From Acholeplasmataceae bacterium (GTDB lineage: Bacteria > Bacillota_I > Bacilli_A > Acholeplasmatales > Acholeplasmataceae), in contig JAGYLU010000004.1 in NCBI GenBank assembly GCA_018400755.1, positions 1 through 62,108 on the forward strand: a stretch of 62,108 bases of DNA, given 5' to 3'. Under the pieces are notes generated by a model. That model was not told the DNA's origin, did not search any database, and worked only from the letters and a program-made list of their open reading frames with translations. Every line of letters starts with the position of its first letter. The first letter of the stretch is position 1. Below are positions 1-62,108 of the stretch, piece after piece. A program made the translations under genes and the position numbers.

Positions 1-60
1 CACAGGGCGGTTGGGTCCTGATTTTTCCCTGATTCAAACGTCCGAGTGGGCTTTTATCTA

Positions 61-69
61 TGATATAAT
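61..69 (+). promoter_or_regulatory. Extended -10 promoter for Na/Pi symporter
   Basis: TGATATAAT is a TGn-TATAAT extended -10 box, with TATAAT at 64-69. No good -35 box is visible at the usual distance (about 41-46). It lies about 95 bases before the chosen start codon, so transcription of the symporter, uvrB and the Sel1 gene probably begins near position 76. Confidence 0.6.
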
Positions 70-162
70 GATGATGGCAATCACGCATCCATTGGCACTC
101 ACCAAAGGAGCGTTTTCATGTCAGGTATTGAATGCATACCATATTTGATTTGGAGGATGACC

Positions 163-1866
163 ATGACTGTTGCCGCGACGATCTATAGCGACGCTTTGAT
201 GCTTGTTTTTGGCGGACTTGCTTTGTTCCTTTTTGGAATCAATCTCATGAGTGATTCACTCAAATTGTTTGCTGGAAACAAACTCAAAGCCATTATTGAG
301 AAATCGACCAACACCCCCTTCAAAGGGGTTTTGATCGGTATGCTTCTAACTGTCACGATCCAGTCTTCCTCAGGGGCGACAGCACTCACCATCGGGTTGC
401 TCAGAGCGGGTCTCATGACGTTTCCACAGAGTGTTGGCATCATCATGGGAGCGAACATCGGAACCACCGTCACAGCGTTTATCATTGGGCTTCCAATCGC
501 TGATTTTGGACCCATCTTTCTGATGATTGGGGTGATCATGACGTTCTTGAAGTCCAAGAAGGTTAAACACGCCGGAGGCGCTGTTTTGGGCCTTGGGATG
601 CTGTTTTATGGTCTTCAGATGATGGGTGCGGGGCTGAAACCTTTGGCTGCGACACCGCTTGCCTACGATCTCTTTCACCAATTTTCCGACAACTGGTTTC
701 TTGGTGCCGCCTTTGGTACGGTGTTCACAACTGTTGTTCAGTCATCGTCGGCCTCCATCGGGATTTTGCAAAAACTCTATGCCCTCAATGCCCAAGGCAT
801 CGAGTCCATCACATTGAATGGGGCAATTCCGATTTTGCTTGGGGCAAACATCGGAACCACTGTGACTGCAGCGATTGCCGCCATTGGTGGGAATACCGCA
901 TCCAAACGGGCTGCCGCTGTCCATGTGCTGTTCAATGTGTTTGCCGCTGTCATGTTCTTGATCCTTCTTGTCCCTTATGATGCGTTTATCTTATGGCTCG
1001 AAGGCGCATTCCTTAAACCATATTCGATGCTTACCATCGCGTTTGCCCACGCCTTCCAAAACATTGTCACGACCATCATTTTGTTCGGGTTGATAGGTCC
1101 GATTGTCACGATTGTCACCAAAGTCATCAAAGATCATGGTGACAAACGGATTCCAAGTGAGCTCTTTGATGAGAAATTGATTGAGGAATCACCGGAACTG
1201 GCTCTTGAATACGTCAAAAAAGGCATCATCTATATGGGCTCGGTTGTCAGGGACTTCTTTCAGGTTGTCCGTGAGTACAGTTTCAATGAACTGCCTCAGC
1301 TCATCGATCAGGCAACGGAACTTGAGGATCTGATTGACACATATGACGAACGTCTTCATGACTACCTGATCAAAATCTCACAAAACGGTTTGAATCCGGA
1401 AGCCTCAAAAAGGATGTCTAGAGACCTTGTCACCATCCGCGATTTTGAGCGGATTGGTGACCATTTGCTCAATATCATCGAATTCTTTGAGGAGCGGTAC
1501 CGTGAATCTCAATTATTGACACCTGATTCGGAACATGAGATGGTCAGGATGTATGACATGTTGGGGACCATGATTGATCATGCCCTCGAAGCCTATTCAA
1601 AAAACGATGCTGAGATCGCACGCTTGGTCTTAAGGGACGAGGCTGTCATTGATGAACTCGAGGAACTCTATCGTTACCGTTATATCGAACGTTTGAAACA
1701 AGGGGATCAAACATTTGTGATTGCTGCCAATTACGCTGATATTCTTGCCAATATGGAGCGCATCGGCGACCATCTGGTGAATATCGCCGGAGCTGTTCTT
1801 GAGCCGATGTATGTCCCACAACGGGTCATCATCAAGCAAACCGAAGAACAGGATCGCGATCTTTGA
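163..1866 (+). CDS. Na/Pi cotransporter family protein with PhoU-like C-terminus
   Basis: A 567-residue membrane protein of the Na+/phosphate cotransporter II (NptA/YjbB) family, which couples phosphate movement to sodium at the cytoplasmic membrane. Two inverted-repeat halves each carry the family QSSS signature (about residues 67 and 193), followed by more hydrophobic helices to about residue 340. A hydrophilic, helical, PhoU-like domain fills residues 350-567. An upstream in-frame ATG at 118 also has a good AAAGGAG site, giving 15 extra residues; I prefer 163 because GGAGG lies 6 bases upstream and the protein then begins close to the first membrane segment. The PhoU domain suggests phosphate-linked control, an inference. 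Only 17 bases separate it from uvrB, so the two are probably cotranscribed. Confidence 0.9.
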   Translation: MTVAATIYSDALMLVFGGLALFLFGINLMSDSLKLFAGNKLKAIIEKSTNTPFKGVLIGMLLTVTIQSSSGATALTIGLLRAGLMTFPQSVGIIMGANIGTTVTAFIIGLPIADFGPIFLMIGVIMTFLKSKKVKHAGGAVLGLGMLFYGLQMMGAGLKPLAATPLAYDLFHQFSDNWFLGAAFGTVFTTVVQSSSASIGILQKLYALNAQGIESITLNGAIPILLGANIGTTVTAAIAAIGGNTASKRAAAVHVLFNVFAAVMFLILLVPYDAFILWLEGAFLKPYSMLTIAFAHAFQNIVTTIILFGLIGPIVTIVTKVIKDHGDKRIPSELFDEKLIEESPELALEYVKKGIIYMGSVVRDFFQVVREYSFNELPQLIDQATELEDLIDTYDERLHDYLIKISQNGLNPEASKRMSRDLVTIRDFERIGDHLLNIIEFFEERYRESQLLTPDSEHEMVRMYDMLGTMIDHALEAYSKNDAEIARLVLRDEAVIDELEELYRYRYIERLKQGDQTFVIAANYADILANMERIGDHLVNIAGAVLEPMYVPQRVIIKQTEEQDRDL

Positions 1867-1883
1867 TGAAGGGAGAATGACCG

Positions 1884-3842
1884 ATGTTCAATCTCAAAGC
1901 CCCTTTTACACCAAAAGGGGATCAGATCAAAGCCATAGAAACACTTCAAGACAACATCGAAAACAAGGTCAAGAAGCAGGTCCTTTTGGGTGCCACCGGT
2001 ACCGGGAAGACCTTCACCATGGCCAACATCATCAGTCATCTGAACAAGAAAACACTCATCTTGGCCCCGAACAAAACCCTTGCCGGCCAACTTTATGGCG
2101 AGCTCAAGGTGTTTTTTCCAGAAAACCGGGTCGAGTATTTCATCTCTTATTATGATTACTATCAGCCTGAGGCTTATGTTGTCTCAACCGATACATATAT
2201 CGAAAAGGATTCATCAATCAATGATGAGATTGACGAGATGCGCCATAGCGCGACCGCCTCACTTCTTGAACGGGATGATGTCATTGTTGTCGCTTCGGTG
2301 TCTTGCATCTATGGGATCGGTGATCCGGATGACTACAAGAATGCGATGATTGTCCTACGAACAGGTGACAGTTATGGTCGTGATCATCTGATCAATAAAC
2401 TCGTTGAGCTGACCTATGAGCGCAATGACATCGACTTTCACCGGGGAACCTTCAGAGTCCGCGGTGACTCGATTGAGGTCATTCCCGCCTATGAACGGGC
2501 CCAAGGCATCAGAGTCTCGTTTTTTGGAGATGAGATCGATGACATCAGACGGTTTGATGTCTTGACCGGACAAGCCCTAGAGACGCTTTCAGTGGTCACG
2601 GTGTTTCCAGCGACCCACTTCATGACCAATAAGGACAAACTAAATGAATCCATTACTCGGATCAAGAATGAACTAGAGGAACGGATCACTTACTTCAAGG
2701 CCAATGATCTTCTTCTTGAGGCACAACGGATCGAACAACGGACCCGATACGATATTGAGATGCTTGAAGAAATCGGGATCTGTAGCGGCATCGAGAACTA
2801 TGCCAGGCATATCTCGCTCCGTGACGCAGGAGAGACACCGGCTACGTTGATGGATTTCTTTGGGGATGATTATCTGTTGATTGTCGATGAGTCACATGTC
2901 ACCATCCCTCAGGTCAGAGGGATGTATTTTGGTGATCGATCGAGAAAAGAGACGCTTGTTGGCCATGGATTCAGATTGCCATCAGCGCTTGACAACCGTC
3001 CCTTGACATTTGATGAGTTTGAATCAAAGATGGACAAGGTCATCTTCTTGTCGGCGACGCCCGGTAATTATGAGATCGATCAGGGATATCCCGTGATCGA
3101 ACAGATCATTCGCCCGACTTATCTGCTTGACCCAGTCATCAATATCCGTCCGAGTGACGGACAAATGGATGATCTTTATTATGAGATCAAAAAACGAAGT
3201 GAACGACAGGAACGGGTGTTGGTCACGACGCTGACCATCCGAATGAGTGAGGATTTGACGGCATATTTCAAGAAACTCGGAGTGAAAGTCGCGTACTTGC
3301 ATAGTGAGATCAAGTCGCTTGAACGGATCACAATCCTAAGGGATCTGAGACTCGGCAAATATGATTGTCTGATTGGTATCAATTTGTTGCGAGAAGGTCT
3401 TGACCTTCCGGAAGTGTCTTTGGTCGCAATCTTGGATGCCGACAAACAAGGATTTTTAAGAAGTGAGCGATCGCTGATCCAGACCATCGGCCGAGCTGCC
3501 AGAAACCAGAATGGAACCGTCATCATGTACGCTGACAAAATCAGTGCCGCGATGGATTTTGCCATCGCGGAAACCAACCGGAGACGGGAACTTCAACTGG
3601 CCTTCAACGAGACTTATGGGGTTGAGCCAGTCACCATCACCAAAGAGATCAGAGACAAGATCTCAATCAAGGAAGACGTGATTGCTGAGGTGACCTCAGG
3701 ACGCAAGCTCGACAAGAAAGCTCGGGAATCAACCATCCGACAACTTGAACAAGAGATGAAAGAAGCTGCCAAACGTCTTGATTTTGAAACCGCAGCTGAA
3801 CTTCGTGATACCTTGTTTGAACTGAAAGCGGACGGAAAGTGA
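1884..3842 (+). CDS. uvrB: UvrABC system protein B
   Basis: A full-length 652-residue UvrB, the DNA-loading helicase-like subunit of nucleotide excision repair that receives damaged DNA from UvrA and recruits UvrC. Visible motifs are Walker A GATGTGKT (about residue 36), the damage-probing beta-hairpin with [11 protein letters not shown] (about residues 90-100), the helicase motif SATPG, the arginine-finger region QTIGRAARN, and a C-terminal UVR coiled-coil (about 615-650) that would bind UvrC. The start has an AAGGGAG site. uvrA and uvrC are not in this window. It is sandwiched between a phosphate symporter and a Sel1-repeat gene, so this is not a dedicated uvr operon. Confidence 0.97.
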
Positions 3843-3880
3843 TGTCACCTGGTTCAAGGGATGGTCACGGCAAGGAAAGG

Positions 3881-5143
3881 ATGATTGAATTGAACGCACA
3901 AGAACATTATAAGGAAGGGCTCAGACTTGCCCTACAGGATGTCTCAAAAAGAGATGTTGATGCCTCTATTCGCCATTTCGAGGAAGCTTTGGCGATGGGT
4001 TTGTCTGATGCATGCTATTTTTTGGGTCGCTTTTTCACCCTTGGTGATGGCATCATGAAAGATGAGATGAGAGCATATGACTATATCCGGCAAGGTCATC
4101 AAATGAAGAGTGCGAAGGCAACGCATGCACTTGGAGTGGCCTTGAGGCACGGTATCGGAGTCGAAAAGCAGACAGAAGAGGCGGATGCGTTCTTTGATGT
4201 CGCTTATCCGGTACTGCTGGATGAGGCCCGTGCCGGCGATGCGGCAAGCATGTATCTTGTCGGGACATCCCACTACTATGGATATGGCGTCAAGGCTGAT
4301 CTGCTCAAAGCGCTTGAGTGGTTCAAGCATGGTGCGGATCTGGGATACAGTGATGCCATCTATATGCTTGCGATGATCATGGAAAACCATGAAGGTGATC
4401 AGGATCAAGTGCTAGAACTTTATCAAAAGGCCGCGAGGATGGGCCATGCTTATGCGCTCTATGCGCTTGGAGCGCACATGCTTGAACAAAAGATTTGGCC
4501 CAAAGCCGTTGTTTATTTGGAACAAGCGGCGAAGAACCACTATGTGCTTGCCCAATATACCTTGGGAATCTACTACCACGATCATGAGTCTAAGAAACCA
4601 ATGAAAGCCTATCGGTGGTTCCTAGAAGCTGCCAAACAGGGTCATGCCCAAGCGGCATACCATGTCGGATTGTATCATCAGACGGGCAAAGGTGTTTCCA
4701 AGGACGATCAACAAGCACTCTATTGGTATGACAAGGCCGCCCGTCAAAAAGAGAAGAACGCTTTGTACCATCTTGCCTTGATGATGATCAAGCAGGAAGA
4801 AAAAGATTTCAAGATCATCTTCAAGCTTCTTGAACAGGCCGCGGTGCAAGATCATCCTCACGCCCAGTACAATCTTGGTGTGATGTATCAAAGAGGCGAT
4901 GGTGTCGAGGTCAATGACCATAAAGCGTTCTTGTGGTATGAAAAAAGTGCTCAGGCAGGTCTTGCCAAAGCACAATACAATCTCGGGATGCTCTATTATA
5001 TGGGGATTGGGGTCGACCAAAGCGAGGAAGAGGCCATCAAGTGGTGGAGATCAGCCGCTGAACAAGGACAGGAAGACGCGCAAAAGCTCATGCTTTCAAT
5101 TGATAATTATGGGAAACTTCAAAACAGTCCTTTCAAATCCTAA
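3881..5143 (+). CDS. Sel1-like (TPR-type) repeat protein
   Basis: A soluble protein of about 420 residues made almost entirely of Sel1-type repeats of about 36 residues, the subclass of TPR solenoids. Characteristic stretches such as AQYNLGVMYQRGDGV, AKAQYNLGMLYYMGIGV and DAQKLM recur. No signal peptide or membrane segment is visible, so it is likely a cytoplasmic scaffold; the partner cannot be named. The start is uncertain: ATG 3881 has AAGGA 4 bases upstream, while GTG 3839 and ATG 3842 overlap the uvrB stop and would add 13-14 residues. Translational coupling to uvrB is therefore possible. Confidence 0.85.
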   Translation: MIELNAQEHYKEGLRLALQDVSKRDVDASIRHFEEALAMGLSDACYFLGRFFTLGDGIMKDEMRAYDYIRQGHQMKSAKATHALGVALRHGIGVEKQTEEADAFFDVAYPVLLDEARAGDAASMYLVGTSHYYGYGVKADLLKALEWFKHGADLGYSDAIYMLAMIMENHEGDQDQVLELYQKAARMGHAYALYALGAHMLEQKIWPKAVVYLEQAAKNHYVLAQYTLGIYYHDHESKKPMKAYRWFLEAAKQGHAQAAYHVGLYHQTGKGVSKDDQQALYWYDKAARQKEKNALYHLALMMIKQEEKDFKIIFKLLEQAAVQDHPHAQYNLGVMYQRGDGVEVNDHKAFLWYEKSAQAGLAKAQYNLGMLYYMGIGVDQSEEEAIKWWRSAAEQGQEDAQKLMLSIDNYGKLQNSPFKS

Positions 5144-5189
5144 AAGAAGTGCGGAATCCGTTTCACTCATGACGGATTCCGCACTTCTT
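5144..5189. terminator. Bidirectional hairpin between convergent genes
   Basis: AAGAAGTGCGGAATCCG at 5144-5160 pairs perfectly with 5173-5189 (17-bp stem, 12-base loop). It begins directly after the Sel1 stop codon and ends 12 bases before the pepT stop, so it can end transcription from both sides. There is no strong U-run on the + side. Confidence 0.8.
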
Positions 5190-5201
5190 ATATAGATGGG
5201 G

Positions 5202-6425
5202 TCAGGCCTGATCATCTGCAGCCGCGTGCTTGACAATGTTGATCATGATCAATAGGGCTTTCTCCATTTGCTGGATCGAAGCGAACTCGTAGCGACCGTG
5301 GAAGTTGTATCCACCGGTCCCTAAATTCGGACACGGCAATCCGTCAAAGGTCAGGCGCGCGCCATCGGTACCACCCCGGATCGCTTCCGAGAAGGGGGTG
5401 ATGCCAACGTCTCTGATGGCTCTTTGGGCAAGTTCGATGATGTCCATATGGTCTTTTAGGATCTCATACATATTATGATAACTGTCTTTGATCTCCAGAT
5501 CGACAACCATATATCCGTAGCGTTCATTCATAAACGATGCAATGGACTGGAAAGTCTTTTTTTGTTGCTCAAAGAGGTCTTTATCATGATTCCTGATGAT
5601 GTATTGGCTCTTTGCTTCCTCAACTTCGCCTTTCATCATCGTCAGATGATTGAAACCTTCACGGTCTTCGGTCAAAGCCGGATCCAAAGAAGCCGGAAGC
5701 ATGCCATGAAAGGCCATGGCAAGATGGAGTGCATTGATCAGTTTGTGTTTGGCGGAACCAGGATGGATACTTTTGCCAGTGAAAGTGAGGTTTGCGGTGG
5801 CGGCGTTGAAGTTTTCGTAATCGATACCGCCGACCTCGCTGCCATCAGCGGTGTAGGCGAACGCCGCGTTGAAGCGTTCGAAATTGAAACGGTCAGCCCC
5901 TTTTCCGATTTCCTCATCAGGGGTGAAACAGATGTGGATATCACCATGTCTGATTTCAGGATTGGCGACAAAATACTGGGCCATCTCCATGATTTCGGCG
6001 ACCCCGCATTTGTCATCGGCCCCAAGCAAGGTATGGCCATCTGTCACGATGATGTCATCACCAATGACTTTTTGAAGACTTGGAAACTGGCTGGGGTCCA
6101 TTGATCGGGATTCATTTAGATGGATGGTTGAGCCATCGTAGTGTTTGATGATTCTTGGATTGACGTTTTTCCCAGGGGCGTCCGGGGATGTGTCAACGTG
6201 GGCGATGAACCCGATCGATGGTGCATGATCGGTGGTTCGATCGATCTTGGTATAGACGTATCCGTCTTGGTCAAGAATCGCATCAAGACCCATCTCTTTG
6301 AGTTCTTTGACAAGAAGTAACGATAGGTCCTTTTGTTTCTCGGTGGATGGAAAAGTGGTTGAGTTGTGATCGGATTGAGTATCAATCCTGACATAATTCA
6401 AGAAACGTTCAATCAGTGTGTTCAT
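5202..6425 (-). CDS. pepT: Peptidase T (tripeptide aminopeptidase, M20B)
   Basis: A 407-residue cytoplasmic metallopeptidase that removes the N-terminal residue from tripeptides. Two-zinc ligands of the M20 family are visible: HVDTSPD (about residue 77), GADDKCG (about 136), EEIGKG (about 171), and NFHGRYEF near the C-terminus. The length matches PepT. An AAGAAGGG ribosome site lies 7 bases before the start and a -10 box sits just upstream. It is one of three - strand genes in the window and appears monocistronic, as the two flanking genes converge or diverge. Its role is peptide recycling in the cytoplasm. Confidence 0.95.
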   Translation of the reverse strand: MNTLIERFLNYVRIDTQSDHNSTTFPSTEKQKDLSLLLVKELKEMGLDAILDQDGYVYTKIDRTTDHAPSIGFIAHVDTSPDAPGKNVNPRIIKHYDGSTIHLNESRSMDPSQFPSLQKVIGDDIIVTDGHTLLGADDKCGVAEIMEMAQYFVANPEIRHGDIHICFTPDEEIGKGADRFNFERFNAAFAYTADGSEVGGIDYENFNAATANLTFTGKSIHPGSAKHKLINALHLAMAFHGMLPASLDPALTEDREGFNHLTMMKGEVEEAKSQYIIRNHDKDLFEQQKKTFQSIASFMNERYGYMVVDLEIKDSYHNMYEILKDHMDIIELAQRAIRDVGITPFSEAIRGGTDGARLTFDGLPCPNLGTGGYNFHGRYEFASIQQMEKALLIMINIVKHAAADDQA

Positions 6426-6451
6426 CTATAATCCCTTCTTTCTCTATCTTT

Positions 6452-6457
6452 ATTATA
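6452..6457 (-). promoter_or_regulatory. pepT -10 box
   Basis: On the - strand, TGGTATAATAAAG contains TATAAT at 6457-6452 with the extended -10 TG. It lies about 27 bases before the pepT start codon. A -35 box is not obvious. Confidence 0.6.
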
Positions 6458-6537
6458 CCAAAAAGGAGACAAAACGCGCTTTTTGAAGGAATATGATGAC
6501 CAGAAAAGAAAAATTAAGCAAAAAATGATAAAAAGTG

Positions 6538-6566
6538 TTGACAAACAGATATTTAATTAATATAAT
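6538..6566 (+). promoter_or_regulatory. Consensus sigma-A promoter for three-gene module
   Basis: TTGACA (6538-6543) and TATAAT (6561-6566) are separated by exactly 17 bases, a perfect housekeeping promoter. The spacer and downstream leader are unusually AT-rich (ATTTAATTAATATAAT), which would melt easily. Confidence 0.85.
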
Positions 6567-6607
6567 CAAGTCATAAATTAAAAATATTAACAAAGCGTGG
6601 TGATTAG

Positions 6608-6964
6608 ATGACACAACAGGATGTTCTGGCTCAACTTGAGAATCGTGCCCTTTCCCCTAAAGAGGCGTACAGGGTCATGTATCCGAAACAAAAGAGCCAT
6701 CAGCTTAGACGAGCGCACTTCATCAAGATGAAAGTCAGAACGAATGAAGGGAAAGGCATTGATCTGTTTCTATCAGTATTGTTCATGTTGCCGTTACCGA
6801 TGTTCATTGTCCGATTCGCGATCAGGAGAATGAAATCAAAGGTTACCGTCTATGATGGGGTTCAACTGACCCCGGAGGACTTGGCAAATCTTGTTGGTTA
6901 TCGAGGCATCAAGGTCAACGTGGACACCCATGATGGGGTCAAAGTCCGTATCAGAACACTATAG
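6608..6964 (+). CDS. Small membrane protein of DUF2089/YvlB-like module
   Basis: A 118-residue protein of unrecognised family. The N-terminal 45 residues are basic and helical, a single hydrophobic segment spans about residues 50-72, and the C-terminus (IKVNVDTHDGVKVRIRTL) closely resembles a segment of the third gene in this cluster (LKINVDSNDGDVVKIQIP). That shared motif suggests a common fold or binding surface. It is first in a three-gene unit behind a consensus promoter, with GTGGTGATTAG before the ATG and no strong Shine-Dalgarno site. A membrane-linked sensor or envelope-stress role is only a guess from the neighbours. Confidence 0.7.
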   Translation: MTQQDVLAQLENRALSPKEAYRVMYPKQKSHQLRRAHFIKMKVRTNEGKGIDLFLSVLFMLPLPMFIVRFAIRRMKSKVTVYDGVQLTPEDLANLVGYRGIKVNVDTHDGVKVRIRTL

Positions 6965-6981
6965 AAAAGAAAGGAGTTGCC

Positions 6982-7398
6982 ATGATGAGCGACCGCAAAA
7001 AAGTCCAACCGGTACTGTCGATTTGTCCCGTATGCAAACACGACTTGCATGTGACACGTCTTGAATGTGATCACTGCCATACCGCCATTGAAGGATCATT
7101 CACATTGTCAAAATTCAATTATCTCCCGACTGAGAAACTCTATTTCATCGAGGTTTTCATCAAGAACAGAGGCAGCATCAAAGCCATCGAGAAAGAACTC
7201 AACATCAGTTATCCAACCGTCAAGAAGATGCTCGATGAGGTCATTGTCGGACTTGGATACTCAGTCGATCAAGACGATTCATATGTCACAGAAGAAAAGG
7301 AAGAACCAAGCAATTTCAAAGCGTCAATTCTTGACAAAATCGAGAAGGGTGAACTGACCGTCGAAGACGCACTCGCCCTCATCAATAAGAGAAAGTAG
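6982..7398 (+). CDS. DUF2089-family zinc-ribbon / HTH-like protein
   Basis: A 138-residue protein with an N-terminal zinc ribbon (CPVC at about residue 13 and CDHC at about 26) followed by a helix-turn-helix-like region (SIKAIEKELNISYPTVKKML, about 60-80), the arrangement of DUF2089 proteins. The C-terminus (ILDKIEKGELTVEDALALINK) is a short SHOCT-like segment that is also found at the N-terminus of the next gene. The AAAGGAG site lies 8 bases upstream of the first ATG (6982). It may be a DNA-binding regulator of its own operon; that is inference from the HTH and zinc ribbon. The stop is directly followed by the next gene. Confidence 0.8.
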   Translation: MMSDRKKVQPVLSICPVCKHDLHVTRLECDHCHTAIEGSFTLSKFNYLPTEKLYFIEVFIKNRGSIKAIEKELNISYPTVKKMLDEVIVGLGYSVDQDDSYVTEEKEEPSNFKASILDKIEKGELTVEDALALINKRK

Positions 7399-7788
7399 GT
7401 GTTTCAGATGTCAAAAGAAGATTTGAAAGTGGAACGCATGAGAATTCTTGATCTCCTGACCAAAGGCGTCATTAACGCCGATCAAGCAGAAAAACTATTG
7501 AATGCGCTTGAAAAAAGCCCAGATGTGGCTGAAGCTGTGGTTGCCCAGAAAAAGGCAGCATTCAGAATGCTCAAGATCAACGTCGACTCCAATGATGGTG
7601 ACGTTGTCAAGATTCAGATTCCAATCGAGTTCGCTCGTCTGCTCAAGAGTGGCAAGTTCAACATCAACCTTGATGACAGCGATCTTGATATCGACACCCT
7701 GATTGAGATGATCAATTCCGGAGCTGTCGGCGAGCTCGTCAACATCAAATCATCAGATGGTGACGTGGTTAGGATCGTCGTTGAATAA
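7399..7788 (+). CDS. SHOCT-like / YvlB N-terminal-type protein
   Basis: A 129-residue soluble protein. It opens with MSKEDLKVERMRILDLLTKGVINADQAEKLLNAL, a SHOCT-like oligomerisation motif, when read from the ATG at 7408; TTT-rich codons before it could belong to an alternative start at 7399 (ATG? not seen; initiation there would be non-ATG). The C-terminal half has two DG-turn beta motifs (VDSNDGDVVKIQIP and IKSSDGDVVRIVVE). The family resembles the N-terminal part of YvlB/LiaF-like stress proteins. No membrane segment is visible. It is the third gene of the module, and a small hairpin follows it. Confidence 0.7.
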   Translation: MFQMSKEDLKVERMRILDLLTKGVINADQAEKLLNALEKSPDVAEAVVAQKKAAFRMLKINVDSNDGDVVKIQIPIEFARLLKSGKFNINLDDSDLDIDTLIEMINSGAVGELVNIKSSDGDVVRIVVE

Positions 7789-7810
7789 CGATCCATTCAT
7801 ACGGGTCTGA

Positions 7811-7833
7811 AACCTCTCAACAGAGAGGTTTTA
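7811..7833 (+). terminator. Terminator or attenuator after the three-gene module
   Basis: AACCTCTC (7811-7818) pairs with GAGAGGTT (7823-7830) around an AACA loop, followed by a short TTTTA tract. The U-run is weak, so some read-through into the ABC exporter genes is possible. Confidence 0.55.
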
Positions 7834-7870
7834 TGACTGTATAACAACTAGGAAAGAGAGACATTGCATC

Positions 7871-9643
7871 ATGTTATTTGGCAGATATTTTTTTAAGTAC
7901 TATATCAAATACGGGCTCTATTTTTTAGCCGGTATTTTGATATTGGTTTTTGTTGACTGGGTCCAGCTTGATATCCCAAGACTCGTTGGCGGCATCATTG
8001 ACAAACTCGGTGAGGAGACTCCCGATGCCGGATCAATCAGGACTGATATCTGGACAATCGCGATCTTCGCGGCGGGGATCACAGTCGGTCGCTTCATTTG
8101 GCGTTATACCATTTTTGGTGCCTCAAGACGAATTGAGGCCGATATCAGAAATGATATGTTCGTCCATGCGTCCAAACTACCTCAGGAGTATTATAGCCAC
8201 GAGAAAGTTGGCGGTCTGATGGCCCATTTCATCAACGATCTCGAAGCCCTTCGGATGGCTTATGGTCCTGGTCTTCTGATGCTTGTCGATGGGGTTGCCT
8301 TAGGCACCTTAGCCGTCATCAGAATGGCAGGACTGAATGGCACGATGACGCTTTTGGCTGGTATCCCGATGCTGATCTTAATGGTTGTCATGGTCTTTAT
8401 CATGTCGAAGATCAGATTGAAATTCAAGATGCGTCAGGAAGCCTTTGAACAGGTGAGCGATTTCTCACAGGAACATTTTTCAGGCATCAGTGTCATCAAG
8501 GCGTATGTTCGTGAGATCAAACAAGGCATCCTCTTTCAGAACCGCAACGAGGTGCTCTATGACAAGAATATGGGATTTGTCAAGTACTTGGTCGCGATCA
8601 ATGTCGCGATCTCAGTTGGCTTGAATCTTGTGATCATGCTTATTTTGATCTATGGCAGTATGCTCGTCCTAAGAACCGATCAGACAGGGCTATCAGCAGG
8701 TCAGTTGACCGAATACATCGCTTATTTCTTCACATTGATCTGGCCGACGATGGCCATTGCCCAGTTTTTGGGGATCCATAGCCAAGCGAAGGCCAGCGCG
8801 ACAAGAATCAGGACATTGCTCGATCAGAAACCGATCATCGAAGATTCGGATCAGGTCAGGCGTGCTCGTGACCTAAGGGGAGAGATCGATGTCAAAAACC
8901 TCACCTTCCAATATCCTGATGGCGATGAACCAGTGCTAAGCGATGTCTCATTTTCCATCAAAAAGGGTGAGATGGTTGGTATCCTAGGCCGTACCGGCAG
9001 TGGGAAAAGCAGTCTTGTTGACTTGTTCTTAAGAATATATAACCTGAACCGCGACCAAGTTTTCATTGATGGCTATGACATCATGGATCTGCCGATCAAG
9101 GATGTCAGAGGTTTGATGGGCTATGTGCCTCAGGATAATTTCCTCTTTTCAGACACGATCAAGAACAACATCGGTTTCGCTTTTGACACCCCTCACGATG
9201 ATGAGGTGATCTCATCTGCGAAACTGGCTGATGTCTATGATAATATCATGGAATTCTCCCATGGGTTTGAGACCATGCTCGGTGAACGGGGCGTGACTGT
9301 CTCAGGTGGACAGAAACAAAGAATCAGTATCGCCCGCGCACTTGCCAAAGATCCGGACATCCTGATTCTAGATGATTCAGTCTCCGCCGTTGATACCAAA
9401 ACCGAGGAAGCCATCATCACCAATCTTCATCGGATCAGAAAAGGCAAAACAACGATTTTCATCGCGCACCGCATTTCAACTGTCAAACGGATGGACAAGA
9501 TCATCCTCCTTGAAAGAGGCCGTGTTGAAGCCGTTGGCACTCACAAAGAACTGCTAGAGACCTCTCCGCTTTATGCGTCGATGGTCAAACTTCAGGAACT
9601 CGAAAACATCGTGGAAGGAGATGACGGGCATGAAGGACTTTAA
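7871..9643 (+). CDS. ABC exporter half-transporter A (degenerate Walker B)
   Basis: A 590-residue half-transporter with six membrane helices (about residues 15-320) and a nucleotide-binding domain. Walker A is GRTGSGKSS (about 372), the signature is intact VSGGQ (about 477), but Walker B reads ILILDDSVSAVD, so the catalytic glutamate is replaced by aspartate. Known heterodimeric exporters (TM287/288, LmrCD, BmrCD) carry exactly this defect in one subunit. Half-transporter B overlaps its end. The substrate is not evident: drugs, lipids or peptides are all possible. The start has an AAAGAGAG site with 10 bases of spacing. Confidence 0.92.
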   Translation: MLFGRYFFKYYIKYGLYFLAGILILVFVDWVQLDIPRLVGGIIDKLGEETPDAGSIRTDIWTIAIFAAGITVGRFIWRYTIFGASRRIEADIRNDMFVHASKLPQEYYSHEKVGGLMAHFINDLEALRMAYGPGLLMLVDGVALGTLAVIRMAGLNGTMTLLAGIPMLILMVVMVFIMSKIRLKFKMRQEAFEQVSDFSQEHFSGISVIKAYVREIKQGILFQNRNEVLYDKNMGFVKYLVAINVAISVGLNLVIMLILIYGSMLVLRTDQTGLSAGQLTEYIAYFFTLIWPTMAIAQFLGIHSQAKASATRIRTLLDQKPIIEDSDQVRRARDLRGEIDVKNLTFQYPDGDEPVLSDVSFSIKKGEMVGILGRTGSGKSSLVDLFLRIYNLNRDQVFIDGYDIMDLPIKDVRGLMGYVPQDNFLFSDTIKNNIGFAFDTPHDDEVISSAKLADVYDNIMEFSHGFETMLGERGVTVSGGQKQRISIARALAKDPDILILDDSVSAVDTKTEEAIITNLHRIRKGKTTIFIAHRISTVKRMDKIILLERGRVEAVGTHKELLETSPLYASMVKLQELENIVEGDDGHEGL

Positions 9644-11450
9644 AGATTTCACCAGGGAACGAAGCGACAAAGAAGTCATCCGCCGTCTGGCCGCCTACAT
9701 CAAACCCCACAAGAAGATGTTTATCATTGTCTTGTTCATGATGGCCTTTTCGCTGCTTGTGCAGCTCATTCCGCCATTATTGATCGGGACCGTCATCGAT
9801 TCAATCACCGATGAGACCAGGACATTGGCTGAAAAGGAAAGCAGATTGTTGATGCTGTCTTTGATCTTCTTGTTTCTGATCATTTCCGCCAACGTCGTTG
9901 TCTTCTTCCAAAACTACTACCTGCAACGGATCGGGCAGCGCATTGTCAAGACCATGCGCCGTGAGGTCTATGATCATATCACCGATCTTGCGATTGGTCA
10001 GATCAATGAGGTTCCAGTCGGGAAACTTGTGACCAGGGTGACCAATGATACCAACACGATCAGCGAGATGTATACGAATGTCGCGGTCAATCTGATCAGG
10101 AATTTTCTGTTTTTGATTGGTATTTTGATCATGTTGTTCATCTTGAACTGGAGACTGACCCTCTATGTGATTTTGACCATTCCATTGGTGGTTATCGCAT
10201 CGGTCATTTTCCGCAAGTTCTCAAGAGCGTCATACCGACGCGTCCGGGCCAATGTCTCGGAGGTCAATGCGTTCTTGTCTGAAAATCTCTCGGGTATGAA
10301 AGTCACGCAGATCTTCAATCAGGAAGACAAGAAACGCCGTGAATTTCAGGATCGCAACACCAATCTGAGAAACAGCTATTTACGGGAAATCCTCGTGTTC
10401 GGTATCTACCGTCCAACGATTTACGGGATTTCGATGCTTGGCGTGATCATTGTCCTCTTCTTTGGCGTCATGGATGTCATCGATCCGATGGTGGCGTTTT
10501 CCGCCGGCATGCTCTTTAGTTACTATATGTATATCGGCGATTTCTTTCAGCCGATTCAACAAATGGCCGAACAATTCAACATGCTTCAAAACGCCTTTGC
10601 AAGCGCCGAGAAGATCTTTGATGTTCTTGATACCGCACCGTTGATCACTGATGAATCGGATGCGATTGATCTACAAAGTTTTTCAGGGTCGATTGAGTTC
10701 AAGGATGTCTGGTTCAAATATGTTGAGGATGAATGGGTCTTGAAGGGCATCAGTTTCAAGGTGAATCCAGGAGATACAGTGGCGTTTGTTGGCGCGACCG
10801 GTTCGGGTAAAACGACCATTCTCAGTCTGATTGTCAGAAACTACGACATCCAAAAAGGGCAGATCCTGATCGATGGCATTGACATCAGACGAATCAAACG
10901 CGCCTCTCTCAGACAACATATCGGTCAAATGCTTCAAGATGTCTTCCTATTTTCGGGAACGATTGCCGACAACATTCGGTTGTTTGATAATGAACTGGCC
11001 TTAGAAGATGTGAAAGCATCGTCTGAATACGTTGGTGCGAACACCTTCATTGATCGTCTGCCGGACCAATACGATCATGTTGTTCTTGAGCGGGGTAACA
11101 ACTTCTCTAGCGGCCAACGTCAGTTGATCTCATTTGCCAGGGCGATCCTATACAAGCCCAGTCTGATGATTCTCGATGAGGCCACAGCCAATATCGACAG
11201 TGAGACCGAGGCTTTGATCCAACAATCACTTGAGAAGATGATGAACATCTCAACGATGCTCGTGGTCGCGCATCGTCTATCGACGATTCAGCATGCTGAT
11301 CACATCATCGTCATGCAAAAAGGCGAGATCAAGGAATCCGGAACCCATCAGGCATTGCTCAGACACAAAGGATTGTATTATAACCTCTATCGGTTACAGT
11401 ACGAGGAGAAGGAACTCTCTGACCAGCCTACTGAAAAGGTATTTGCCTAA
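9630..11450 (+). CDS. ABC exporter half-transporter B (canonical Walker B, degenerate signature)
   Basis: A 606-residue half-transporter with six membrane helices (about residues 25-320) and an ATPase domain. Walker A is GATGSGKTT (about 388) and Walker B is LMILDEATANID with the catalytic glutamate, but the signature is FSSGQ rather than LSGGQ. This complements the defect in partner A, leaving one good and one poor ATP site, as in known heterodimers. I moved the start to ATG 9630 because GGAAGGAG lies 9 bases upstream; an in-frame ATG at 9573 has no site and lies deep in the first gene. The genes overlap by 14 bases, so translation is coupled. Confidence 0.92.
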   Translation: MKDFKDFTRERSDKEVIRRLAAYIKPHKKMFIIVLFMMAFSLLVQLIPPLLIGTVIDSITDETRTLAEKESRLLMLSLIFLFLIISANVVVFFQNYYLQRIGQRIVKTMRREVYDHITDLAIGQINEVPVGKLVTRVTNDTNTISEMYTNVAVNLIRNFLFLIGILIMLFILNWRLTLYVILTIPLVVIASVIFRKFSRASYRRVRANVSEVNAFLSENLSGMKVTQIFNQEDKKRREFQDRNTNLRNSYLREILVFGIYRPTIYGISMLGVIIVLFFGVMDVIDPMVAFSAGMLFSYYMYIGDFFQPIQQMAEQFNMLQNAFASAEKIFDVLDTAPLITDESDAIDLQSFSGSIEFKDVWFKYVEDEWVLKGISFKVNPGDTVAFVGATGSGKTTILSLIVRNYDIQKGQILIDGIDIRRIKRASLRQHIGQMLQDVFLFSGTIADNIRLFDNELALEDVKASSEYVGANTFIDRLPDQYDHVVLERGNNFSSGQRQLISFARAILYKPSLMILDEATANIDSETEALIQQSLEKMMNISTMLVVAHRLSTIQHADHIIVMQKGEIKESGTHQALLRHKGLYYNLYRLQYEEKELSDQPTEKVFA

Positions 11451-11491
11451 GAGATGAAGCGTGATCAACGAACCTATGAAAGTGAGGATAC

Positions 11492-12880
11492 ATGATGATT
11501 GAACGTTTGATTCTAAAACAACTTCTTGATTTGGGACTTTCCACCGGTGCTGATTTCGCCGAGATTTTCCTTGAGGATTCGAATCGGTCAGTGATCAGAA
11601 TCACCAGTGGTGATGTGACAAACATCGACCGCTCGAACACGCATGGTGCAGGCGTCCGCCTGATCAAAGGAACCGATGAGGTCTATGGATACACAAATAC
11701 GGTTGATGAGGCATCTTTAACCCGACTGGTGAACAATCTCAAAGCATCTTTCGTTGGGCCAGTGAACAAGTCAGTACCCTTAGGAGAGAAGAAACCTTAT
11801 AAGATTCATGCCAAAAGACGGATGAAAGATGTCTTGGTCTCTGAAAAAACGGAAACGTTACAACATCTATCAAACCTGATGAAAGCGCATGACAAGCGGA
11901 TTGTTCAGTCGGTCGCCGAGCTTCACGAGACAGAACAAAGTGTGCTGATTGCCAATTCCGAAGGGGTCTATCAGGATGACTTGAGAATTTACTCGCGGGT
12001 CTCCCTGATGGCGGTCGCTGAGGAAAGTGGTGTGATGCAACAAGGCTATGAGGCGCCCGGCCGTCAAGCCGGTTTTGAGATTTTTGAGATGATTGATTTT
12101 GATCAACTGGCCATCAGCACCGCGACATCAGCGGTCAATCTGTTGTCAGCTGAAGATATGACGGCACAAAGCATGCCGGTTGTCCTTCACAACGGATTTG
12201 GTGGTGTGATCTTCCACGAGGCGTGTGGACATCCCCTTGAAGCGACAGCCGTCGCCAAGGGTTTGTCGCCATTTGTCGGAAAAATCGGTGAGAAGATTGG
12301 CGCGGACTGCGTCACCGCTTATGACGACGGCACCATCGATGGGGCATGGGGCAGTCTTTCCTATGATGATGAAGGTCATCCTGCCAAACAGAATCTCTTG
12401 ATTGAAAACGGGATTTTGAAAGGCTATATGATTGATACAAGAAACAGTCGGAAGATGGGCATGGCACCTACCGGATCCGCTAGACGTCAGAGCTATAAGT
12501 TCTCACCCACATCAAGGATGACGTCAACCTATATCGCCCCTGGCAAAGACAAATTCGAAGACATCATCAAAGAGACCGAATATGGGCTCTTTGCTAAAAA
12601 ACTGGGAGGCGGTACCGTTGTTCCCGCCACTGGGGAATTCAATTTCGCCGTCCTTGAAGGATATATGATCGAACACGGCAAACTGACGCGGCCTGTCCGG
12701 GGGGCGATGTTGATCGGTCACGGCAAGGATGTGCTCTTCAAAATTGACCGCGTCGCTGACAATATCGAACTTGGTCAGGGCATGTGTGGATCCCTATCCG
12801 GAAGCATTCCGGTTGATGTCGGACAACCGACCATCAGGGTTTCAAGCATGACTGTCGGGGGATCAGGAGGACAAAAATGA
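11492..12880 (+). CDS. tldD: TldD metalloprotease subunit
   Basis: A 462-residue TldD, the catalytic subunit of the TldD/TldE zinc protease that degrades unfolded or modified peptides inside a barrel-like heterodimer. The zinc motif HEACGH is present at residues 242-247, with the family GSARRQSYKFSPTSRM-type segment following. In Escherichia coli this complex trims microcin B17 leader and degrades CcdA. Two adjacent ATGs (11492, 11495) exist. It follows the ABC pair by 41 bases with no terminator between, so an exporter-protease operon is likely. No precursor peptide gene is visible nearby. Confidence 0.95.
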   Translation: MMIERLILKQLLDLGLSTGADFAEIFLEDSNRSVIRITSGDVTNIDRSNTHGAGVRLIKGTDEVYGYTNTVDEASLTRLVNNLKASFVGPVNKSVPLGEKKPYKIHAKRRMKDVLVSEKTETLQHLSNLMKAHDKRIVQSVAELHETEQSVLIANSEGVYQDDLRIYSRVSLMAVAEESGVMQQGYEAPGRQAGFEIFEMIDFDQLAISTATSAVNLLSAEDMTAQSMPVVLHNGFGGVIFHEACGHPLEATAVAKGLSPFVGKIGEKIGADCVTAYDDGTIDGAWGSLSYDDEGHPAKQNLLIENGILKGYMIDTRNSRKMGMAPTGSARRQSYKFSPTSRMTSTYIAPGKDKFEDIIKETEYGLFAKKLGGGTVVPATGEFNFAVLEGYMIEHGKLTRPVRGAMLIGHGKDVLFKIDRVADNIELGQGMCGSLSGSIPVDVGQPTIRVSSMTVGGSGGQK

Positions 12881-14190
12881 ACTACGAAAAATGGCTCCAG
12901 ATGGGGAAAAGCAAGGGTATAGACGATCTCGAGATCTTCAGTGAGCGAATCCGCCGTCTTCAACTCTCAATCTATCAGGGCAAACTTGACCAGCACATCG
13001 AAAGTGATGTTGAATCGGTCAAGATCCGTGGCATTTACAAGAAGAAGCAAAGCACCATTCGTTTTGAGTCTATGGATGATGACCATGTCTCGATGATGCT
13101 TGATCAGCTCAAGGAAAACGCAACAGCGATCTCGGTTGAAGAACCAGCCATCATCTTCGAAGGCTCTCCCTCTTATCCCGAGGTACCAATCGAAATGTTT
13201 GATTTTCAAGCGATCGACATCACCCAGAAAATCAAGCTAGTCAAAGACCTTGAAGCCACCATTTTGGCATCACCTGATGTCAAGACGGTCCAGTCAACAG
13301 CGTATCACGAAATCGATTCGACGACCACGCTTGTCAATTCAAAAGGATTGTCGTTATCAAGGCAGAACACGTTTGCCTACGCTTATGCGATTGGTGTGTT
13401 TGAACGTGAGGGCGATATCAAAACAGCCTATGACATCAAGCTTGTCAAGTCCTTTGATGCCTTTGATGCCAATGCCATGGCAGAGGAGACCATCAGAAAG
13501 GGTCTGGCCAAACTTGGTGGATCCTCAGTCCCATCAAAAGCGTATCCGGTGGTGTTCTCAAATGAGATGTTTTCGGATATCCTGAATGTCTTCACAACCA
13601 TTTTCTCTGGGGAATCCGCTTACCGGAACCTTACCGCGCTCAAAGATAAGGTCGGCGACGTGATCGCCAAGGACCACATCACCCTGATTGATGATCCTCT
13701 ACATCCCGAAGCGCACTTCCAGACACCATTTGATGATGAAGGTGTTGCCTGTTTTCCGAAACACATCGTTGACAAAGGTGTTTTCAAAGGGTTTGTCCAC
13801 AATCTGAAGACCTCAAAGATCTTCAATCTCGAACCGACTGGAAATGGATTCTCAGGCGGTGTCAGGATGACAAACTTCTACTTGAAACCCGGAGATCAAA
13901 GCTTCGATGAGGTCATCAAAGACATTGATGAAGGCATCTACATCACGGATCTCGTTGGCTTGCATGCTGGTGTCAAAACGGTTTCCGGAGATTTTAGCCT
14001 ACAGGCCGGAGGGCAAAGAATCAAGGATGGGAAACTTGATCATCCTGTGAAGATGATTGTTGTTTCCGGAAACTTCTTTGATGTTTTGAAGAATGTCGAA
14101 GCGATTGGATCAGATCTGAAATTCAATCTTTCCGGCGTTGGAAGTCCATGTGTCAAAATCAAATCACTGATGATTGCAGGAGAGGCGTAA
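12877..14190 (+). CDS. tldE: TldE/PmbA protease subunit
   Basis: A 437-residue TldE (PmbA) homologue, the non-catalytic partner that completes the TldD active-site chamber. It lacks the HExxxH motif, as expected. The start overlaps the tldD stop by ATGA, implying coupled translation and equal dosage. Characteristic end motifs such as DFSLQAGGQRIKDGK and GSPCVKIKSLMIAG match the family. A strong intrinsic terminator overlaps the stop codon. Confidence 0.95.
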   Translation: MNYEKWLQMGKSKGIDDLEIFSERIRRLQLSIYQGKLDQHIESDVESVKIRGIYKKKQSTIRFESMDDDHVSMMLDQLKENATAISVEEPAIIFEGSPSYPEVPIEMFDFQAIDITQKIKLVKDLEATILASPDVKTVQSTAYHEIDSTTTLVNSKGLSLSRQNTFAYAYAIGVFEREGDIKTAYDIKLVKSFDAFDANAMAEETIRKGLAKLGGSSVPSKAYPVVFSNEMFSDILNVFTTIFSGESAYRNLTALKDKVGDVIAKDHITLIDDPLHPEAHFQTPFDDEGVACFPKHIVDKGVFKGFVHNLKTSKIFNLEPTGNGFSGGVRMTNFYLKPGDQSFDEVIKDIDEGIYITDLVGLHAGVKTVSGDFSLQAGGQRIKDGKLDHPVKMIVVSGNFFDVLKNVEAIGSDLKFNLSGVGSPCVKIKSLMIAGEA

Positions 14191-14203
14191 GCCTCTTTTT
14201 TGT
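14181..14203 (+). terminator. Intrinsic terminator after tldE
   Basis: AGAGGC (14181-14186) pairs with GCCTCT (14191-14196) across a GTAA tetraloop and runs into T6. The stem includes the tldE stop codon region. Confidence 0.85.
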
Positions 14204-14219
14204 TAAGTTCATGTGTGTT

Positions 14220-14249
14220 TTGACCAAATCATCCGGATAATGATATAAT
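14220..14249 (+). promoter_or_regulatory. Promoter for RND exporter
   Basis: TTGACC (14220-14225), an 18-base spacer, then TATAAT (14244-14249) preceded by TG (extended -10). The predicted transcription start near 14256 leaves the in-frame ATG at 14265 almost leaderless, which supports the later start at 14298. Confidence 0.75.
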
Positions 14250-14297
14250 GTCATTGACAAGGCTATGAAGCCAAAAACACCGAAGGAGTTTCACCAT

Positions 14298-17200
14298 ATG
14301 AGTTCTTACAGCGTCAAAAAACCGATCACTGTCCTGATGGGCATTCTGATCATCATCGTCCTAGGATTATTTTCAGTGATCAAACTGCCTTTGACGTTGT
14401 TTCCAGATATCAATCTACCTTATGTCATCACCGTCACCGCATATCCGGGGGCCTCACCGGAAACCATCGAGACCGATATTTCCATTCCCATTGAAGGGGC
14501 CGTCTCGACCATTGGCTTTTTTGAGGAAGTTGAGTCCATGTCCAATGAGAACTTCGCCTTATCCATCATCACGTTCCAATCAGGTGCGGATATGGATACG
14601 GTCGTCATTGAGATGCGCGAACTCATTGATAATCTGGCTTTCCCAGAAGGGGTCACGTCACCAAGGATTCTCAGAATCAGTCCTGATCTCTTGCCGGTGA
14701 TGACCATCACCTTGTCGAGAAGCCATTCGGCATCGATGACCGATGCCGAGGCATTGATCGCCGATACCGAATGGATTACCCGTGATGTCCTAAATGATCT
14801 GAAGAGCATTCCTGGCGTCGCCGATGTGACATTGTCAGGAACGGCTGAGATCGCCATCGAACTGAATCTTGACCAAACTCTACTCGGCACGACCGGACTC
14901 TCGGAATTTGAGGTTTTGAACATCATCGAAGAGCAATCCGAGGAAGGTCTGATCGGGGTTGTCCTCGATCAGGGAACTCTCAGGATGCTTTATCTCGGAG
15001 ATAGCCCATCCCTTCTTCAAGATCTCAGAGATCTGCCGGTGACGGTGGTTGCTGGTGAGATTTTGCGATTGTCAGATCTGACCGGTGAGGACGGTATTCG
15101 TTTTGTCAATACCAATACCGAGAGTTACTCCAAAATCAATGGCACACAAGGCATCCAGATCAGTTTTCAGAAACAATCCGATGTCGGCATCACAGAAGTG
15201 ACGGATGCCATCCATGAACGACTTGCCGAGATCGTCGAAGACAGTCCATACGATGTCAGCTATGACGCTTTGTTTGATCAGGGACAGTACATCAATATGT
15301 CATTGACCGCGGTTGTCCAAAACATGGTCATCGGGGGACTTTTGGCGGTCATCATCCTGTTTTTGTTTCTAAGGGATCTGAAACCGACATTGATTGTCGC
15401 TTTGGCCATTCCGATTTCGGTGGTCGCTGCGTTCATGTTGATGGATTTCTCAGGCGTGACTTTGAATCTTGTCTCGATGGGCGGTCTTGCTTTAGGGGTC
15501 GGCATGCTTGTCGACAACGCGGTGGTTGTCATTGAGAATATCTATAGGATGATTGATGAGGGCACATCACGGGTCAAGGCGGCCATTGATGGAGCCAAGC
15601 AGGTTGGTGGGGCAATCACCGCCTCTACCCTCACGACCGCGGCGGTGTTCTTGCCGATTGTCTTCATTGAAGGATTGGTCGCCGAGGTTTTCTTGAGCAT
15701 GGCGCTCACAATCGCGTTCGCCCTAGGGGCATCGCTTCTGATTGCGTTGACATTGGTTCCAGCCATGGCATCTAGAATGCTTCCTGAACGCCGGGAAGCC
15801 AAGGAAAGCAAACTGCTTTTAAAGGCGAAGAACGCATATGAAAGGTCTGTCACGTTCGCCCTCAGACATAAGATCAAAACCTTGTTGTTGATTTTGGCAC
15901 TGCTGCTATTGTCCGCTGTTGGGGTCATTGAGAGAGGCTTTGTCATGCTTCCTGAGACCGACGAGGGATTCATCGATGTCACCGTTTCATTTGAATCATC
16001 GGTGCCTTTCTCAGCCCGTTCGGCTTATGCTGATCTGGTCTCGGAAGCCATATTGACCATTGATGACGTCGATGATGTGTTCGCTGCCATCGGAGGTGGC
16101 TCATTCATGGGTCCTGGGATGCTTGCGGGTATGGGAAATGACGGACTGACCCTTTCGGTCAGTCTCAAACTAGACCGGAAATCAACGACGATTGAGGCAA
16201 CAAAAGCCATTGAGGAGATCCTCTCGGCAGTCGATTATGAAACCATCTCTGATCTGGAATCCAATCAGGTTTTGGATGTTTCGGTCACTGCTCAGAACAG
16301 TGCCGGTCAACTCTTTGGTGGACAGGGCATTGAAATCAAAGTCAGCGGATATGACCTTGAGGTTCTCGAAGAGATCTCAAACACATTGGTGGGGATTCTT
16401 GAAGACACTGAAGGCGTCATCAATGTCGATGGCGGTATTCAAAAGGGGGAAGACGTTGTCCGCCTCACGGTCAATCAGGACAATGCGATTCGCTTGGGTC
16501 TAACCAATGCTGATGTCACTAAAAATATAACCTTTATGTATCAGAATCTTGAATCGCTGGCAACCTCGGAAACGATCAACTTGATGATCGAAGGGGTCAC
16601 TTATCCGGTGCAATTACCGCAGAGTCTGACCATTGGTGATCCCGCGCTCCTGGCTGGGATCACATATGATCAGTTCATCTCAGGCATCATGCTTTTTGAT
16701 GATGATGTCAGAACAATGATTGAGGCTTACATAAAGAGCACCGGCAATGGGATTTATGTCGATGCCATGACATATGCCCAGATGACCGGGTCTTTGCCTT
16801 TGGATGGGGCAGGGAAAATCAGGTTGTTTGTCGTCAATCCCAATCTGAACATTTTTAGTGGACAGATCAATGAGGGTGGCCTAGGGGTCTCCTTGGTATC
16901 GCGGAGTCTGTCGTATCTTTTGACAACCAATCCAGAGACGACCGTTGCTGATGCCGAGCTCGCCACCGGATTCTTATCGATCAATACCGATGGAACGAGC
17001 CGTTTTCTGACCGTGACCGGACAGATCGAATCCGATCTGAACATCACCCTCGTCAGTTCGGATGTGATCAAGCGGGTCAACACCTATCTTGAAAGCGACG
17101 CCTTTACGAGTCTTGGAGGGGGATATGCCGTGACCTTTGAAGGTGAGAATGAGGAAATCATGCAGGCTGTGAGTGATCTCTCGATTGCGGCGATGGTGTC

Positions 17201-17696
17201 TGTTCTTCTGGTTTACATGGTGATGGCGATCCAATTTCAATCACTGCTTTACCCTTTGATCATCCTTGGGACCATTCCCTTGGCGTTTACCGGTGGCTTG
17301 ATTGCCTTGTTCGTCACGGGTGCGAACATCAGTCTCGTTTCCCTGATGGGCTTCATCATCCTGATTGGGATTGTTGTCAACAACGGCATTGTCCTGATTG
17401 ATTATATCAACAAACTCAGAGAACAAGGCATGCCTGTGACCGAAGCGTTGGTAGAAGCTGGCCGAACCCGTCTGAGACCCATTTTCATGACAGCGTTGAC
17501 GACGATACTTGCCCTGTCGACGCTCGCGATGGGATTCGGACAGGGATCGGAACTCCTACAGCCCATGGCCGCGACCGCGATTGGCGGTTTGCTCTACGCA
17601 ACGCTACTCACGCTGGTTGTGATCCCAGTCATATATGCGCTCATGAATAGAAAAACAATCAGGGAAGAAGCGAGAATCAAAGATCAAAACGAATGA
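14298..17696 (+). CDS. RND-family (AcrB-type) efflux transporter
   Basis: A 1132-residue protein with the two-fold RND layout: helix 1, a large extracytoplasmic loop, helices 2-6, then a repeat of the pattern. The TM4 motif reads GMLVDNAVVVIENIYRM, keeping the first relay aspartate but replacing the second with asparagine; TM10 has VNNGIVLIDYINK, lacking the AcrB lysine. These changes are common in Firmicutes RND proteins such as the SwrC group. No periplasmic adaptor or outer-membrane channel is adjacent, consistent with a monoderm cell. AAGGAG lies 9 bases before ATG 14298; an ATG at 14265 has no ribosome site. It is probably monocistronic, flanked by a promoter and a terminator. The substrate is unknown. 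Confidence 0.93.
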   Translation: MSSYSVKKPITVLMGILIIIVLGLFSVIKLPLTLFPDINLPYVITVTAYPGASPETIETDISIPIEGAVSTIGFFEEVESMSNENFALSIITFQSGADMDTVVIEMRELIDNLAFPEGVTSPRILRISPDLLPVMTITLSRSHSASMTDAEALIADTEWITRDVLNDLKSIPGVADVTLSGTAEIAIELNLDQTLLGTTGLSEFEVLNIIEEQSEEGLIGVVLDQGTLRMLYLGDSPSLLQDLRDLPVTVVAGEILRLSDLTGEDGIRFVNTNTESYSKINGTQGIQISFQKQSDVGITEVTDAIHERLAEIVEDSPYDVSYDALFDQGQYINMSLTAVVQNMVIGGLLAVIILFLFLRDLKPTLIVALAIPISVVAAFMLMDFSGVTLNLVSMGGLALGVGMLVDNAVVVIENIYRMIDEGTSRVKAAIDGAKQVGGAITASTLTTAAVFLPIVFIEGLVAEVFLSMALTIAFALGASLLIALTLVPAMASRMLPERREAKESKLLLKAKNAYERSVTFALRHKIKTLLLILALLLLSAVGVIERGFVMLPETDEGFIDVTVSFESSVPFSARSAYADLVSEAILTIDDVDDVFAAIGGGSFMGPGMLAGMGNDGLTLSVSLKLDRKSTTIEATKAIEEILSAVDYETISDLESNQVLDVSVTAQNSAGQLFGGQGIEIKVSGYDLEVLEEISNTLVGILEDTEGVINVDGGIQKGEDVVRLTVNQDNAIRLGLTNADVTKNITFMYQNLESLATSETINLMIEGVTYPVQLPQSLTIGDPALLAGITYDQFISGIMLFDDDVRTMIEAYIKSTGNGIYVDAMTYAQMTGSLPLDGAGKIRLFVVNPNLNIFSGQINEGGLGVSLVSRSLSYLLTTNPETTVADAELATGFLSINTDGTSRFLTVTGQIESDLNITLVSSDVIKRVNTYLESDAFTSLGGGYAVTFEGENEEIMQAVSDLSIAAMVSVLLVYMVMAIQFQSLLYPLIILGTIPLAFTGGLIALFVTGANISLVSLMGFIILIGIVVNNGIVLIDYINKLREQGMPVTEALVEAGRTRLRPIFMTALTTILALSTLAMGFGQGSELLQPMAATAIGGLLYATLLTLVVIPVIYALMNRKTIREEARIKDQNE

Positions 17697-17721
17697 TCAT
17701 CCATTATTGAAGATTGGCTTG

Positions 17722-17748
17722 ACCGACGTCAACAGACGTCGGTTTTTC
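17722..17748 (+). terminator. Intrinsic terminator after RND gene
   Basis: CCGACGTC (17723-17730) pairs perfectly with GACGTCGG (17735-17742) around AACA, followed by TTTTTC. Confidence 0.9.
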
Positions 17749-17783
17749 ATAGGTGGCGATCCCCCAAATCAGACATCGCCCTA

Positions 17784-17812
17784 TTGACGAATCCTAACGC
17801 ACATGATATACT
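17784..17812 (+). promoter_or_regulatory. Promoter of the metal operon
   Basis: TTGACG (17784-17789), 17-base spacer, TATACT (17807-17812) with an upstream TG. Transcription should begin around 17819-17820, directly next to the palindrome described separately. Confidence 0.8.
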
Positions 17813-17822
17813 GAATAAGAAA

Positions 17823-17838
17823 TTAAGGATAACCTTAA
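17823..17838 (+). promoter_or_regulatory. Putative metal-regulator operator (palindrome)
   Basis: TTAAGGATAACCTTAA is a 16-base near-perfect palindrome with 6-base half-sites TTAAGG/CCTTAA around a 4-base centre. It overlaps the expected transcript start of an operon that encodes an MntR/DtxR-type repressor, and its form resembles AGGnTAnnCT-type DtxR-family boxes. Autoregulation by metal-loaded repressor is the likely meaning; this is inference. Confidence 0.6.
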
Positions 17839-17860
17839 AAAGATAGGTGATGGTGTCAGC

Positions 17861-18685
17861 GTGTTGGAACAATTCATGGCTTTGGAAACATGGCAACAAG
17901 CATTGATCGGAACCCTCTTCACATGGGGACTGACGGCATTGGGTGCGGCTTTGGTCTTTCTTTTCAGGACCATCAAACGTGAGATGTTCAACCTGATGCT
18001 AGGATTTGCCTCAGGGGTGATGATCGCGGCGAGTTTTTGGAGTCTTCTTGATCCTGCCATCCAAATGGCTGATGACCAAGGCGCGACCGCGTGGATTGTG
18101 GTCTCGATTGGATTCGCTCTTGGTGGGCTTTTCCTCTATGGGGCTGACAAAACTGTTCCGCATATGCACTTTGGTCCAAAACACGAGGTTGAAGGCATTC
18201 ATACCAAACTCAAACGATCGGTTTTGCTCGTCTTCGCCATCACATTGCATAACATCCCGGAAGGACTAGCGGTTGGTGTCGCATTTGGGGCTGTCAACCA
18301 TCTGAGTGGTGACCCAAGGGTTGCGACGTTATCGGCCATCGCTTTGGCTTTTGGGATTGGTATCCAGAACTTCCCGGAAGGGGCAGCAGTCTCGATTCCT
18401 TTGCGACAGGAAGGCCTTTCAAGAAGAAAGGCGTTCATGTATGGGCAGGCATCAGGCATTGTCGAGCCAATCGCGGGGGTCTTAGGGGCTTTGCTGGTCA
18501 CGCATGTCGCTTCGGTCTTGCCCTATGCTTTGGCGTTTGCCGCCGGGGCGATGATCTATGTCGTGGTTGAGGAACTGATCCCGGAAGCACAACAAAAACA
18601 AACAACCACCGGTGCCCATTACGCTGTATTCGGCGTCATGGTCGGCTTCATCATCATGATGATGCTCGATGTCGCACTGGGATAA
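17861..18685 (+). CDS. ZIP-family divalent metal transporter
   Basis: A 274-residue, eight-helix membrane protein of the ZIP family (ZupT-like branch), which imports Zn, Mn or Fe into the cytoplasm. Metal-site motifs HNIPEGLAVGVAFGA (about residue 130) and QNFPEGAAV (about residue 168) are intact, and a further conserved glutamate (VEELIPEAQ) lies in a late helix. It begins at GTG 17861; ATG 17876 is an alternative five codons in, and the AGGTGA site is rather far upstream. First gene of an operon with a Mn-type regulator and two MgtE channels, suggesting coordinated divalent-metal control. Confidence 0.92.
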   Translation: MLEQFMALETWQQALIGTLFTWGLTALGAALVFLFRTIKREMFNLMLGFASGVMIAASFWSLLDPAIQMADDQGATAWIVVSIGFALGGLFLYGADKTVPHMHFGPKHEVEGIHTKLKRSVLLVFAITLHNIPEGLAVGVAFGAVNHLSGDPRVATLSAIALAFGIGIQNFPEGAAVSIPLRQEGLSRRKAFMYGQASGIVEPIAGVLGALLVTHVASVLPYALAFAAGAMIYVVVEELIPEAQQKQTTTGAHYAVFGVMVGFIIMMMLDVALG

Positions 18686-18699
18686 GGAAGGTGAGTCTA

Positions 18700-19359
18700 A
18701 TGAACCGATCCGAAGAGGATTATGTCAAAGTGATTTATGAGTTGTCCAACCGGAACAAGGCTGAAATGATCAAAACCAATGTGCTCGCTGAGCACTTTGG
18801 TTATACTGACCAGAGTGTCAATGAGATGGTGAACCGGCTTCAGAAGAAAGGGCTTTTGGATTTTGTTCCTTATAAAGGTGTGGCCCTGACACCATCCGGA
18901 GAAGCGGAAGCCATTAGGATGATCAGGTCACATCGGATCTGGGAAGTGTTCCTATCGGAAAAATTGCATATCCCTGCCAACCATGTCCATGAGGATGCGG
19001 AAATGCTTGAGCATGCGACCTCCGATCATGTCTTGAAAGCCCTCTACGACTTTCTTGGTAAACCCAAGCGCTGCCAGCACGGTAACCCGATTCCTGATTT
19101 TTCAGGCATGGTCGAGATTCCTGAGGACATCGCACTCTCTGATTGCGACCAAGGGGATGTGTTTATCCTTGAGCGGATCCGTGATGCGGATGGTCTGCTT
19201 CAGTTTCTTGAAGACAAATCCATCAGGCTCAGTGACCGCTTTGAAATCCACGCGAAAGATACGTTCAATCATCTGATTGAACTCAAGTGCGACAACCGCA
19301 CCATGACTTTGAGTCTTAAAACCGCCCGGATGCTCTTTGGAAGATGCGTATCGGCATAG
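18700..19359 (+). CDS. DtxR/MntR-family metal-dependent repressor
   Basis: A 219-residue regulator of the long DtxR type: N-terminal winged helix (about 10-70), a metal-binding dimerisation domain, and a C-terminal FeoA/SH3-like domain (about 145-219). Aligning by eye, the ligand region reads HEDAEMLEH, matching the E-x-x-E-H of MntR rather than the cysteine of DtxR, and the N-terminal EDY supplies the aspartate, though the MntR Glu11 position is lysine. Manganese is therefore the favoured effector. AAGGAAGG lies 8 bases before ATG 18700; an upstream GTG at 18691 overlaps that site. It likely represses its own operon through the palindrome at 17823. Confidence 0.88.
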   Translation: MNRSEEDYVKVIYELSNRNKAEMIKTNVLAEHFGYTDQSVNEMVNRLQKKGLLDFVPYKGVALTPSGEAEAIRMIRSHRIWEVFLSEKLHIPANHVHEDAEMLEHATSDHVLKALYDFLGKPKRCQHGNPIPDFSGMVEIPEDIALSDCDQGDVFILERIRDADGLLQFLEDKSIRLSDRFEIHAKDTFNHLIELKCDNRTMTLSLKTARMLFGRCVSA

Positions 19360-19377
19360 CATAGAAGGTGTTGACCC

Positions 19378-20694
19378 ATGAAGGACCCACAAATCATCAT
19401 ATCTGACAATCACATCCTCTCTTCTGATCTTCATGGCCATGACCTTATGGAAGCGTTTGGTGACTTGGAGCCATCTTTGAAAGAGACGTTTTGCAAAAAG
19501 GCCACAGATGACCGGTTGGCCGATTTGATGGCTTATCTCGAGCCTGAGGAGGCGACCTCGGTTCTTTCCTTGTTCGACCTTGACAGGCAACGGTCGATCC
19601 TTGAACGGATGGAACCCGATGACGCGGTCTTGGTCATCCGTGAGTTTGAAGACGATGAGCAAGAAACCATTCTTGATGGTCTTGAGAAGACCTCGGATCT
19701 GTTATCGCTCGCGACCTATGATGAGGATGAGACTGGCGCAGCCATGACACCGTTGATTCTCACATTTCATCCCGAAGATGACGTCAAACTGGTCACGAAG
19801 ACGGTCATCAGGAAAGCCCCGGAGGTTGAAAGCGTCAATACCCTCTTTGTCATTAGTGAGGATGGTCGTTTTCTTGGGGCAGTCACGCTAACCAAACTGA
19901 TCAGGACGAAAGCGCCGGCGATGATCTCATCGATCATGGCCGATATGCCCTTTGCCTATGATACGGATCTGATTACCAAGACGGTTGACAACATGCGAAA
20001 CTATGGCATCTATGACATGCCAGTCTGTGATGAACAAATGGTTTTGAAAGGGATCATCACCCTTGATGACGCCCTTGACATCTACCAGGAGGCTTCTAGG
20101 GAAGACTTTGAAAAGCTTGCTGCGCTGCCTGAGACCGAGGATGGGAAAGCATTCAAGGTCGCGATCCACAGATTGCCTTGGCTTGTCACATTGATGGCGC
20201 TGTCAGTTCCGATTGCCTTGGTCACCTCCATGTTCGAAGAGGTGATCAGCACAGTGGCAATCCTGATCCTGTTTCAGCCATTGATCCTTGGATCGGCTGG
20301 GAATGTGGCGACCCAGACACTCGCGGTCACCTTGAAATCAATCGCAACCGACTTTCAAGGGAAGACAAAGAATGCCATCCGTGAGATTATCACGGGGATG
20401 ATCAATGGGATGGTCATAGCCTTGATTGCCTTTCTGATGACCTATCTTTTTGCCATCTTGAACACATCATTGACGGAAACACCATTCGTCATGGCCCTCA
20501 TTGTCGGTCTTTCGCTATGGCTCACAGTCCTGATGGCACCAATCATCGCCTCAGTTGTACCTCTTGCCTTAAGTGGTCTAGGCGTTGACCCGGCGGTCGC
20601 CTCCGGACCTTTCATCACGACCTTGATCGACATCTCTGCGTTGATCATCTATTTCGGCTTGGCGACACTGATGCTTGGAGGTCTTGGTCTATGA
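19378..20694 (+). CDS. mgtE: Magnesium transporter MgtE, paralogue 1
   Basis: A 438-residue MgtE-type Mg2+ channel: superhelical N-domain (about 25-125), CBS pair that senses cytosolic Mg2+ (about 130-250), and a five-helix pore domain (about 265-438). The pore signatures PLILGSAGNVATQTLAVT and DPAVASGPFITTLID are intact, including the conserved aspartate in the last helix. The second paralogue overlaps it by 4 bases, so the two are made together. MgtE normally forms homodimers; the tandem layout hints at a heterodimer. Being downstream of the repressor gene links it to the same metal response. Confidence 0.93.
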   Translation: MKDPQIIISDNHILSSDLHGHDLMEAFGDLEPSLKETFCKKATDDRLADLMAYLEPEEATSVLSLFDLDRQRSILERMEPDDAVLVIREFEDDEQETILDGLEKTSDLLSLATYDEDETGAAMTPLILTFHPEDDVKLVTKTVIRKAPEVESVNTLFVISEDGRFLGAVTLTKLIRTKAPAMISSIMADMPFAYDTDLITKTVDNMRNYGIYDMPVCDEQMVLKGIITLDDALDIYQEASREDFEKLAALPETEDGKAFKVAIHRLPWLVTLMALSVPIALVTSMFEEVISTVAILILFQPLILGSAGNVATQTLAVTLKSIATDFQGKTKNAIREIITGMINGMVIALIAFLMTYLFAILNTSLTETPFVMALIVGLSLWLTVLMAPIIASVVPLALSGLGVDPAVASGPFITTLIDISALIIYFGLATLMLGGLGL

Positions 20695-22037
20695 ACCGAC
20701 AGACAAAGAGATTCCACATCCCTGGAAGCAATGACGCCCTCAGAAGAGCACTCAAAAACAAACATCCCTATGACCTTGCCTTGATCTATCTTGATCAAGG
20801 TGAGACCATCAAGGAACGGATGATTGCGGTTCTTGAGACCAAATCCTTGTCCGGTCTTTTCATTGAGTTCTCGTTTGAGAACCAGACCGATCTTTTGGAA
20901 CGTCTAGATGACAAAAGGCAAAAAGCGCTCTTTGAAGATCTCCCAACCGATGAGCTCAAGCAATATCTCGATCTTCTTGAGGCAAAGAGCATCCATGAGA
21001 TTCTAGCCAAAATCAGTCCGGTCAAAGCCAAAATCATGAGCCTTCTCTTACGGTATCAGGAGGACACAGCAGCATCGATCATGTCAGCTGATTTTATGAG
21101 TATCCCAGTCACGATGTCAATCAAAGATGCCACACAATCGATTATCAGACGTTCAAAAGACAGTGATTATCTTGATAAGGTGTTTGTTGTTGATGCTGAT
21201 GAAAGGCTTTGTGGAGCCATTAGCCTGGTACAACTCATTACTGCACGGGCAAGTCAGAGCCTAGATGAGATCAAGGTGCCGGTCAGACACGTGATTCCCT
21301 TTGACATGTCGATCGAAGAGACCATCAAAACGGTTGTCGACTATGACCAATCGGTGGTGCCAGTCGCAGACCAAGAACTGCGTTTGATTGGGATGATTAC
21401 CGCCGATGACATCTTCGATGAAATCATCGAAGAGATGGAAAGTGATTATCAGGGTATCGCGTTAATCAGAGACCATGACAATCAACTCTCAGCCTGGATG
21501 CGGTCCAGAAAACGTTTGCCTTGGCTGATGGTCGCTGTGTTCATGAACGTGATGATCGCCTTGTTTTTGTCAGTATTTGAAGCGACTGTTCTTGAGGTTG
21601 CCGCGCTCATTCTCTTTCAACCGATGATTCTCGGCATGGCCGGAAACATCGGAACCCAGGCCTTGGCGGTGACGATTCTTGGATTGCATCATGATGAGAT
21701 CGTCAGACACAAACTGATCAGCAAGCACCTCAAGAGAGAAACAATTGTCGGCATCCTGAACAGTCTGATCATGGCGGTATTGGCGTTTCTCTATGTCTAT
21801 CTCTTCATGACAGTCAACCCTTTGGGCAGTCAGGCACCGTTTGGTCTTGCCGTTGTTGTTTTCTGTGCGGTTTTTGTCTCAATGACAGTCTCAGCGATGA
21901 TTGGCGTGTTGATTCCAATGACACTTGATCATTTTGAGATTGACCCCGCGAGCGCGGCCGGACCGATCATGACCACTTTGAATGACCTGATTGCGTTGAT
22001 GGTTTACTTTGGGATTGCCACATTGGCCTTTCTCTGA
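20691..22037 (+). CDS. mgtE: Magnesium transporter MgtE, paralogue 2
   Basis: A 448-residue second MgtE with the same order of N-domain, CBS pair (about 135-260) and five-helix pore. Pore signatures are PMILGMAGNIGTQALAVT and DPASAAGPIMTTLND. It is clearly diverged from paralogue 1 in the N-domain and CBS segment but keeps the pore aspartate, so it is probably functional. Start ATG overlaps the upstream stop (ATGA). It ends the metal operon; no hairpin terminator follows and the next promoter starts within 20 bases. Confidence 0.93.
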   Translation: MNRQTKRFHIPGSNDALRRALKNKHPYDLALIYLDQGETIKERMIAVLETKSLSGLFIEFSFENQTDLLERLDDKRQKALFEDLPTDELKQYLDLLEAKSIHEILAKISPVKAKIMSLLLRYQEDTAASIMSADFMSIPVTMSIKDATQSIIRRSKDSDYLDKVFVVDADERLCGAISLVQLITARASQSLDEIKVPVRHVIPFDMSIEETIKTVVDYDQSVVPVADQELRLIGMITADDIFDEIIEEMESDYQGIALIRDHDNQLSAWMRSRKRLPWLMVAVFMNVMIALFLSVFEATVLEVAALILFQPMILGMAGNIGTQALAVTILGLHHDEIVRHKLISKHLKRETIVGILNSLIMAVLAFLYVYLFMTVNPLGSQAPFGLAVVVFCAVFVSMTVSAMIGVLIPMTLDHFEIDPASAAGPIMTTLNDLIALMVYFGIATLAFL

Positions 22038-22053
22038 ACCATCCTCTTCACTA

Positions 22054-22062
22054 TGGTATAAT
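22054..22062 (+). promoter_or_regulatory. Extended -10 promoter for M32 peptidase
   Basis: TGGTATAAT, with TATAAT at 22057-22062. An ATG at 22061 falls inside this box, so that codon cannot be the start of a transcript from here. Confidence 0.7.
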
Positions 22063-22096
22063 GATGATTGATAAATTCAGAAAGAAGGAACAACTC

Positions 22097-23587
22097 ATGG
22101 AACAAGCGATTCAAACGTATCTAGACATGCGCAAACGACTCAAGGCTTACGAGTATTTTGATTGGTTGGCGGGGTGGGACCGGGAAACCGAAGCCCCCAA
22201 AGGCTCACAGGCCTATTACTCCAAAATGGTCGAAGTGATGGCTTTGGAGCGCTATGCGCTGGAAAGCCAGGCGGACTATATGAACGCCATTGAAACCTTA
22301 TATGAACATCTTGATACCCTTGATCCTGATCTGAGAGTTGAGATCAAGAACGCCAACAAAGCCCTCAGGATGATCAAATGCGTCCCCAAAGATGAACTGA
22401 TTGCCTATCAGGTCTTGGTATCGGGCGCATCCAATGTTTGGGCACAAGCCAAAGACAATGATGATTTCGCTGCTTTTGAGAAGACCTTGGAACAGGTGAT
22501 CGCATTCAATCGCAAGCTCGTCAAATATCTTGAAACTGACACGTTGAAAGGTTATGATGTCCTGCTCGACCTATATGAGGAAGGCATGGGCGTCAAGGAC
22601 TATGATGCATTCTTCGATCACTTGAGGACAGAACTTGTCCCCTTTGTCAAAGAGGTCATGGACGCACCGAAAAAGACGTATCCAAGACGTCTGAAGAGTG
22701 CCAGATATCCCAAGGATCTCCAACATACGTTCTCGATGTATCTTCTTGATGTCTTCAAATACGATCAGTCCCATGGGGTTTTGAAGACCAGTGCTCACCC
22801 CTTCACATCCGGGGTGGCGAGCGTTGACACCAGAATCACCACCCATTACGATGAGACAAACATCACATCCTCGATTTTTTCGACCATTCATGAGATGGGA
22901 CATGCCATCTATGAGATGCAAAATGATCCCAAATACGACGAGACAAACCTCCATGGAGGCTCTAGTCTGGGCATTCATGAATCACAATCCCGTCTGTATG
23001 AGAACATGATCGGTCGTTCACGGGCGTTTTGGGACACCCATTACGGTGCCCTTGTCAATACCTTTCCCAAACAGCTTAAGAACATCTCACTCGACGATTT
23101 TTTCGGATACATCAATCAAGCCAAGCGCTCACTGATCAGGATTGAAGCTGATGAACTGACTTATGCCCTTCACGTCATGGTGAGATATGAGCTCGAGAAA
23201 GCGATGATCAATGGCCGTCTGAAAGTCAGTGATCTTCCCAAGAAATGGCGTCTTCTGATGGGTCGCTATGTCGGCAAGCGTCCGGCAAATGACAAAGAAG
23301 GTGTCCTTCAGGACATCCATTGGTCGTTTGGATCGATTGGCTATTTTCCGACCTATGCGCTAGGCTCGGCCTACGCCGCCCAGATCTATGATGCCATGGC
23401 CAAAGACCTAGACATCGATCAGTTGATCAGAACCAACCAGATCAGTGTCATCAACGCTTGGCTAAAGGATCATGTCCATCGCTTTGGTCAGTCCAAAACC
23501 CCCAAAGAAATCATCATGCACGCAACAGGCAAACCATTTGACCCCAGCTATTACGTGACCTATCTGAAAGACAAATTCCGTCCATAA
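22097..23587 (+). CDS. M32 metallocarboxypeptidase (Taq type)
   Basis: A 496-residue cytoplasmic zinc carboxypeptidase of the M32 family, which removes C-terminal residues from peptides. The zinc motif HEMGH is at residues 265-269, and the downstream glutamate ligand lies in the HESQSRLYEN segment, both standard for the family. The start was set at ATG 22097, with GAAGGA 7 bases upstream; the earlier ATG at 22061 lies within the -10 box. It forms an operon with the L-serine dehydratase 10 bases downstream, together pointing to amino-acid and peptide catabolism. Confidence 0.94.
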   Translation: MEQAIQTYLDMRKRLKAYEYFDWLAGWDRETEAPKGSQAYYSKMVEVMALERYALESQADYMNAIETLYEHLDTLDPDLRVEIKNANKALRMIKCVPKDELIAYQVLVSGASNVWAQAKDNDDFAAFEKTLEQVIAFNRKLVKYLETDTLKGYDVLLDLYEEGMGVKDYDAFFDHLRTELVPFVKEVMDAPKKTYPRRLKSARYPKDLQHTFSMYLLDVFKYDQSHGVLKTSAHPFTSGVASVDTRITTHYDETNITSSIFSTIHEMGHAIYEMQNDPKYDETNLHGGSSLGIHESQSRLYENMIGRSRAFWDTHYGALVNTFPKQLKNISLDDFFGYINQAKRSLIRIEADELTYALHVMVRYELEKAMINGRLKVSDLPKKWRLLMGRYVGKRPANDKEGVLQDIHWSFGSIGYFPTYALGSAYAAQIYDAMAKDLDIDQLIRTNQISVINAWLKDHVHRFGQSKTPKEIIMHATGKPFDPSYYVTYLKDKFRP

Positions 23588-23597
23588 GAGGTCATTC

Positions 23598-24812
23598 ATG
23601 CATTCATTAAGGGCTCTTTATCAAGTCGGACATGGGCCATCCTCGTCACATACGATGGGTCCCGCCAAGGCGGTATCCGTTGTTTCATCCCGTCATCCTG
23701 ACGCCGAACGTCTTGACATTCTTTTGTATAATTCTTTGGCTTTGACAGGTAAAGGACATCTGACTGAAGAGGCCATCAAGGAGACAGCTGAACCACTTGA
23801 GGTGTCTTTTTCATCATCGATTGATCTGAACAAACATCCCAACACATTGGTCATCGATGTGATTCGACATGAGTCAAAGATTGCCTCGTATGAAGTCCAA
23901 AGTGTCGGTGGCGGACGTATTGTCTTTGTCGGTGAGCCAAGCGGGGAAGAAGATGTCTATTTTCATCACTCCTATAAAGAAATCAAACAATACTGCAAAG
24001 CCAACAAACTCTCGCTTTTCGATTATGTCATCAGGATGGAAGGACCGGAGATCGTTTCTTTTCTGGAAACCATCTGGGAGACCATGAAAGAGGCTGTCGA
24101 ACGAGGTCTTAAGGCTGAAGGAGTGCTTCCGGGACCACTCAAACTGAAACGGAAAGCCAAAGTCCTATATGAGAAAGTACTTCCAATTGAGGTACCGGAA
24201 ATTCTTGAGAACCGGCTTGTGAGCAGTTATGCATTCGCCGTGAGCGAAGAGAATGCCGGGGGCGGCATCATTGTCACCGCTCCGACGTGCGGGGCGTGTG
24301 GGGTTTTGCCGGCTGTATTATACTACATGCATAAGCGGTATGCGTTTATTGACCATGACCGAATCATCGAAGGACTCGCGGTCGCGGGTCTGATTGGCAA
24401 TCTGATCAAACACAATGCATCCATCAGTGGAGCCGTTGCCGGCTGTCAGGCGGAAATAGGAAGCGCATGTTCAATGGCAGCAGCGGCGCATGCCACATTG
24501 TTCAGATTGTCACCGGATCAGGTCGAATACGCCGCTGAGGTCGCGATGGAACATCATCTTGGACTTACCTGTGATCCCGTCAATGGATATGTCCAGATTC
24601 CTTGTATCGAACGCAATGCGGTGGCAGCGCTCAGAGCGATTGATGCGTGTGGTTTGTCATTCTTTCTGACAGATTCCCGTAGGATTTCTTTTGATACGGT
24701 CATCAAGACAATGTATCAGACCGGACTGGACATGCATTCATCCTACAAGGAAACGTCAGAGGGCGGTCTGGCCAAGCACTATTTGGAGGATGACGATGTC
24801 AACTGCTGGTAA
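23598..24812 (+). CDS. sdaA: L-serine ammonia-lyase, iron-sulfur type, single chain
   Basis: A 404-residue single-polypeptide L-serine dehydratase converting L-serine to pyruvate and ammonia with a [4Fe-4S] cluster. The beta-domain motif GHGPSSSHTMGP is at about residues 11-22, and the alpha-domain carries cluster cysteines in PTCGACG, GCQAEIGSACSM and CDPVNGYVQIPCIERN. The protein ends in NCW, placing a cysteine second from last; in Legionella LSD a C-terminal cysteine folds into the active site as a cluster ligand, so this tail may do the same. An AAGAGG site precedes ATG 23598. It overlaps the next gene by 17 bases. Confidence 0.94.
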   Translation: MHSLRALYQVGHGPSSSHTMGPAKAVSVVSSRHPDAERLDILLYNSLALTGKGHLTEEAIKETAEPLEVSFSSSIDLNKHPNTLVIDVIRHESKIASYEVQSVGGGRIVFVGEPSGEEDVYFHHSYKEIKQYCKANKLSLFDYVIRMEGPEIVSFLETIWETMKEAVERGLKAEGVLPGPLKLKRKAKVLYEKVLPIEVPEILENRLVSSYAFAVSEENAGGGIIVTAPTCGACGVLPAVLYYMHKRYAFIDHDRIIEGLAVAGLIGNLIKHNASISGAVAGCQAEIGSACSMAAAAHATLFRLSPDQVEYAAEVAMEHHLGLTCDPVNGYVQIPCIERNAVAALRAIDACGLSFFLTDSRRISFDTVIKTMYQTGLDMHSSYKETSEGGLAKHYLEDDDVNCW

Positions 24813-26070
24813 AACCCATCTGATCACGGCGAGTGATCTTGATTACAAAGCCCAAGGCGTTGCCCGTTTGGATGGGAAAGTGATCTTCGTACCGGGTCTG
24901 ATCGATGGTGAGACGGCCTTGGTCGAGATGGTGTCATCAGGCAATCGATATCAAAGCGCACATATTTTGAGAATCAAAGACAAAAGTCCTGACCGGATCA
25001 GTGATGGCATTGAGTTCCAAAGTGCGGACATGGCCCATATCAGCCATCAAAAACGGCTCTTGTGGCAACAAAAGATCACCGAACAGACGTTTATGAAAAT
25101 TGGGGGGATGAAGATCCATGCCCAAGAGACCATCACCGACGGCATCGATTGTTTTTACCGCCAAAAGTCCGTTTTTCATGTCATGGACCAGCCTACCCTC
25201 TCCCTTGGTCTTTTCGCTCCTAGAAACGACGGATTGAAAGCGGTGGAGCAGTTCATTCTATCCGATGAGCTGACGAACCGGATCGTCGGAATCATCCATA
25301 AGGCGGCCGTCACAATCAGACCCAAAGACCTCCGGCACGTGGTCATCAGGACCAATGGTCATGATCAGGCCATCGTCACGTTGGTCACATCCAATCCATC
25401 CGTTTCCGCGGTTCAAAAGATCACTCTGGTCTTATCATCGATCAAAGAAATCAAAGGCGTCATGGCGAACGTCCACGACGATCGCCGGGTCATTCTCAAA
25501 GGTGACTCGGTTGTTCTCTACGGTGAAAATGCGCTTTTGATATCCATCAATCATGTTGATGTCATCATCAATGACACCGCTTTTTTCCAGATCAACCCGC
25601 CCGTGGCCCGTTTGGCCTATGACATCATCAAGGAGGCTTTCAAGGAAGTCAACCATGTCATCGATGCCTATGCCGGGGTTGGTGCAATTGGCTTCGCACT
25701 CTATGGGCATGTGAATCGCGTGACCATGATCGATGCCTCAAAAAGCAATGTCGAGGTCGCCAGGGACAGTGTCAAAAGGCATCATCTCAAAGGCGTTGAT
25801 GTCATGCGTGGAAGACTTGAGGAGATGAGGTTGCCAAACGCGGATGCCTTGGTCGTTGACCCCCCAAGAAACGGTCTCATGCCGGCATTCACTGAAGCCC
25901 TTTTAGTCTCGGACATACCCCAAATCGCTTATCTTTCCTGCGATGTCAAGACATTGGCCAGGGATGCAAGGATGCTTGCTTCTGCCTATCAAATTGATCG
26001 TGTTTATCCGATTGCGATGTTTCCCAAAACGTCATCCCTTGAGACACTTGTTCTTTTCAAGAGGCATTGA
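24796..26070 (+). CDS. RlmD/TrmA-like RNA uracil-5-methyltransferase
   Basis: A 424-residue SAM-dependent methyltransferase of the RumA/RlmCD family that would form 5-methyluridine in 23S rRNA (or tRNA). An N-terminal TRAM domain (about 5-60) and a Rossmann domain with DAYAGVGAIG, VVDPPRNGL and the nucleophile motif YLSCDVKTLARD are visible. The usual N-terminal four-cysteine [4Fe-4S] cluster motif is absent: the matching segment (about residues 70-90) has no cysteines. ATG 24796 is chosen because GGAGG lies 6 bases upstream; longer in-frame starts run back inside the dehydratase gene. The specific uridine target cannot be told from sequence. Confidence 0.88.
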   Translation: MSTAGKTHLITASDLDYKAQGVARLDGKVIFVPGLIDGETALVEMVSSGNRYQSAHILRIKDKSPDRISDGIEFQSADMAHISHQKRLLWQQKITEQTFMKIGGMKIHAQETITDGIDCFYRQKSVFHVMDQPTLSLGLFAPRNDGLKAVEQFILSDELTNRIVGIIHKAAVTIRPKDLRHVVIRTNGHDQAIVTLVTSNPSVSAVQKITLVLSSIKEIKGVMANVHDDRRVILKGDSVVLYGENALLISINHVDVIINDTAFFQINPPVARLAYDIIKEAFKEVNHVIDAYAGVGAIGFALYGHVNRVTMIDASKSNVEVARDSVKRHHLKGVDVMRGRLEEMRLPNADALVVDPPRNGLMPAFTEALLVSDIPQIAYLSCDVKTLARDARMLASAYQIDRVYPIAMFPKTSSLETLVLFKRH

Positions 26071-26100
26071 GCAAGGGGCTTATGAATCAAAAAAGCCAAA

Positions 26101-26122
26101 AAAAAAGCGCTCATTGAGCGCT
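26101..26122 (-). terminator. Intrinsic terminator of MBL gene (minus strand)
   Basis: AGCGCTC (26106-26112) pairs with GAGCGCT (26116-26122). Read on the - strand it is followed by a run of T from 26105 down to about 26097. The - strand stop codon lies within the stem. Confidence 0.85.
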
Positions 26123-26720
26123 AGCCTCTGACAAATGGATTGTGTTGTTTCTCATGGCCGATGGTGGTCTTTCGGCCATGTCCCGGATAGACAACAGTTG
26201 ACTCTCCAAGGAGACGATAGAGTTTCTTGACACTGTGATAAAGGTCTTTGCTGCTGGCTTTTGGAATATCGGTCCTGCCGATGCTTTGGTAGAATAAGGT
26301 GTCACCTGAGAACAGGATGTCTTCTATCAGATAACATAGACCGCCTTCGGAATGCCCTGGGGTCCCAATCACCTTGAAAGACATGGTTGGACATGTGATG
26401 TTATCGCCATCAGTGACGGTTCGATCAAATTCGACCGCTCTGTCCAGACGACTCAACGTTGTGTCTAGCAACCAGTCTTCATCCGCCTTTGAGACGTAGA
26501 CAGGCGCACCGGTTTGTGCTTTTAAGGCCATGACACCACCGATATGATCAAAGTGACCATGCGTCAGCAAAATGGCATCAACGACCACGCCGGATGCTTG
26601 GATAAAATCCAACAGGACATCATCAGGCGCGCCGGGATCGATGACAACGGCATGCTGGCGATTGACCAATATATAACAATTGCTTCTGAGGTTTGTCGTG
26701 ATGAATGTCTTGATTTCCAT
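26121..26720 (-). CDS. MBL-fold hydrolase (glyoxalase II-like)
   Basis: A 199-residue metallo-beta-lactamase-fold protein. The metal motif THGHFDHIGG is at about residues 54-63, followed by GTPGHSEGG (about 118) and the late VVYPGHGRKT (about 175), giving the full set of histidine ligands of glyoxalase II-like hydrolases. The substrate is unknown; many relatives act on thioesters. It converges with the RNA methyltransferase gene and diverges from secG. No ribosome site of note is visible before ATG 26720, although secG regulatory DNA lies in the same gap. Confidence 0.88.
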   Translation of the reverse strand: MEIKTFITTNLRSNCYILVNRQHAVVIDPGAPDDVLLDFIQASGVVVDAILLTHGHFDHIGGVMALKAQTGAPVYVSKADEDWLLDTTLSRLDRAVEFDRTVTDGDNITCPTMSFKVIGTPGHSEGGLCYLIEDILFSGDTLFYQSIGRTDIPKASSKDLYHSVKKLYRLLGESTVVYPGHGRKTTIGHEKQHNPFVRG

Positions 26721-26802
26721 AGGATCACCCGCATCAAGTATATCATGAGTTCGATCATGACCACCCTTTTTGGCATAAAAGGTGCTTTAACAGTTGATGT
26801 GA

Positions 26803-26831
26803 TTGACAAAGACGCTGTCATTTGTTAAAAT
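26803..26831 (+). promoter_or_regulatory. secG promoter
   Basis: TTGACA (26803-26808), 17-base spacer, TAAAAT (26826-26831) with TG upstream. Confidence 0.75.
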
Positions 26832-26858
26832 GAATTGGATTTCTAGGAGGAATACATT

Positions 26859-27086
26859 ATGATCTGGGTTGACTTTATCGCCATCATCTCCGGAGTGCTC
26901 CTGATTACGGCCGTTTTGCTGCAAAGCTCGCAAGACGACATCAAGGATGCCTTCTCTGGTGAAAAATCAGAATTGTTCAAAAACAAGAAAACCCGCGGAT
27001 TCGAATTGGTTCTCGTTCGCGCAACCTTGATTTTCGCAGTTCTACTCGTCGCGTCAGTCTTGCTTTCGAACAACCTGCCGCGCTGA
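26859..27086 (+). CDS. secG: Preprotein translocase subunit SecG
   Basis: A 75-residue protein with two membrane helices (about residues 3-22 and 50-70) separated by a polar loop, the layout of SecG, the small accessory subunit of the SecYEG channel. The LLQSSQDDIKDAFSG segment after helix 1 matches the family Gly/Ser-rich linker with QSS. TAGGAGG gives a strong ribosome site. A promoter and a terminator flank it, so it is monocistronic. Confidence 0.9.
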   Translation: MIWVDFIAIISGVLLITAVLLQSSQDDIKDAFSGEKSELFKNKKTRGFELVLVRATLIFAVLLVASVLLSNNLPR

Positions 27087-27103
27087 TGCCAGACGGGTTC
27101 ACG

Positions 27104-27132
27104 AAAGAGTGTTTCAGTAGGAACACTTTTTT
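27104..27132 (+). terminator. secG terminator
   Basis: AGTGTTTC (27108-27115) pairs with GGAACACT (27120-27127, one G-T pair) across an AGTA loop, then TTTTT. Confidence 0.85.
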
Positions 27133-27179
27133 CATGTGTCACTTATGTTGATATTTTAGGTCAAATTCCGATCACGGTT

Positions 27180-27208
27180 TTGACAAATTCGAAAGAATCA
27201 TATATAAT
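27180..27208 (+). promoter_or_regulatory. rpsU promoter
   Basis: TTGACA (27180-27185) and TATAAT (27203-27208) with exactly 17 bases between: full consensus. Confidence 0.9.
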
Positions 27209-27248
27209 AGACAAGGCTTATAAACCAAAGCGTGGAAGGAGGGTTGAC

Positions 27249-27422
27249 ATGTCAAAAACAGTCGTAAGAAAAGATGAATCAATTGAAGACGCTTTGCGTC
27301 GATTCAAACGTGATGTCTCCAAGTCAGGTACCCTCGCAGAAGCACGCAAAAAACAATTTTACGTCAAACCGAGCGTCGACAAGAAAATGCGTCAACGGGC
27401 CAATCGGGCAAAGAAGAAATAA
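27249..27422 (+). CDS. rpsU: 30S ribosomal protein S21
   Basis: A 57-residue, highly basic S21 that binds near the 3' end of 16S rRNA and helps recognise Shine-Dalgarno sites. [34 protein letters not shown] is the standard opening. The ATG at 27249 has AAGGAGGG upstream; a longer reading from 27180 would begin inside the -35 box and is rejected. A consensus promoter before it and an intrinsic terminator after it make it an independent unit. Confidence 0.96.
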
Positions 27423-27439
27423 TCATTCATCGTGAAAAT

Positions 27440-27459
27440 GCACCTTTGGGTGCTTTTTT
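27440..27459 (+). terminator. rpsU terminator
   Basis: GCACC (27440-27444) pairs with GGTGC (27449-27453), then T6. Confidence 0.85.
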
Positions 27460-27533
27460 ATGCATGAAAGGCCAGTCAATCTGTCATTCTCTTTCATTTA
27501 CATGATCCAGGTTTATGAATTTTGCTTAAAATT

Positions 27534-27542
27534 TGGTATAAT
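27534..27542 (+). promoter_or_regulatory. Extended -10 promoter for phoH block
   Basis: TGGTATAAT, TATAAT at 27537-27542. It starts a block of overlapping genes reaching to trmK. Confidence 0.75.
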
Positions 27543-27566
27543 AAAGTGTTGTAAGGAGCGGATGTA

Positions 27567-28520
27567 ATGAAATTGAACCGCCATCTCAATCATGCTGAAG
27601 CCATCGCCCGACTGGTCGGCGTCCAGGATCGTAATCTGCTCGTGTTCAAACAGTATCTTGGTGTGCACGTGTCGGTTTTAGGATCCGAGATACACACCGA
27701 TGCCCCACTTGAACTACGCGCCCTTCTGGACGCTGTTTTTGACATATTGGCAGATCTGGCTGAACATCAGGTTCAGCTCTCTGAGCGCGATGTCATGTAT
27801 GTCATCAAGCTCGCTGAGAGAGATCAGCTCGATGGGGTCTTTGATCTTTACCGCAACCGTAAGAAAGTCCTAATCAATGATCAGGGACGGGCAATCTACC
27901 CCAAGACCTTCAATCAAAGGGATTATATCGAGGCGGTCAACAGACATGATCTGATCTTCGCGGTCGGACCGGCCGGTACCGGCAAAACGTATCTCGCGGT
28001 GGCCATGGCGGTCTCTGCCCTGAAAAATGGCAAGACCAAGAAACTGATTCTAACAAGGCCAGTGGTTGAGGCGGGAGAGAGTCTTGGATTTCTGCCTGGG
28101 GATCTGAAAGAGAAGATTGATCCCTATCTTGTGCCCCTTTATGACGCGCTTTATGAGATGCTTGGGGTGTCACAGACCAATCAGTTGCTTGAGAAAGGGA
28201 TCATCGAGATCGCACCGCTTGCCTACATGCGGGGGCGGACGCTAGAAAACGCGTTTGTCATCCTTGATGAAGCCCAAAATACGACAAAAGCCCAGATGAA
28301 GATGTTTTTGACCAGGCTTGGTTTCCAATCCAAAATGGTCATCACCGGTGATCCCAGCCAAACGGATCTACCCCGCGGGGAAGCCGCCGGATTGAACCCG
28401 GTCGTGACCTTGCTTGCCGATATGGATGATATCGCCATCATCAGATTCGACAAGCTTGATGTCATCAGACATCCTCTGGTCCAACGCATTCTTGAAAGGT
28501 ATGAAGCGGATGAACGTTGA
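27567..28520 (+). CDS. phoH: PhoH-family ATPase (YbeZ)
   Basis: A 317-residue PhoH-type P-loop ATPase, an RNA-associated protein usually paired with YbeY. Walker A GPAGTGKTYLAV lies at about residue 132, Walker B VILDEAQNTTKAQMK at about 232, and the TGDPSQTDLP sensor at about 258. A short KH-like N-terminal region precedes the ATPase. AAGGAG sits 8 bases before ATG. The adjoining ybeY gene overlaps its last codons, in keeping with their joint role in rRNA maturation and ribosome quality control. Confidence 0.94.
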   Translation: MKLNRHLNHAEAIARLVGVQDRNLLVFKQYLGVHVSVLGSEIHTDAPLELRALLDAVFDILADLAEHQVQLSERDVMYVIKLAERDQLDGVFDLYRNRKKVLINDQGRAIYPKTFNQRDYIEAVNRHDLIFAVGPAGTGKTYLAVAMAVSALKNGKTKKLILTRPVVEAGESLGFLPGDLKEKIDPYLVPLYDALYEMLGVSQTNQLLEKGIIEIAPLAYMRGRTLENAFVILDEAQNTTKAQMKMFLTRLGFQSKMVITGDPSQTDLPRGEAAGLNPVVTLLADMDDIAIIRFDKLDVIRHPLVQRILERYEADER

Positions 28521-28932
28521 TATCCATCGTCAGACAAGACAACTTAATCTTTGGGCTTCAAGAGTTGTCAAACACCTGTTTAAGACAATCGAAGACGATC
28601 AATCCATGGATCTCATCTTGGTTGACGATGAGACCATCAGACATCTGAACAAGACATACCGGCAGATTGACCGTCCAACCGATGTGCTGTCATTTCCAGA
28701 CGACACCCCAGACGCACCATCGCTTGGAGATGTCTTCATTTCAGTTGAGACCGCCAAACGACAAGCCAAGACACTCGGCCATTCCTTCGCAAGGGAAATC
28801 GGATTCTTGAGTGTGCATGGATACTTGCATCTGAAAGGGTATGACCATCACACCGAAGAAGAAGAGGCAAAGATGGTTGAAGCCCAGGAACGGATACTCA
28901 AAAACGCAGGACTTGAAAGGACTGTCAAATGA
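28510..28932 (+). CDS. ybeY: Endoribonuclease YbeY
   Basis: A 140-residue zinc-dependent RNase involved in 16S rRNA 3' end maturation. The hallmark HGYLHLKGYDHH lies near residues 100-111, providing three histidine zinc ligands. ATG 28510 has GAAAGG 10 bases upstream; ATG 28501 is an alternative. It overlaps phoH by 11 bases and cdd by 4 bases. Confidence 0.94.
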   Translation: MNVDIHRQTRQLNLWASRVVKHLFKTIEDDQSMDLILVDDETIRHLNKTYRQIDRPTDVLSFPDDTPDAPSLGDVFISVETAKRQAKTLGHSFAREIGFLSVHGYLHLKGYDHHTEEEEAKMVEAQERILKNAGLERTVK

Positions 28933-29333
28933 AATCACTAGAAGAAGCAAAGAAAGCCCGTCTCAGGGCGTATACACCCTACTCAAAGTTCAAGGTTGGC
29001 GCTGCCATTCTTTTGAAAGATGGCACAGTCGTTCATGGCGCGAACGTCGAGAACTCCTCTTATGGGCTCTCCAATTGTGCTGAACGAAGCGCGTTGTTTT
29101 CGCTTGTCAGCCAAGGCTATGACCCTAAAGATATCGTCTCGATGACGGTTGTCGCAAACGACACCAAGCCGGTGTCCCCGTGTGGGGCATGCCGGCAAGT
29201 CATGCATGAACTGCTTCCCAAAGAGGCCAAGATCATCCTCGCCAACACGGATGGAAAGACGCTGGAAATGACGAAAGATGCGCTTTTGCCGTATGCGTTT
29301 GTGATGGACGAGGTTCATGATGACGAACGGTAA
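28929..29333 (+). CDS. cdd: Cytidine deaminase
   Basis: A 134-residue homotetramer-type cytidine deaminase of pyrimidine salvage, converting cytidine to uridine. The zinc site CAERSA (about residue 54) with the catalytic glutamate and PCGACRQ (about 86) are both present. Its start overlaps the ybeY stop (ATGA) and its end overlaps era by 17 bases. Confidence 0.96.
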   Translation: MKSLEEAKKARLRAYTPYSKFKVGAAILLKDGTVVHGANVENSSYGLSNCAERSALFSLVSQGYDPKDIVSMTVVANDTKPVSPCGACRQVMHELLPKEAKIILANTDGKTLEMTKDALLPYAFVMDEVHDDER

Positions 29334-30210
29334 GACCGCGTTCATTGCGATTGTCGGACGGCCGAATGTCGGTAAGTCGACATTGATCAATGGCCTCGTG
29401 AACACCAAAGTCGCCATCACGAGTCCGAAACCCCAAACGACAAGAAACCGGATTACCGGGATTTTGACGGAAGCGGATCGGCAGTTTGTGTTTGTTGACA
29501 CACCAGGGATGCACAAAGGCAAAGACCTGTTGAACAAGCGCATTGACAAGACGGCGGTGAGTGCGTTGCAAGATGTTGACATCGCGCTCTTTGTCACGGA
29601 TCGGTTGATGGGTGCCGCTGAACGGCACATCATCCGCTATTTCGAACAATCACAGATTCCGGTCATCCTTGTCATCAACAAGATCGATTTGCTTGAAAAC
29701 AAAACAGAGATTGACCAGATCATCCTGTCTTACATCGGGGCTTACCCCTTTGATGCGGTGATTCCGGTATCCGCCAAAGATGGGACCCATGTCGAACGCA
29801 TCAAGGAAGCGGTCCTTCCCCATATGAGTGACAGTCCGTTCTTTTTCCCTGAAGACATGACAAGTGATCAGACCGAAAAGCAACGCATGGCGGAACTGAT
29901 CAGAGAGAAGATCCTTTATCATACCGAGCAAGAAGTCCCCCATGCGGTGGCGGTCCAGATTGAGATGATGGAAGAGAACAAAGAAGCGAACACCCTTGAT
30001 GTCTCTGCCCTTATCATTGTTGAAAGACCGACTCAAAAACAGATCCTGATTGGTAAGGGTGGCGAAAAGATGAAACGGATTGGCACCGAAGCCAGACGTG
30101 ACATCAACAAGCTCTTGAATGTCAAGATCCATCTCACCCTTTGGATCAAGATCAAAAAGGATTGGCGAAACCGACCGACTGATTTGAATGCGTTCGGTTA
30201 CGGTGACTGA
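29317..30210 (+). CDS. era: GTPase Era
   Basis: A 297-residue GTPase that binds the 3' end of 16S rRNA during 30S assembly. G1 GRPNVGKST (about residue 15), G3 DTPGMHKG (about 63), G4 NKIDL (about 126) and a C-terminal KH domain with GKGGEKMKRIG (about 247) are visible. Two adjacent ATGs (29317, 29320) could serve. The gene lies within the ybeY-cdd-era-recO arrangement typical of Firmicutes. Confidence 0.97.
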   Translation: MMTNGKTAFIAIVGRPNVGKSTLINGLVNTKVAITSPKPQTTRNRITGILTEADRQFVFVDTPGMHKGKDLLNKRIDKTAVSALQDVDIALFVTDRLMGAAERHIIRYFEQSQIPVILVINKIDLLENKTEIDQIILSYIGAYPFDAVIPVSAKDGTHVERIKEAVLPHMSDSPFFFPEDMTSDQTEKQRMAELIREKILYHTEQEVPHAVAVQIEMMEENKEANTLDVSALIIVERPTQKQILIGKGGEKMKRIGTEARRDINKLLNVKIHLTLWIKIKKDWRNRPTDLNAFGYGD

Positions 30211-30211
30211 G

Positions 30212-30865
30212 ATGGAAGGGTTGATCTATAAGGTCCAACCATATCGTGAACACGCCAGGATGTGCTTTCTTTACACACCACAAGGCAAGGTCACGCTGAT
30301 TGCCCAAGGGGCTCAGAAAATGGACCATCCTTATCGGGTCCTTGCCCAGTACATGACCAAAGTGTCTTTCAAAGACACGGATAAGTCAATCTCGACGTTG
30401 GCTGAAGGGAAGCTCATTGATGGCTACCAACGCATCAAAGATGACTTTCAGACCATGCGTCATGCCGCGGCCATCCTTGAGATCATCGACCGGATGGTGA
30501 CACCCGATCTTGATGCCAAAGCGGTTTACAAGCACGCGGTGATGGCACTTGACGCCCCACTGGTCAAGGAGGCAGCCTTATCATTTGCTTTCAAGATGCT
30601 CACCCCGCTTGGAGTTGGGTTATCGCTTGAGGCCGATGGCAGACCCGTCAAAGGGGTCAGTGCCGGACAGGGGCGTATCGTCTATGCCGGGATGTCCGAT
30701 CAGATTGACCTGGATGTCAAAGAAGCCATCGTCTTGCTCAAATTGATGAGACTGCCATATGATGCGCTTGAAGCACTTGATCTGACCATCTTCAAAAAAA
30801 TGATCGGATTCCTGCTCCGTTATGTCCAGATGCACCTCAATATCACAATCAAAACACTTGAATGA
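30212..30865 (+). CDS. recO: DNA repair protein RecO
   Basis: A 217-residue RecO, a recombination mediator that helps load RecA with RecR. An N-terminal OB fold opens with MEGLIYKVQPYREHARM, followed by an all-helical domain. No zinc-ribbon cysteine cluster is seen in the C-terminal part, so this is a short form (usual length about 240-260). ATG 30212 was chosen by homology to the family start; an in-frame ATG at 30188 within era lacks a ribosome site. Confidence 0.85.
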   Translation: MEGLIYKVQPYREHARMCFLYTPQGKVTLIAQGAQKMDHPYRVLAQYMTKVSFKDTDKSISTLAEGKLIDGYQRIKDDFQTMRHAAAILEIIDRMVTPDLDAKAVYKHAVMALDAPLVKEAALSFAFKMLTPLGVGLSLEADGRPVKGVSAGQGRIVYAGMSDQIDLDVKEAIVLLKLMRLPYDALEALDLTIFKKMIGFLLRYVQMHLNITIKTLE

Positions 30866-30879
30866 CACGAAGGGAATGA

Positions 30880-32256
30880 ATGCACATGGTGACACTTGAT
30901 CAACTTGTCCAATACGCGAAATCAACAGGATTCGTCTTTCAGGGCAGCGAACTCTATGGCGGACTCGCCAACACTTGGGACTATGGTCCTTTGGGCAGTC
31001 TATTGAAGAAAAACATCAAAGAGGCTTGGATCCAGAAGTTTCAGCGGGAAACCCCCTATAATGTCTTGTTAGACAGTTCCATTCTCATGAACAGTGACGT
31101 CTGGAAGGCCAGCGGCCATGTCGGTGGGTTCAGTGATCCTCTGACCGAATGCAAGTCATGTCATCAGCGCTTTCGGGCGGACCAATTGATTGCTGACCAC
31201 GACCACGATGTCAATCCTGATGGATGGTCCAATGAAACGATGGCTGAGTATTTGTTGACGCATCAAGTCAAGTGCCCTTCCTGCGGGGCCTTGGAGTGGC
31301 TTCCGATCAGAGCATTCAACATGATGTTTCAAACCTATCAAGGGGTTGTGCTTGAACAGGCAAACCAAATCTATCTCAGGCCGGAAACAGCCCAAGGCAT
31401 TTTCATCCATTTCAAGAACATCCAACGAACAACAAGACGAAAGATTCCTTTTGGCGTTTGTCAGGTTGGCAAGTCCTTCAGAAATGAGATCACCCCCGGC
31501 AACTTTATCTTCAGGACCCGTGAGTTCGAACAGATGGAACTCGAATTCTTTTGCAAACCAGGGACCGAACTCGAGTGGTTTTCAACGTGGAAGAATGCGT
31601 GTATGGACTGGCTGACAAATCTTGGAATCAATCGTGATTTGCTCGCCTTTGATGACCATAAGCCAGAAGCGTTGTCGCATTACTCGAATGCGACAACCGA
31701 TATCAAATTCAAGTTCCCATGGGGCTTTGATGAACTTTGGGGTATTGCCTCAAGAACGGATTTTGATCTGAATGCCCATCAGACGCATTCAAAGAACGAT
31801 CTTTCTTATCTTGATCCCGAGACCAACGAGAAGTATTTGCCTTATGTCATCGAGCCATCGGTCGGGGTCGAACGTCTCTTTCTCGCTTTCTTGTTGTCCG
31901 CATTGGATGAGGAGACGCTAGAAAGTGGTGACACCAGACAGGTTCTAAGGCTTCATCCTGCGCTTTCCCCATATAAAGTCGCGGTCTTGCCGCTGATGAA
32001 AAAAGCCCACGCCGAACAAGCCCAAGAAATCCACCAGATGATTTCAAAACACGTTGATGCCATCTACGATGAAACTCAGAATATCGGTAAACGTTACCGT
32101 CGACAGGACGCAATCGGGACGTATTTGTGTGTGACGGTCGATCACGAGACGGAACATGACCAAGCGGTCACGGTCAGAAACCGTGACACCATGGCGCAGG
32201 TTCGGGTGAAGATTGATGATCTGATTCCTTACATCCAGAAGGAGACGGACTACTGA
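30880..32256 (+). CDS. glyS: Glycyl-tRNA synthetase, single-chain type
   Basis: A 458-residue class II GlyRS of the alpha2 type (as in Mollicutes, Archaea and eukaryotes), not the alpha2beta2 form. Motif 2 FRNEITPGNFIFRTREFEQ lies at about residues 205-223, motif 3 with EPSVGVERLFLAFL at about 326, and a zinc-binding insertion has CKSCH (about 90) and CPSC (about 129). The anticodon-binding domain fills the last 110 residues. A GAAGGG site precedes the start. No T-box is seen before it. Confidence 0.96.
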   Translation: MHMVTLDQLVQYAKSTGFVFQGSELYGGLANTWDYGPLGSLLKKNIKEAWIQKFQRETPYNVLLDSSILMNSDVWKASGHVGGFSDPLTECKSCHQRFRADQLIADHDHDVNPDGWSNETMAEYLLTHQVKCPSCGALEWLPIRAFNMMFQTYQGVVLEQANQIYLRPETAQGIFIHFKNIQRTTRRKIPFGVCQVGKSFRNEITPGNFIFRTREFEQMELEFFCKPGTELEWFSTWKNACMDWLTNLGINRDLLAFDDHKPEALSHYSNATTDIKFKFPWGFDELWGIASRTDFDLNAHQTHSKNDLSYLDPETNEKYLPYVIEPSVGVERLFLAFLLSALDEETLESGDTRQVLRLHPALSPYKVAVLPLMKKAHAEQAQEIHQMISKHVDAIYDETQNIGKRYRRQDAIGTYLCVTVDHETEHDQAVTVRNRDTMAQVRVKIDDLIPYIQKETDY

Positions 32257-32281
32257 AGACCTTCAAACGAGGAGGGACGTC

Positions 32282-34039
32282 ATGATTGACAACAAAATCC
32301 TTGACGAGATCAATGACAAAGTCGACATTGTCTCTCTTGTCAGTGAGTATGTTGAACTGCACAAAGTCGGTAAGAACTATTCGGGTTTATGTCCCTTTCA
32401 CAATGACACCCATCCGAGTTTCTCGGTCTCACCTGAGAAGAACATCGCCAAGTGCATGTCATGTGGTGAAGGTGGACGACCCATCAATTTTTACCGTAAG
32501 ATCAAGAACATCTCTTTTGACCAGGCCGCATCCGAACTCGCAGAGCGGATTGGACTCACCATTGAGACGACAAAGAAAGCGACCGATCCCAACGAGAAGC
32601 GCTATCAGTTGATGGAGGAGGTCGCCCGGTTTTACCAGTTCAACCTGAAAAACAGCACGGCTGGCCATCAGGCCTTGACCTACCTGATGGGTCGGGGCAT
32701 GACCGATCAGCTCATTGATCATTTTCAGCTGGGATATGCGCCTTCCTATGGCGATACGCTCTATACGCTCTTGCGTGACAAGGGCCATGACACATCTGAT
32801 ATGATCGCGCTGGGCGTCGTCAAGCAAAACGACAAAGGGGATTACTATGACATGTTTTCGGAACGGGTGATTTTCCCGATTACCGATCCCAAAGGTCATG
32901 TCGTCGGTTTCTCCGGACGGACGTTGTCAAAGACCGATCAGATCAAATATGTCAACAGTCCCGAGACATCCATTTTCAAAAAAGGTCGTCTGCTCTATCA
33001 CTTTTTCGAAGCCTTGCCTGATATCCGACGGGAACGGCAAATCATCTTATTCGAAGGATTCTTCGATGTGATTGCCGCCTATGGGGCAGGTATCAAAAAC
33101 GGCGTCGCGACAATGGGAACCGCTCTGACCACCCAACACATCAGTCTGATCCGTGGGGTCACCAAGTCTCTGATCATCTCTTTTGATGGTGACAATGCCG
33201 GTTTGAAAGCCGCAGATGGCGTCATTGAGCCATTGATCAAGGGGGGACTGAAGACCGAGGTGATGGTCATCCCGGACCAGATGGACCCTGATGAGTTCAT
33301 CAGGGCATACGGCCCAGAGGCGTATGACAGACTATTCTCGGAACACGTGACCGATCCCTATGCGTTTCGCTATCATTATTACCGACACGGTCTTGATCTT
33401 CAGAATGCGAATGACTTGAAAGCGTTCAAAGACCGTGTGCTGAACATGCTTAGAAACGCGGATGTCACAATCGCGGAAATGTTTCGGAAGAAACTGGCCA
33501 AGGACCTTGAGATCGATGAATCAAGGATCACGATTCCTTCGAAGACGCCACCTAAGCGTACTGATCCGGTTGTCCTAGAGAAACCGGCCATGCCCGATCG
33601 ATATGAGAAAGCGGAACGGTACTTGTTGTTCGCGATGCTCACATCACGCGAGACATCCCTTTACGTCCAAGAGCAGCTCAAGACAACGGATTTTGTCAAT
33701 CACGTCACAGCTTTGCTCAGATTGCGGATTGAGACCTATTATGCAGGTCATGAGACCCTTGATGTTTACGCTTTTGTAGACACACTGCCAGAGAATGAAC
33801 GGACATTTCTGACCGAGGTTTTGTTCAAAGATCCGTTTTGGGTCAAACCGGTGGTCTATGATCAAGATGAGATTGACACCTATATCGGACTGGTCCGGGA
33901 TGTCAAGAAGAAACGACGGTTGAATGACATCCAGAACATCATCAAAGAGACGGTTGACCAACCGGTTGACCACACATTGATTGAGGAACGCGACCGGCTG
34001 CGCAAGGAACTCAAAACACGAACATCAGCCAAACACTGA
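32282..34039 (+). CDS. dnaG: DNA primase
   Basis: A 585-residue DnaG that makes RNA primers at the replication fork. The CHC2-type zinc finger (CPFHNDTHPSF...KCMSCG, about residues 38-63), Toprim domain with EGFFDVIAA (about 262) and the SFDGDNAG metal site (about 308), and a helicase-binding C-terminal domain (about 450-585) are present. GAGGAGGG precedes the start. The genes dnaG-rpoD form the classic macromolecular-synthesis pair here. Confidence 0.97.
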   Translation: MIDNKILDEINDKVDIVSLVSEYVELHKVGKNYSGLCPFHNDTHPSFSVSPEKNIAKCMSCGEGGRPINFYRKIKNISFDQAASELAERIGLTIETTKKATDPNEKRYQLMEEVARFYQFNLKNSTAGHQALTYLMGRGMTDQLIDHFQLGYAPSYGDTLYTLLRDKGHDTSDMIALGVVKQNDKGDYYDMFSERVIFPITDPKGHVVGFSGRTLSKTDQIKYVNSPETSIFKKGRLLYHFFEALPDIRRERQIILFEGFFDVIAAYGAGIKNGVATMGTALTTQHISLIRGVTKSLIISFDGDNAGLKAADGVIEPLIKGGLKTEVMVIPDQMDPDEFIRAYGPEAYDRLFSEHVTDPYAFRYHYYRHGLDLQNANDLKAFKDRVLNMLRNADVTIAEMFRKKLAKDLEIDESRITIPSKTPPKRTDPVVLEKPAMPDRYEKAERYLLFAMLTSRETSLYVQEQLKTTDFVNHVTALLRLRIETYYAGHETLDVYAFVDTLPENERTFLTEVLFKDPFWVKPVVYDQDEIDTYIGLVRDVKKKRRLNDIQNIIKETVDQPVDHTLIEERDRLRKELKTRTSAKH

Positions 34040-34051
34040 GGAGGCTATAAC

Positions 34052-35338
34052 ATGGATTTGGAAAAAACAATTGCCCAACTTGTCAAAAAAGCGGGAAAAG
34101 ACAAAATCTTGAATCAAAATGACGTTGTCAAGTTTGCGAAACCGGACAGCGACCTTTATTTCGAGATTGAACGCGCCCTGTTGAATGAGGATGTCGATAT
34201 CCTGACCGAAGAGGATCTTACGGAGGGGGGATTTGACGATGAGGACGTTGTCATCGGCGAAAGTGAACAGAGATTGGAATCTGATGACGACGATGAGGAA
34301 GAGACCGATCTTGATCTCGATGATTTTGAACCAGATGATTTGTCACTCTCTGGACTTGAGGTCGAAGAAGAGGAACTAGTCAACATCGACACCATGGCGT
34401 CAAACATCAAGATTGATGACCCCGTGAGGATGTATTTGAAAGAAATCGGTCAGATTCCCTTGTTGAACCAAGACGAGGAAAAGGATTACGCCGAAACGGT
34501 CTCGAATGGTCGATACGCCAAAGAACAGCTAGAGGAGATCGCCCAAGGAAACCTCATGCTTCCAGATGAGGACATCGAAGCGCTTCAGGATGCCCTTGAC
34601 CGCGCCAAGATCGCCAAAAACAAACTTGTTGAGGCCAATTATCGTCTCGTTGTCTCCATTGCCAAGAGGTACGTCGGACGCGGGTTGCTCTTCCTTGACC
34701 TGATCCAGGAAGGCAACATGGGACTGATGCGGGCGGTTGACAAATTTGATTATGAGAAAGGCTTCAAATTCTCCACCTATGCCACATGGTGGATCAGACA
34801 GGCCATCACCAGAGCGGTCGCCGATCAGGCACGTACGATCCGGATCCCTGTCCATATGGTTGAAACCATCAACAAGATGATTCGGATCCAGCGTCAACTG
34901 ATCCAGGATCTCGGACGCGAACCAACCCTTGAGGAAATCGCCAACAAGATGGGTATTACCGTTGAGAAAGTCCAGAACATCCAACGGATCGCCAAAGAAC
35001 CGATCTCCCTTGAAGCCCATGTAGGTGAGGAAGAAGATTCCTCTTTAGGCGATTTCATCAGCGATCCCAATGCCTTGACCCCACATGAGTTCATGCTGCA
35101 GGAAATGGTCAAGCAAACCCTTGACGAAGTCCTTGAGACATTGACCGACCGGGAAGAGAAAGTCCTTAGGCTCAGATATGGACTTTTCGATGGCAAGAAT
35201 CATACCCTTGAGGAAGTCGGCCGTGAGTTTGGCGTGACCAGAGAACGGATCCGCCAGATCGAAGCCAAAGCGCTTCGTAAGCTCAGAAGTCCTTCAAGAC
35301 AGAACAAACTACGCGAATTCTACTATGGCAAGAAGTGA
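34052..35338 (+). CDS. rpoD: Primary sigma factor (RpoD/SigA)
   Basis: A 428-residue housekeeping sigma factor. Region 1.2 begins at [17 protein letters not shown] (about residue 125); region 2 has [20 protein letters not shown] and [16 protein letters not shown] (about 190-260); region 4 ends with [19 protein letters not shown] very acidic stretch (about residues 50-115, many D and E in runs) lies between region 1.1 and 1.2. GAGGAGG lies 8 bases upstream of the ATG. It recognises the TTGACA/TATAAT and extended -10 promoters noted in this window, by inference. Confidence 0.97.
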
Positions 35339-35963
35339 TCGGATCCGTTTCCTCGCAAGCCTTCTCAAAGGCTTTGAGACAGTACTCGATGTTGGAAGCG
35401 ACCACGGGCTCGTTCTCAAGGAAGCCATCCTCACTTACGGGGTTACCCGCGGTATCGCCTCAGACATCCGCAAACAACCCCTCATGCAAGCAAGAAGGCA
35501 TCTCAAGGGATTGCCAGTGACCTTTGTCTTAAGCGATGGCTTCAAAGCCATCGAGGATGCCTTTGACTGTGCCGTCATCGCTGGCATGGGGGCGCATCTG
35601 ATTTCAGAGATCATGCAAGGCGCACCTTTAGATGATGCCGTCACGTATCTTTTGCAGGCCAATGAGAAGACCGATGTGCTCAGACGTTTTCTGAGCCAAA
35701 ACGGGTTTCAGATCATCGATGAGTTTGTCATCCATGACGGAAGATACTATGTCATCCTTCTTGTCAGAAGAGGCATCTGCCCATTGGATGAGGAAGAGAT
35801 CATCCTTGGTCCAATGCTTAAGACCAAAGCGTCATCAATCCCATATTATCAGTTCAGATCCAAAGTGCTTCAAAACATCATGACAACCGCCGATGAGGAG
35901 ACGAAGAGACGGTTGTCACCGGTTCTCGAGTTGTATGAGGGTGCAATTGCCCAAATGAGCTAA
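35325..35963 (+). CDS. trmK: tRNA (adenine(22)-N1)-methyltransferase
   Basis: A 212-residue SAM-dependent enzyme of the TrmK/YqfN family that methylates A22 in the tRNA D-arm. The SAM loop reads [12 protein letters not shown] (about residues 19-30), with [11 protein letters not shown] (about 86-96) matching the family. The start overlaps the end of rpoD by 14 bases, the same order as in Bacillus. There is no clear terminator after it. Confidence 0.92.
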
Positions 35964-36043
35964 GGTTTTGTCTATTTCTTTACTTTTTAGAAACAATTGA
36001 GTAAAATGAAGGAAAGAAACGATCGATGGACAAGGAGGCCTTT

Positions 36044-36478
36044 ATGAAAGAATATCAAATGCTCCAAAAACTTGACCGTGCACTGCAAAATTTTCGTCGT
36101 AGTGGCGTCTACAAGCGTATCTCCACGGCACTGAGTGATGCCGACATCATGGTTTTGTTCTGTGTCGACTTTTGTGATACGAATCAGCGGATGAAGCTCT
36201 CCGATGTCGCCAAGGTCCTCAAAGTCACGCTGCCAGCGGTGACGCACAAAGTCAATGATCTTGTGACCCAGGGTTACATCGTCAAGGAGACATCCACGAA
36301 AGATTTACGGGTCACGTTCATCAGACTCACCGATGAGGGCAAAGCTTACGTTGAAACCATCAGGGATGCGTATTACAAACCACTTGAGCAACTCGTTCTT
36401 CATTTGGGACCTGAGGATACTGAGGCTTTCATGGACATTTTAGAGAAAATCAACCAGATGGGAAAGATTCAGTTGTAA
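36044..36478 (+). CDS. MarR-family transcriptional regulator
   Basis: A 144-residue winged-helix MarR-type regulator. The DNA-binding helix pair is at about residues 50-80 (KLSDVAKVLKVTLPAVTHKVNDL), and the wing has KDLRVTFIRLTDEGKAY. AAGGAGG lies 5 bases before ATG 36044; an ATG at 36026 lacks a site. It precedes a heterodimeric ABC exporter by 30 bases, the usual layout for a drug-responsive repressor of an efflux operon, so it probably controls these genes and itself. A TTTACT/TAAAAT pair upstream (35979, 36002) may be its promoter. Confidence 0.9.
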   Translation: MKEYQMLQKLDRALQNFRRSGVYKRISTALSDADIMVLFCVDFCDTNQRMKLSDVAKVLKVTLPAVTHKVNDLVTQGYIVKETSTKDLRVTFIRLTDEGKAYVETIRDAYYKPLEQLVLHLGPEDTEAFMDILEKINQMGKIQL

Positions 36479-36508
36479 TCTTTCCTTTTCATTAGGAAGA
36501 AGGCTTGT

Positions 36509-38251
36509 ATGAAACAGATTGTGAGATATCTCAAACCTTATGCATGGGGCATTGCTTTTGTCTTTGGCCTTGTCGGTTTGAGAGCGTTACTGGATTTGTT
36601 GTTGCCGACGATTCTTGGTCGTCTCGTGAGCGAAGGCATTGGAATCAGTGGGACTGGGCTGTCTCCAGATGCGTCCAGAATCTATGATTTGGCATTTCTG
36701 ATGTTTGGGATTACGGTTCTAAGCATTGGGGTCACGATTCTTGGTGGATACTTTGAGTCAAGGATTTCAGCCAGTTTCGCCAGAGATCTAAGAGAGGCTG
36801 TCTATCAGAAGATCAGTCGGTTTTCGCTTGCCGAAATGGATCATTTCACCACATCTTCACTGATCACCAGATCAACCAACGATATCCAACAACTTCAGAC
36901 CTATGTGAATATGTTGATGCGGATGATCATCTTGCAACCGGTTTTGGCGGTCGGAGCGATCGCTTTTTCCGTTTCACAGCAACCGACATTGTCGATGGTG
37001 CTGATCGCGTCGGTGACCGCACTTGTCTTCATGCTGGTCATCATTTTCACGATAGTGATGCCTAAGTTCAGCCTTATTCAGAAACTTGTTGACCGCTTGA
37101 ATCTGGTCACCCGTGAGAATCTTTCCGGACTGCGGGTAGTCAGGGCGTTCAACACCGAGAAACAACAAGCCAAACGCATTGACCAGGCCAGTTTCGAAGC
37201 GATGAAGCTGAACGTCTTTGTCAACCGTATCACCGGGATCATGTGGCCGGTGATGAGTTTGATCATGGGTGGGACGAGCCTAGCCATCGTTTATCTTGGG
37301 GCCAGGTATTTTGTTGGTGTCGATGGTTTTGAACCCGGACAACTGATGGCCCTCATACAATATGCGATGCGCGCCATCATGTCATTCATGTTCATGTCGA
37401 TGCTCTTCATATTGATTCCAAGAGCAGCGATTTCAGCCCGCCGTGTCAGTGAGGTCCTCTCGATGGAGATGACCATTACCGATCCGGATACGCCAGAAGC
37501 GCTTCCTGAAGGCATGAAGGGTGAGGTGGTTTTTGACAAGGTCAGTTTCCAATACCCGAACGCCCCCGAACCGGTGCTTTGTGACATCTCATTTGTGGCC
37601 AGACCAGGGATGACGACAGCGTTGATCGGATCGACGGGTTCCGGGAAGTCGACGCTCATCAACCTGATTCCAAGATTCTATGAACGGACATCCGGAGCCA
37701 TCACGATTGACGGGGTTGATATCAAAGATATGAAACTCTCAGATCTCTTCAATTTGCTTGGATATGTCCCCCAAAAAGGTGTTCTCTTTTCAGGGACCAT
37801 CAAAGACAATGTGCTCTTTGGCATGGAAGAGAGTGAGGACAGTCTTGAAAAAGCGCTGACGATTTCCCAATCGAAGGAGTTTGTTGACGCGTATGACAAC
37901 AAGGCTGACCATGACATCAGCCAAGGTGGAACCAATGTCTCAGGTGGACAAAGGCAACGGCTGTCGATGGCCAGAGCCATCGCTAAGAACCCTTTGGTCT
38001 ATATCTTTGACGATTCCTTCTCCGCCCTTGATTACGCGACCGACCGGAAGCTCAGGACCATGTTGGATCAGAATGTCAAAGCCACCAAACTGATCGTCGC
38101 ACAAAGAATCAGCACCATCAGACACGCTGATCAGATCATTGTCTTGGACAACGGTAGGATCGTCGGCAAGGGTCGCCATCAGCAATTGATGGAGACCTGT
38201 GAGGTCTACCGTGAAATCGCTTATTCACAACTTGATAAGGAGGAACTCTGA
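36509..38251 (+). CDS. ABC exporter half-transporter C (degenerate Walker B)
   Basis: A 580-residue half-transporter: six membrane helices (about 15-300) and an ATPase domain. Walker A is GSTGSGKST (about 373), the signature is intact VSGGQ (about 478), while Walker B reads YIFDDSFSALD, with aspartate in place of the catalytic glutamate. This mirrors half-transporter A at 7871 and makes it the catalytically weak partner of a heterodimer with the next gene. A GGAAGAAGG site precedes the start. Likely drug or lipid exporter under the MarR regulator. Confidence 0.93.
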   Translation: MKQIVRYLKPYAWGIAFVFGLVGLRALLDLLLPTILGRLVSEGIGISGTGLSPDASRIYDLAFLMFGITVLSIGVTILGGYFESRISASFARDLREAVYQKISRFSLAEMDHFTTSSLITRSTNDIQQLQTYVNMLMRMIILQPVLAVGAIAFSVSQQPTLSMVLIASVTALVFMLVIIFTIVMPKFSLIQKLVDRLNLVTRENLSGLRVVRAFNTEKQQAKRIDQASFEAMKLNVFVNRITGIMWPVMSLIMGGTSLAIVYLGARYFVGVDGFEPGQLMALIQYAMRAIMSFMFMSMLFILIPRAAISARRVSEVLSMEMTITDPDTPEALPEGMKGEVVFDKVSFQYPNAPEPVLCDISFVARPGMTTALIGSTGSGKSTLINLIPRFYERTSGAITIDGVDIKDMKLSDLFNLLGYVPQKGVLFSGTIKDNVLFGMEESEDSLEKALTISQSKEFVDAYDNKADHDISQGGTNVSGGQRQRLSMARAIAKNPLVYIFDDSFSALDYATDRKLRTMLDQNVKATKLIVAQRISTIRHADQIIVLDNGRIVGKGRHQQLMETCEVYREIAYSQLDKEEL

Positions 38252-38253
38252 TC

Positions 38254-40131
38254 ATGAACCAAAACAAAGAGACATCCTCTAAGCGGCAACAACCCATGGC
38301 AGGACCACGGGGCAGCAGATATATTGAAAAGGCTCAGGATTTCAAGGGCACGATGAAAAAATTGGCGGTCTATCTGAAGCCGTTTCGATTCAAACTGATG
38401 GCGGCAGCCATCTTCGCGATGATGGCATCGCTTGTGAGTGTCCTAGGGCCATGGCTTTTGGGGTTGATCACATCGGAAGTTGCCGATGCCTTTGAACGCG
38501 ATCCTGGCAATTTGGTCATTGGCTCAATCAACATCGTCTTTGGCATCAGTCTGTCATTGATCGGACTTGTTGTCCTGATTGCTGGTATCTACGTGGTTGC
38601 CGGAATCCTTCACTATTTGCAGACGTTTATGTTGATTGGGATGACCCAGAGCCTGACCTATCAGATGCGTCGGGATTTGTCAGCCAAACTCAACCGTTTG
38701 CCACTCAAGTATTTTGACAATCAGTCGTTTGGGGATCTGCTCGGGCGGGTCACCAACGATGTCGAGACCATCAACCAGACGCTCACGCAAAGCTTATCGG
38801 AAATATTTAGAGCGTTCGCCCTTTTGACCGGTATTTTTGTGATGATGTTCCTGTTGAGTCCGATTCTGGCCGGTGTTGTCGTGGTCACAACCATCGTCAG
38901 CCTCTTTGTCGCGAGATATTTCGTGAAGCTCTCACAAGGCTATTTCCGCAAGCAGGCCAAATCATACGGTCAACTTACCGGACACATCGAGGAAACCTAT
39001 AGTGGACAGACGGTTGTCAAGATCTTCAACCATCAGGAAAAATCGTTTGCCCAGTTTGATCAGATCAACAAAGATCTTCATCACAGTTCAGTCAGAAGCC
39101 AGTTTATCTCAGGTATCATGTTTCCAGTCCAGTTCTTTATTGGCAATATCGCCTACATCCTTGTCGCGGCGATCGGCGCGTTGCTTGTCTTATCGGGAAA
39201 CCCGCTGATATCGATCAGGGTCGGTGTCATCCAGACATTCATCCAGTATACGAGACAGATCAATCAGCCGATTCAGTCACTTGGCAGTGTCGCCAACGTC
39301 TTGCAGTCAACAGCAGCGGCGGCAGAGCGTATCTTTGGCTTGTTGAATGCCGAAGAGGAAAGTCCGGAACGTGATGATCTGAAGGTTCTTGATCATGTCA
39401 AAGGACATGTCGAGTTCAAGGATGTCCATTTCGGATATTCAGAGGATACCGAGGTTATCAAAGGGTTCTCCGCGTTGATCAGACCAGGACAAAAGGTCGC
39501 CATTGTCGGCCCCACTGGGGCTGGGAAAACGACCATTGTCAACCTGTTGATGCGATTCTACGAAATCAAGTCAGGGGCGATCCTGATCGATGGTATCGAT
39601 ATCAGGGACATGAGAAGAGCAGACGTCAGAAGTCTCTTTGGCATGGTGTTGCAAGATACCTGGCTGATCGAGGACACCATTTATGAGAACATCCGCTATG
39701 GCTCTCTTGACCGCTCGATCATCGAGATTCAAAAAGCTGCGAAATCCGCTCAGACACACCATTTCATCGAATCACTTCCTGATGGATATCAGTTCATGCT
39801 TTCGGAAAATGGTCTGAATGTCAGCCAAGGTCAAAGACAGCTTCTGACCATCAGCCGAGCGATGCTCGCTGATCGGCCGATGCTGATTCTCGATGAGGCG
39901 ACCTCATCAGTAGACACCAGAACCGAGGTTTTGATTCAACGGGCCATGGAGAAACTGATGGAAGGCCGGACGAGTTTCGTGATCGCGCACCGGCTCTCGA
40001 CCATCAAGGATGCGGACATCATCTTTGTCATGGATGACGGCAACATCGTCGAACAGGGAACGCATAGCGAATTGCTTGAGAAAGATGGATTCTATGCACG
40101 TCTATACAGAAGCCAGTTTGATGCCCAATGA
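38254..40131 (+). CDS. ABC exporter half-transporter D (canonical Walker B)
   Basis: A 625-residue half-transporter with a hydrophilic N-terminal extension (about 40 residues, rich in K, Q and S), six membrane helices, and an ATPase domain. Walker A is GPTGAGKTT (about 417), the signature is VSQGQ, changed from VSGGQ, and Walker B is LILDEATSSVD with the glutamate. Together with half-transporter C it leaves one competent ATP site. The genes are 2 bases apart, so translation is coupled. An inverted repeat lies 10 bases after its stop. Confidence 0.93.
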   Translation: MNQNKETSSKRQQPMAGPRGSRYIEKAQDFKGTMKKLAVYLKPFRFKLMAAAIFAMMASLVSVLGPWLLGLITSEVADAFERDPGNLVIGSINIVFGISLSLIGLVVLIAGIYVVAGILHYLQTFMLIGMTQSLTYQMRRDLSAKLNRLPLKYFDNQSFGDLLGRVTNDVETINQTLTQSLSEIFRAFALLTGIFVMMFLLSPILAGVVVVTTIVSLFVARYFVKLSQGYFRKQAKSYGQLTGHIEETYSGQTVVKIFNHQEKSFAQFDQINKDLHHSSVRSQFISGIMFPVQFFIGNIAYILVAAIGALLVLSGNPLISIRVGVIQTFIQYTRQINQPIQSLGSVANVLQSTAAAAERIFGLLNAEEESPERDDLKVLDHVKGHVEFKDVHFGYSEDTEVIKGFSALIRPGQKVAIVGPTGAGKTTIVNLLMRFYEIKSGAILIDGIDIRDMRRADVRSLFGMVLQDTWLIEDTIYENIRYGSLDRSIIEIQKAAKSAQTHHFIESLPDGYQFMLSENGLNVSQGQRQLLTISRAMLADRPMLILDEATSSVDTRTEVLIQRAMEKLMEGRTSFVIAHRLSTIKDADIIFVMDDGNIVEQGTHSELLEKDGFYARLYRSQFDAQ

Positions 40132-40133
40132 CC

Positions 40134-40162
40134 TTTACATTCGGCAATGATTAAGATATAAT
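40134..40162 (+). promoter_or_regulatory. tRNA-Arg promoter with flanking inverted repeat
   Basis: TTTACA (40134-40139), 17-base spacer, TATAAT (40157-40162). The -10 box sits in the loop of a 9-bp inverted repeat, CGGCAATGA (40142-40150) and TCATTGCCG (40165-40173). Confidence 0.75.
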
Positions 40163-40178
40163 ATTCATTGCCGGTCTT

Positions 40179-40255
<77 letters not shown>

Positions 40256-40268
40256 CTTAGATACCTAG

Positions 40269-40300
40269 ACCCGGGTTGGTACCTTCAACTCGGGTTTTCC
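40269..40300 (+). terminator. Terminator after tRNA-Arg
   Basis: ACCCGGGTTG (40269-40278) pairs with CAACTCGGGT (40286-40295, one G-T pair), then TTTT. Confidence 0.8.
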
Positions 40301-40384
40301 TTTAAACATCTTGACAAGTATGACTTATATATGCGTCAAATATAAATAATGCTTGTAACAAGACACGAATATGAGACGATGTTC

Positions 40385-40611
40385 ATGTTTAAATTGAAGG
40401 AATATAGACAGAAGTTCAATATGACACAACGCGATGTCGCGGAAAAACGGACATCACTCAGGCTTGCTATTGGCGATGGGAAAACTATAGCAGTTTCCCA
40501 GATACCAAACAAATTGTCCTACTTTGTGAGATATTCAATTGCACTTTAAACGATCTATTTGGCATCCAAGGCATTGATACGGCTGCAAAAGAATCTGTGG
40601 ATGGCTTTTGA
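40385..40611 (+). pseudogene. Frameshifted XRE/HTH_3 transcriptional regulator
   Basis: MFKLKEYRQKFNMTQRDVAEK, read from ATG 40385, is the first half of a Cro/CI-type HTH domain. After codon 21 the homologous reading continues in another frame (DITQACYWRWENYSSFP, then CEIFNCTLNDLFGI), ending at TGA 40611. One base appears to be missing near 40448-40450. An intact copy would be about 75 residues. It is AT-rich compared with the flanking core genes and sits just after tRNA-Arg. It may once have controlled the neighbouring ATPase gene. Confidence 0.8.
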
Positions 40612-40663
40612 TTGGTTTGTGACATCTTCTCGTCGTATGTTTCCCCCCCTTAAGTTTTGTAGC

Positions 40664-40780
40664 TCATTCATTAAGCAACGAGATAAAGGCCTTAACTAAG
40701 CCATCATCTCGTTTTTTGTCCCAATAAGGGCAGTGACCCTTTCCTTTCTTCAATGCCTGAATCAGCTGTTCCTTCCAGAT
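40664..40780 (-). pseudogene. Protein remnant, minus strand
   Basis: Reading the - strand from 40780 gives 38 codons before a TGA, including IWKEQLIQALKKGKGHCPYW and DDGLVKAFISLLNE, which look protein-like in composition. There is no start codon, and a TAG directly precedes it with a short open stretch before that. I do not recognise the family. It may be the tail of a decayed mobile-element or accessory gene. Confidence 0.3.
40677..40717 (+). terminator. Hairpin terminator in the islet
   Basis: AACGAGAT (40677-40684) pairs with ATCTCGTT (40706-40713), with an inner GGC...GCC stem, and a T6 run. It would stop transcripts coming from the XRE remnant. Confidence 0.7.
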
Positions 40781-41122
40781 CTATCTCTTATCAATCGCCC
40801 CATATTTTAAATGTCTTATCTGTGTTCAAAATCAGTGTTGATACGGTTTAACGATTCCAATCGGAATAGGTCAGGTGCAAATATTCTTGATTTTGATTGA
40901 TGTATATCATGTTGATTTTAAGAGATTGTAATTGTACATATGAGAAAACGCCTAAATTAGATTTAGGAATGCCATTCAATCGTGTCAATCAAACACCAAT
41001 ATTTTATTTATGAAAAGTGAATCAATAGAGTGGCTCACAGCATTCAGTGTAAGATGAGATTCCGAAAAAAAACGACTAAGCGTTTACATGATGTATGACA
41101 CGCACAATAAAATAACTATATT

Positions 41123-41142
41123 TTTGTTTGAATTCAAACAAA
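41123..41142. repeat. 20-base perfect palindrome
   Basis: TTTGTTTGAATTCAAACAAA is self-complementary over all 20 bases. It ends 11 bases before a TATAAT at 41154 and about 105 bases before the ATPase start, so it overlaps where a -35 box would be. It looks like an operator. Confidence 0.7.
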
Positions 41143-41246
41143 GTCAATAGACCTATAATTCCCCGATTTCCCTAGAATTCCCGAGATAACACGGTTAATG
41201 AACGAAAATGCCAAGAACGGCAAAAGTGTTCAGAGGGGGTCATTAT

Positions 41247-42484
41247 ATGATGATCAATAGAGATGAGCATTTAAAAAAGCTAATCGACAGTAAGCATATA
41301 AACCTAATTAAAGTTGTTTCAGGGACTAGAAGAAGTGGCAAATCATATTTACTAGACCCGCTCTTTACAAATCATTTAAGGGAATCTGGTGTTAACGGAG
41401 ATCACATCATCAAGATTGATCTAGATCAACTGAAAAATCATAAGTATCATGATCCGTACTTGCTAGATGAATATATTAGAGAAAAATAATCGATGAAAAC
41501 ATGTACTATATTCTACTTGATGAGATTCAGCTTGTTTCAAATCTTGAATCATTACTAAATGGTTTTTTAAATATGCATAATGTGGATGTCTATGTTACCG
41601 GGAGTAATTCGCGATATTTATCATCAGATATAGTTACCGAGTTTAGAGGAAGAAGCCATCAAATAAGGATTTATCCTTTGTCTTTTAGAGAGTTTCATGA
41701 AGCAAAGAACCTGAATAAACTCGAATCTTATCAGCAATACATTAGATTTGGTGGTATGCCACTTCTTATCTCATTGGAAAGTGATCTAGAAAAATATGAG
41801 TATTTAAAAAACTTATTTGAATTAACATATTTCAAAGATATCATAGAAAGGAATCATGTTGAAAAGAACGACGTTTTATCATCGTTAACTCAAGTGATTG
41901 CATCTTCTATAGGGTCATTAACAAGTGCAAGAAAACTTACAAATACATATAAAAGCAATGGGAATAATGAATTATCTATTAACACTGTCATCGCATATTT
42001 AGGGTATTTAAAAGATGCCTTCTTAATTGAAAAGGTTAACAGATATGATGTTAAGGGTAAACGGTATATTGAATCAACTTCAAAATACTATTTCACAGAT
42101 ATTGGATTAAGAAATACCATGCTTAATTTTAGACAACAAGAAGAATATCACATCATGGAAAACATTGTCTATTTGGAATTGGTAAGAAGAGGATATTATG
42201 TCGATGTTGGCATTGTTGAAATTAGAGAAGGAGATGCTAGAAAACAACTCGAAGTAGATTTTGTTTGTAACCGACATAATAAAAGATACTATGTACAAGT
42301 TGCCCTCAATTTGGAAACAAGAGAAAAGACGATACAAGAGACAAGACCGTTTTTACATATTGAAGATAGTTTTAAAAAGATTATTATCGTGAAAGATGAT
42401 ATCATGCCTTGGATAACAGAAGAAGGAGTCCTAGTGATTGGGATCATTGAATTCTTATTAAATCCAGATAGTCTAAATCTATAA
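41247..42484 (+). pseudogene. AAA_14/DUF4143-type ATPase, frame-interrupted
   Basis: Two reading frames together encode an ATPase of about 412 residues of the AAA_14 + DUF4143 type. The first (41247-41489) has Walker A GTRRSGKSYLLD (about residue 27). The second (from 41501) has Walker B YYILLDEIQLVS, the sensor VYVTGSNSRYL, the RIYPLSFREF segment, and a C-terminal DUF4143 domain ending in EVDFVCN and YYVQV. The frames join across a run of five A bases (41481-41487 area) where one missing base, or a -1 slip before TAA, would restore the frame. Low GC and AT-rich codons contrast with neighbours, suggesting transfer. These ATPases are common accessory genes of unknown purpose. Confidence 0.8.
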
Positions 42485-42577
42485 ATGTTAGGCAGTGATG
42501 CTACTGATGCAGTCACAGATAGTGGTTTATCCATGCATAAATCAGAAAATGATATCCTTGAATGGGCAATAGACTAA
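42485..42577 (+). other. Short reading of 30 codons, possible remnant
   Basis: ATG 42485 to TAA 42577 encodes 30 residues (contains HKSENDILEWAID). There is no ribosome site and no recognisable family. It could be the tail of a decayed gene. Confidence 0.2.
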
Positions 42578-43125
42578 AAAAAAACAAGTGAATCAAGATT
42601 TCGGACCTGTTTGAATCACCTGTCCGGCCTGCATTGAGCCAAGATACGGACAAGGGTGGGCCACCAAAACGGAGTAACTGAGCCATTCGCTATACAAGGT
42701 AAACACAAGCGAATGGCTTTATATGTCTAAGTATCTAGACAGTCCGGTAATCAAGTAAAATATGATGATTCATAGGTCATCCTGTGTCATATTTGAAACG
42801 AGGCCAAACAATGACCAATGACTGCTGATTCTAAGACTGCACACTCACAAAGTCAGTTAATGGAGTATTTCGTATGATAAAGCCAAGAGAGAACGCTTAG
42901 CTTTACCATACGAAAAAAGGGGTTGTAACGACATAAGGACAGCCTAAAGTAGGAACCGCCCCGGAAAACTCGAGGCGGTTTTTGGTATTATGAACTTATG
43001 AGAGCGACATGACACCTTAGACTAGTCTAACCTTTATCGTATACAAAAGGGACTATAACATCCACGAGAGTCATCGGATTCTTATTATGTTGCAGCCCCA
43101 TGTTTGGAAATTGAAAATGAGGATT
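42578..43125. other. Hairpin-rich non-coding stretch
   Basis: This stretch has no convincing gene but several inverted repeats: 42602-42626, 42681-42718 (10-bp perfect stem), 42724-42741, 42758-42794, 42868-42915 (16-bp stem with one mismatch) and 42954-42983 with a T5 tail, then a 14-base palindrome at 43017-43030. It may carry one or more structured RNAs or the ends of a decayed element. Confidence 0.5.
42954..42983 (+). terminator. Intrinsic terminator in the islet
   Basis: AACCGCC (42954-42960) pairs with GGCGGTT (42974-42980) and runs into TTT. Whatever is transcribed upstream on the + strand could end here. Confidence 0.65.
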
Positions 43126-43938
43126 TCACAAGTTGAAATAAGAAATCAACCAACGGGCAACCCCATCATTATCATGATCATTTGTCGTGATGTCATCAGA
43201 GACTGAAATCACTTCCTCACAAGCGTTTTTCATAGCGACACCAAGATGGGCATCCCTGATCATCTCAACGTCATTCGTGCCATCACCGAAAGCAATCCAT
43301 TGTTCCTGTTTAAAGCCATAGTGATCAAGAAGATAACTGATGGCAGATGCTTTGGAGATATGTTTGAGATAGACTTCATAAATGGCATGTTTTCTATCTG
43401 TGCCCCAAAGTCGATAAGACAGGGTATGACATAGTTTGGTATCGATATAGGTCTCAAAGGTTTTGTGGTCACCCATTCGGACAAGAAAGATGATTCCTGA
43501 AGGTTCGACGTCGAGTTCATCGAATGGTTTTTCGATGACGATCCCAGACGGGTTTGTTTCTGCGAAAAAGGCTTCAAGACGCCGTTCATACTTATAGGCA
43601 TAGACAACATCATCAAGGCTGAAAAAAGCAGAATCGAGCATGTCTTTGCTGAAGGCGAACAAGTCATGCATGAGTTCTTTGGGGATGAATGTTCTCTGCC
43701 TGGGAAATGATGGATCGACAGGATTTTGGATCGAACCACCGTTATCTGTGATCAACGGAGTGTCAAGTCCTAATGCGGTATATTTCGGATAGGCACCGCT
43801 AAAGGGTCTTCCGGTCGCAATCACGACCACATGGCCAAGATTCCTGACTTTGTCGATGACCTGTTTCGTGGTCTCGGTAATGGTCCCGCGGGCACTGAGC
43901 AAAGTGCCATCGAGATCGATAGTGATCATATGTTTCAT
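43126..43938 (-). CDS. Cof-type HAD-superfamily phosphatase
   Basis: A 270-residue HAD hydrolase of the Cof/YidA type. The nucleophile motif DLDGTLL is at residues 8-14, motif II TGRPFSG at about 42, and motif IV FGDGTNDVEM at about 218, with a mixed cap domain between. Such enzymes act on sugar phosphates, flavin or PLP precursors; the substrate cannot be told. ATG 43938 has no strong ribosome site; ATG 43929 is an alternative. Base composition is that of the core genome, marking the right-hand edge of the AT-rich islet. Confidence 0.9.
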   Translation of the reverse strand: MKHMITIDLDGTLLSARGTITETTKQVIDKVRNLGHVVVIATGRPFSGAYPKYTALGLDTPLITDNGGSIQNPVDPSFPRQRTFIPKELMHDLFAFSKDMLDSAFFSLDDVVYAYKYERRLEAFFAETNPSGIVIEKPFDELDVEPSGIIFLVRMGDHKTFETYIDTKLCHTLSYRLWGTDRKHAIYEVYLKHISKASAISYLLDHYGFKQEQWIAFGDGTNDVEMIRDAHLGVAMKNACEEVISVSDDITTNDHDNDGVARWLISYFNL

Positions 43939-44168
43939 CGTGTTTGATTCGGATCTCTTGAAAACTTGATTGATCCGCGCTCCTTTCCTTTGGGATGGCT
44001 GTCTTTTTATCCATCATCAACCGCTTGTCATCATCAGATGTCGCCAATTGGTTCAAGAAAGTCATGTCCATGTCGATTATCTCATAAAGCGCGCATCAAA
44101 TAAAGACCAATCGCAAGACTTGGCCAGATGTTGACACATGAAGCCCTGACATCATTTGGTACAAATGA
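43939..44168. other. Intergenic region between divergent genes
   Basis: I see no gene here that I can support. On the - strand a reading of about 45 codons begins at 44071 before running into the HAD gene in another frame, but it has no ribosome site. Confidence 0.4.
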
Positions 44169-44177
44169 TGATATAAT
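44169..44177 (+). promoter_or_regulatory. Extended -10 promoter for ftsK block
   Basis: TGATATAAT with TATAAT at 44172-44177. It precedes the membrane-protein/ftsK/lepB/rbgA/rnhB run. Confidence 0.7.
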
Positions 44178-44203
44178 GGGAAGAGAACAGGGGGCTTTAT
44201 GTG

Positions 44204-44980
44204 ATGATTTATCTGACACTCGGACCGATTACCATTGACTATGGCATGTTCATCAGTTTCATCTTAGGCATCAGTGTTGGTTTCATGGTGCTCTTTCTCT
44301 TGTATCTCTATGCCGTGGTGAGAAAGATGGACAAGGGACTGAGACTTAGGAAAACGGATGAGGAAGACATTGATGAGGAAGAAATCCGTTGGCTGATCAA
44401 AGATGCCCAAACGCAATTCAAAGACAAAGAGATGAGAGATGAGTTGGGCTATCCCAAGCATCTTTTGAAGATTTTAGGCGAACTGTCACTAGACATTTCA
44501 AAAAAGTTTTATCCGCGCTCAAAATATCCATATCTCGAACTCACCATTGATGAGACTTTGGCATTGAATCATTACATCACTGACCGTATAGACTCGCTAT
44601 TTCAAAGCAGGATCCTTAAGTTGACCAGAGGACTCACACTTCGCAAAATTGTCGAACTCGGTGACGTCAAAGCGACCATCGACGACACTAAGATCATGAA
44701 AGCGGCCAAAAAATATGGCATCGCCGAAATCGCCAAATCGACCGCCAAAGCCTTGAATGCCGTCAATCCTGTCTATTGGGTCAGACGTGGTACGAAAGAT
44801 ATTGCCATGAATGTGGTGTTGACCAAACTCGGGATGAGTATCATCGCCATTACGGGTGAGGAGACATACAAGATTTACAGCAAGAAGGTCTTCAATGAAG
44901 AACGAACGATGGATACCGATGTCGACCAGCTCTATGATGACATCGTTGTTGACAAGTCCGAACAGGGGGATCAAACATGA
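44204..44980 (+). CDS. Single-pass membrane protein upstream of FtsK
   Basis: A 258-residue protein I do not recognise. One strong hydrophobic segment spans about residues 12-40, followed by an acidic patch (KTDEEDIDEEE) and a helical cytoplasmic region of about 200 residues; an NPVYWVRRGTKDIAMNV segment near 185-200 is amphipathic. The start is ATG 44204 (AGGGGG 9 bases upstream) or GTG 44201. It overlaps ftsK by 4 bases, so the two are translationally coupled. Because this FtsK has no membrane helices, this protein could be its membrane anchor; that is inference. Confidence 0.8.
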   Translation: MIYLTLGPITIDYGMFISFILGISVGFMVLFLLYLYAVVRKMDKGLRLRKTDEEDIDEEEIRWLIKDAQTQFKDKEMRDELGYPKHLLKILGELSLDISKKFYPRSKYPYLELTIDETLALNHYITDRIDSLFQSRILKLTRGLTLRKIVELGDVKATIDDTKIMKAAKKYGIAEIAKSTAKALNAVNPVYWVRRGTKDIAMNVVLTKLGMSIIAITGEETYKIYSKKVFNEERTMDTDVDQLYDDIVVDKSEQGDQT

Positions 44981-47103
44981 AGAAGCAAGTGCCTGTCTTG
45001 GAGACAAAGGATACCCGTGAACCATTCAAGATTTTTCAGTTTGCAAAACTTGAAGGCATCCGCGGGAAAGACGTCTACAAGCGAACCCCGTTTGCATCAC
45101 CAATCTTCGGTCACAGCGTCAAGGACGTGGTGACTCCGCCTTTTCTCGTCAAAGACACCGGAGATACCACCAGACGCTTTGATGCCTTTAGGACCAAGAA
45201 AAAGCTCACCGAGGAAGAAGCCATCAGGAAGTATGGCCACAAGTACTATGAGTTCACAACCATCGTCAGCAACAAGACCAGAAGCGAGGTCTTTGGCGAG
45301 ACGGACATCGTCTCATCGGTTGAAAGAGAAGAGCCACCCGTCGAAGAGAGACGGATTATCAGACCGATTTCAAGACACGTGTCCGCTTTTTCAAAACCGG
45401 TCCAAGCAGATTCCGATGAGGGCATTGATGCTCAGGATGGTTCGTCAGAGCCTTTGTTTGTCACTGACGTTGATGCTTCGGATGTGGATCAGGAACCGGA
45501 TGTCCAGATCTTTGAAAGACCGGATGCCACGACCCGTTTTGATCAGGATGTGGACAGCCCTCCGGTACCAAAGGGCAGGGGTGCTTTTTCCGATGACCCC
45601 CTGCAGATGGATCCGGATGAAGCGCTTTTGGAAGATTCCAACCTAGAACCAACCAGACACGTTCCAAACCAACCCAAGGACCGATATGTGCTTCCGGATG
45701 TCCGGATGTTTTCCAAGATCGATCGGAATCTAGATGAACAACCAGACTGGCTCTTGGATCAGATCAATGTCATCAACCAGACGCTTGATCAGTTCAACAT
45801 CGAGGGCCGTGTCACCGGCAGCAAGAAAGGACCGACCGTCACCAGGTATGAGATTTCTCTTGAACCAGGTGTGAACGTCAAGCGGATCATCGGGATCGAA
45901 GACAATCTGATGATGAATCTGGCATCCAAGTCGATCAGAATCGAAGCCCCGATTCCAGGCAAACCCTATGTCGGTCTCGAAGTGCCAAACGTCACCCCAG
46001 AAATTGTCGCTTTTGGGAACGTCGTTGACACCAAGGCATTTTTGCAGGACAACGCCCATCCCTTGAAGGTCGCCCTCGGTGTCGATATCGACGGTGAGAA
46101 CATCTATGTCGATATCGCGAACATGCCTCATGGTCTGATCGCGGGTGCGACCAACAGTGGAAAATCCGTGTGTGTCAATGCGATGCTTGCAAGTCTCTTG
46201 GTCAAGAACACGCCTGATGACCTCAGACTCATCCTGATCGATCCCAAGATGGTTGAGCTCACACCTTACAATGCCCTTCCTCATCTCATCACGCCGGTCA
46301 TCACTGATGCCAAGGTGGCCGCTGCCGCCTTGCAGTGGGCGGTCAATGAGATGGATGTCAGATACCGATTGTTCACCTCAAGTCTCAGAAGCAAGGATAT
46401 CAGGACCTACAATGACCAGATCAGACGATCTTTGATCGAGGGTAAGAAACTGCCCCATATTGTCATCGTCATCGATGAGCTGGCTGATCTCATGATGGTC
46501 GCGCCTCATGATGTCGAATCCGCCATTCAGCGGATCACCCAGAAAGCCCGGGCAGCGGGTATTCATCTCTTGGTCGCCACCCAAAGGCCGACCACAGATG
46601 TTGTCAAAGGCACCATCAAATCCAATATTCCGGTTCGGATCGCCTTCAAGGTGGCGTCGTTCATCGATTCGACCACCATCCTTGATGCTGCTGGTGCGGA
46701 AACGCTTCTTGGCAAGGGCGACATGCTTTTGAAGCAGACCGACAGACCTCATCGTCTTCAAGGGGCGTTCATCTCTGATGAGGAGATCTACACCTTGACA
46801 GATTATATCAGAAGCATGGAAGGACCGAATTATATCTTTGGTCACGAGGAACTCGTCGAACGGATCGAATATGATGACGATGATCTTGATGAGCTTTTCG
46901 AGACCGTTGCATATTTCGTCGTTGAAAACGGCTCCGCATCCATCAACAGCATCCAAAAAGAGTTCGAAGTCGGGTTCAATCGCGCGCAACGGCTTGTGGA
47001 TATGCTGGAATCCAAAAACATCGTCTCGCAAAGCCAGGGCACGAAGGCCCGCGAGGTTCTCGTCAACGCCATTCAGTTGCGGGAGATCCTAGGCAAAGAT
47101 TGA
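44977..47103 (+). CDS. ftsK: DNA translocase FtsK/SpoIIIE without membrane domain
   Basis: A 708-residue FtsK-type motor that pumps DNA during chromosome segregation. Residues 1-230 form an acidic, low-complexity region with no hydrophobic helices, where four membrane segments are usual. The motor has Walker A GATNSGKSVCV (about residue 390), Walker B HIVIVIDELADLMM (about 498) and the ATQRPTTDVVKGTIK segment. The C-terminal gamma winged helix (INSIQKEFEVGFNRAQRLVD, about 650-695), which reads polar DNA signals, is intact. It overlaps the upstream membrane-protein gene by 4 bases and is 17 bases from lepB. Confidence 0.94.
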   Translation: MKKQVPVLETKDTREPFKIFQFAKLEGIRGKDVYKRTPFASPIFGHSVKDVVTPPFLVKDTGDTTRRFDAFRTKKKLTEEEAIRKYGHKYYEFTTIVSNKTRSEVFGETDIVSSVEREEPPVEERRIIRPISRHVSAFSKPVQADSDEGIDAQDGSSEPLFVTDVDASDVDQEPDVQIFERPDATTRFDQDVDSPPVPKGRGAFSDDPLQMDPDEALLEDSNLEPTRHVPNQPKDRYVLPDVRMFSKIDRNLDEQPDWLLDQINVINQTLDQFNIEGRVTGSKKGPTVTRYEISLEPGVNVKRIIGIEDNLMMNLASKSIRIEAPIPGKPYVGLEVPNVTPEIVAFGNVVDTKAFLQDNAHPLKVALGVDIDGENIYVDIANMPHGLIAGATNSGKSVCVNAMLASLLVKNTPDDLRLILIDPKMVELTPYNALPHLITPVITDAKVAAAALQWAVNEMDVRYRLFTSSLRSKDIRTYNDQIRRSLIEGKKLPHIVIVIDELADLMMVAPHDVESAIQRITQKARAAGIHLLVATQRPTTDVVKGTIKSNIPVRIAFKVASFIDSTTILDAAGAETLLGKGDMLLKQTDRPHRLQGAFISDEEIYTLTDYIRSMEGPNYIFGHEELVERIEYDDDDLDELFETVAYFVVENGSASINSIQKEFEVGFNRAQRLVDMLESKNIVSQSQGTKAREVLVNAIQLREILGKD

Positions 47104-47120
47104 CATCAAGGAGCGTCCTC

Positions 47121-47912
47121 ATGAATCGAATCAAACCAATCTTCGCCCTGATTGTGACCTTGTCACTTATTGTGTTATACATCACACTATATATGCTCGG
47201 TGTCTCAAAACTCATCATGCCGTTCAGTCTCACCGGGTTCATTCTCGCTGCGATTGTGGGGGTTTTGACATCCCTCAAGCTCGTCAAGACGACCAAGGCG
47301 GAGATTGAAAAACGTCCTTTTCAATTTGAAGTCCTTGATTGGCTGCGGTTTTTGGCGATATCAACCATCGTCATCATGACAGTGTTCACCTTTGTGATCT
47401 TTTCGTCATCAGTCAGTGGTGACTCGATGGAAGACACCCTTCACGATCAGGACCGGATCATGGTCTATTTGTATCGCTATCAGCCCGAGCGTGGTCACGT
47501 GATTGTTCTCAAGGTTGACCGTGATACCTATACACACATCGTTGATTCCCATTTTCGTGATGACCAAGGACGTCTTCAGGATACCGTCTATTTCATCAAA
47601 CGGGTTGTCGGAATGCCTGGCGATGCCATTTCTTTTGTCTTTGATGAGGCGATTGATGGATACCGTCTTTATGTCAATGGTGAGATGGCTGTGACACCTG
47701 AGGGCAAACGCTATGATGTGAGGCCAGAGGCCTATGATCGGATCAACGCTTATGCGCTTGATGAGGATGGTGCGCTCAAAGAAGGACAATACCTACTTTT
47801 TGGTGACCATGTCGAGATTTCTGGGGATTCCGGAGACTTCGGTGCGTTCTCAATCGACCATATCATCGGACGGGCCATCTTCAGGTTGTGGCCATTTGGA
47901 GGCATTTCATGA
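47121..47912 (+). CDS. lepB: Signal peptidase I
   Basis: A 263-residue type I signal peptidase that cleaves secreted precursors on the outer face of the membrane. Three hydrophobic segments precede the catalytic domain. Serine 102 lies in SGDSMEDTL and lysine 160 in YFIKRVVGMPGD, forming the Ser-Lys dyad; the final GDNxxxSxDSR-like box reads GDHVEISGDSGDFG. AAGGAG lies 7 bases before ATG 47121; a TTG at 47100 would overlap the ftsK stop and is less likely. It overlaps rbgA by 4 bases. Confidence 0.94.
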   Translation: MNRIKPIFALIVTLSLIVLYITLYMLGVSKLIMPFSLTGFILAAIVGVLTSLKLVKTTKAEIEKRPFQFEVLDWLRFLAISTIVIMTVFTFVIFSSSVSGDSMEDTLHDQDRIMVYLYRYQPERGHVIVLKVDRDTYTHIVDSHFRDDQGRLQDTVYFIKRVVGMPGDAISFVFDEAIDGYRLYVNGEMAVTPEGKRYDVRPEAYDRINAYALDEDGALKEGQYLLFGDHVEISGDSGDFGAFSIDHIIGRAIFRLWPFGGIS

Positions 47913-48760
47913 CCGAAAAACAAGTACAGTGGTTTCCCGGACACATGTTCAAGTCCTTTCGGGAAATGCGGGCCAAACTGAATCTCATGGATCTTGTGAT
48001 GGTCTTGCTTGATGCCAGACTCCCGGCCTCATCCATGAATCCGGAGATCCTTAAAATCATCCGCTTAAAACCGGTCCTATTGTTGTTCAACAAGGCTGAT
48101 TTGGCTGATGATGCCGTGACTGATCATTGGATCAGATATTACCAGGCACTGGGCTACGAGACGCTTAAGATTGATGCCCAAAATGGTAAGAATGTGTCTA
48201 AGATCATGACGTCCTCGCACCGTATTCTAAAAGAGAAACGTGATAAGAAGACCAGAAAAGGATTGAAGCAAGTACCGGTCAGAACGATGATCCTAGGAAT
48301 TCCAAATGTTGGGAAGTCAACCCTGATCAATCGCTTGGCGGGGCGACGTTCCGCCAAAGCGGCCAACACGCCCGGTGTGACCAAAGCCCAGCAATGGATC
48401 AAGGTCGGTGATGATTTTGAGTTACTTGACACGCCCGGTGTCCTATGGCCTAAGTTTGATGATCCTTCGGTTGGACTGAAACTCGCCGCGACCGGCGCGA
48501 TCAAGGACGCGATCCTACCGTTTGATGAGGTTGCCGCCTACGTGCTTTCGTTTTTGAACACACATTATCCAAAGCGGCTCAAAGACCGTTACGGTTTTGA
48601 GGGAACCTTGAGTGAGACCGAGATTTTTGAACACATCGGTAAAACCCGGGGAGCTTTGCTAAAAGGCAATGAGATTGATCATGACCGGGTCAACCGGATC
48701 ATCGTGACCGATCTTCGAAACAACCAGTTCGGAGGGATCTCTTTTGACCGTGAGACATAA
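47909..48760 (+). CDS. rbgA: Ribosome biogenesis GTPase RbgA (YlqF)
   Basis: A 283-residue circularly permuted GTPase needed for late 50S assembly. The permuted order G4 NKADL (about residue 62), then G1 GIPNVGKST (about 131) and G3 DTPGVLWP (about 178) is visible, followed by a helical C-terminal domain. GGAGG lies 8 bases before ATG 47909, which overlaps the lepB stop. RbgA-RnhB adjacency is typical of Firmicutes. Confidence 0.95.
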   Translation: MTEKQVQWFPGHMFKSFREMRAKLNLMDLVMVLLDARLPASSMNPEILKIIRLKPVLLLFNKADLADDAVTDHWIRYYQALGYETLKIDAQNGKNVSKIMTSSHRILKEKRDKKTRKGLKQVPVRTMILGIPNVGKSTLINRLAGRRSAKAANTPGVTKAQQWIKVGDDFELLDTPGVLWPKFDDPSVGLKLAATGAIKDAILPFDEVAAYVLSFLNTHYPKRLKDRYGFEGTLSETEIFEHIGKTRGALLKGNEIDHDRVNRIIVTDLRNNQFGGISFDRET

Positions 48761-49364
48761 TACCAAATACGAAGAGGATCTCTACAGACAAGGTGTCACG
48801 TTGATTGCCGGGATCGATGAGGCCGGACGGGGGCCACTTGCGGGACCCGTTGTCGCGGCTGCGGTCATCTTGAAGAAAGGGGTCATCATGCATCATGTCG
48901 ATGATTCCAAAGCATTGACCGAAAAGCAACGTCAACGCGCCCTTGAAGAAATCAAAGCAAATGCGCTTTCAATCGGAATCGCCGTTGTCTCACCAGAAGA
49001 GATTGACCGGATCAATATCTACCGAGCCGCCAAACAGGCGATGATCAGTGCGATTCAACAGTTGAAAATCAAACCAGAGTATCTTCTGATCGACCATATG
49101 CCAATTGAACTTGACATCCCATCGACCTCAATTGTCAAAGGTGATGCGCTCTCGGTGAGTATCGCCGCCGCATCCATCGTTGCCAAGACAACCAGAGACG
49201 CCTATATGATGGAAATGGACAAGGTGTTTCCTCACTATGGATTTAGGAATCACAAAGGCTATCCGACGAAGGAACATCTTCGTGCTCTTGAGACGTATGG
49301 CATCACACCGATTCACAGAAAAACCTTCAAGCCCGTCAAAGCAATCATCGAAAAGCGTCATTGA
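48744..49364 (+). CDS. rnhB: Ribonuclease HII
   Basis: A 206-residue RNase HII that cuts RNA in RNA-DNA hybrids and at single ribonucleotides. The DEAGRGPLAGPVV box (about residues 25-37) carries the first catalytic Asp-Glu pair; another aspartate lies in IDDSKALTEKQR-type and LLIDHMP segments. TTG 48744 appears to be the start, with GGAGGG 7 bases upstream; GTG 48750 is the alternative. It overlaps rbgA by 17 bases. Confidence 0.95.
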   Translation: MTVRHNTKYEEDLYRQGVTLIAGIDEAGRGPLAGPVVAAAVILKKGVIMHHVDDSKALTEKQRQRALEEIKANALSIGIAVVSPEEIDRINIYRAAKQAMISAIQQLKIKPEYLLIDHMPIELDIPSTSIVKGDALSVSIAAASIVAKTTRDAYMMEMDKVFPHYGFRNHKGYPTKEHLRALETYGITPIHRKTFKPVKAIIEKRH

Positions 49365-49376
49365 ACGCTTTTTTTT
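49351..49376 (+). terminator. rnhB terminator
   Basis: AAAAGCGT (49351-49358) pairs with ACGCTTTT (49365-49372) around CATTGA, then more T. The rnhB stop codon lies in the loop. Confidence 0.85.
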
Positions 49377-49424
49377 CGGGTAAAATCCAGCACCTGATGA
49401 CTATGATAAAGTATCAAAAAAACT

Positions 49425-49447
49425 GTATATATTTGATAAATATATAC
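49425..49447. repeat. AT-rich inverted repeat upstream of topA
   Basis: GTATATATTT (49425-49434) and AAATATATAC (49438-49447) form a perfect 10-bp stem with a three-base loop. It ends 24 bases before the topA -35 box. Confidence 0.75.
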
Positions 49448-49471
49448 GGAACATCAAATGGTTCATTTGAC

Positions 49472-49499
49472 TTGACAAAGGGTTTTGGTCCACTATAAT
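49472..49499 (+). promoter_or_regulatory. topA promoter
   Basis: TTGACA (49472-49477), 16-base spacer, TATAAT (49494-49499). Confidence 0.85.
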
Positions 49500-49521
49500 G
49501 AAGATGAAAATGGAGTGATGT

Positions 49522-51333
49522 GTGTTGAAACAAAAAGTGATCATCGTCGAATCACCATCCAAATCAAAAACAATTGGAAGTTACGTCGGAAATGACGTGC
49601 TCGTTTTGTCATCCAAAGGTCACGTCCGTGATCTTGCCACCTCAGGCAAGGACGGACTCGGGATCGATGTCGACAACGGCTTTGAACCATCTTACGTCGT
49701 GATTTCCCAAAAACGGACATTCGTCAAGGAACTGATCGCCAAAAGCAAAGGCAAGGACGTCTTGATTGCGACCGACCCCGACCGTGAAGGCGAAGCGATT
49801 GGCTGGCATCTTGCCCAGCTTTTAAACCTTGATGTCAATGAGCCCAACCGAATCGTCTTCAGGGAAATCACCAAACCCGCGATTCTAGAAGCCCTTGACC
49901 ACCCCCGTCCGATCGATCAGAATCTTGTCAATTCCCAGGAAGCCAGACGGATGCTTGATCGGATCATCGGATTCAAACTCTCAAAACTGCTTCAGTCCAA
50001 GATCAAGAGCAAGTCTGCCGGACGGGTTCAAAGTGTTGCCCTCAAACTGATTGTTGATCTCGAAAAAGAGATTGAGGCTTTCATTCCTGAGACCTATTAT
50101 GAAATTGAAGCGCGCTTCAAAGACTTCAAAGCGGACTACAAGATCCCAAAGAACAAGCGTCTCTCAAAAGAGAAGGCGGACCAGATTGTCAAGGAGTCAA
50201 CCAATCCGTTTGTCGTCAAAGAGGTGACTGTCAAAGAAAGCAAACGCCAAGCCAAACCACCATTTATCACCTCTACCCTCCAACAGGATGCCAGCCAGAA
50301 CCTCTCCATGAGTGCGAGCCGGACAATGATGGTCGCTCAGGCCTTGTATGAAGGAAAAGAGATCAATGGTGACATCGTCGGTCTGATCACTTACATGAGA
50401 ACCGATTCGACCAGATTGGCTGAGCCTTTCATCAAGGATGCCCAAGCGTATATCAAAGACACGTTTGGTAAGTCCTACTTGGGATCTTACAAGACCACCA
50501 AGAAAGAAAACACCCAGGATGCCCATGAGGCGATCCGACCTACTAGGGTTGATCTGACGCCGGAGTCCATCAAAGATGACCTTTCAAAAGATGAATACAA
50601 GTTATACAAACGGATCTATGAGCGGGCCATTGCAAGTCTGATGGCACCCGCCATCTTCGAAGTGACGAAAGTCACCTTCGATGCCCATGGTCATGCCTAC
50701 CTGCTTGATGGGATCAGGAATATTTTCCTTGGTCATTTGCAACTTTTTGATGACCAAAAGACCAAAGACCGTCTGCTGATGCCTATTGAAAAGGGCCAGA
50801 CCTTTGACGCCAAAGAAGTCATCTCGATTGAGAAGGTCACGACCCCCCCGACCCGGTTCAATGAGGCATCATTGATCAAGTCACTTGAATCGCTTGGGAT
50901 CGGCAGACCATCAACCTATGCCCAGATCATCCAGACCATCAAGAGCAGGGATTATGTTGTGGTTGATGAAAAACGGTTCAAACCGACCAAACAGGGTGTG
51001 TTGACATCAGAACAGCTCGACCTCTTCTTCAATGACATCATCAATGCGAACTACACGTCTTCAATGGAAAAAGACCTTGACACCATCGCCGAAGGCAACA
51101 TGGATGGCATCAAACTAGTCCGCGATTTCTATAAGAGTTTCATCCCGATGGTTGACACCGCCAATCAGGGAATGAAAAAGATCGAACCGAAGATGACCGA
51201 TGAGTTGTGCCCGATGTGTGGGAAACCGTTGGTCATCAGACAAAGCAAGTACGGTGAATTCACCGCTTGTAGCGGATTTCCCAAATGCCGATACATCAAA
51301 AAGGATGTCATCGAGACACCAAAGGAATCCTGA
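49522..51333 (+). CDS. topA: DNA topoisomerase I
   Basis: A 603-residue type IA topoisomerase that relaxes negative supercoils. Toprim motifs VESPSKSKTIG (residue 8) and ATDPDREGEAIGWH (about 88) and the catalytic tyrosine in ITYMRTDSTRL (Tyr291) are present. Only one C-terminal zinc ribbon is seen (CPMCGKPLVIRQSKYGEFTAC, about 560-580), fewer than the two to four in many bacteria, which explains the short length. GTG 49522 is the start (TTG 49525 possible). It has its own promoter and terminator. Confidence 0.96.
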   Translation: MLKQKVIIVESPSKSKTIGSYVGNDVLVLSSKGHVRDLATSGKDGLGIDVDNGFEPSYVVISQKRTFVKELIAKSKGKDVLIATDPDREGEAIGWHLAQLLNLDVNEPNRIVFREITKPAILEALDHPRPIDQNLVNSQEARRMLDRIIGFKLSKLLQSKIKSKSAGRVQSVALKLIVDLEKEIEAFIPETYYEIEARFKDFKADYKIPKNKRLSKEKADQIVKESTNPFVVKEVTVKESKRQAKPPFITSTLQQDASQNLSMSASRTMMVAQALYEGKEINGDIVGLITYMRTDSTRLAEPFIKDAQAYIKDTFGKSYLGSYKTTKKENTQDAHEAIRPTRVDLTPESIKDDLSKDEYKLYKRIYERAIASLMAPAIFEVTKVTFDAHGHAYLLDGIRNIFLGHLQLFDDQKTKDRLLMPIEKGQTFDAKEVISIEKVTTPPTRFNEASLIKSLESLGIGRPSTYAQIIQTIKSRDYVVVDEKRFKPTKQGVLTSEQLDLFFNDIINANYTSSMEKDLDTIAEGNMDGIKLVRDFYKSFIPMVDTANQGMKKIEPKMTDELCPMCGKPLVIRQSKYGEFTACSGFPKCRYIKKDVIETPKES

Positions 51334-51348
51334 ATGCCAGACTTGATG

Positions 51349-51377
51349 GGCTGTCACCAATCTGTGACAGCCTTTTG
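51349..51377 (+). terminator. topA terminator
   Basis: GGCTGTCAC (51349-51357) pairs with GTGACAGCC (51364-51372) around CAATCT, then TTTT. Confidence 0.9.
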
Positions 51378-51408
51378 ATTGCATCGCTTTCGGATTTCAT
51401 TTCGACTA

Positions 51409-51417
51409 TGATATAAT
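51409..51417 (+). promoter_or_regulatory. Extended -10 promoter for SRP operon
   Basis: TGATATAAT, TATAAT at 51412-51417. An ATG at 51416 overlaps it and so is not the ftsY start. Confidence 0.75.
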
Positions 51418-51442
51418 GAATTGGATATCAGGGGGTGAACCC

Positions 51443-52405
51443 ATGGGACTGTTCAAGAAGCTCTTTGGCAAAAAACCAAAGAATGACAAATACACACTAG
51501 GACTACACAAAACCAAGGAAAGCATGAATGGTCTTCTGACCATCCTGCAGACGTCATCATCGATTGATGATGACCTTTTTGACGCACTTGAGGATCTCTT
51601 CATCCAGGCCGATATCGGCATCGACACGGTGGTTGACTTCATGCGGGATCTGAAGGCGGACGTGAACACCAAAGCCATCACCGATCCTCGTGATCTCTCG
51701 GAACTGATCGTTGACAAGATGTTTGAGATTTATCTGAAGGGAGAACTTCTTGAGACCGATTTGGTCTATGATGAATCGGTGTTGAACGTTTATCTCTTTG
51801 TCGGTGTCAATGGTGTCGGCAAGACAACAACCATCGGGAAAATGGCCCGACAGTTATCTGATGAAGGCAAGAAAGTCCTGATGATCGCCGGTGATACCTT
51901 TCGCGCTGGCGCGATTGAACAGCTCAAAGGTTGGGGCCAAAGAAGCAAGACCGAAGTCTTCTTCAAAGACGCCGGCACTGACCCATCAAGTGTCATTTAT
52001 GATGGGCTCACATACGCCAAAAACCAAGGGTTTGATGTTGTGCTGGTCGATACCGCAGGGCGGCTTCAGACCAAAGTCAACCTGATGAACGAACTCTCTA
52101 AGATGCGCCGGGTCATCCAAAAACTGATTCCAACGGCACCCCAGGAAACACTTTTGGTGATTGATGCCACCACCGGTCAGAACGGGATGAGGCAAGCCGA
52201 GGTTTTCAAGGAAGCGACAGATGTCTCAGGCATCATACTGACCAAACTTGACGGGACTGCCAAAGGTGGAATCGTCTTGGCCATCAGACACATTTACGGA
52301 CTTCCAATCAAGTATGTCGGGTTCGGCGAGAAGGTCGAAGATCTTGTCATGTTTGACATCGAATCCTATATCTATGGGCTTTTCAGCGACTTTTTCAAGG
52401 GGTAA
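51443..52405 (+). CDS. ftsY: Signal recognition particle receptor FtsY
   Basis: A 320-residue SRP-receptor GTPase that docks ribosome-SRP complexes at the membrane. The N-terminal acidic A-domain of Escherichia coli FtsY is nearly absent; the protein begins with a short basic MGLFKKLFGKKPKND that could contact lipids. The NG domain has G1 GVNGVGKTTT (about 115), DTAGRLQ (about 203) and TKLDGTAKGG (about 262). AGGGGGTG precedes ATG 51443. First of the ftsY-ylxM-ffh operon. Confidence 0.95.
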   Translation: MGLFKKLFGKKPKNDKYTLGLHKTKESMNGLLTILQTSSSIDDDLFDALEDLFIQADIGIDTVVDFMRDLKADVNTKAITDPRDLSELIVDKMFEIYLKGELLETDLVYDESVLNVYLFVGVNGVGKTTTIGKMARQLSDEGKKVLMIAGDTFRAGAIEQLKGWGQRSKTEVFFKDAGTDPSSVIYDGLTYAKNQGFDVVLVDTAGRLQTKVNLMNELSKMRRVIQKLIPTAPQETLLVIDATTGQNGMRQAEVFKEATDVSGIILTKLDGTAKGGIVLAIRHIYGLPIKYVGFGEKVEDLVMFDIESYIYGLFSDFFKG

Positions 52406-52407
52406 TC

Positions 52408-52722
52408 ATGGAAGCACTCGAGAAAAAAGAAGGGTTCAACCGCTTGTTTGCCTTTTATGAGCCCTTGCTCTCAGAGCGACAAGTCACCTACTTCAAGCAT
52501 TATTATCACGACGATTATTCGCTTGCCGAAATCGCCGCCCTTTACAATGTCAGCAGAAATGCTGTCCATGACCAGCTCAAGACATGTGAGTCACATCTCT
52601 TGGACTATGAGAACAAATTGGGTCTTCTCAAGCTCTATGAACAAAGAGTGACCCTGATCGATACCATCAAAGAGACCAAAGACCTGACGCTTTTGGATGA
52701 TCTCAGAAAGTTGGATGATTAA
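52408..52722 (+). CDS. ylxM: YlxM-family putative DNA-binding protein
   Basis: A 104-residue helical protein of the UPF0122/YlxM family, found next to ffh in Firmicutes and thought to modulate SRP function. A sigma-4-like helix-turn-helix spans about residues 25-60 (YSLAEIAALYNVSRNAVHDQ). It is two bases after ftsY and one base overlaps ffh. Confidence 0.93.
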   Translation: MEALEKKEGFNRLFAFYEPLLSERQVTYFKHYYHDDYSLAEIAALYNVSRNAVHDQLKTCESHLLDYENKLGLLKLYEQRVTLIDTIKETKDLTLLDDLRKLDD

Positions 52723-54128
52723 TGGCAGATAATGCACTAAGCACCCGCCTCCAGATGGCCATGCGCCGTTTGACAGGGCGCGGTTTCCTAACCGAAAATG
52801 ATATCGATGAGATGATGCGCGAGGTTCGTCTCTCACTTCTTGAGGCGGATGTCAGTTTCAAAGTTGTCAAACAATTCATCGCTCATGTCAGAGAACAGGC
52901 GGTTGGGGAGAAAATCCTAAAAGGACTGAACCCTGGTCAACAGGTCGTCAAGATTGTCCATGATGAACTGAAAAGAACGATGGGTGAGAAGACCGAGGGC
53001 TTGGCGTTCAATCCCACCGGTCTCACGGTCCTGATGACCATTGGTCTTCAGGGCTCAGGAAAAACCACCGCGATTGGAAAACTCGGCGTCCATATCCGTA
53101 AGACCGAGCAAAAGAAAGTGTTGTTCATCGCTGCTGACGTCTACCGTCCAGCGGCGATTGACCAATTGGTCACCATCGGAAAACAAATTGGCATCGATGT
53201 CTTCGAAAAAGGATTGATTGATGCCAGGACCATCGTCAAGGATGGGTTGGCACACGCCAAAAAAGAAGGCTATGATGTTGTCATCATCGATACGGCAGGA
53301 CGTCTGCACATCGATGAGAAGATGATGGCCGAACTTGTTGATATCAAAGCGATCGCCCATCCGAATGAGATCCTTCTGACCGTCGATGCGATGACCGGCC
53401 AAGATGCCGCGACTATCGCCAAAAGTTTCCATGAACAGCTCACCGCAACCGGTGCGATCCTGACCAAATTAGACGGTGACACCAGAGGTGGGGCAGCGCT
53501 CTCCATCCGTGAAGTCTCAGGCATTCCCATCAAGTTTCAGTCCACCGGTGAGAAGATGGACGCCTTTGAAGTGTTCCATCCCGACCGGATGGCATCACGC
53601 ATTCTTGGGATGGGAGATGTTTTGACCCTTGTCGAGAAAGCCACCGAATCCATAGATGAGGACGAAGCCAAGAACATGATGGAAAAACTCATGTCGGACA
53701 CGTTCAACTACAATGATCTCCTGAAGCAGTTCAAGATGATCAAACGGATGGGTTCGGTCTCAAAGATCTTAGGATTCATGCCGGGCATGGGCAAGATCAA
53801 ACAAGCGGCGTCGCAAGTCGATGACAAGCAGTTTGACAAGATGGCGGTCCTCATCCAAAGTATGACCGATCATGAACGCAAAGACCCCAAACTGATCGAT
53901 ATGAGCAGCCGTCGGCGCGAACGCATTGCCCGTGGGGCAGGCATGTCGGTTGCCGATCTGAACCGCTTGCGTCAAGCCCTTGACGCCCAGAAAAAGATGA
54001 TGAAGAAAATGATGAGCATGGACGAAAGGGAACTTGAATCGCTCTCGAAATCACCTCAGAAAGCCATGCCGAACACGCAGTACAAAAAGGGAAAAGGCAA
54101 GGGAAAGGGCCAGTTCAAGAGGCGCTGA
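52722..54128 (+). CDS. ffh: Signal recognition particle protein Ffh
   Basis: A 468-residue SRP54 GTPase that binds signal sequences and 4.5S/6S-type SRP RNA. G1 GLQGSGKTT (about 108), DTAGRLHID (about 188), TKLDGDTRGG (about 247) and a methionine-rich M-domain (about 310-430) with MKKMMSMDE are visible. A basic Lys/Gly-rich tail (KKGKGKGKG) ends the protein. The start overlaps the ylxM stop. An intrinsic terminator begins within its last codons. Confidence 0.96.
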   Translation: MADNALSTRLQMAMRRLTGRGFLTENDIDEMMREVRLSLLEADVSFKVVKQFIAHVREQAVGEKILKGLNPGQQVVKIVHDELKRTMGEKTEGLAFNPTGLTVLMTIGLQGSGKTTAIGKLGVHIRKTEQKKVLFIAADVYRPAAIDQLVTIGKQIGIDVFEKGLIDARTIVKDGLAHAKKEGYDVVIIDTAGRLHIDEKMMAELVDIKAIAHPNEILLTVDAMTGQDAATIAKSFHEQLTATGAILTKLDGDTRGGAALSIREVSGIPIKFQSTGEKMDAFEVFHPDRMASRILGMGDVLTLVEKATESIDEDEAKNMMEKLMSDTFNYNDLLKQFKMIKRMGSVSKILGFMPGMGKIKQAASQVDDKQFDKMAVLIQSMTDHERKDPKLIDMSSRRRERIARGAGMSVADLNRLRQALDAQKKMMKKMMSMDERELESLSKSPQKAMPNTQYKKGKGKGKGQFKRR

Positions 54129-54139
54129 CCCTTTTTTTT
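54103..54139 (+). terminator. ffh terminator
   Basis: AAAGGGCCAG (from 54103) pairs with CTGACCCTTT, then T8. The stem overlaps the ffh stop codon. A second hairpin (54136-54158) re-uses part of the T tract. Confidence 0.7.
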
Positions 54140-54174
54140 CCACGTTTCCTGTGGAAAACATCAACGATATTCCG

Positions 54175-54183
54175 TGATAAAAT
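54175..54183 (+). promoter_or_regulatory. polA -10 region
   Basis: TGATAAAAT (TAAAAT at 54178-54183) is an extended -10 candidate. There is no clear -35. Confidence 0.5.
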
Positions 54184-54201
54184 ATGACCATGGAGGGTAC
54201 T

Positions 54202-56820
54202 ATGAAGAAACTCATTTTGATTGACGGCAACTCCATTTTGTTTCGGGCGTATTACGCAACCGCCTATCCTGGCCAGACACTGATGACCAACAGCCAGGGC
54301 GTTCATACGAACGCGCTTTTTGCATTCGTCGGCATGTTTGAGAAAATGGTCTACGAAGACGATGTCTTTGTCCTGGTCGCCTTCGATACCAGTGAACCGA
54401 CCAAACGCCATGAGGCGTTTGAGGCTTATAAAGCTGGACGGGCCAAGATGCCCGAAGAACTTGCTGAACAGATTCCTTTGGTGAATGCCTACATTGACCT
54501 CTATGGTGTCAAAGCCATCAGCAAGCCCGGATATGAGGCCGATGACATCATCGGCACATGCGCCAGACATGGGGCCAATGAGGGCTATGATGTCAATGTC
54601 TTTTCCTCTGACCGGGATTTATTGCAGCTGGTCTCGGACAACGTGACTGTCCATCTCTTGAAAAAAGGGATGCAAGATGTGAAACACTTCACGCCTGCCC
54701 TTCTTGAAGAGACCTATGATCTGAAGATCAGCCAATTTGTCGATCTCAAGGCCATGATGGGTGATCCTTCAGATAACATTCCCGGGATTCCCGGGGTTGG
54801 TGAGAAGACCGCCGTGAAGCTGCTCAAGGCTTATGGGTCGCTAGATGGGGTCTATCAGAACAAGGATCAGATCAAAGGCGCACTTGGAGACAAAGTGCGC
54901 GACCATGAGGCCTTGGCCCGGATGAGCCGGACCCTTTCCGAAATTGATTGTGACGTACCACTTGACATCACCATGAAGGATCTCAAAAGAACGAAGGCGG
55001 ATCTTGAAGGATTGAAGAGCTTTTTCCAGACCTATGATCTTCACATGTTCGTAAGAAAAATCAGCTCTGAGTCGGAGACCGACAAACCAACAGACTATAT
55101 CGAGATCAAAGATGAACGAATGCTTTCTAAGGTCTTGAAAGACGATATGGCGATCCATGCCGAGTTTTCAGATTATAACTATCACCGGGCTGATCTTTGG
55201 GGTATCGGATTATCGGATGGAACGACCCATTATATCCTAAGACCTGAGGTGGCCCTCCAGTCACTGTCATTCCAGATGTTTCTAGAAGACGAGACCATAT
55301 CGAAGATGACCTATGATTACAAAGCGATGCGGGTTTACTTTTTGAAGCATGGTATCGAAATCAAAGGCGTGACCTTCGATTTGTTGTTGGCCGCATACCT
55401 GATCAATTCACACATTGGCAAAGAGGAATTCAAACGCATCGTCCTCACTTTTAACGCCAATGGGGTCGCTTATGACGAGGAAATCTATGGTAAAGGTGCC
55501 AAAAAAGCGTTGCCCGAAGAAGATGTCTATTTCCGGCATATCGCTTCCAAAGCCAAAACCATCAAACATTTATCAGAGACCTTGATCCAAACGCTCGACG
55601 ACCAAAACCAGAGAGCGCTACTTGAAAATCTTGAGATCCCCCTTTCCGAAGTACTTTCAGAGATGGAACATGAAGGCCTCTCGGTTGACATGGACGAACT
55701 CCATCGTCAAGGGCAAGCCCTTCATGAACGGATTGAGGAAGTCTCCAAACGGATCATCAGGCATGCCGGTAAAGACTTCAATATCGGTAGCACCAAACAG
55801 CTAGGCGAGGTCCTCTTTGAAGATCTTGGTCTGCCTGTCGGCAAGAAGACCAAGACCGGATACTCGACCAACGTCGATGTCTTGAACGCCCTGAAGGGCA
55901 AACATCCGATCATCGATGATATTTTGCTATGGCGACAACTGTCCAAACTGCATTCAACCTATATCGAAGGGCTCAAGGCTCATGTCTTTGAAGACGGGAA
56001 AGTCCATACCATCTATGCCCAGGCTCTGACCACGACCGGACGTCTTTCCTCACTTGATCCCAATTTGCAAAACATCCCTATCCGTACCGGCGAAGGCCGG
56101 GAGATCAGACGTCTGTTCAAGGCGTCTCCCGGAAAAGTCTTGATTGGTGCGGACTATTCGCAGATCGAGCTTCGCGTCCTCGCCCACATGGCAGGTGTCA
56201 AAGCGCTTTTGGATGCGTTTAATCATGGCGAGGATATCCACGCGAAAACGGCCAAAGATGTCTTTGGTCTTGAAGAGGTGACCCAAGAACACCGGCGTGC
56301 TGCCAAGGCGGTGAACTTTGGCATCATCTATGGCATTGGCGCATGGAGTCTTTCCGAAGATATCAGTGTGACACCAAAAGAAGCCCAGGATTTCATTGAC
56401 AGGTATCTTGCCATCTACCCAGAGATCCAGACATACATGCAAGAGACGGTTGAATTTGCGAAAACACACGGTTATGTTAAGACCATCATGCATCGCCGAC
56501 GTCATATCCCGGAACTGCAATCGATGGTCTATACGCAACGACAGTTTGGTGAACGGACCGCCATGAATGCCCCGATTCAAGGGAGCGCGGCCGATATCCT
56601 CAAGAAAGCCATGGTTGATCTTCATCGAGCGCTCAAGACAAACGGGTCAAAGGCCAAGATCTTGCTTCAAGTCCACGATGAACTGATTCTTGAAGTGCCA
56701 GAAGAAGAGACCAAAGCGATCGAAGCCTTGGTTGTTCAAAAGATGAGAGATGCGGTCACCCTGGATGTGAGCCTTGAGACATCGTGCGATACCGGATTGA
56801 CCTGGTTTGACCTGAAGTAG
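54202..56820 (+). CDS. polA: DNA polymerase I
   Basis: An 872-residue Pol I for Okazaki-fragment processing and repair. It has a 5'-3' exonuclease domain (about 1-285; EADDIIG and GDPSDNIPGIPGVGEK), a middle domain and a polymerase domain with motif A DYSQIELRVLAH, motif B RAAKAVNFGIIYG and motif C VHDELILE. The proofreading site in the middle domain seems lost: the segment matching D-x-E of Escherichia coli reads HAEFSDYNYHRAD. GGAGGG precedes ATG 54202; an ATG at 54184 has no site. mutM follows after 8 bases. Confidence 0.95.
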   Translation: MKKLILIDGNSILFRAYYATAYPGQTLMTNSQGVHTNALFAFVGMFEKMVYEDDVFVLVAFDTSEPTKRHEAFEAYKAGRAKMPEELAEQIPLVNAYIDLYGVKAISKPGYEADDIIGTCARHGANEGYDVNVFSSDRDLLQLVSDNVTVHLLKKGMQDVKHFTPALLEETYDLKISQFVDLKAMMGDPSDNIPGIPGVGEKTAVKLLKAYGSLDGVYQNKDQIKGALGDKVRDHEALARMSRTLSEIDCDVPLDITMKDLKRTKADLEGLKSFFQTYDLHMFVRKISSESETDKPTDYIEIKDERMLSKVLKDDMAIHAEFSDYNYHRADLWGIGLSDGTTHYILRPEVALQSLSFQMFLEDETISKMTYDYKAMRVYFLKHGIEIKGVTFDLLLAAYLINSHIGKEEFKRIVLTFNANGVAYDEEIYGKGAKKALPEEDVYFRHIASKAKTIKHLSETLIQTLDDQNQRALLENLEIPLSEVLSEMEHEGLSVDMDELHRQGQALHERIEEVSKRIIRHAGKDFNIGSTKQLGEVLFEDLGLPVGKKTKTGYSTNVDVLNALKGKHPIIDDILLWRQLSKLHSTYIEGLKAHVFEDGKVHTIYAQALTTTGRLSSLDPNLQNIPIRTGEGREIRRLFKASPGKVLIGADYSQIELRVLAHMAGVKALLDAFNHGEDIHAKTAKDVFGLEEVTQEHRRAAKAVNFGIIYGIGAWSLSEDISVTPKEAQDFIDRYLAIYPEIQTYMQETVEFAKTHGYVKTIMHRRRHIPELQSMVYTQRQFGERTAMNAPIQGSAADILKKAMVDLHRALKTNGSKAKILLQVHDELILEVPEEETKAIEALVVQKMRDAVTLDVSLETSCDTGLTWFDLK

Positions 56821-56828
56821 GTGAGACC

Positions 56829-57641
56829 ATGCCGGAACTCCCTGAAGTTGAAACGATCAGAAGAACACTTCTGAAACTGATCCAAGGCAGGTCCATTGTC
56901 GGTATTGATGTCTTTTATGACAAGATCATTGACCATGAGACAAATGATTTCAAAACCACTCTGATTGGTAAACGGATCGAGGCCATCGAACGGGTGGGAA
57001 AATACCTTTGTCTGATGATTCCCCCTTTTGCCCTCTTGGTCCATCTTAGGATGGAAGGTCGCTTTTTCATCAGGGATGTCAGACGGTCATCCGCTCATGA
57101 TCACGTTTCGTTCGCCCTTGATGATGGTCGGTTCCTGATCTATCATGATACCCGCAAATTTGGCCGGATGACGCTTAGAACGAGCGAACACTATCAAGAT
57201 GTCCCTCCTTTGTCAAAACTCGGGCCGGAACCAAAGGATGCCAACTGGGAAGACATCCATGCCCGGTTGAAAAGACGCAAGATTGCCGTCAAAACAGCGT
57301 TGCTTGACCAGCATGTCGTCTGTGGCCTTGGAAACATCTATGTCGATGAGACCCTCTTCAAGAGCGGGATCCATCCTATGAAACGGACGGACCGGTTGAC
57401 CAGAAATGATGTCAGGACCCTGATTGAATCGGCGACAACCGTTCTTCATGACGCCGTCGAACTCGGAGGCACATCAATCAGGACATACACGGACGCCCTT
57501 GGTGTCCATGGACGTTTTCAAAACGAACTGAAGGTCCATACCAAAGCCGGCGAACCTTGTCCGGTCTGTCACCAGATCATCACCAAACAAACCGTCGGAG
57601 GTCGGGGCACTTATGTCTGCAAGTCCTGCCAAAAAAAGTGA
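56829..57641 (+). CDS. mutM: Formamidopyrimidine-DNA glycosylase
   Basis: A 270-residue Fpg/MutM that excises 8-oxoguanine. PELPEVET at residues 2-9 provides the catalytic proline and glutamate, the helix-two-turn-helix lies about 140-190, and the zinc finger CPVC...CKSC ends the protein (about 243-266). Its end overlaps coaE by 29 bases; polA-mutM-coaE is a familiar Firmicutes order. Confidence 0.96.
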   Translation: MPELPEVETIRRTLLKLIQGRSIVGIDVFYDKIIDHETNDFKTTLIGKRIEAIERVGKYLCLMIPPFALLVHLRMEGRFFIRDVRRSSAHDHVSFALDDGRFLIYHDTRKFGRMTLRTSEHYQDVPPLSKLGPEPKDANWEDIHARLKRRKIAVKTALLDQHVVCGLGNIYVDETLFKSGIHPMKRTDRLTRNDVRTLIESATTVLHDAVELGGTSIRTYTDALGVHGRFQNELKVHTKAGEPCPVCHQIITKQTVGGRGTYVCKSCQKK

Positions 57642-58218
57642 ATCAAAAGTGATCGGACTGACTGGTGGGATTGCCTCTGGCAAATCGACAGCGGCCGCTT
57701 ATTTGGCGTCAAAAGGGATTCCTGTGATTGATAGCGACACCATTGTTTCAGACCTTTGGATCCATGATCAGGCGATGCTTGAAGAGATCAGGGAAGTCTT
57801 TGCTGCAAAGGGTGATGAGGACTTGAAGCGAGTGGTCAGGAATCGGATTTTTCATGACAAGGAAATGAGAGATCGTTTGAATGACATCATTCATCCCAAA
57901 GTCTTTTCAGCCATCGAAACGCGTCTGAGGATTTTGTGGGATGAGCCGCTTGTGGTGGTCGATGTGCCACTCCTGTTTGAGACCGGCTATGATCATGAAG
58001 TTGATCTCATCCTATTGATTGACCTTGATGAGGAAACCCAGATCAAACGGTTGATGGCACGTGATGGCATTTCAAAAGAGATTGCCAAAGAGATGATCAA
58101 GACACAAATGCCAATGGTCGAAAAGCGTCTCTTGGCTGATGTTGTCATCACCAATGACAAATCGATACATGCGCTTTATGACGCGCTTGATGTGTTTATC
58201 AAAGAGGTATCGGAATGA
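57613..58218 (+). CDS. coaE: Dephospho-CoA kinase
   Basis: A 201-residue kinase catalysing the last step of coenzyme A synthesis. The P-loop GLTGGIASGKST is at about residues 15-26 and the substrate-binding VVDVPLLFETG at about 115-125. ATG 57613 is inside mutM, giving a 29-base overlap; GTG 57648 would trim the N-terminus but has no obvious ribosome site. The stop overlaps dnaB by 4 bases. Confidence 0.95.
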   Translation: MSASPAKKSESKVIGLTGGIASGKSTAAAYLASKGIPVIDSDTIVSDLWIHDQAMLEEIREVFAAKGDEDLKRVVRNRIFHDKEMRDRLNDIIHPKVFSAIETRLRILWDEPLVVVDVPLLFETGYDHEVDLILLIDLDEETQIKRLMARDGISKEIAKEMIKTQMPMVEKRLLADVVITNDKSIHALYDALDVFIKEVSE

Positions 58219-59375
58219 AAAATGCGAGTGTCTTCACCCTTCATATGCAAACCGATCTGTCCCCATCTGACCACAAGGTCCTAGCCCTCTTGTATCAACC
58301 GATGATGGGCCTTCCGACCCATGCGCTTTATTTGACGTTTGCGAGCCTTTGTGAGAAAGATCAGTCTTTTTCGATGGCGCACGCCGATTTCTTTGATCTC
58401 TTCGATTTGAAACAGGCGGAGTTTTTGAAGTACCGTCAACGCCTTGAGGCGTTGAGTCTATTGACGGTCTTTCAGAAAGATGATGATTACATCTATGTCG
58501 TCAAAATCCCCTTGTCAGCCAGACAGTTTCTGGTCGATACCGTCTTTGGCAGTTACCTCCAAAGTGAGATTGGTGAGAAGAACATCGACCGCCTGATCGC
58601 CCTGTTTGAGATTGACGCACCGGTGACCGACACGTACAAGAACATCACCAAATCCTTTGATCAGATGTATGAGTTCAAGAGTTTGAACCTCCTTGCCGTC
58701 GACAAGCCTATCGAAGGCCGGATCAACAACGGTGGAAGCACGATCAGATATGCCTTTGATTATAATGCTTTCGTTGAACATCTGCCGGAAAGACTCAAAA
58801 ACAGCCAACTGCTCAACGCCCACTTCAAAGACCAGATCACGAGAATCGCATTTGTCTATCAGTTCGAGGTCGATGACATGGTCACCATCTATGAAGCGGC
58901 GACACAGTCGCGGCAAAGCGTGAACTTCCATCAGCTCAATCTGAAGGCAAGACTTCATTACCAGACGAAAAACAAACAGCTCGAGATCCGCGAGAAAGAC
59001 CTTGATGAGGGCGCGGTGATCGGAAACATCACGCCTCAGGTCATCATCCAGAAATATGCCAAAACCGATCAGCGGGGCCTCGCCCTTTCAACCGCCTCAC
59101 AATTGCTTGAACGCAATCATGTCGATCCCGGTATCATCAATGTCATTTTGATGTTTGTGCTCAAGAACAAAGATGGGGTGCTTCCCAATATCAATTACAT
59201 GGAAAAAGTGCTCAATGATTGGTTGAGCAAAGGGATTCAAACCACAGAGGACGCCATGCGTCACTCCCTTGAGATTGAAAATAGCTGGCAAAAGAGCCAG
59301 ACCCGAACGAAGAAAACGGCCGAACCGGACTGGATGGATGACTATCTGGCCGGATTGGCGAAGATGGAGGGATGA
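58215..59375 (+). CDS. dnaB: Replication initiation and membrane attachment protein DnaB
   Basis: A 386-residue Firmicutes-type DnaB (helicase co-loader, not the helicase). The N-terminal part is winged-helix-like and a DnaB/DnaD C-terminal segment (about residues 295-345, including VDPGIINVILMFVLKNKDG) is visible; the rest is helical and polar. Directly coupled to dnaI by overlapping ends, matching their joint role in loading the replicative helicase. No membrane helix is present. Confidence 0.88.
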   Translation: MKNASVFTLHMQTDLSPSDHKVLALLYQPMMGLPTHALYLTFASLCEKDQSFSMAHADFFDLFDLKQAEFLKYRQRLEALSLLTVFQKDDDYIYVVKIPLSARQFLVDTVFGSYLQSEIGEKNIDRLIALFEIDAPVTDTYKNITKSFDQMYEFKSLNLLAVDKPIEGRINNGGSTIRYAFDYNAFVEHLPERLKNSQLLNAHFKDQITRIAFVYQFEVDDMVTIYEAATQSRQSVNFHQLNLKARLHYQTKNKQLEIREKDLDEGAVIGNITPQVIIQKYAKTDQRGLALSTASQLLERNHVDPGIINVILMFVLKNKDGVLPNINYMEKVLNDWLSKGIQTTEDAMRHSLEIENSWQKSQTRTKKTAEPDWMDDYLAGLAKMEG

Positions 59376-59377
59376 CA

Positions 59378-60184
59378 ATGACAATCGAAGACATGCGTCA
59401 AGCGGTCAAGACCGATCCCGAGACCAGACATCTTGAGGTCTCTGACAATGATCTCGCGCTCGTCTATCAGTATCTGATCAGACGCAATGATCATGAAGGT
59501 GGGTACCGTCCGGTTCTAAGAACCGATCCCTATGTCGAGATTGTGTACCGTCCGACCAAGGAAAAGGCCAATGAACTGAGGAAGAAGAGGATTCGTGAGA
59601 ATCTTCGCTTCTATGATACGGAAGTCTATATCCAGGATGCCAGTCTTGATGCGTTCGATGTGTTTAATGATGAACGCAAGAAAGTCAGGGATCTTGCCCA
59701 GGGTTTCCTAGATGAGTACCGCAAGGACAAAGTCGCCAAAGGGCTATATATCTTTGGCAAATACGCCACCGGCAAGAGCTACATCATGTCGGCGGTCGCC
59801 CAGGCCCTTGCCTTAAGAGGCATCACGGTTCTCTTTGTCTATATGCCGGACCTTGTCAGAAGCATCAAACAAGGCATGAATGAAGGCAATCTCGAGGAAC
59901 GGGTCAATCAGCTCAAGCAAGCGGATGTGCTCATGATGGATGACATCGGTGGTGAGAACATGTCGACGTGGTTTCGGGATGAGGTACTTGTCCCGGTCCT
60001 TCAGTACCGGCTTTCGGCCCAACTTCCGGTCTTCATGACCTCCAATCTTGATTTTGTCCAGTTGGTTGAAGCGCTCACCCTCACCAAAGACGAGACCGGC
60101 CGTGCGAAGGCGGCCCGACTGGTCCAAAGGATCAAGGATCTGATGATTTATGTCCGGCTTTCACAAGCGCAATATGATCAATAA
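59378..60184 (+). CDS. dnaI: Primosomal protein DnaI
   Basis: A 268-residue AAA+ helicase loader. The N-terminal zinc-binding-type region is followed by the ATPase with Walker A GKYATGKSYIM (about 129), Walker B VLMMDDIGGENMSTW (about 187) and the arginine-containing VLQYRL sensor segment. GGAGG lies 7 bases before ATG 59378; ATG 59372 is too close. It partners with DnaB and, presumably, a helicase coded elsewhere. Confidence 0.92.
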   Translation: MTIEDMRQAVKTDPETRHLEVSDNDLALVYQYLIRRNDHEGGYRPVLRTDPYVEIVYRPTKEKANELRKKRIRENLRFYDTEVYIQDASLDAFDVFNDERKKVRDLAQGFLDEYRKDKVAKGLYIFGKYATGKSYIMSAVAQALALRGITVLFVYMPDLVRSIKQGMNEGNLEERVNQLKQADVLMMDDIGGENMSTWFRDEVLVPVLQYRLSAQLPVFMTSNLDFVQLVEALTLTKDETGRAKAARLVQRIKDLMIYVRLSQAQYDQ

Positions 60185-60193
60185 AAAAACCCC

Positions 60194-60221
60194 TTGATTC
60201 ATCACATAATGGTGGTATAAT
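60194..60221 (+). promoter_or_regulatory. thrS promoter
   Basis: TTGATT (60194-60199), 16-base spacer, TATAAT (60216-60221) with TGG upstream (extended -10). Confidence 0.75.
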
Positions 60222-60227
60222 TGAAGC

Positions 60228-60447
60228 AGTTACGATGAAGAGGACACGGTGTCTGCCGCCCTTAGCGACGCAGGATGGTGAAAGCTGCGACAGATGGACA
60301 TCACTCCCTTGGAGTAGGCCAGAGTCAAAACCTGGTCCGGGTCGTGCCGTTATCCATAAGAGAAGTGCCGGACTTGGTCCGGAACCAAGGTGGTACCGCG
60401 CATTTGTCGCCCTTAGGTTTTCTTAAGGGCGTTTTGTTTTTTATATG
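60228..60447 (+). promoter_or_regulatory. T-box riboswitch leader of thrS
   Basis: The T-box AAGGTGGTACCGCG lies at 60387-60400, followed by a terminator (CGCCCTTA 60408-60415 with TAAGGGCG 60424-60431, then a T tract). Upstream is a large stem I with an AGGATGGTG-type distal element. Uncharged tRNA-Thr should pair here and favour the antiterminator, raising thrS expression. I could not assign the specifier codon by eye. Confidence 0.93.
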
Positions 60448-60476
60448 ACTTTGACATGAAAAAGGAGCGATGAATC

Positions 60477-62108
60477 ATGATTTTGACATTTCCAGACAAG
60501 ACTCAAAAAACGGTCCAAGAGGGCATCACCGCAAGAGAGATTGCCCATCAGATCTCACCAGGACTCGCCAAGAAAGCGGTCGCCGCGTCACTTGATGGCG
60601 TGCTTGTTGAACTTGACCGGCCGATTGTTGCTGACGCCGTCTTCAAAATTCTGACCGAGAAAGACAAGGAAAGCCTTGAGGTCCTCAGACACAGCACTGC
60701 CCATCTGATGGCCCAGGCCATCACAAGACTTTATCCTGGGGTCTGTTTCGGGGTCGGTCCGGCGATCGAGGAAGGCTTTTACTATGACGTTGACTTCAAG
60801 GACCAGAAAGTGAGCGATGAGGATCTTCAAAAGATTGAAGAGATGATGGCGACCATTGCCTCAGAAGCACATGACATCATCAGACGTGATGTCACCTATG
60901 AGGAAGCCAAATCAATCTTCAAAGATGACCCTTACAAGCTTGAACTCGTCGAACAGTTCAAGGAAGATGGCCTATCGGTCTATTCCCAGGGCGAATTCAC
61001 CGATCTATGCCGGGGTGGACATGTCACGAACACCAACCAAATCAAACATTTCAAACTGCTGACGCTTGCCGGTGCGTACTGGCGCGGGGATGCGAAGAAC
61101 AAACAGCTCGTGAGGATTTATGGAACAGCCTTTTTCTCGAAGCAGGATTTGAAAGATCATCTTGATCTTCTAGAAGAACGGAAAGAACGCGACCACCGTA
61201 AGCTTGGAAAAGAGCTGAATCTCTTCATGCTCAGCAAGGAAGCTGGTCCCGGTCTGCCTTTCTGGCTGCCCAAAGGGGCGACCATCCGCCGTGTCGTTGA
61301 ACGCTATATCACCGACGTTGAGCTCTCTTTGGGCTACATGCATGTCTATACCCCAATTCTCGCCAACGTCGAGCTCTACAAGACCTCAGGGCACTGGGAC
61401 CACTACCATGATGACATGTTCCCACCGATGGACATGGGCGACGGTGAACTCACCGTCATCCGACCGATGAACTGTCCTCATCACATGCTCATGTATAAAA
61501 ATGATGTCCACAGTTACCGGGAACTGCCCTTAAGGATTGCCGAACTCGGTATGATGCATCGCTATGAGAAGAGCGGAGCTCTTTCCGGCCTCCAAAGAGT
61601 TCGTGAGATGACCTTGAATGATGCCCATATCTTTGTCCGTCCAGACCAGATCAAAGATGAGTTCAAGCGCGTCATGGCATTGCTTCTAAGGGTCTATGAT
61701 GACTTTGACATCACAGATTACACGTTTAGGGTCAGTTACCGCGATCCTTTGAATTCAGAGAAGTACTTCCCCGATGACCAGATGTGGGAAAAGGCCGAGA
61801 AAATGCTTAAGGAAGCGATGGATGAGATCGGCGCGCCTTATTACGAAGCGATTGGTGAGGCGGCGTTCTATGGCCCGAAACTGGATGTTCAGGTCAAGAC
61901 CGCGCTTGGTCATGAGGAAACCCTTTCGACCATCCAACTTGACTTCTTGCTTCCCGAACGTTTCGATCTGACCTATGTCGGAGAAGACGGCAAGAACATC
62001 TACCGGCCGGTCGTCATCCACCGCGGTATCGTCTCGACGATGGAACGTTTCGTCGCCTATCTGACCGAGGAATACAAAGGGGCATTCCCGTTTTGGCTTT
62101 CACCGATT
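60477..62108 (+). CDS. thrS: Threonyl-tRNA synthetase (partial, cut by window end)
   Basis: The first 544 codons of ThrRS are open to the window end. A TGS domain (about 1-62) is followed by the editing domain with HSTAH (about 73) and CRGGH (about 180), then the class II catalytic domain with MNCPHHMLM (about 334), whose cysteine and histidines bind zinc. About 100 residues, mainly the anticodon-binding domain, lie beyond the window. AAAGGAG lies 9 bases before ATG 60477. It is under the T-box leader described above. Confidence 0.96.

Follow-up and report, generated by a model that had tools for sequence, protein, structure and literature searches.

The AT-rich islet next to the tRNA-Arg gene of this Acholeplasmataceae genome is fairly likely a decayed member of a group of self-repressing, laterally moving defence-type genes that would insert with long target duplication. 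The window, the whole stretch of 62,108 nucleotides that was analysed, is contig C174 of a 2.23-Mb metagenome-assembled genome. Under this scenario, foreign AT-rich DNA would have been inserted between tRNA-Arg and a HAD hydrolase gene to give the islet, and the core of the islet would be the remains of a single-gene unit, in which an operator palindrome, a promoter and a second operator palindrome precede a STAND-type ATPase with a PD-(D/E)XK-like domain (PDC-S01). Sequence comparison shows an insertion, a lateral origin of the gene and, in many relatives, a promoter-like site between covarying palindromes. In most of the loci that could be compared, it also places the edges of the unit at outer palindrome and stop codon, and a minority of units have long direct repeats around them.

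The features of the islet and its two neighbours are collected in Table 1. The islet (2870 bases) has a GC content of 0.353, falling to 0.314 over 41199-42484, compared to 0.484 in the flanks (left 20 kb, right 18 kb). Outside the islet, the 58 1-kb windows have a mean GC of 0.482, with an SD of 0.021 and a minimum of 0.426. The first-pass annotation of this DNA, which had described a clear drop in base composition between tRNA-Arg and the HAD gene, is thus borne out by the GC comparison. It had also described two broken genes, and for the ATPase this holds: the one large gene of the islet is split by a single frameshift between 41489 and 41501, with the Pfam family AAA_14 matching both pieces and DUF4143 the second. 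For the XRE-like regulator, the reading of 40349-40615 in two frames was made by eye, and the first piece is without a Pfam match. As the contig belongs to a metagenome-assembled genome, the frameshift in the ATPase may be a sequencing error.

Table 1. Positions in the window of the islet, its parts and its neighbouring genes.
Feature	Position	Strand	Basis
tRNA-Arg(UCU), left neighbour of the islet	40179..40255	+	ARAGORN, Rfam
AT-rich islet, absent in G002, G017 and G004	40256..43125	.	GC, empty sites
XRE-like regulator in two frames, pseudogene	40349..40615	+	by-eye reading
Debris with decayed relatives on C218, C159 and C79 of the same genome	40656..40804	.	
34-bp palindrome, the proximal one of the unit	41199..41232	.	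homology to G008 and G045 begins at its first base
ATPase (AAA_14-DUF4143) 5' piece, Walker A half	41247..41489	+	ORFs, Pfam
ATPase 3' piece with Walker B, lid and DUF4143; PDC-S01	41501..42484	+	ORFs, Pfam, PADLOC profile
Debris with small palindromes, without a long ORF	42485..43125	.	
HAD (Cof-type) hydrolase, right neighbour of the islet	43126..43938	-	Pfam

The remainder of the islet consists of smaller fragments. The debris to the left of the unit is 71-77% identical to its relatives on the three other contigs, apparently remnants of a repeated gene end. To the right of the unit, the inverted repeat at 42868-42915 is a terminator-like or REP-like palindrome of the dispersed kind: over 37 nt, a part of it shares 95% identity with a sequence that closely follows a RecA-like ORF of the same genome (locus L005). 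The peptide following the ATPase stop at 42485-42574 was considered as a displaced gene end and dropped, having no match outside the window in 41 genomes.

The junction that holds the islet is empty in several relatives. In G002, a member of the same genus, tRNA-Arg and the HAD gene are 45 bp apart, while in G017 and G004, from the same family, the distances are 60 and 62 bp. As the two genes are adjacent in all three, the islet is an insertion, in line with what had been proposed from the window alone. Other relatives have different contents at the junction. G019 has 650 bp between the two genes. In G011, from another genus, they are about 2.0 kb apart, and an ATPase_2-DUF234 gene with a match to the PDC-S27 profile lies in this space, flanked by a 97-bp direct repeat (78%, E 5e-17). 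Like the window, G011 therefore has a single ATPase gene at the tRNA-Arg/HAD junction, in G011 between direct repeats, although PDC-S27 and PDC-S01 are separate profile families. Given these inserts, DNA has entered the junction more than once.

The ATPase itself was acquired laterally. Two members of the same family, G008 and G045 (loci L054 and L055), carry the ATPase unit of the window. The ATPase genes of the window and G008 are 80% identical in DNA while the HAD proteins of the two are only 39% identical, so the gene is of lateral origin. In G008, the intact homologue matches the PADLOC profile for PDC-S01 over 2-406 of 412 positions (E 3e-123) and the 3' piece in the window matches it with an E of 8e-95, making the window gene a broken PDC-S01 member. 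We take COG1373 ('predicted ATPase') to be the same AAA_14-DUF4143/PDC-S01 family. Beside the intact unit of G008, an ORF fragment that looks resolvase-like by eye lies at the contig end (L030, 3-311).

An AlphaFold2 model of the ATPase, built from 47 sequences (mean pLDDT 90), suggests a STAND-like ATPase with a nuclease-like C-terminal domain. The best solved relatives of the model are SSO1545 (2fna, Z 17.2) and PABY2304 (2qen, Z 16.9), STAND/AAA+ ATPases that presumably carry a winged helix. The alignment covers residues 1-294 at 19-20% identity, and the C-terminal domain falls outside it; by sequence, no PDB chain was matched. Modelled alone, the C-terminal domain has one Foldseek match with an E of at most 0.001, the Bax1 endonuclease (E 6e-4), with BspD6I, McrC, Hjc and Can2 among the weaker matches at higher E. 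All five, to our understanding, belong to the PD-(D/E)XK nuclease superfamily. In the 47 sequences, D338 and Q351 are invariant while the canonical PD-(D/E)XK lysine is Ala in 45, so that the complete D...(D/E/Q)xK catalytic set is absent and nuclease activity is doubtful.

The control region of the unit is best seen in its relatives, for which one genome per species was scanned and the best 80 of 381 were used (loci L054-L133). In many of them the gene is part of a discrete 1.4-kb unit in the order palindrome, promoter, palindrome, gene, with the palindromes at the left end. As scoring of single palindromes was noisy, it was replaced by pair scoring, and two loci with too little upstream DNA were left out. 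Two 34-bp palindromes upstream of the start score above the best of 395 shuffles in 55 of 78 loci; the other 23 are without such a pair. The spacing is 72-78 bp in 54 of the 55 pairs, and exactly 76 bp in 34. Complementarity and identity of the two sites both enter the pair score, and in L056 the best register is a direct repeat beside the palindromes. Outside the 80 loci, the pair was found in one of six homologues with 46-60% identity and was absent in all 11 below 45% identity (scores 31-42, threshold 43). In L056, L059 and L076 an extra tandem copy of the 75-76-bp palindrome-promoter block is found upstream, giving three palindromes in a row. Of the 71 loci with a left neighbour gene, 61 have it in the orientation of the unit.

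The arms of the palindromes vary among loci yet stay complementary, covarying as Watson-Crick pairs. After 22 sites out of register and 19 duplicates were removed from 110, pairs 3-5 and 13-16 are formed in 0.57-0.97 of the 69 distinct sites compared to 0.25-0.63 expected, while pairing at positions 7-10 and 17 is not, or hardly, above expectation. The shuffle test is the fairer of the two, because complementarity was among the criteria by which sites for the covariation count were chosen, and pairing at the two outermost positions was a requirement.

Between the palindromes lies a promoter-like site in 54 of the 55 pairs. For the test, loci were split by record titles into Bacteroidota and others, except that L114, titled Oscillospiraceae, was grouped with the Bacteroidota because it is 96% identical to L111; the shuffles preserve nothing but base content. 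A sigma-70-type promoter with at most three mismatches of 12 is found in 37 of 38 non-Bacteroidota loci compared to 10.1 in shuffles, and with at most two mismatches in 27 of 38 compared to 1.5. All 17 Bacteroidota loci have TAnnTTTG between the palindromes (0.8 in shuffles), which we take to be the Bacteroidota promoter element. We infer from this layout that the palindromes are operators for the product of the gene itself, perhaps acting through looping: the protein would bind its own two palindromes as an oligomer and loop the promoter DNA, keeping expression low until a trigger, probably phage, appears.

In the window, the control region is incomplete. A site with at most one mismatch to the consensus palindrome is present in 3 of 101 relatives of the window genome (the window's own, G008 and G045), upstream of the ATPase each time. 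Homology of the window to G008 and G045 sets in at 41199, with the first base of the proximal palindrome, so that the window copy has neither the distal palindrome nor the promoter. Its pair score is 32 while its own shuffles reach 33, so no palindrome pair is shown there. With its promoter side gone and the ATPase frameshifted, the element is decayed, as the first-pass annotation had suspected. The copy is probably dead, because it keeps one palindrome, has no flanking repeats and is frameshifted.

The edges of the unit were mapped where close relatives allow it. Of 34 loci for which a partner reached 85% DNA identity or more, 31 had enough flank, and 27 were left after removal of pairs with shared flanks. 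The left edge of homology is at most 12 nt from the outer palindrome in 19 of the 27, and the right edge at most 12 nt from the stop in 24. Among the eight loci with a left edge farther off are L059 and L076, which have the additional palindrome copy upstream. Where the two loci share no flanking protein (32 pairs), the left edge lies within 14 nt in 22 and the right edge within 8 nt in 28.

Some units are also bounded by long direct repeats. Seventy of the 80 loci had enough flank for this comparison and, together with the window, make a set of 71 units. A direct repeat of at least 40 bits between the left and right flanks is found around 10 of the 71, compared to 0.8 expected from mismatched pairs, while 61 are without one, and none was found around the window islet. 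The repeats are 43-227 bp long, all 10 are direct, and seven begin within 30 bp of the stop. In L065, the repeat is a terminator and the start of the next gene, not a gene end. Among control genes in the same contigs, 1 of 222 has such a repeat, and this one, in L108, clusters with AAA_14 genes. The difference between units and controls is 10 of 71 to 0 of 221 (p = 4e-7), or 5 of 66 to 0 of 221 with serS counted once (p = 6e-4). Outside the 80 loci, 13 of 17 AAA_14 loci had enough flank, and L167 has a 539-bp match at 75%. At L108 3625-7402, two adjacent AAA_14-type ATPases have their own repeats, of 366 bp (88%) and 129 bp (90%), as if two insertions were stacked.

Six of the 10 repeat-flanked units lie behind serS, so the independent cases may be as few as five. 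The right copy begins 140-155 nt upstream of the serS stop in four of these. A filled and an empty allele could be compared at this site: G118, with a seryl-tRNA synthetase 98% identical to the one of G116, is without the unit, 69 bp in L173 standing where L079 has 2.0 kb. The DNA of the 11 serS-sited units is 85-96% identical in the compared pairs while the synthetases are mostly 67-83% identical, speaking for exchange of the unit between species at the site. On the tree the serS-sited units are clustered without forming one clade; four changes are needed, and no bootstrap tree has only one. Taken alone, the strongly supported branches are compatible with a single origin, so these units may have been vertically inherited.

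The unit would spread between genomes as one gene with its control region. It would enter intergenic DNA and the ends of genes and duplicate long stretches of the target, as reported for restriction-modification genes. There is an even chance, in our estimate, that this movement is passive throughout, through uptake of donor DNA and RecA recombination or through illegitimate joining. The long direct repeats would then come from single crossovers at captured gene ends, with the palindromes plain operators that have no part in movement. Consistent with this, the repeats vary in length and match the host gene end in part, and in each of the 17 genomes searched a single copy reaches 88% identity or more, any others staying at 68% or below, unlike an insertion sequence with its several near-identical copies per genome. 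However, the edges recur at the outer palindrome and the stop even in loci without shared flanking proteins, and repeats of this kind flank no other gene type among the 221 control genes.

It seems rather unlikely that the unit is instead a self-mobilising single-gene element, in which the STAND ATPase-nuclease represses its own promoter via the two palindromes and, when released, acts on target DNA. Were it so, the unit would be copied into terminators and gene ends with long target duplications of variable length, and defence gene and insertion machine would be one protein. That the repeats are tied to this gene type argues for the ATPase driving entry; the missing lysine and the single close copy per genome argue against it. 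A viral vehicle was rejected, as the query used gave no relative in IMG/VR, and relatives encoded on 20 phage and 237 plasmid records are all below 60% identity. An excised circle was rejected as well: NZ_CP133466.1 (L139), a circular 2630-bp Prevotella record with only two annotated genes and no replication gene annotated, does not represent a unit closed into a circle, since it codes for a TaqI-like specificity-domain protein in addition to an ATPase of PDC-S01-like kind.

The first-pass annotation had pointed to the 3' end of the tRNA as a classic integration site, and the islet could be the remnant of a genomic island or prophage, for which a tyrosine recombinase used the tRNA-Arg 3' end before the integrase was lost, leaving the ATPase as cargo. 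This is unlikely, even though the islet comes directly after tRNA-Arg and the inserts at the junction differ in content among G000, G011 and G019. The 3' end of the tRNA is not directly repeated within 39900-43400, and the recognisable unit begins 0.94 kb from the tRNA. No integrase or transposase was seen among the ORFs of 38-46 kb, six of which were put to Pfam, in agreement with the earlier reading of the region. Where a repeated piece is visible at the junction it is not tRNA, as that of G011 is made up of a terminator and the 3' end of the HAD gene. Among the best 80 of 381 relatives, eight loci have any tRNA in the available flanking DNA and one has a tRNA within 100 bp of the unit. Therefore, tRNA-Arg is probably not the integration site.

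The palindromes might also act in RNA, as transcript hairpins or attenuators rather than as DNA operators. As the end of the -10 box is most often 5 nt before the proximal palindrome, that palindrome would be near the transcript start, as this reading expects. The distal palindrome, however, is upstream of the promoter and yet matched to the proximal one in each locus. In addition, G-T pairs are below expectation at pairs 4, 5, 14, 15 and 16 (pair 13 has 0.14 compared to 0.11 expected), and Rfam gives no family in the window besides the tRNA. A role in RNA is thus quite improbable. An artefact of assembly or binning, as might be suspected from the 239 contigs and 2.6% contamination of the genome and from the unusual base composition of the islet, is very improbable, given that the islet is embedded in a 62-kb contig, flanked by two genes that adjoin each other in three relatives, and that other parts of the genome hold decayed relatives of some of its pieces.

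The gene family is widespread. In the accessible part of one report, PDC-S01 is an ATPase fused to a PD-(D/E)XK-type domain and the fourth most common defence system across prokaryotes, with counts of 29,494 in bacteria and 9,986 in archaea, several cross-domain transfers inferred, and experimental validation pending for most such defence candidates (PMC12988326). In the available text of two others, PDC-S01 is the most frequent individual locus in rumen genomes (PMC13356809), and COG1373 is listed among genes common to different genera (PMC10782964). Both the G008 homologue and the 3' piece of the window match the profiles of this single-gene phage-defence candidate strongly, though the window copy is broken. 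In the parts of the PDC-S01 literature covered, which include little from subscription journals, we found no account of the control or spread of the gene, and no mention of the palindrome pair, the unit edges or the direct repeats.

The closest parallel for the movement is the insertion of restriction-modification genes with long target duplication in Helicobacter pylori (Nobusato et al. 2000, cited in the accessible portions of PMC1643837 and PMC3031569). In both cases, long direct repeats that vary in length flank a gene that comes without a recombinase (here in 10 of 71 units), and an empty allele can be compared to a filled one, as at serS; the site of the window is empty in G002, G017 and G004. 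Our units differ in that they encode a STAND-type ATPase, in that several of the repeats begin at roughly one position within serS, and in that they bring along their own palindrome-bracketed promoter. The window itself is without a target duplication.

Having its own control region, the unit may be able to work in any host. As a control circuit, the promoter enclosed by two covarying 34-bp palindromes with fixed spacing can be tested directly, and the coincidence of the unit edges with this circuit, along with the long repeats at some loci, provides a testable route of spread. With two different single-gene candidates at one junction in two genera, the tRNA-Arg/HAD junction appears to be a small defence hotspot. 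The islet in the window is a decayed trace, while the intact unit found in its relatives is a testable variant of a known gene family.
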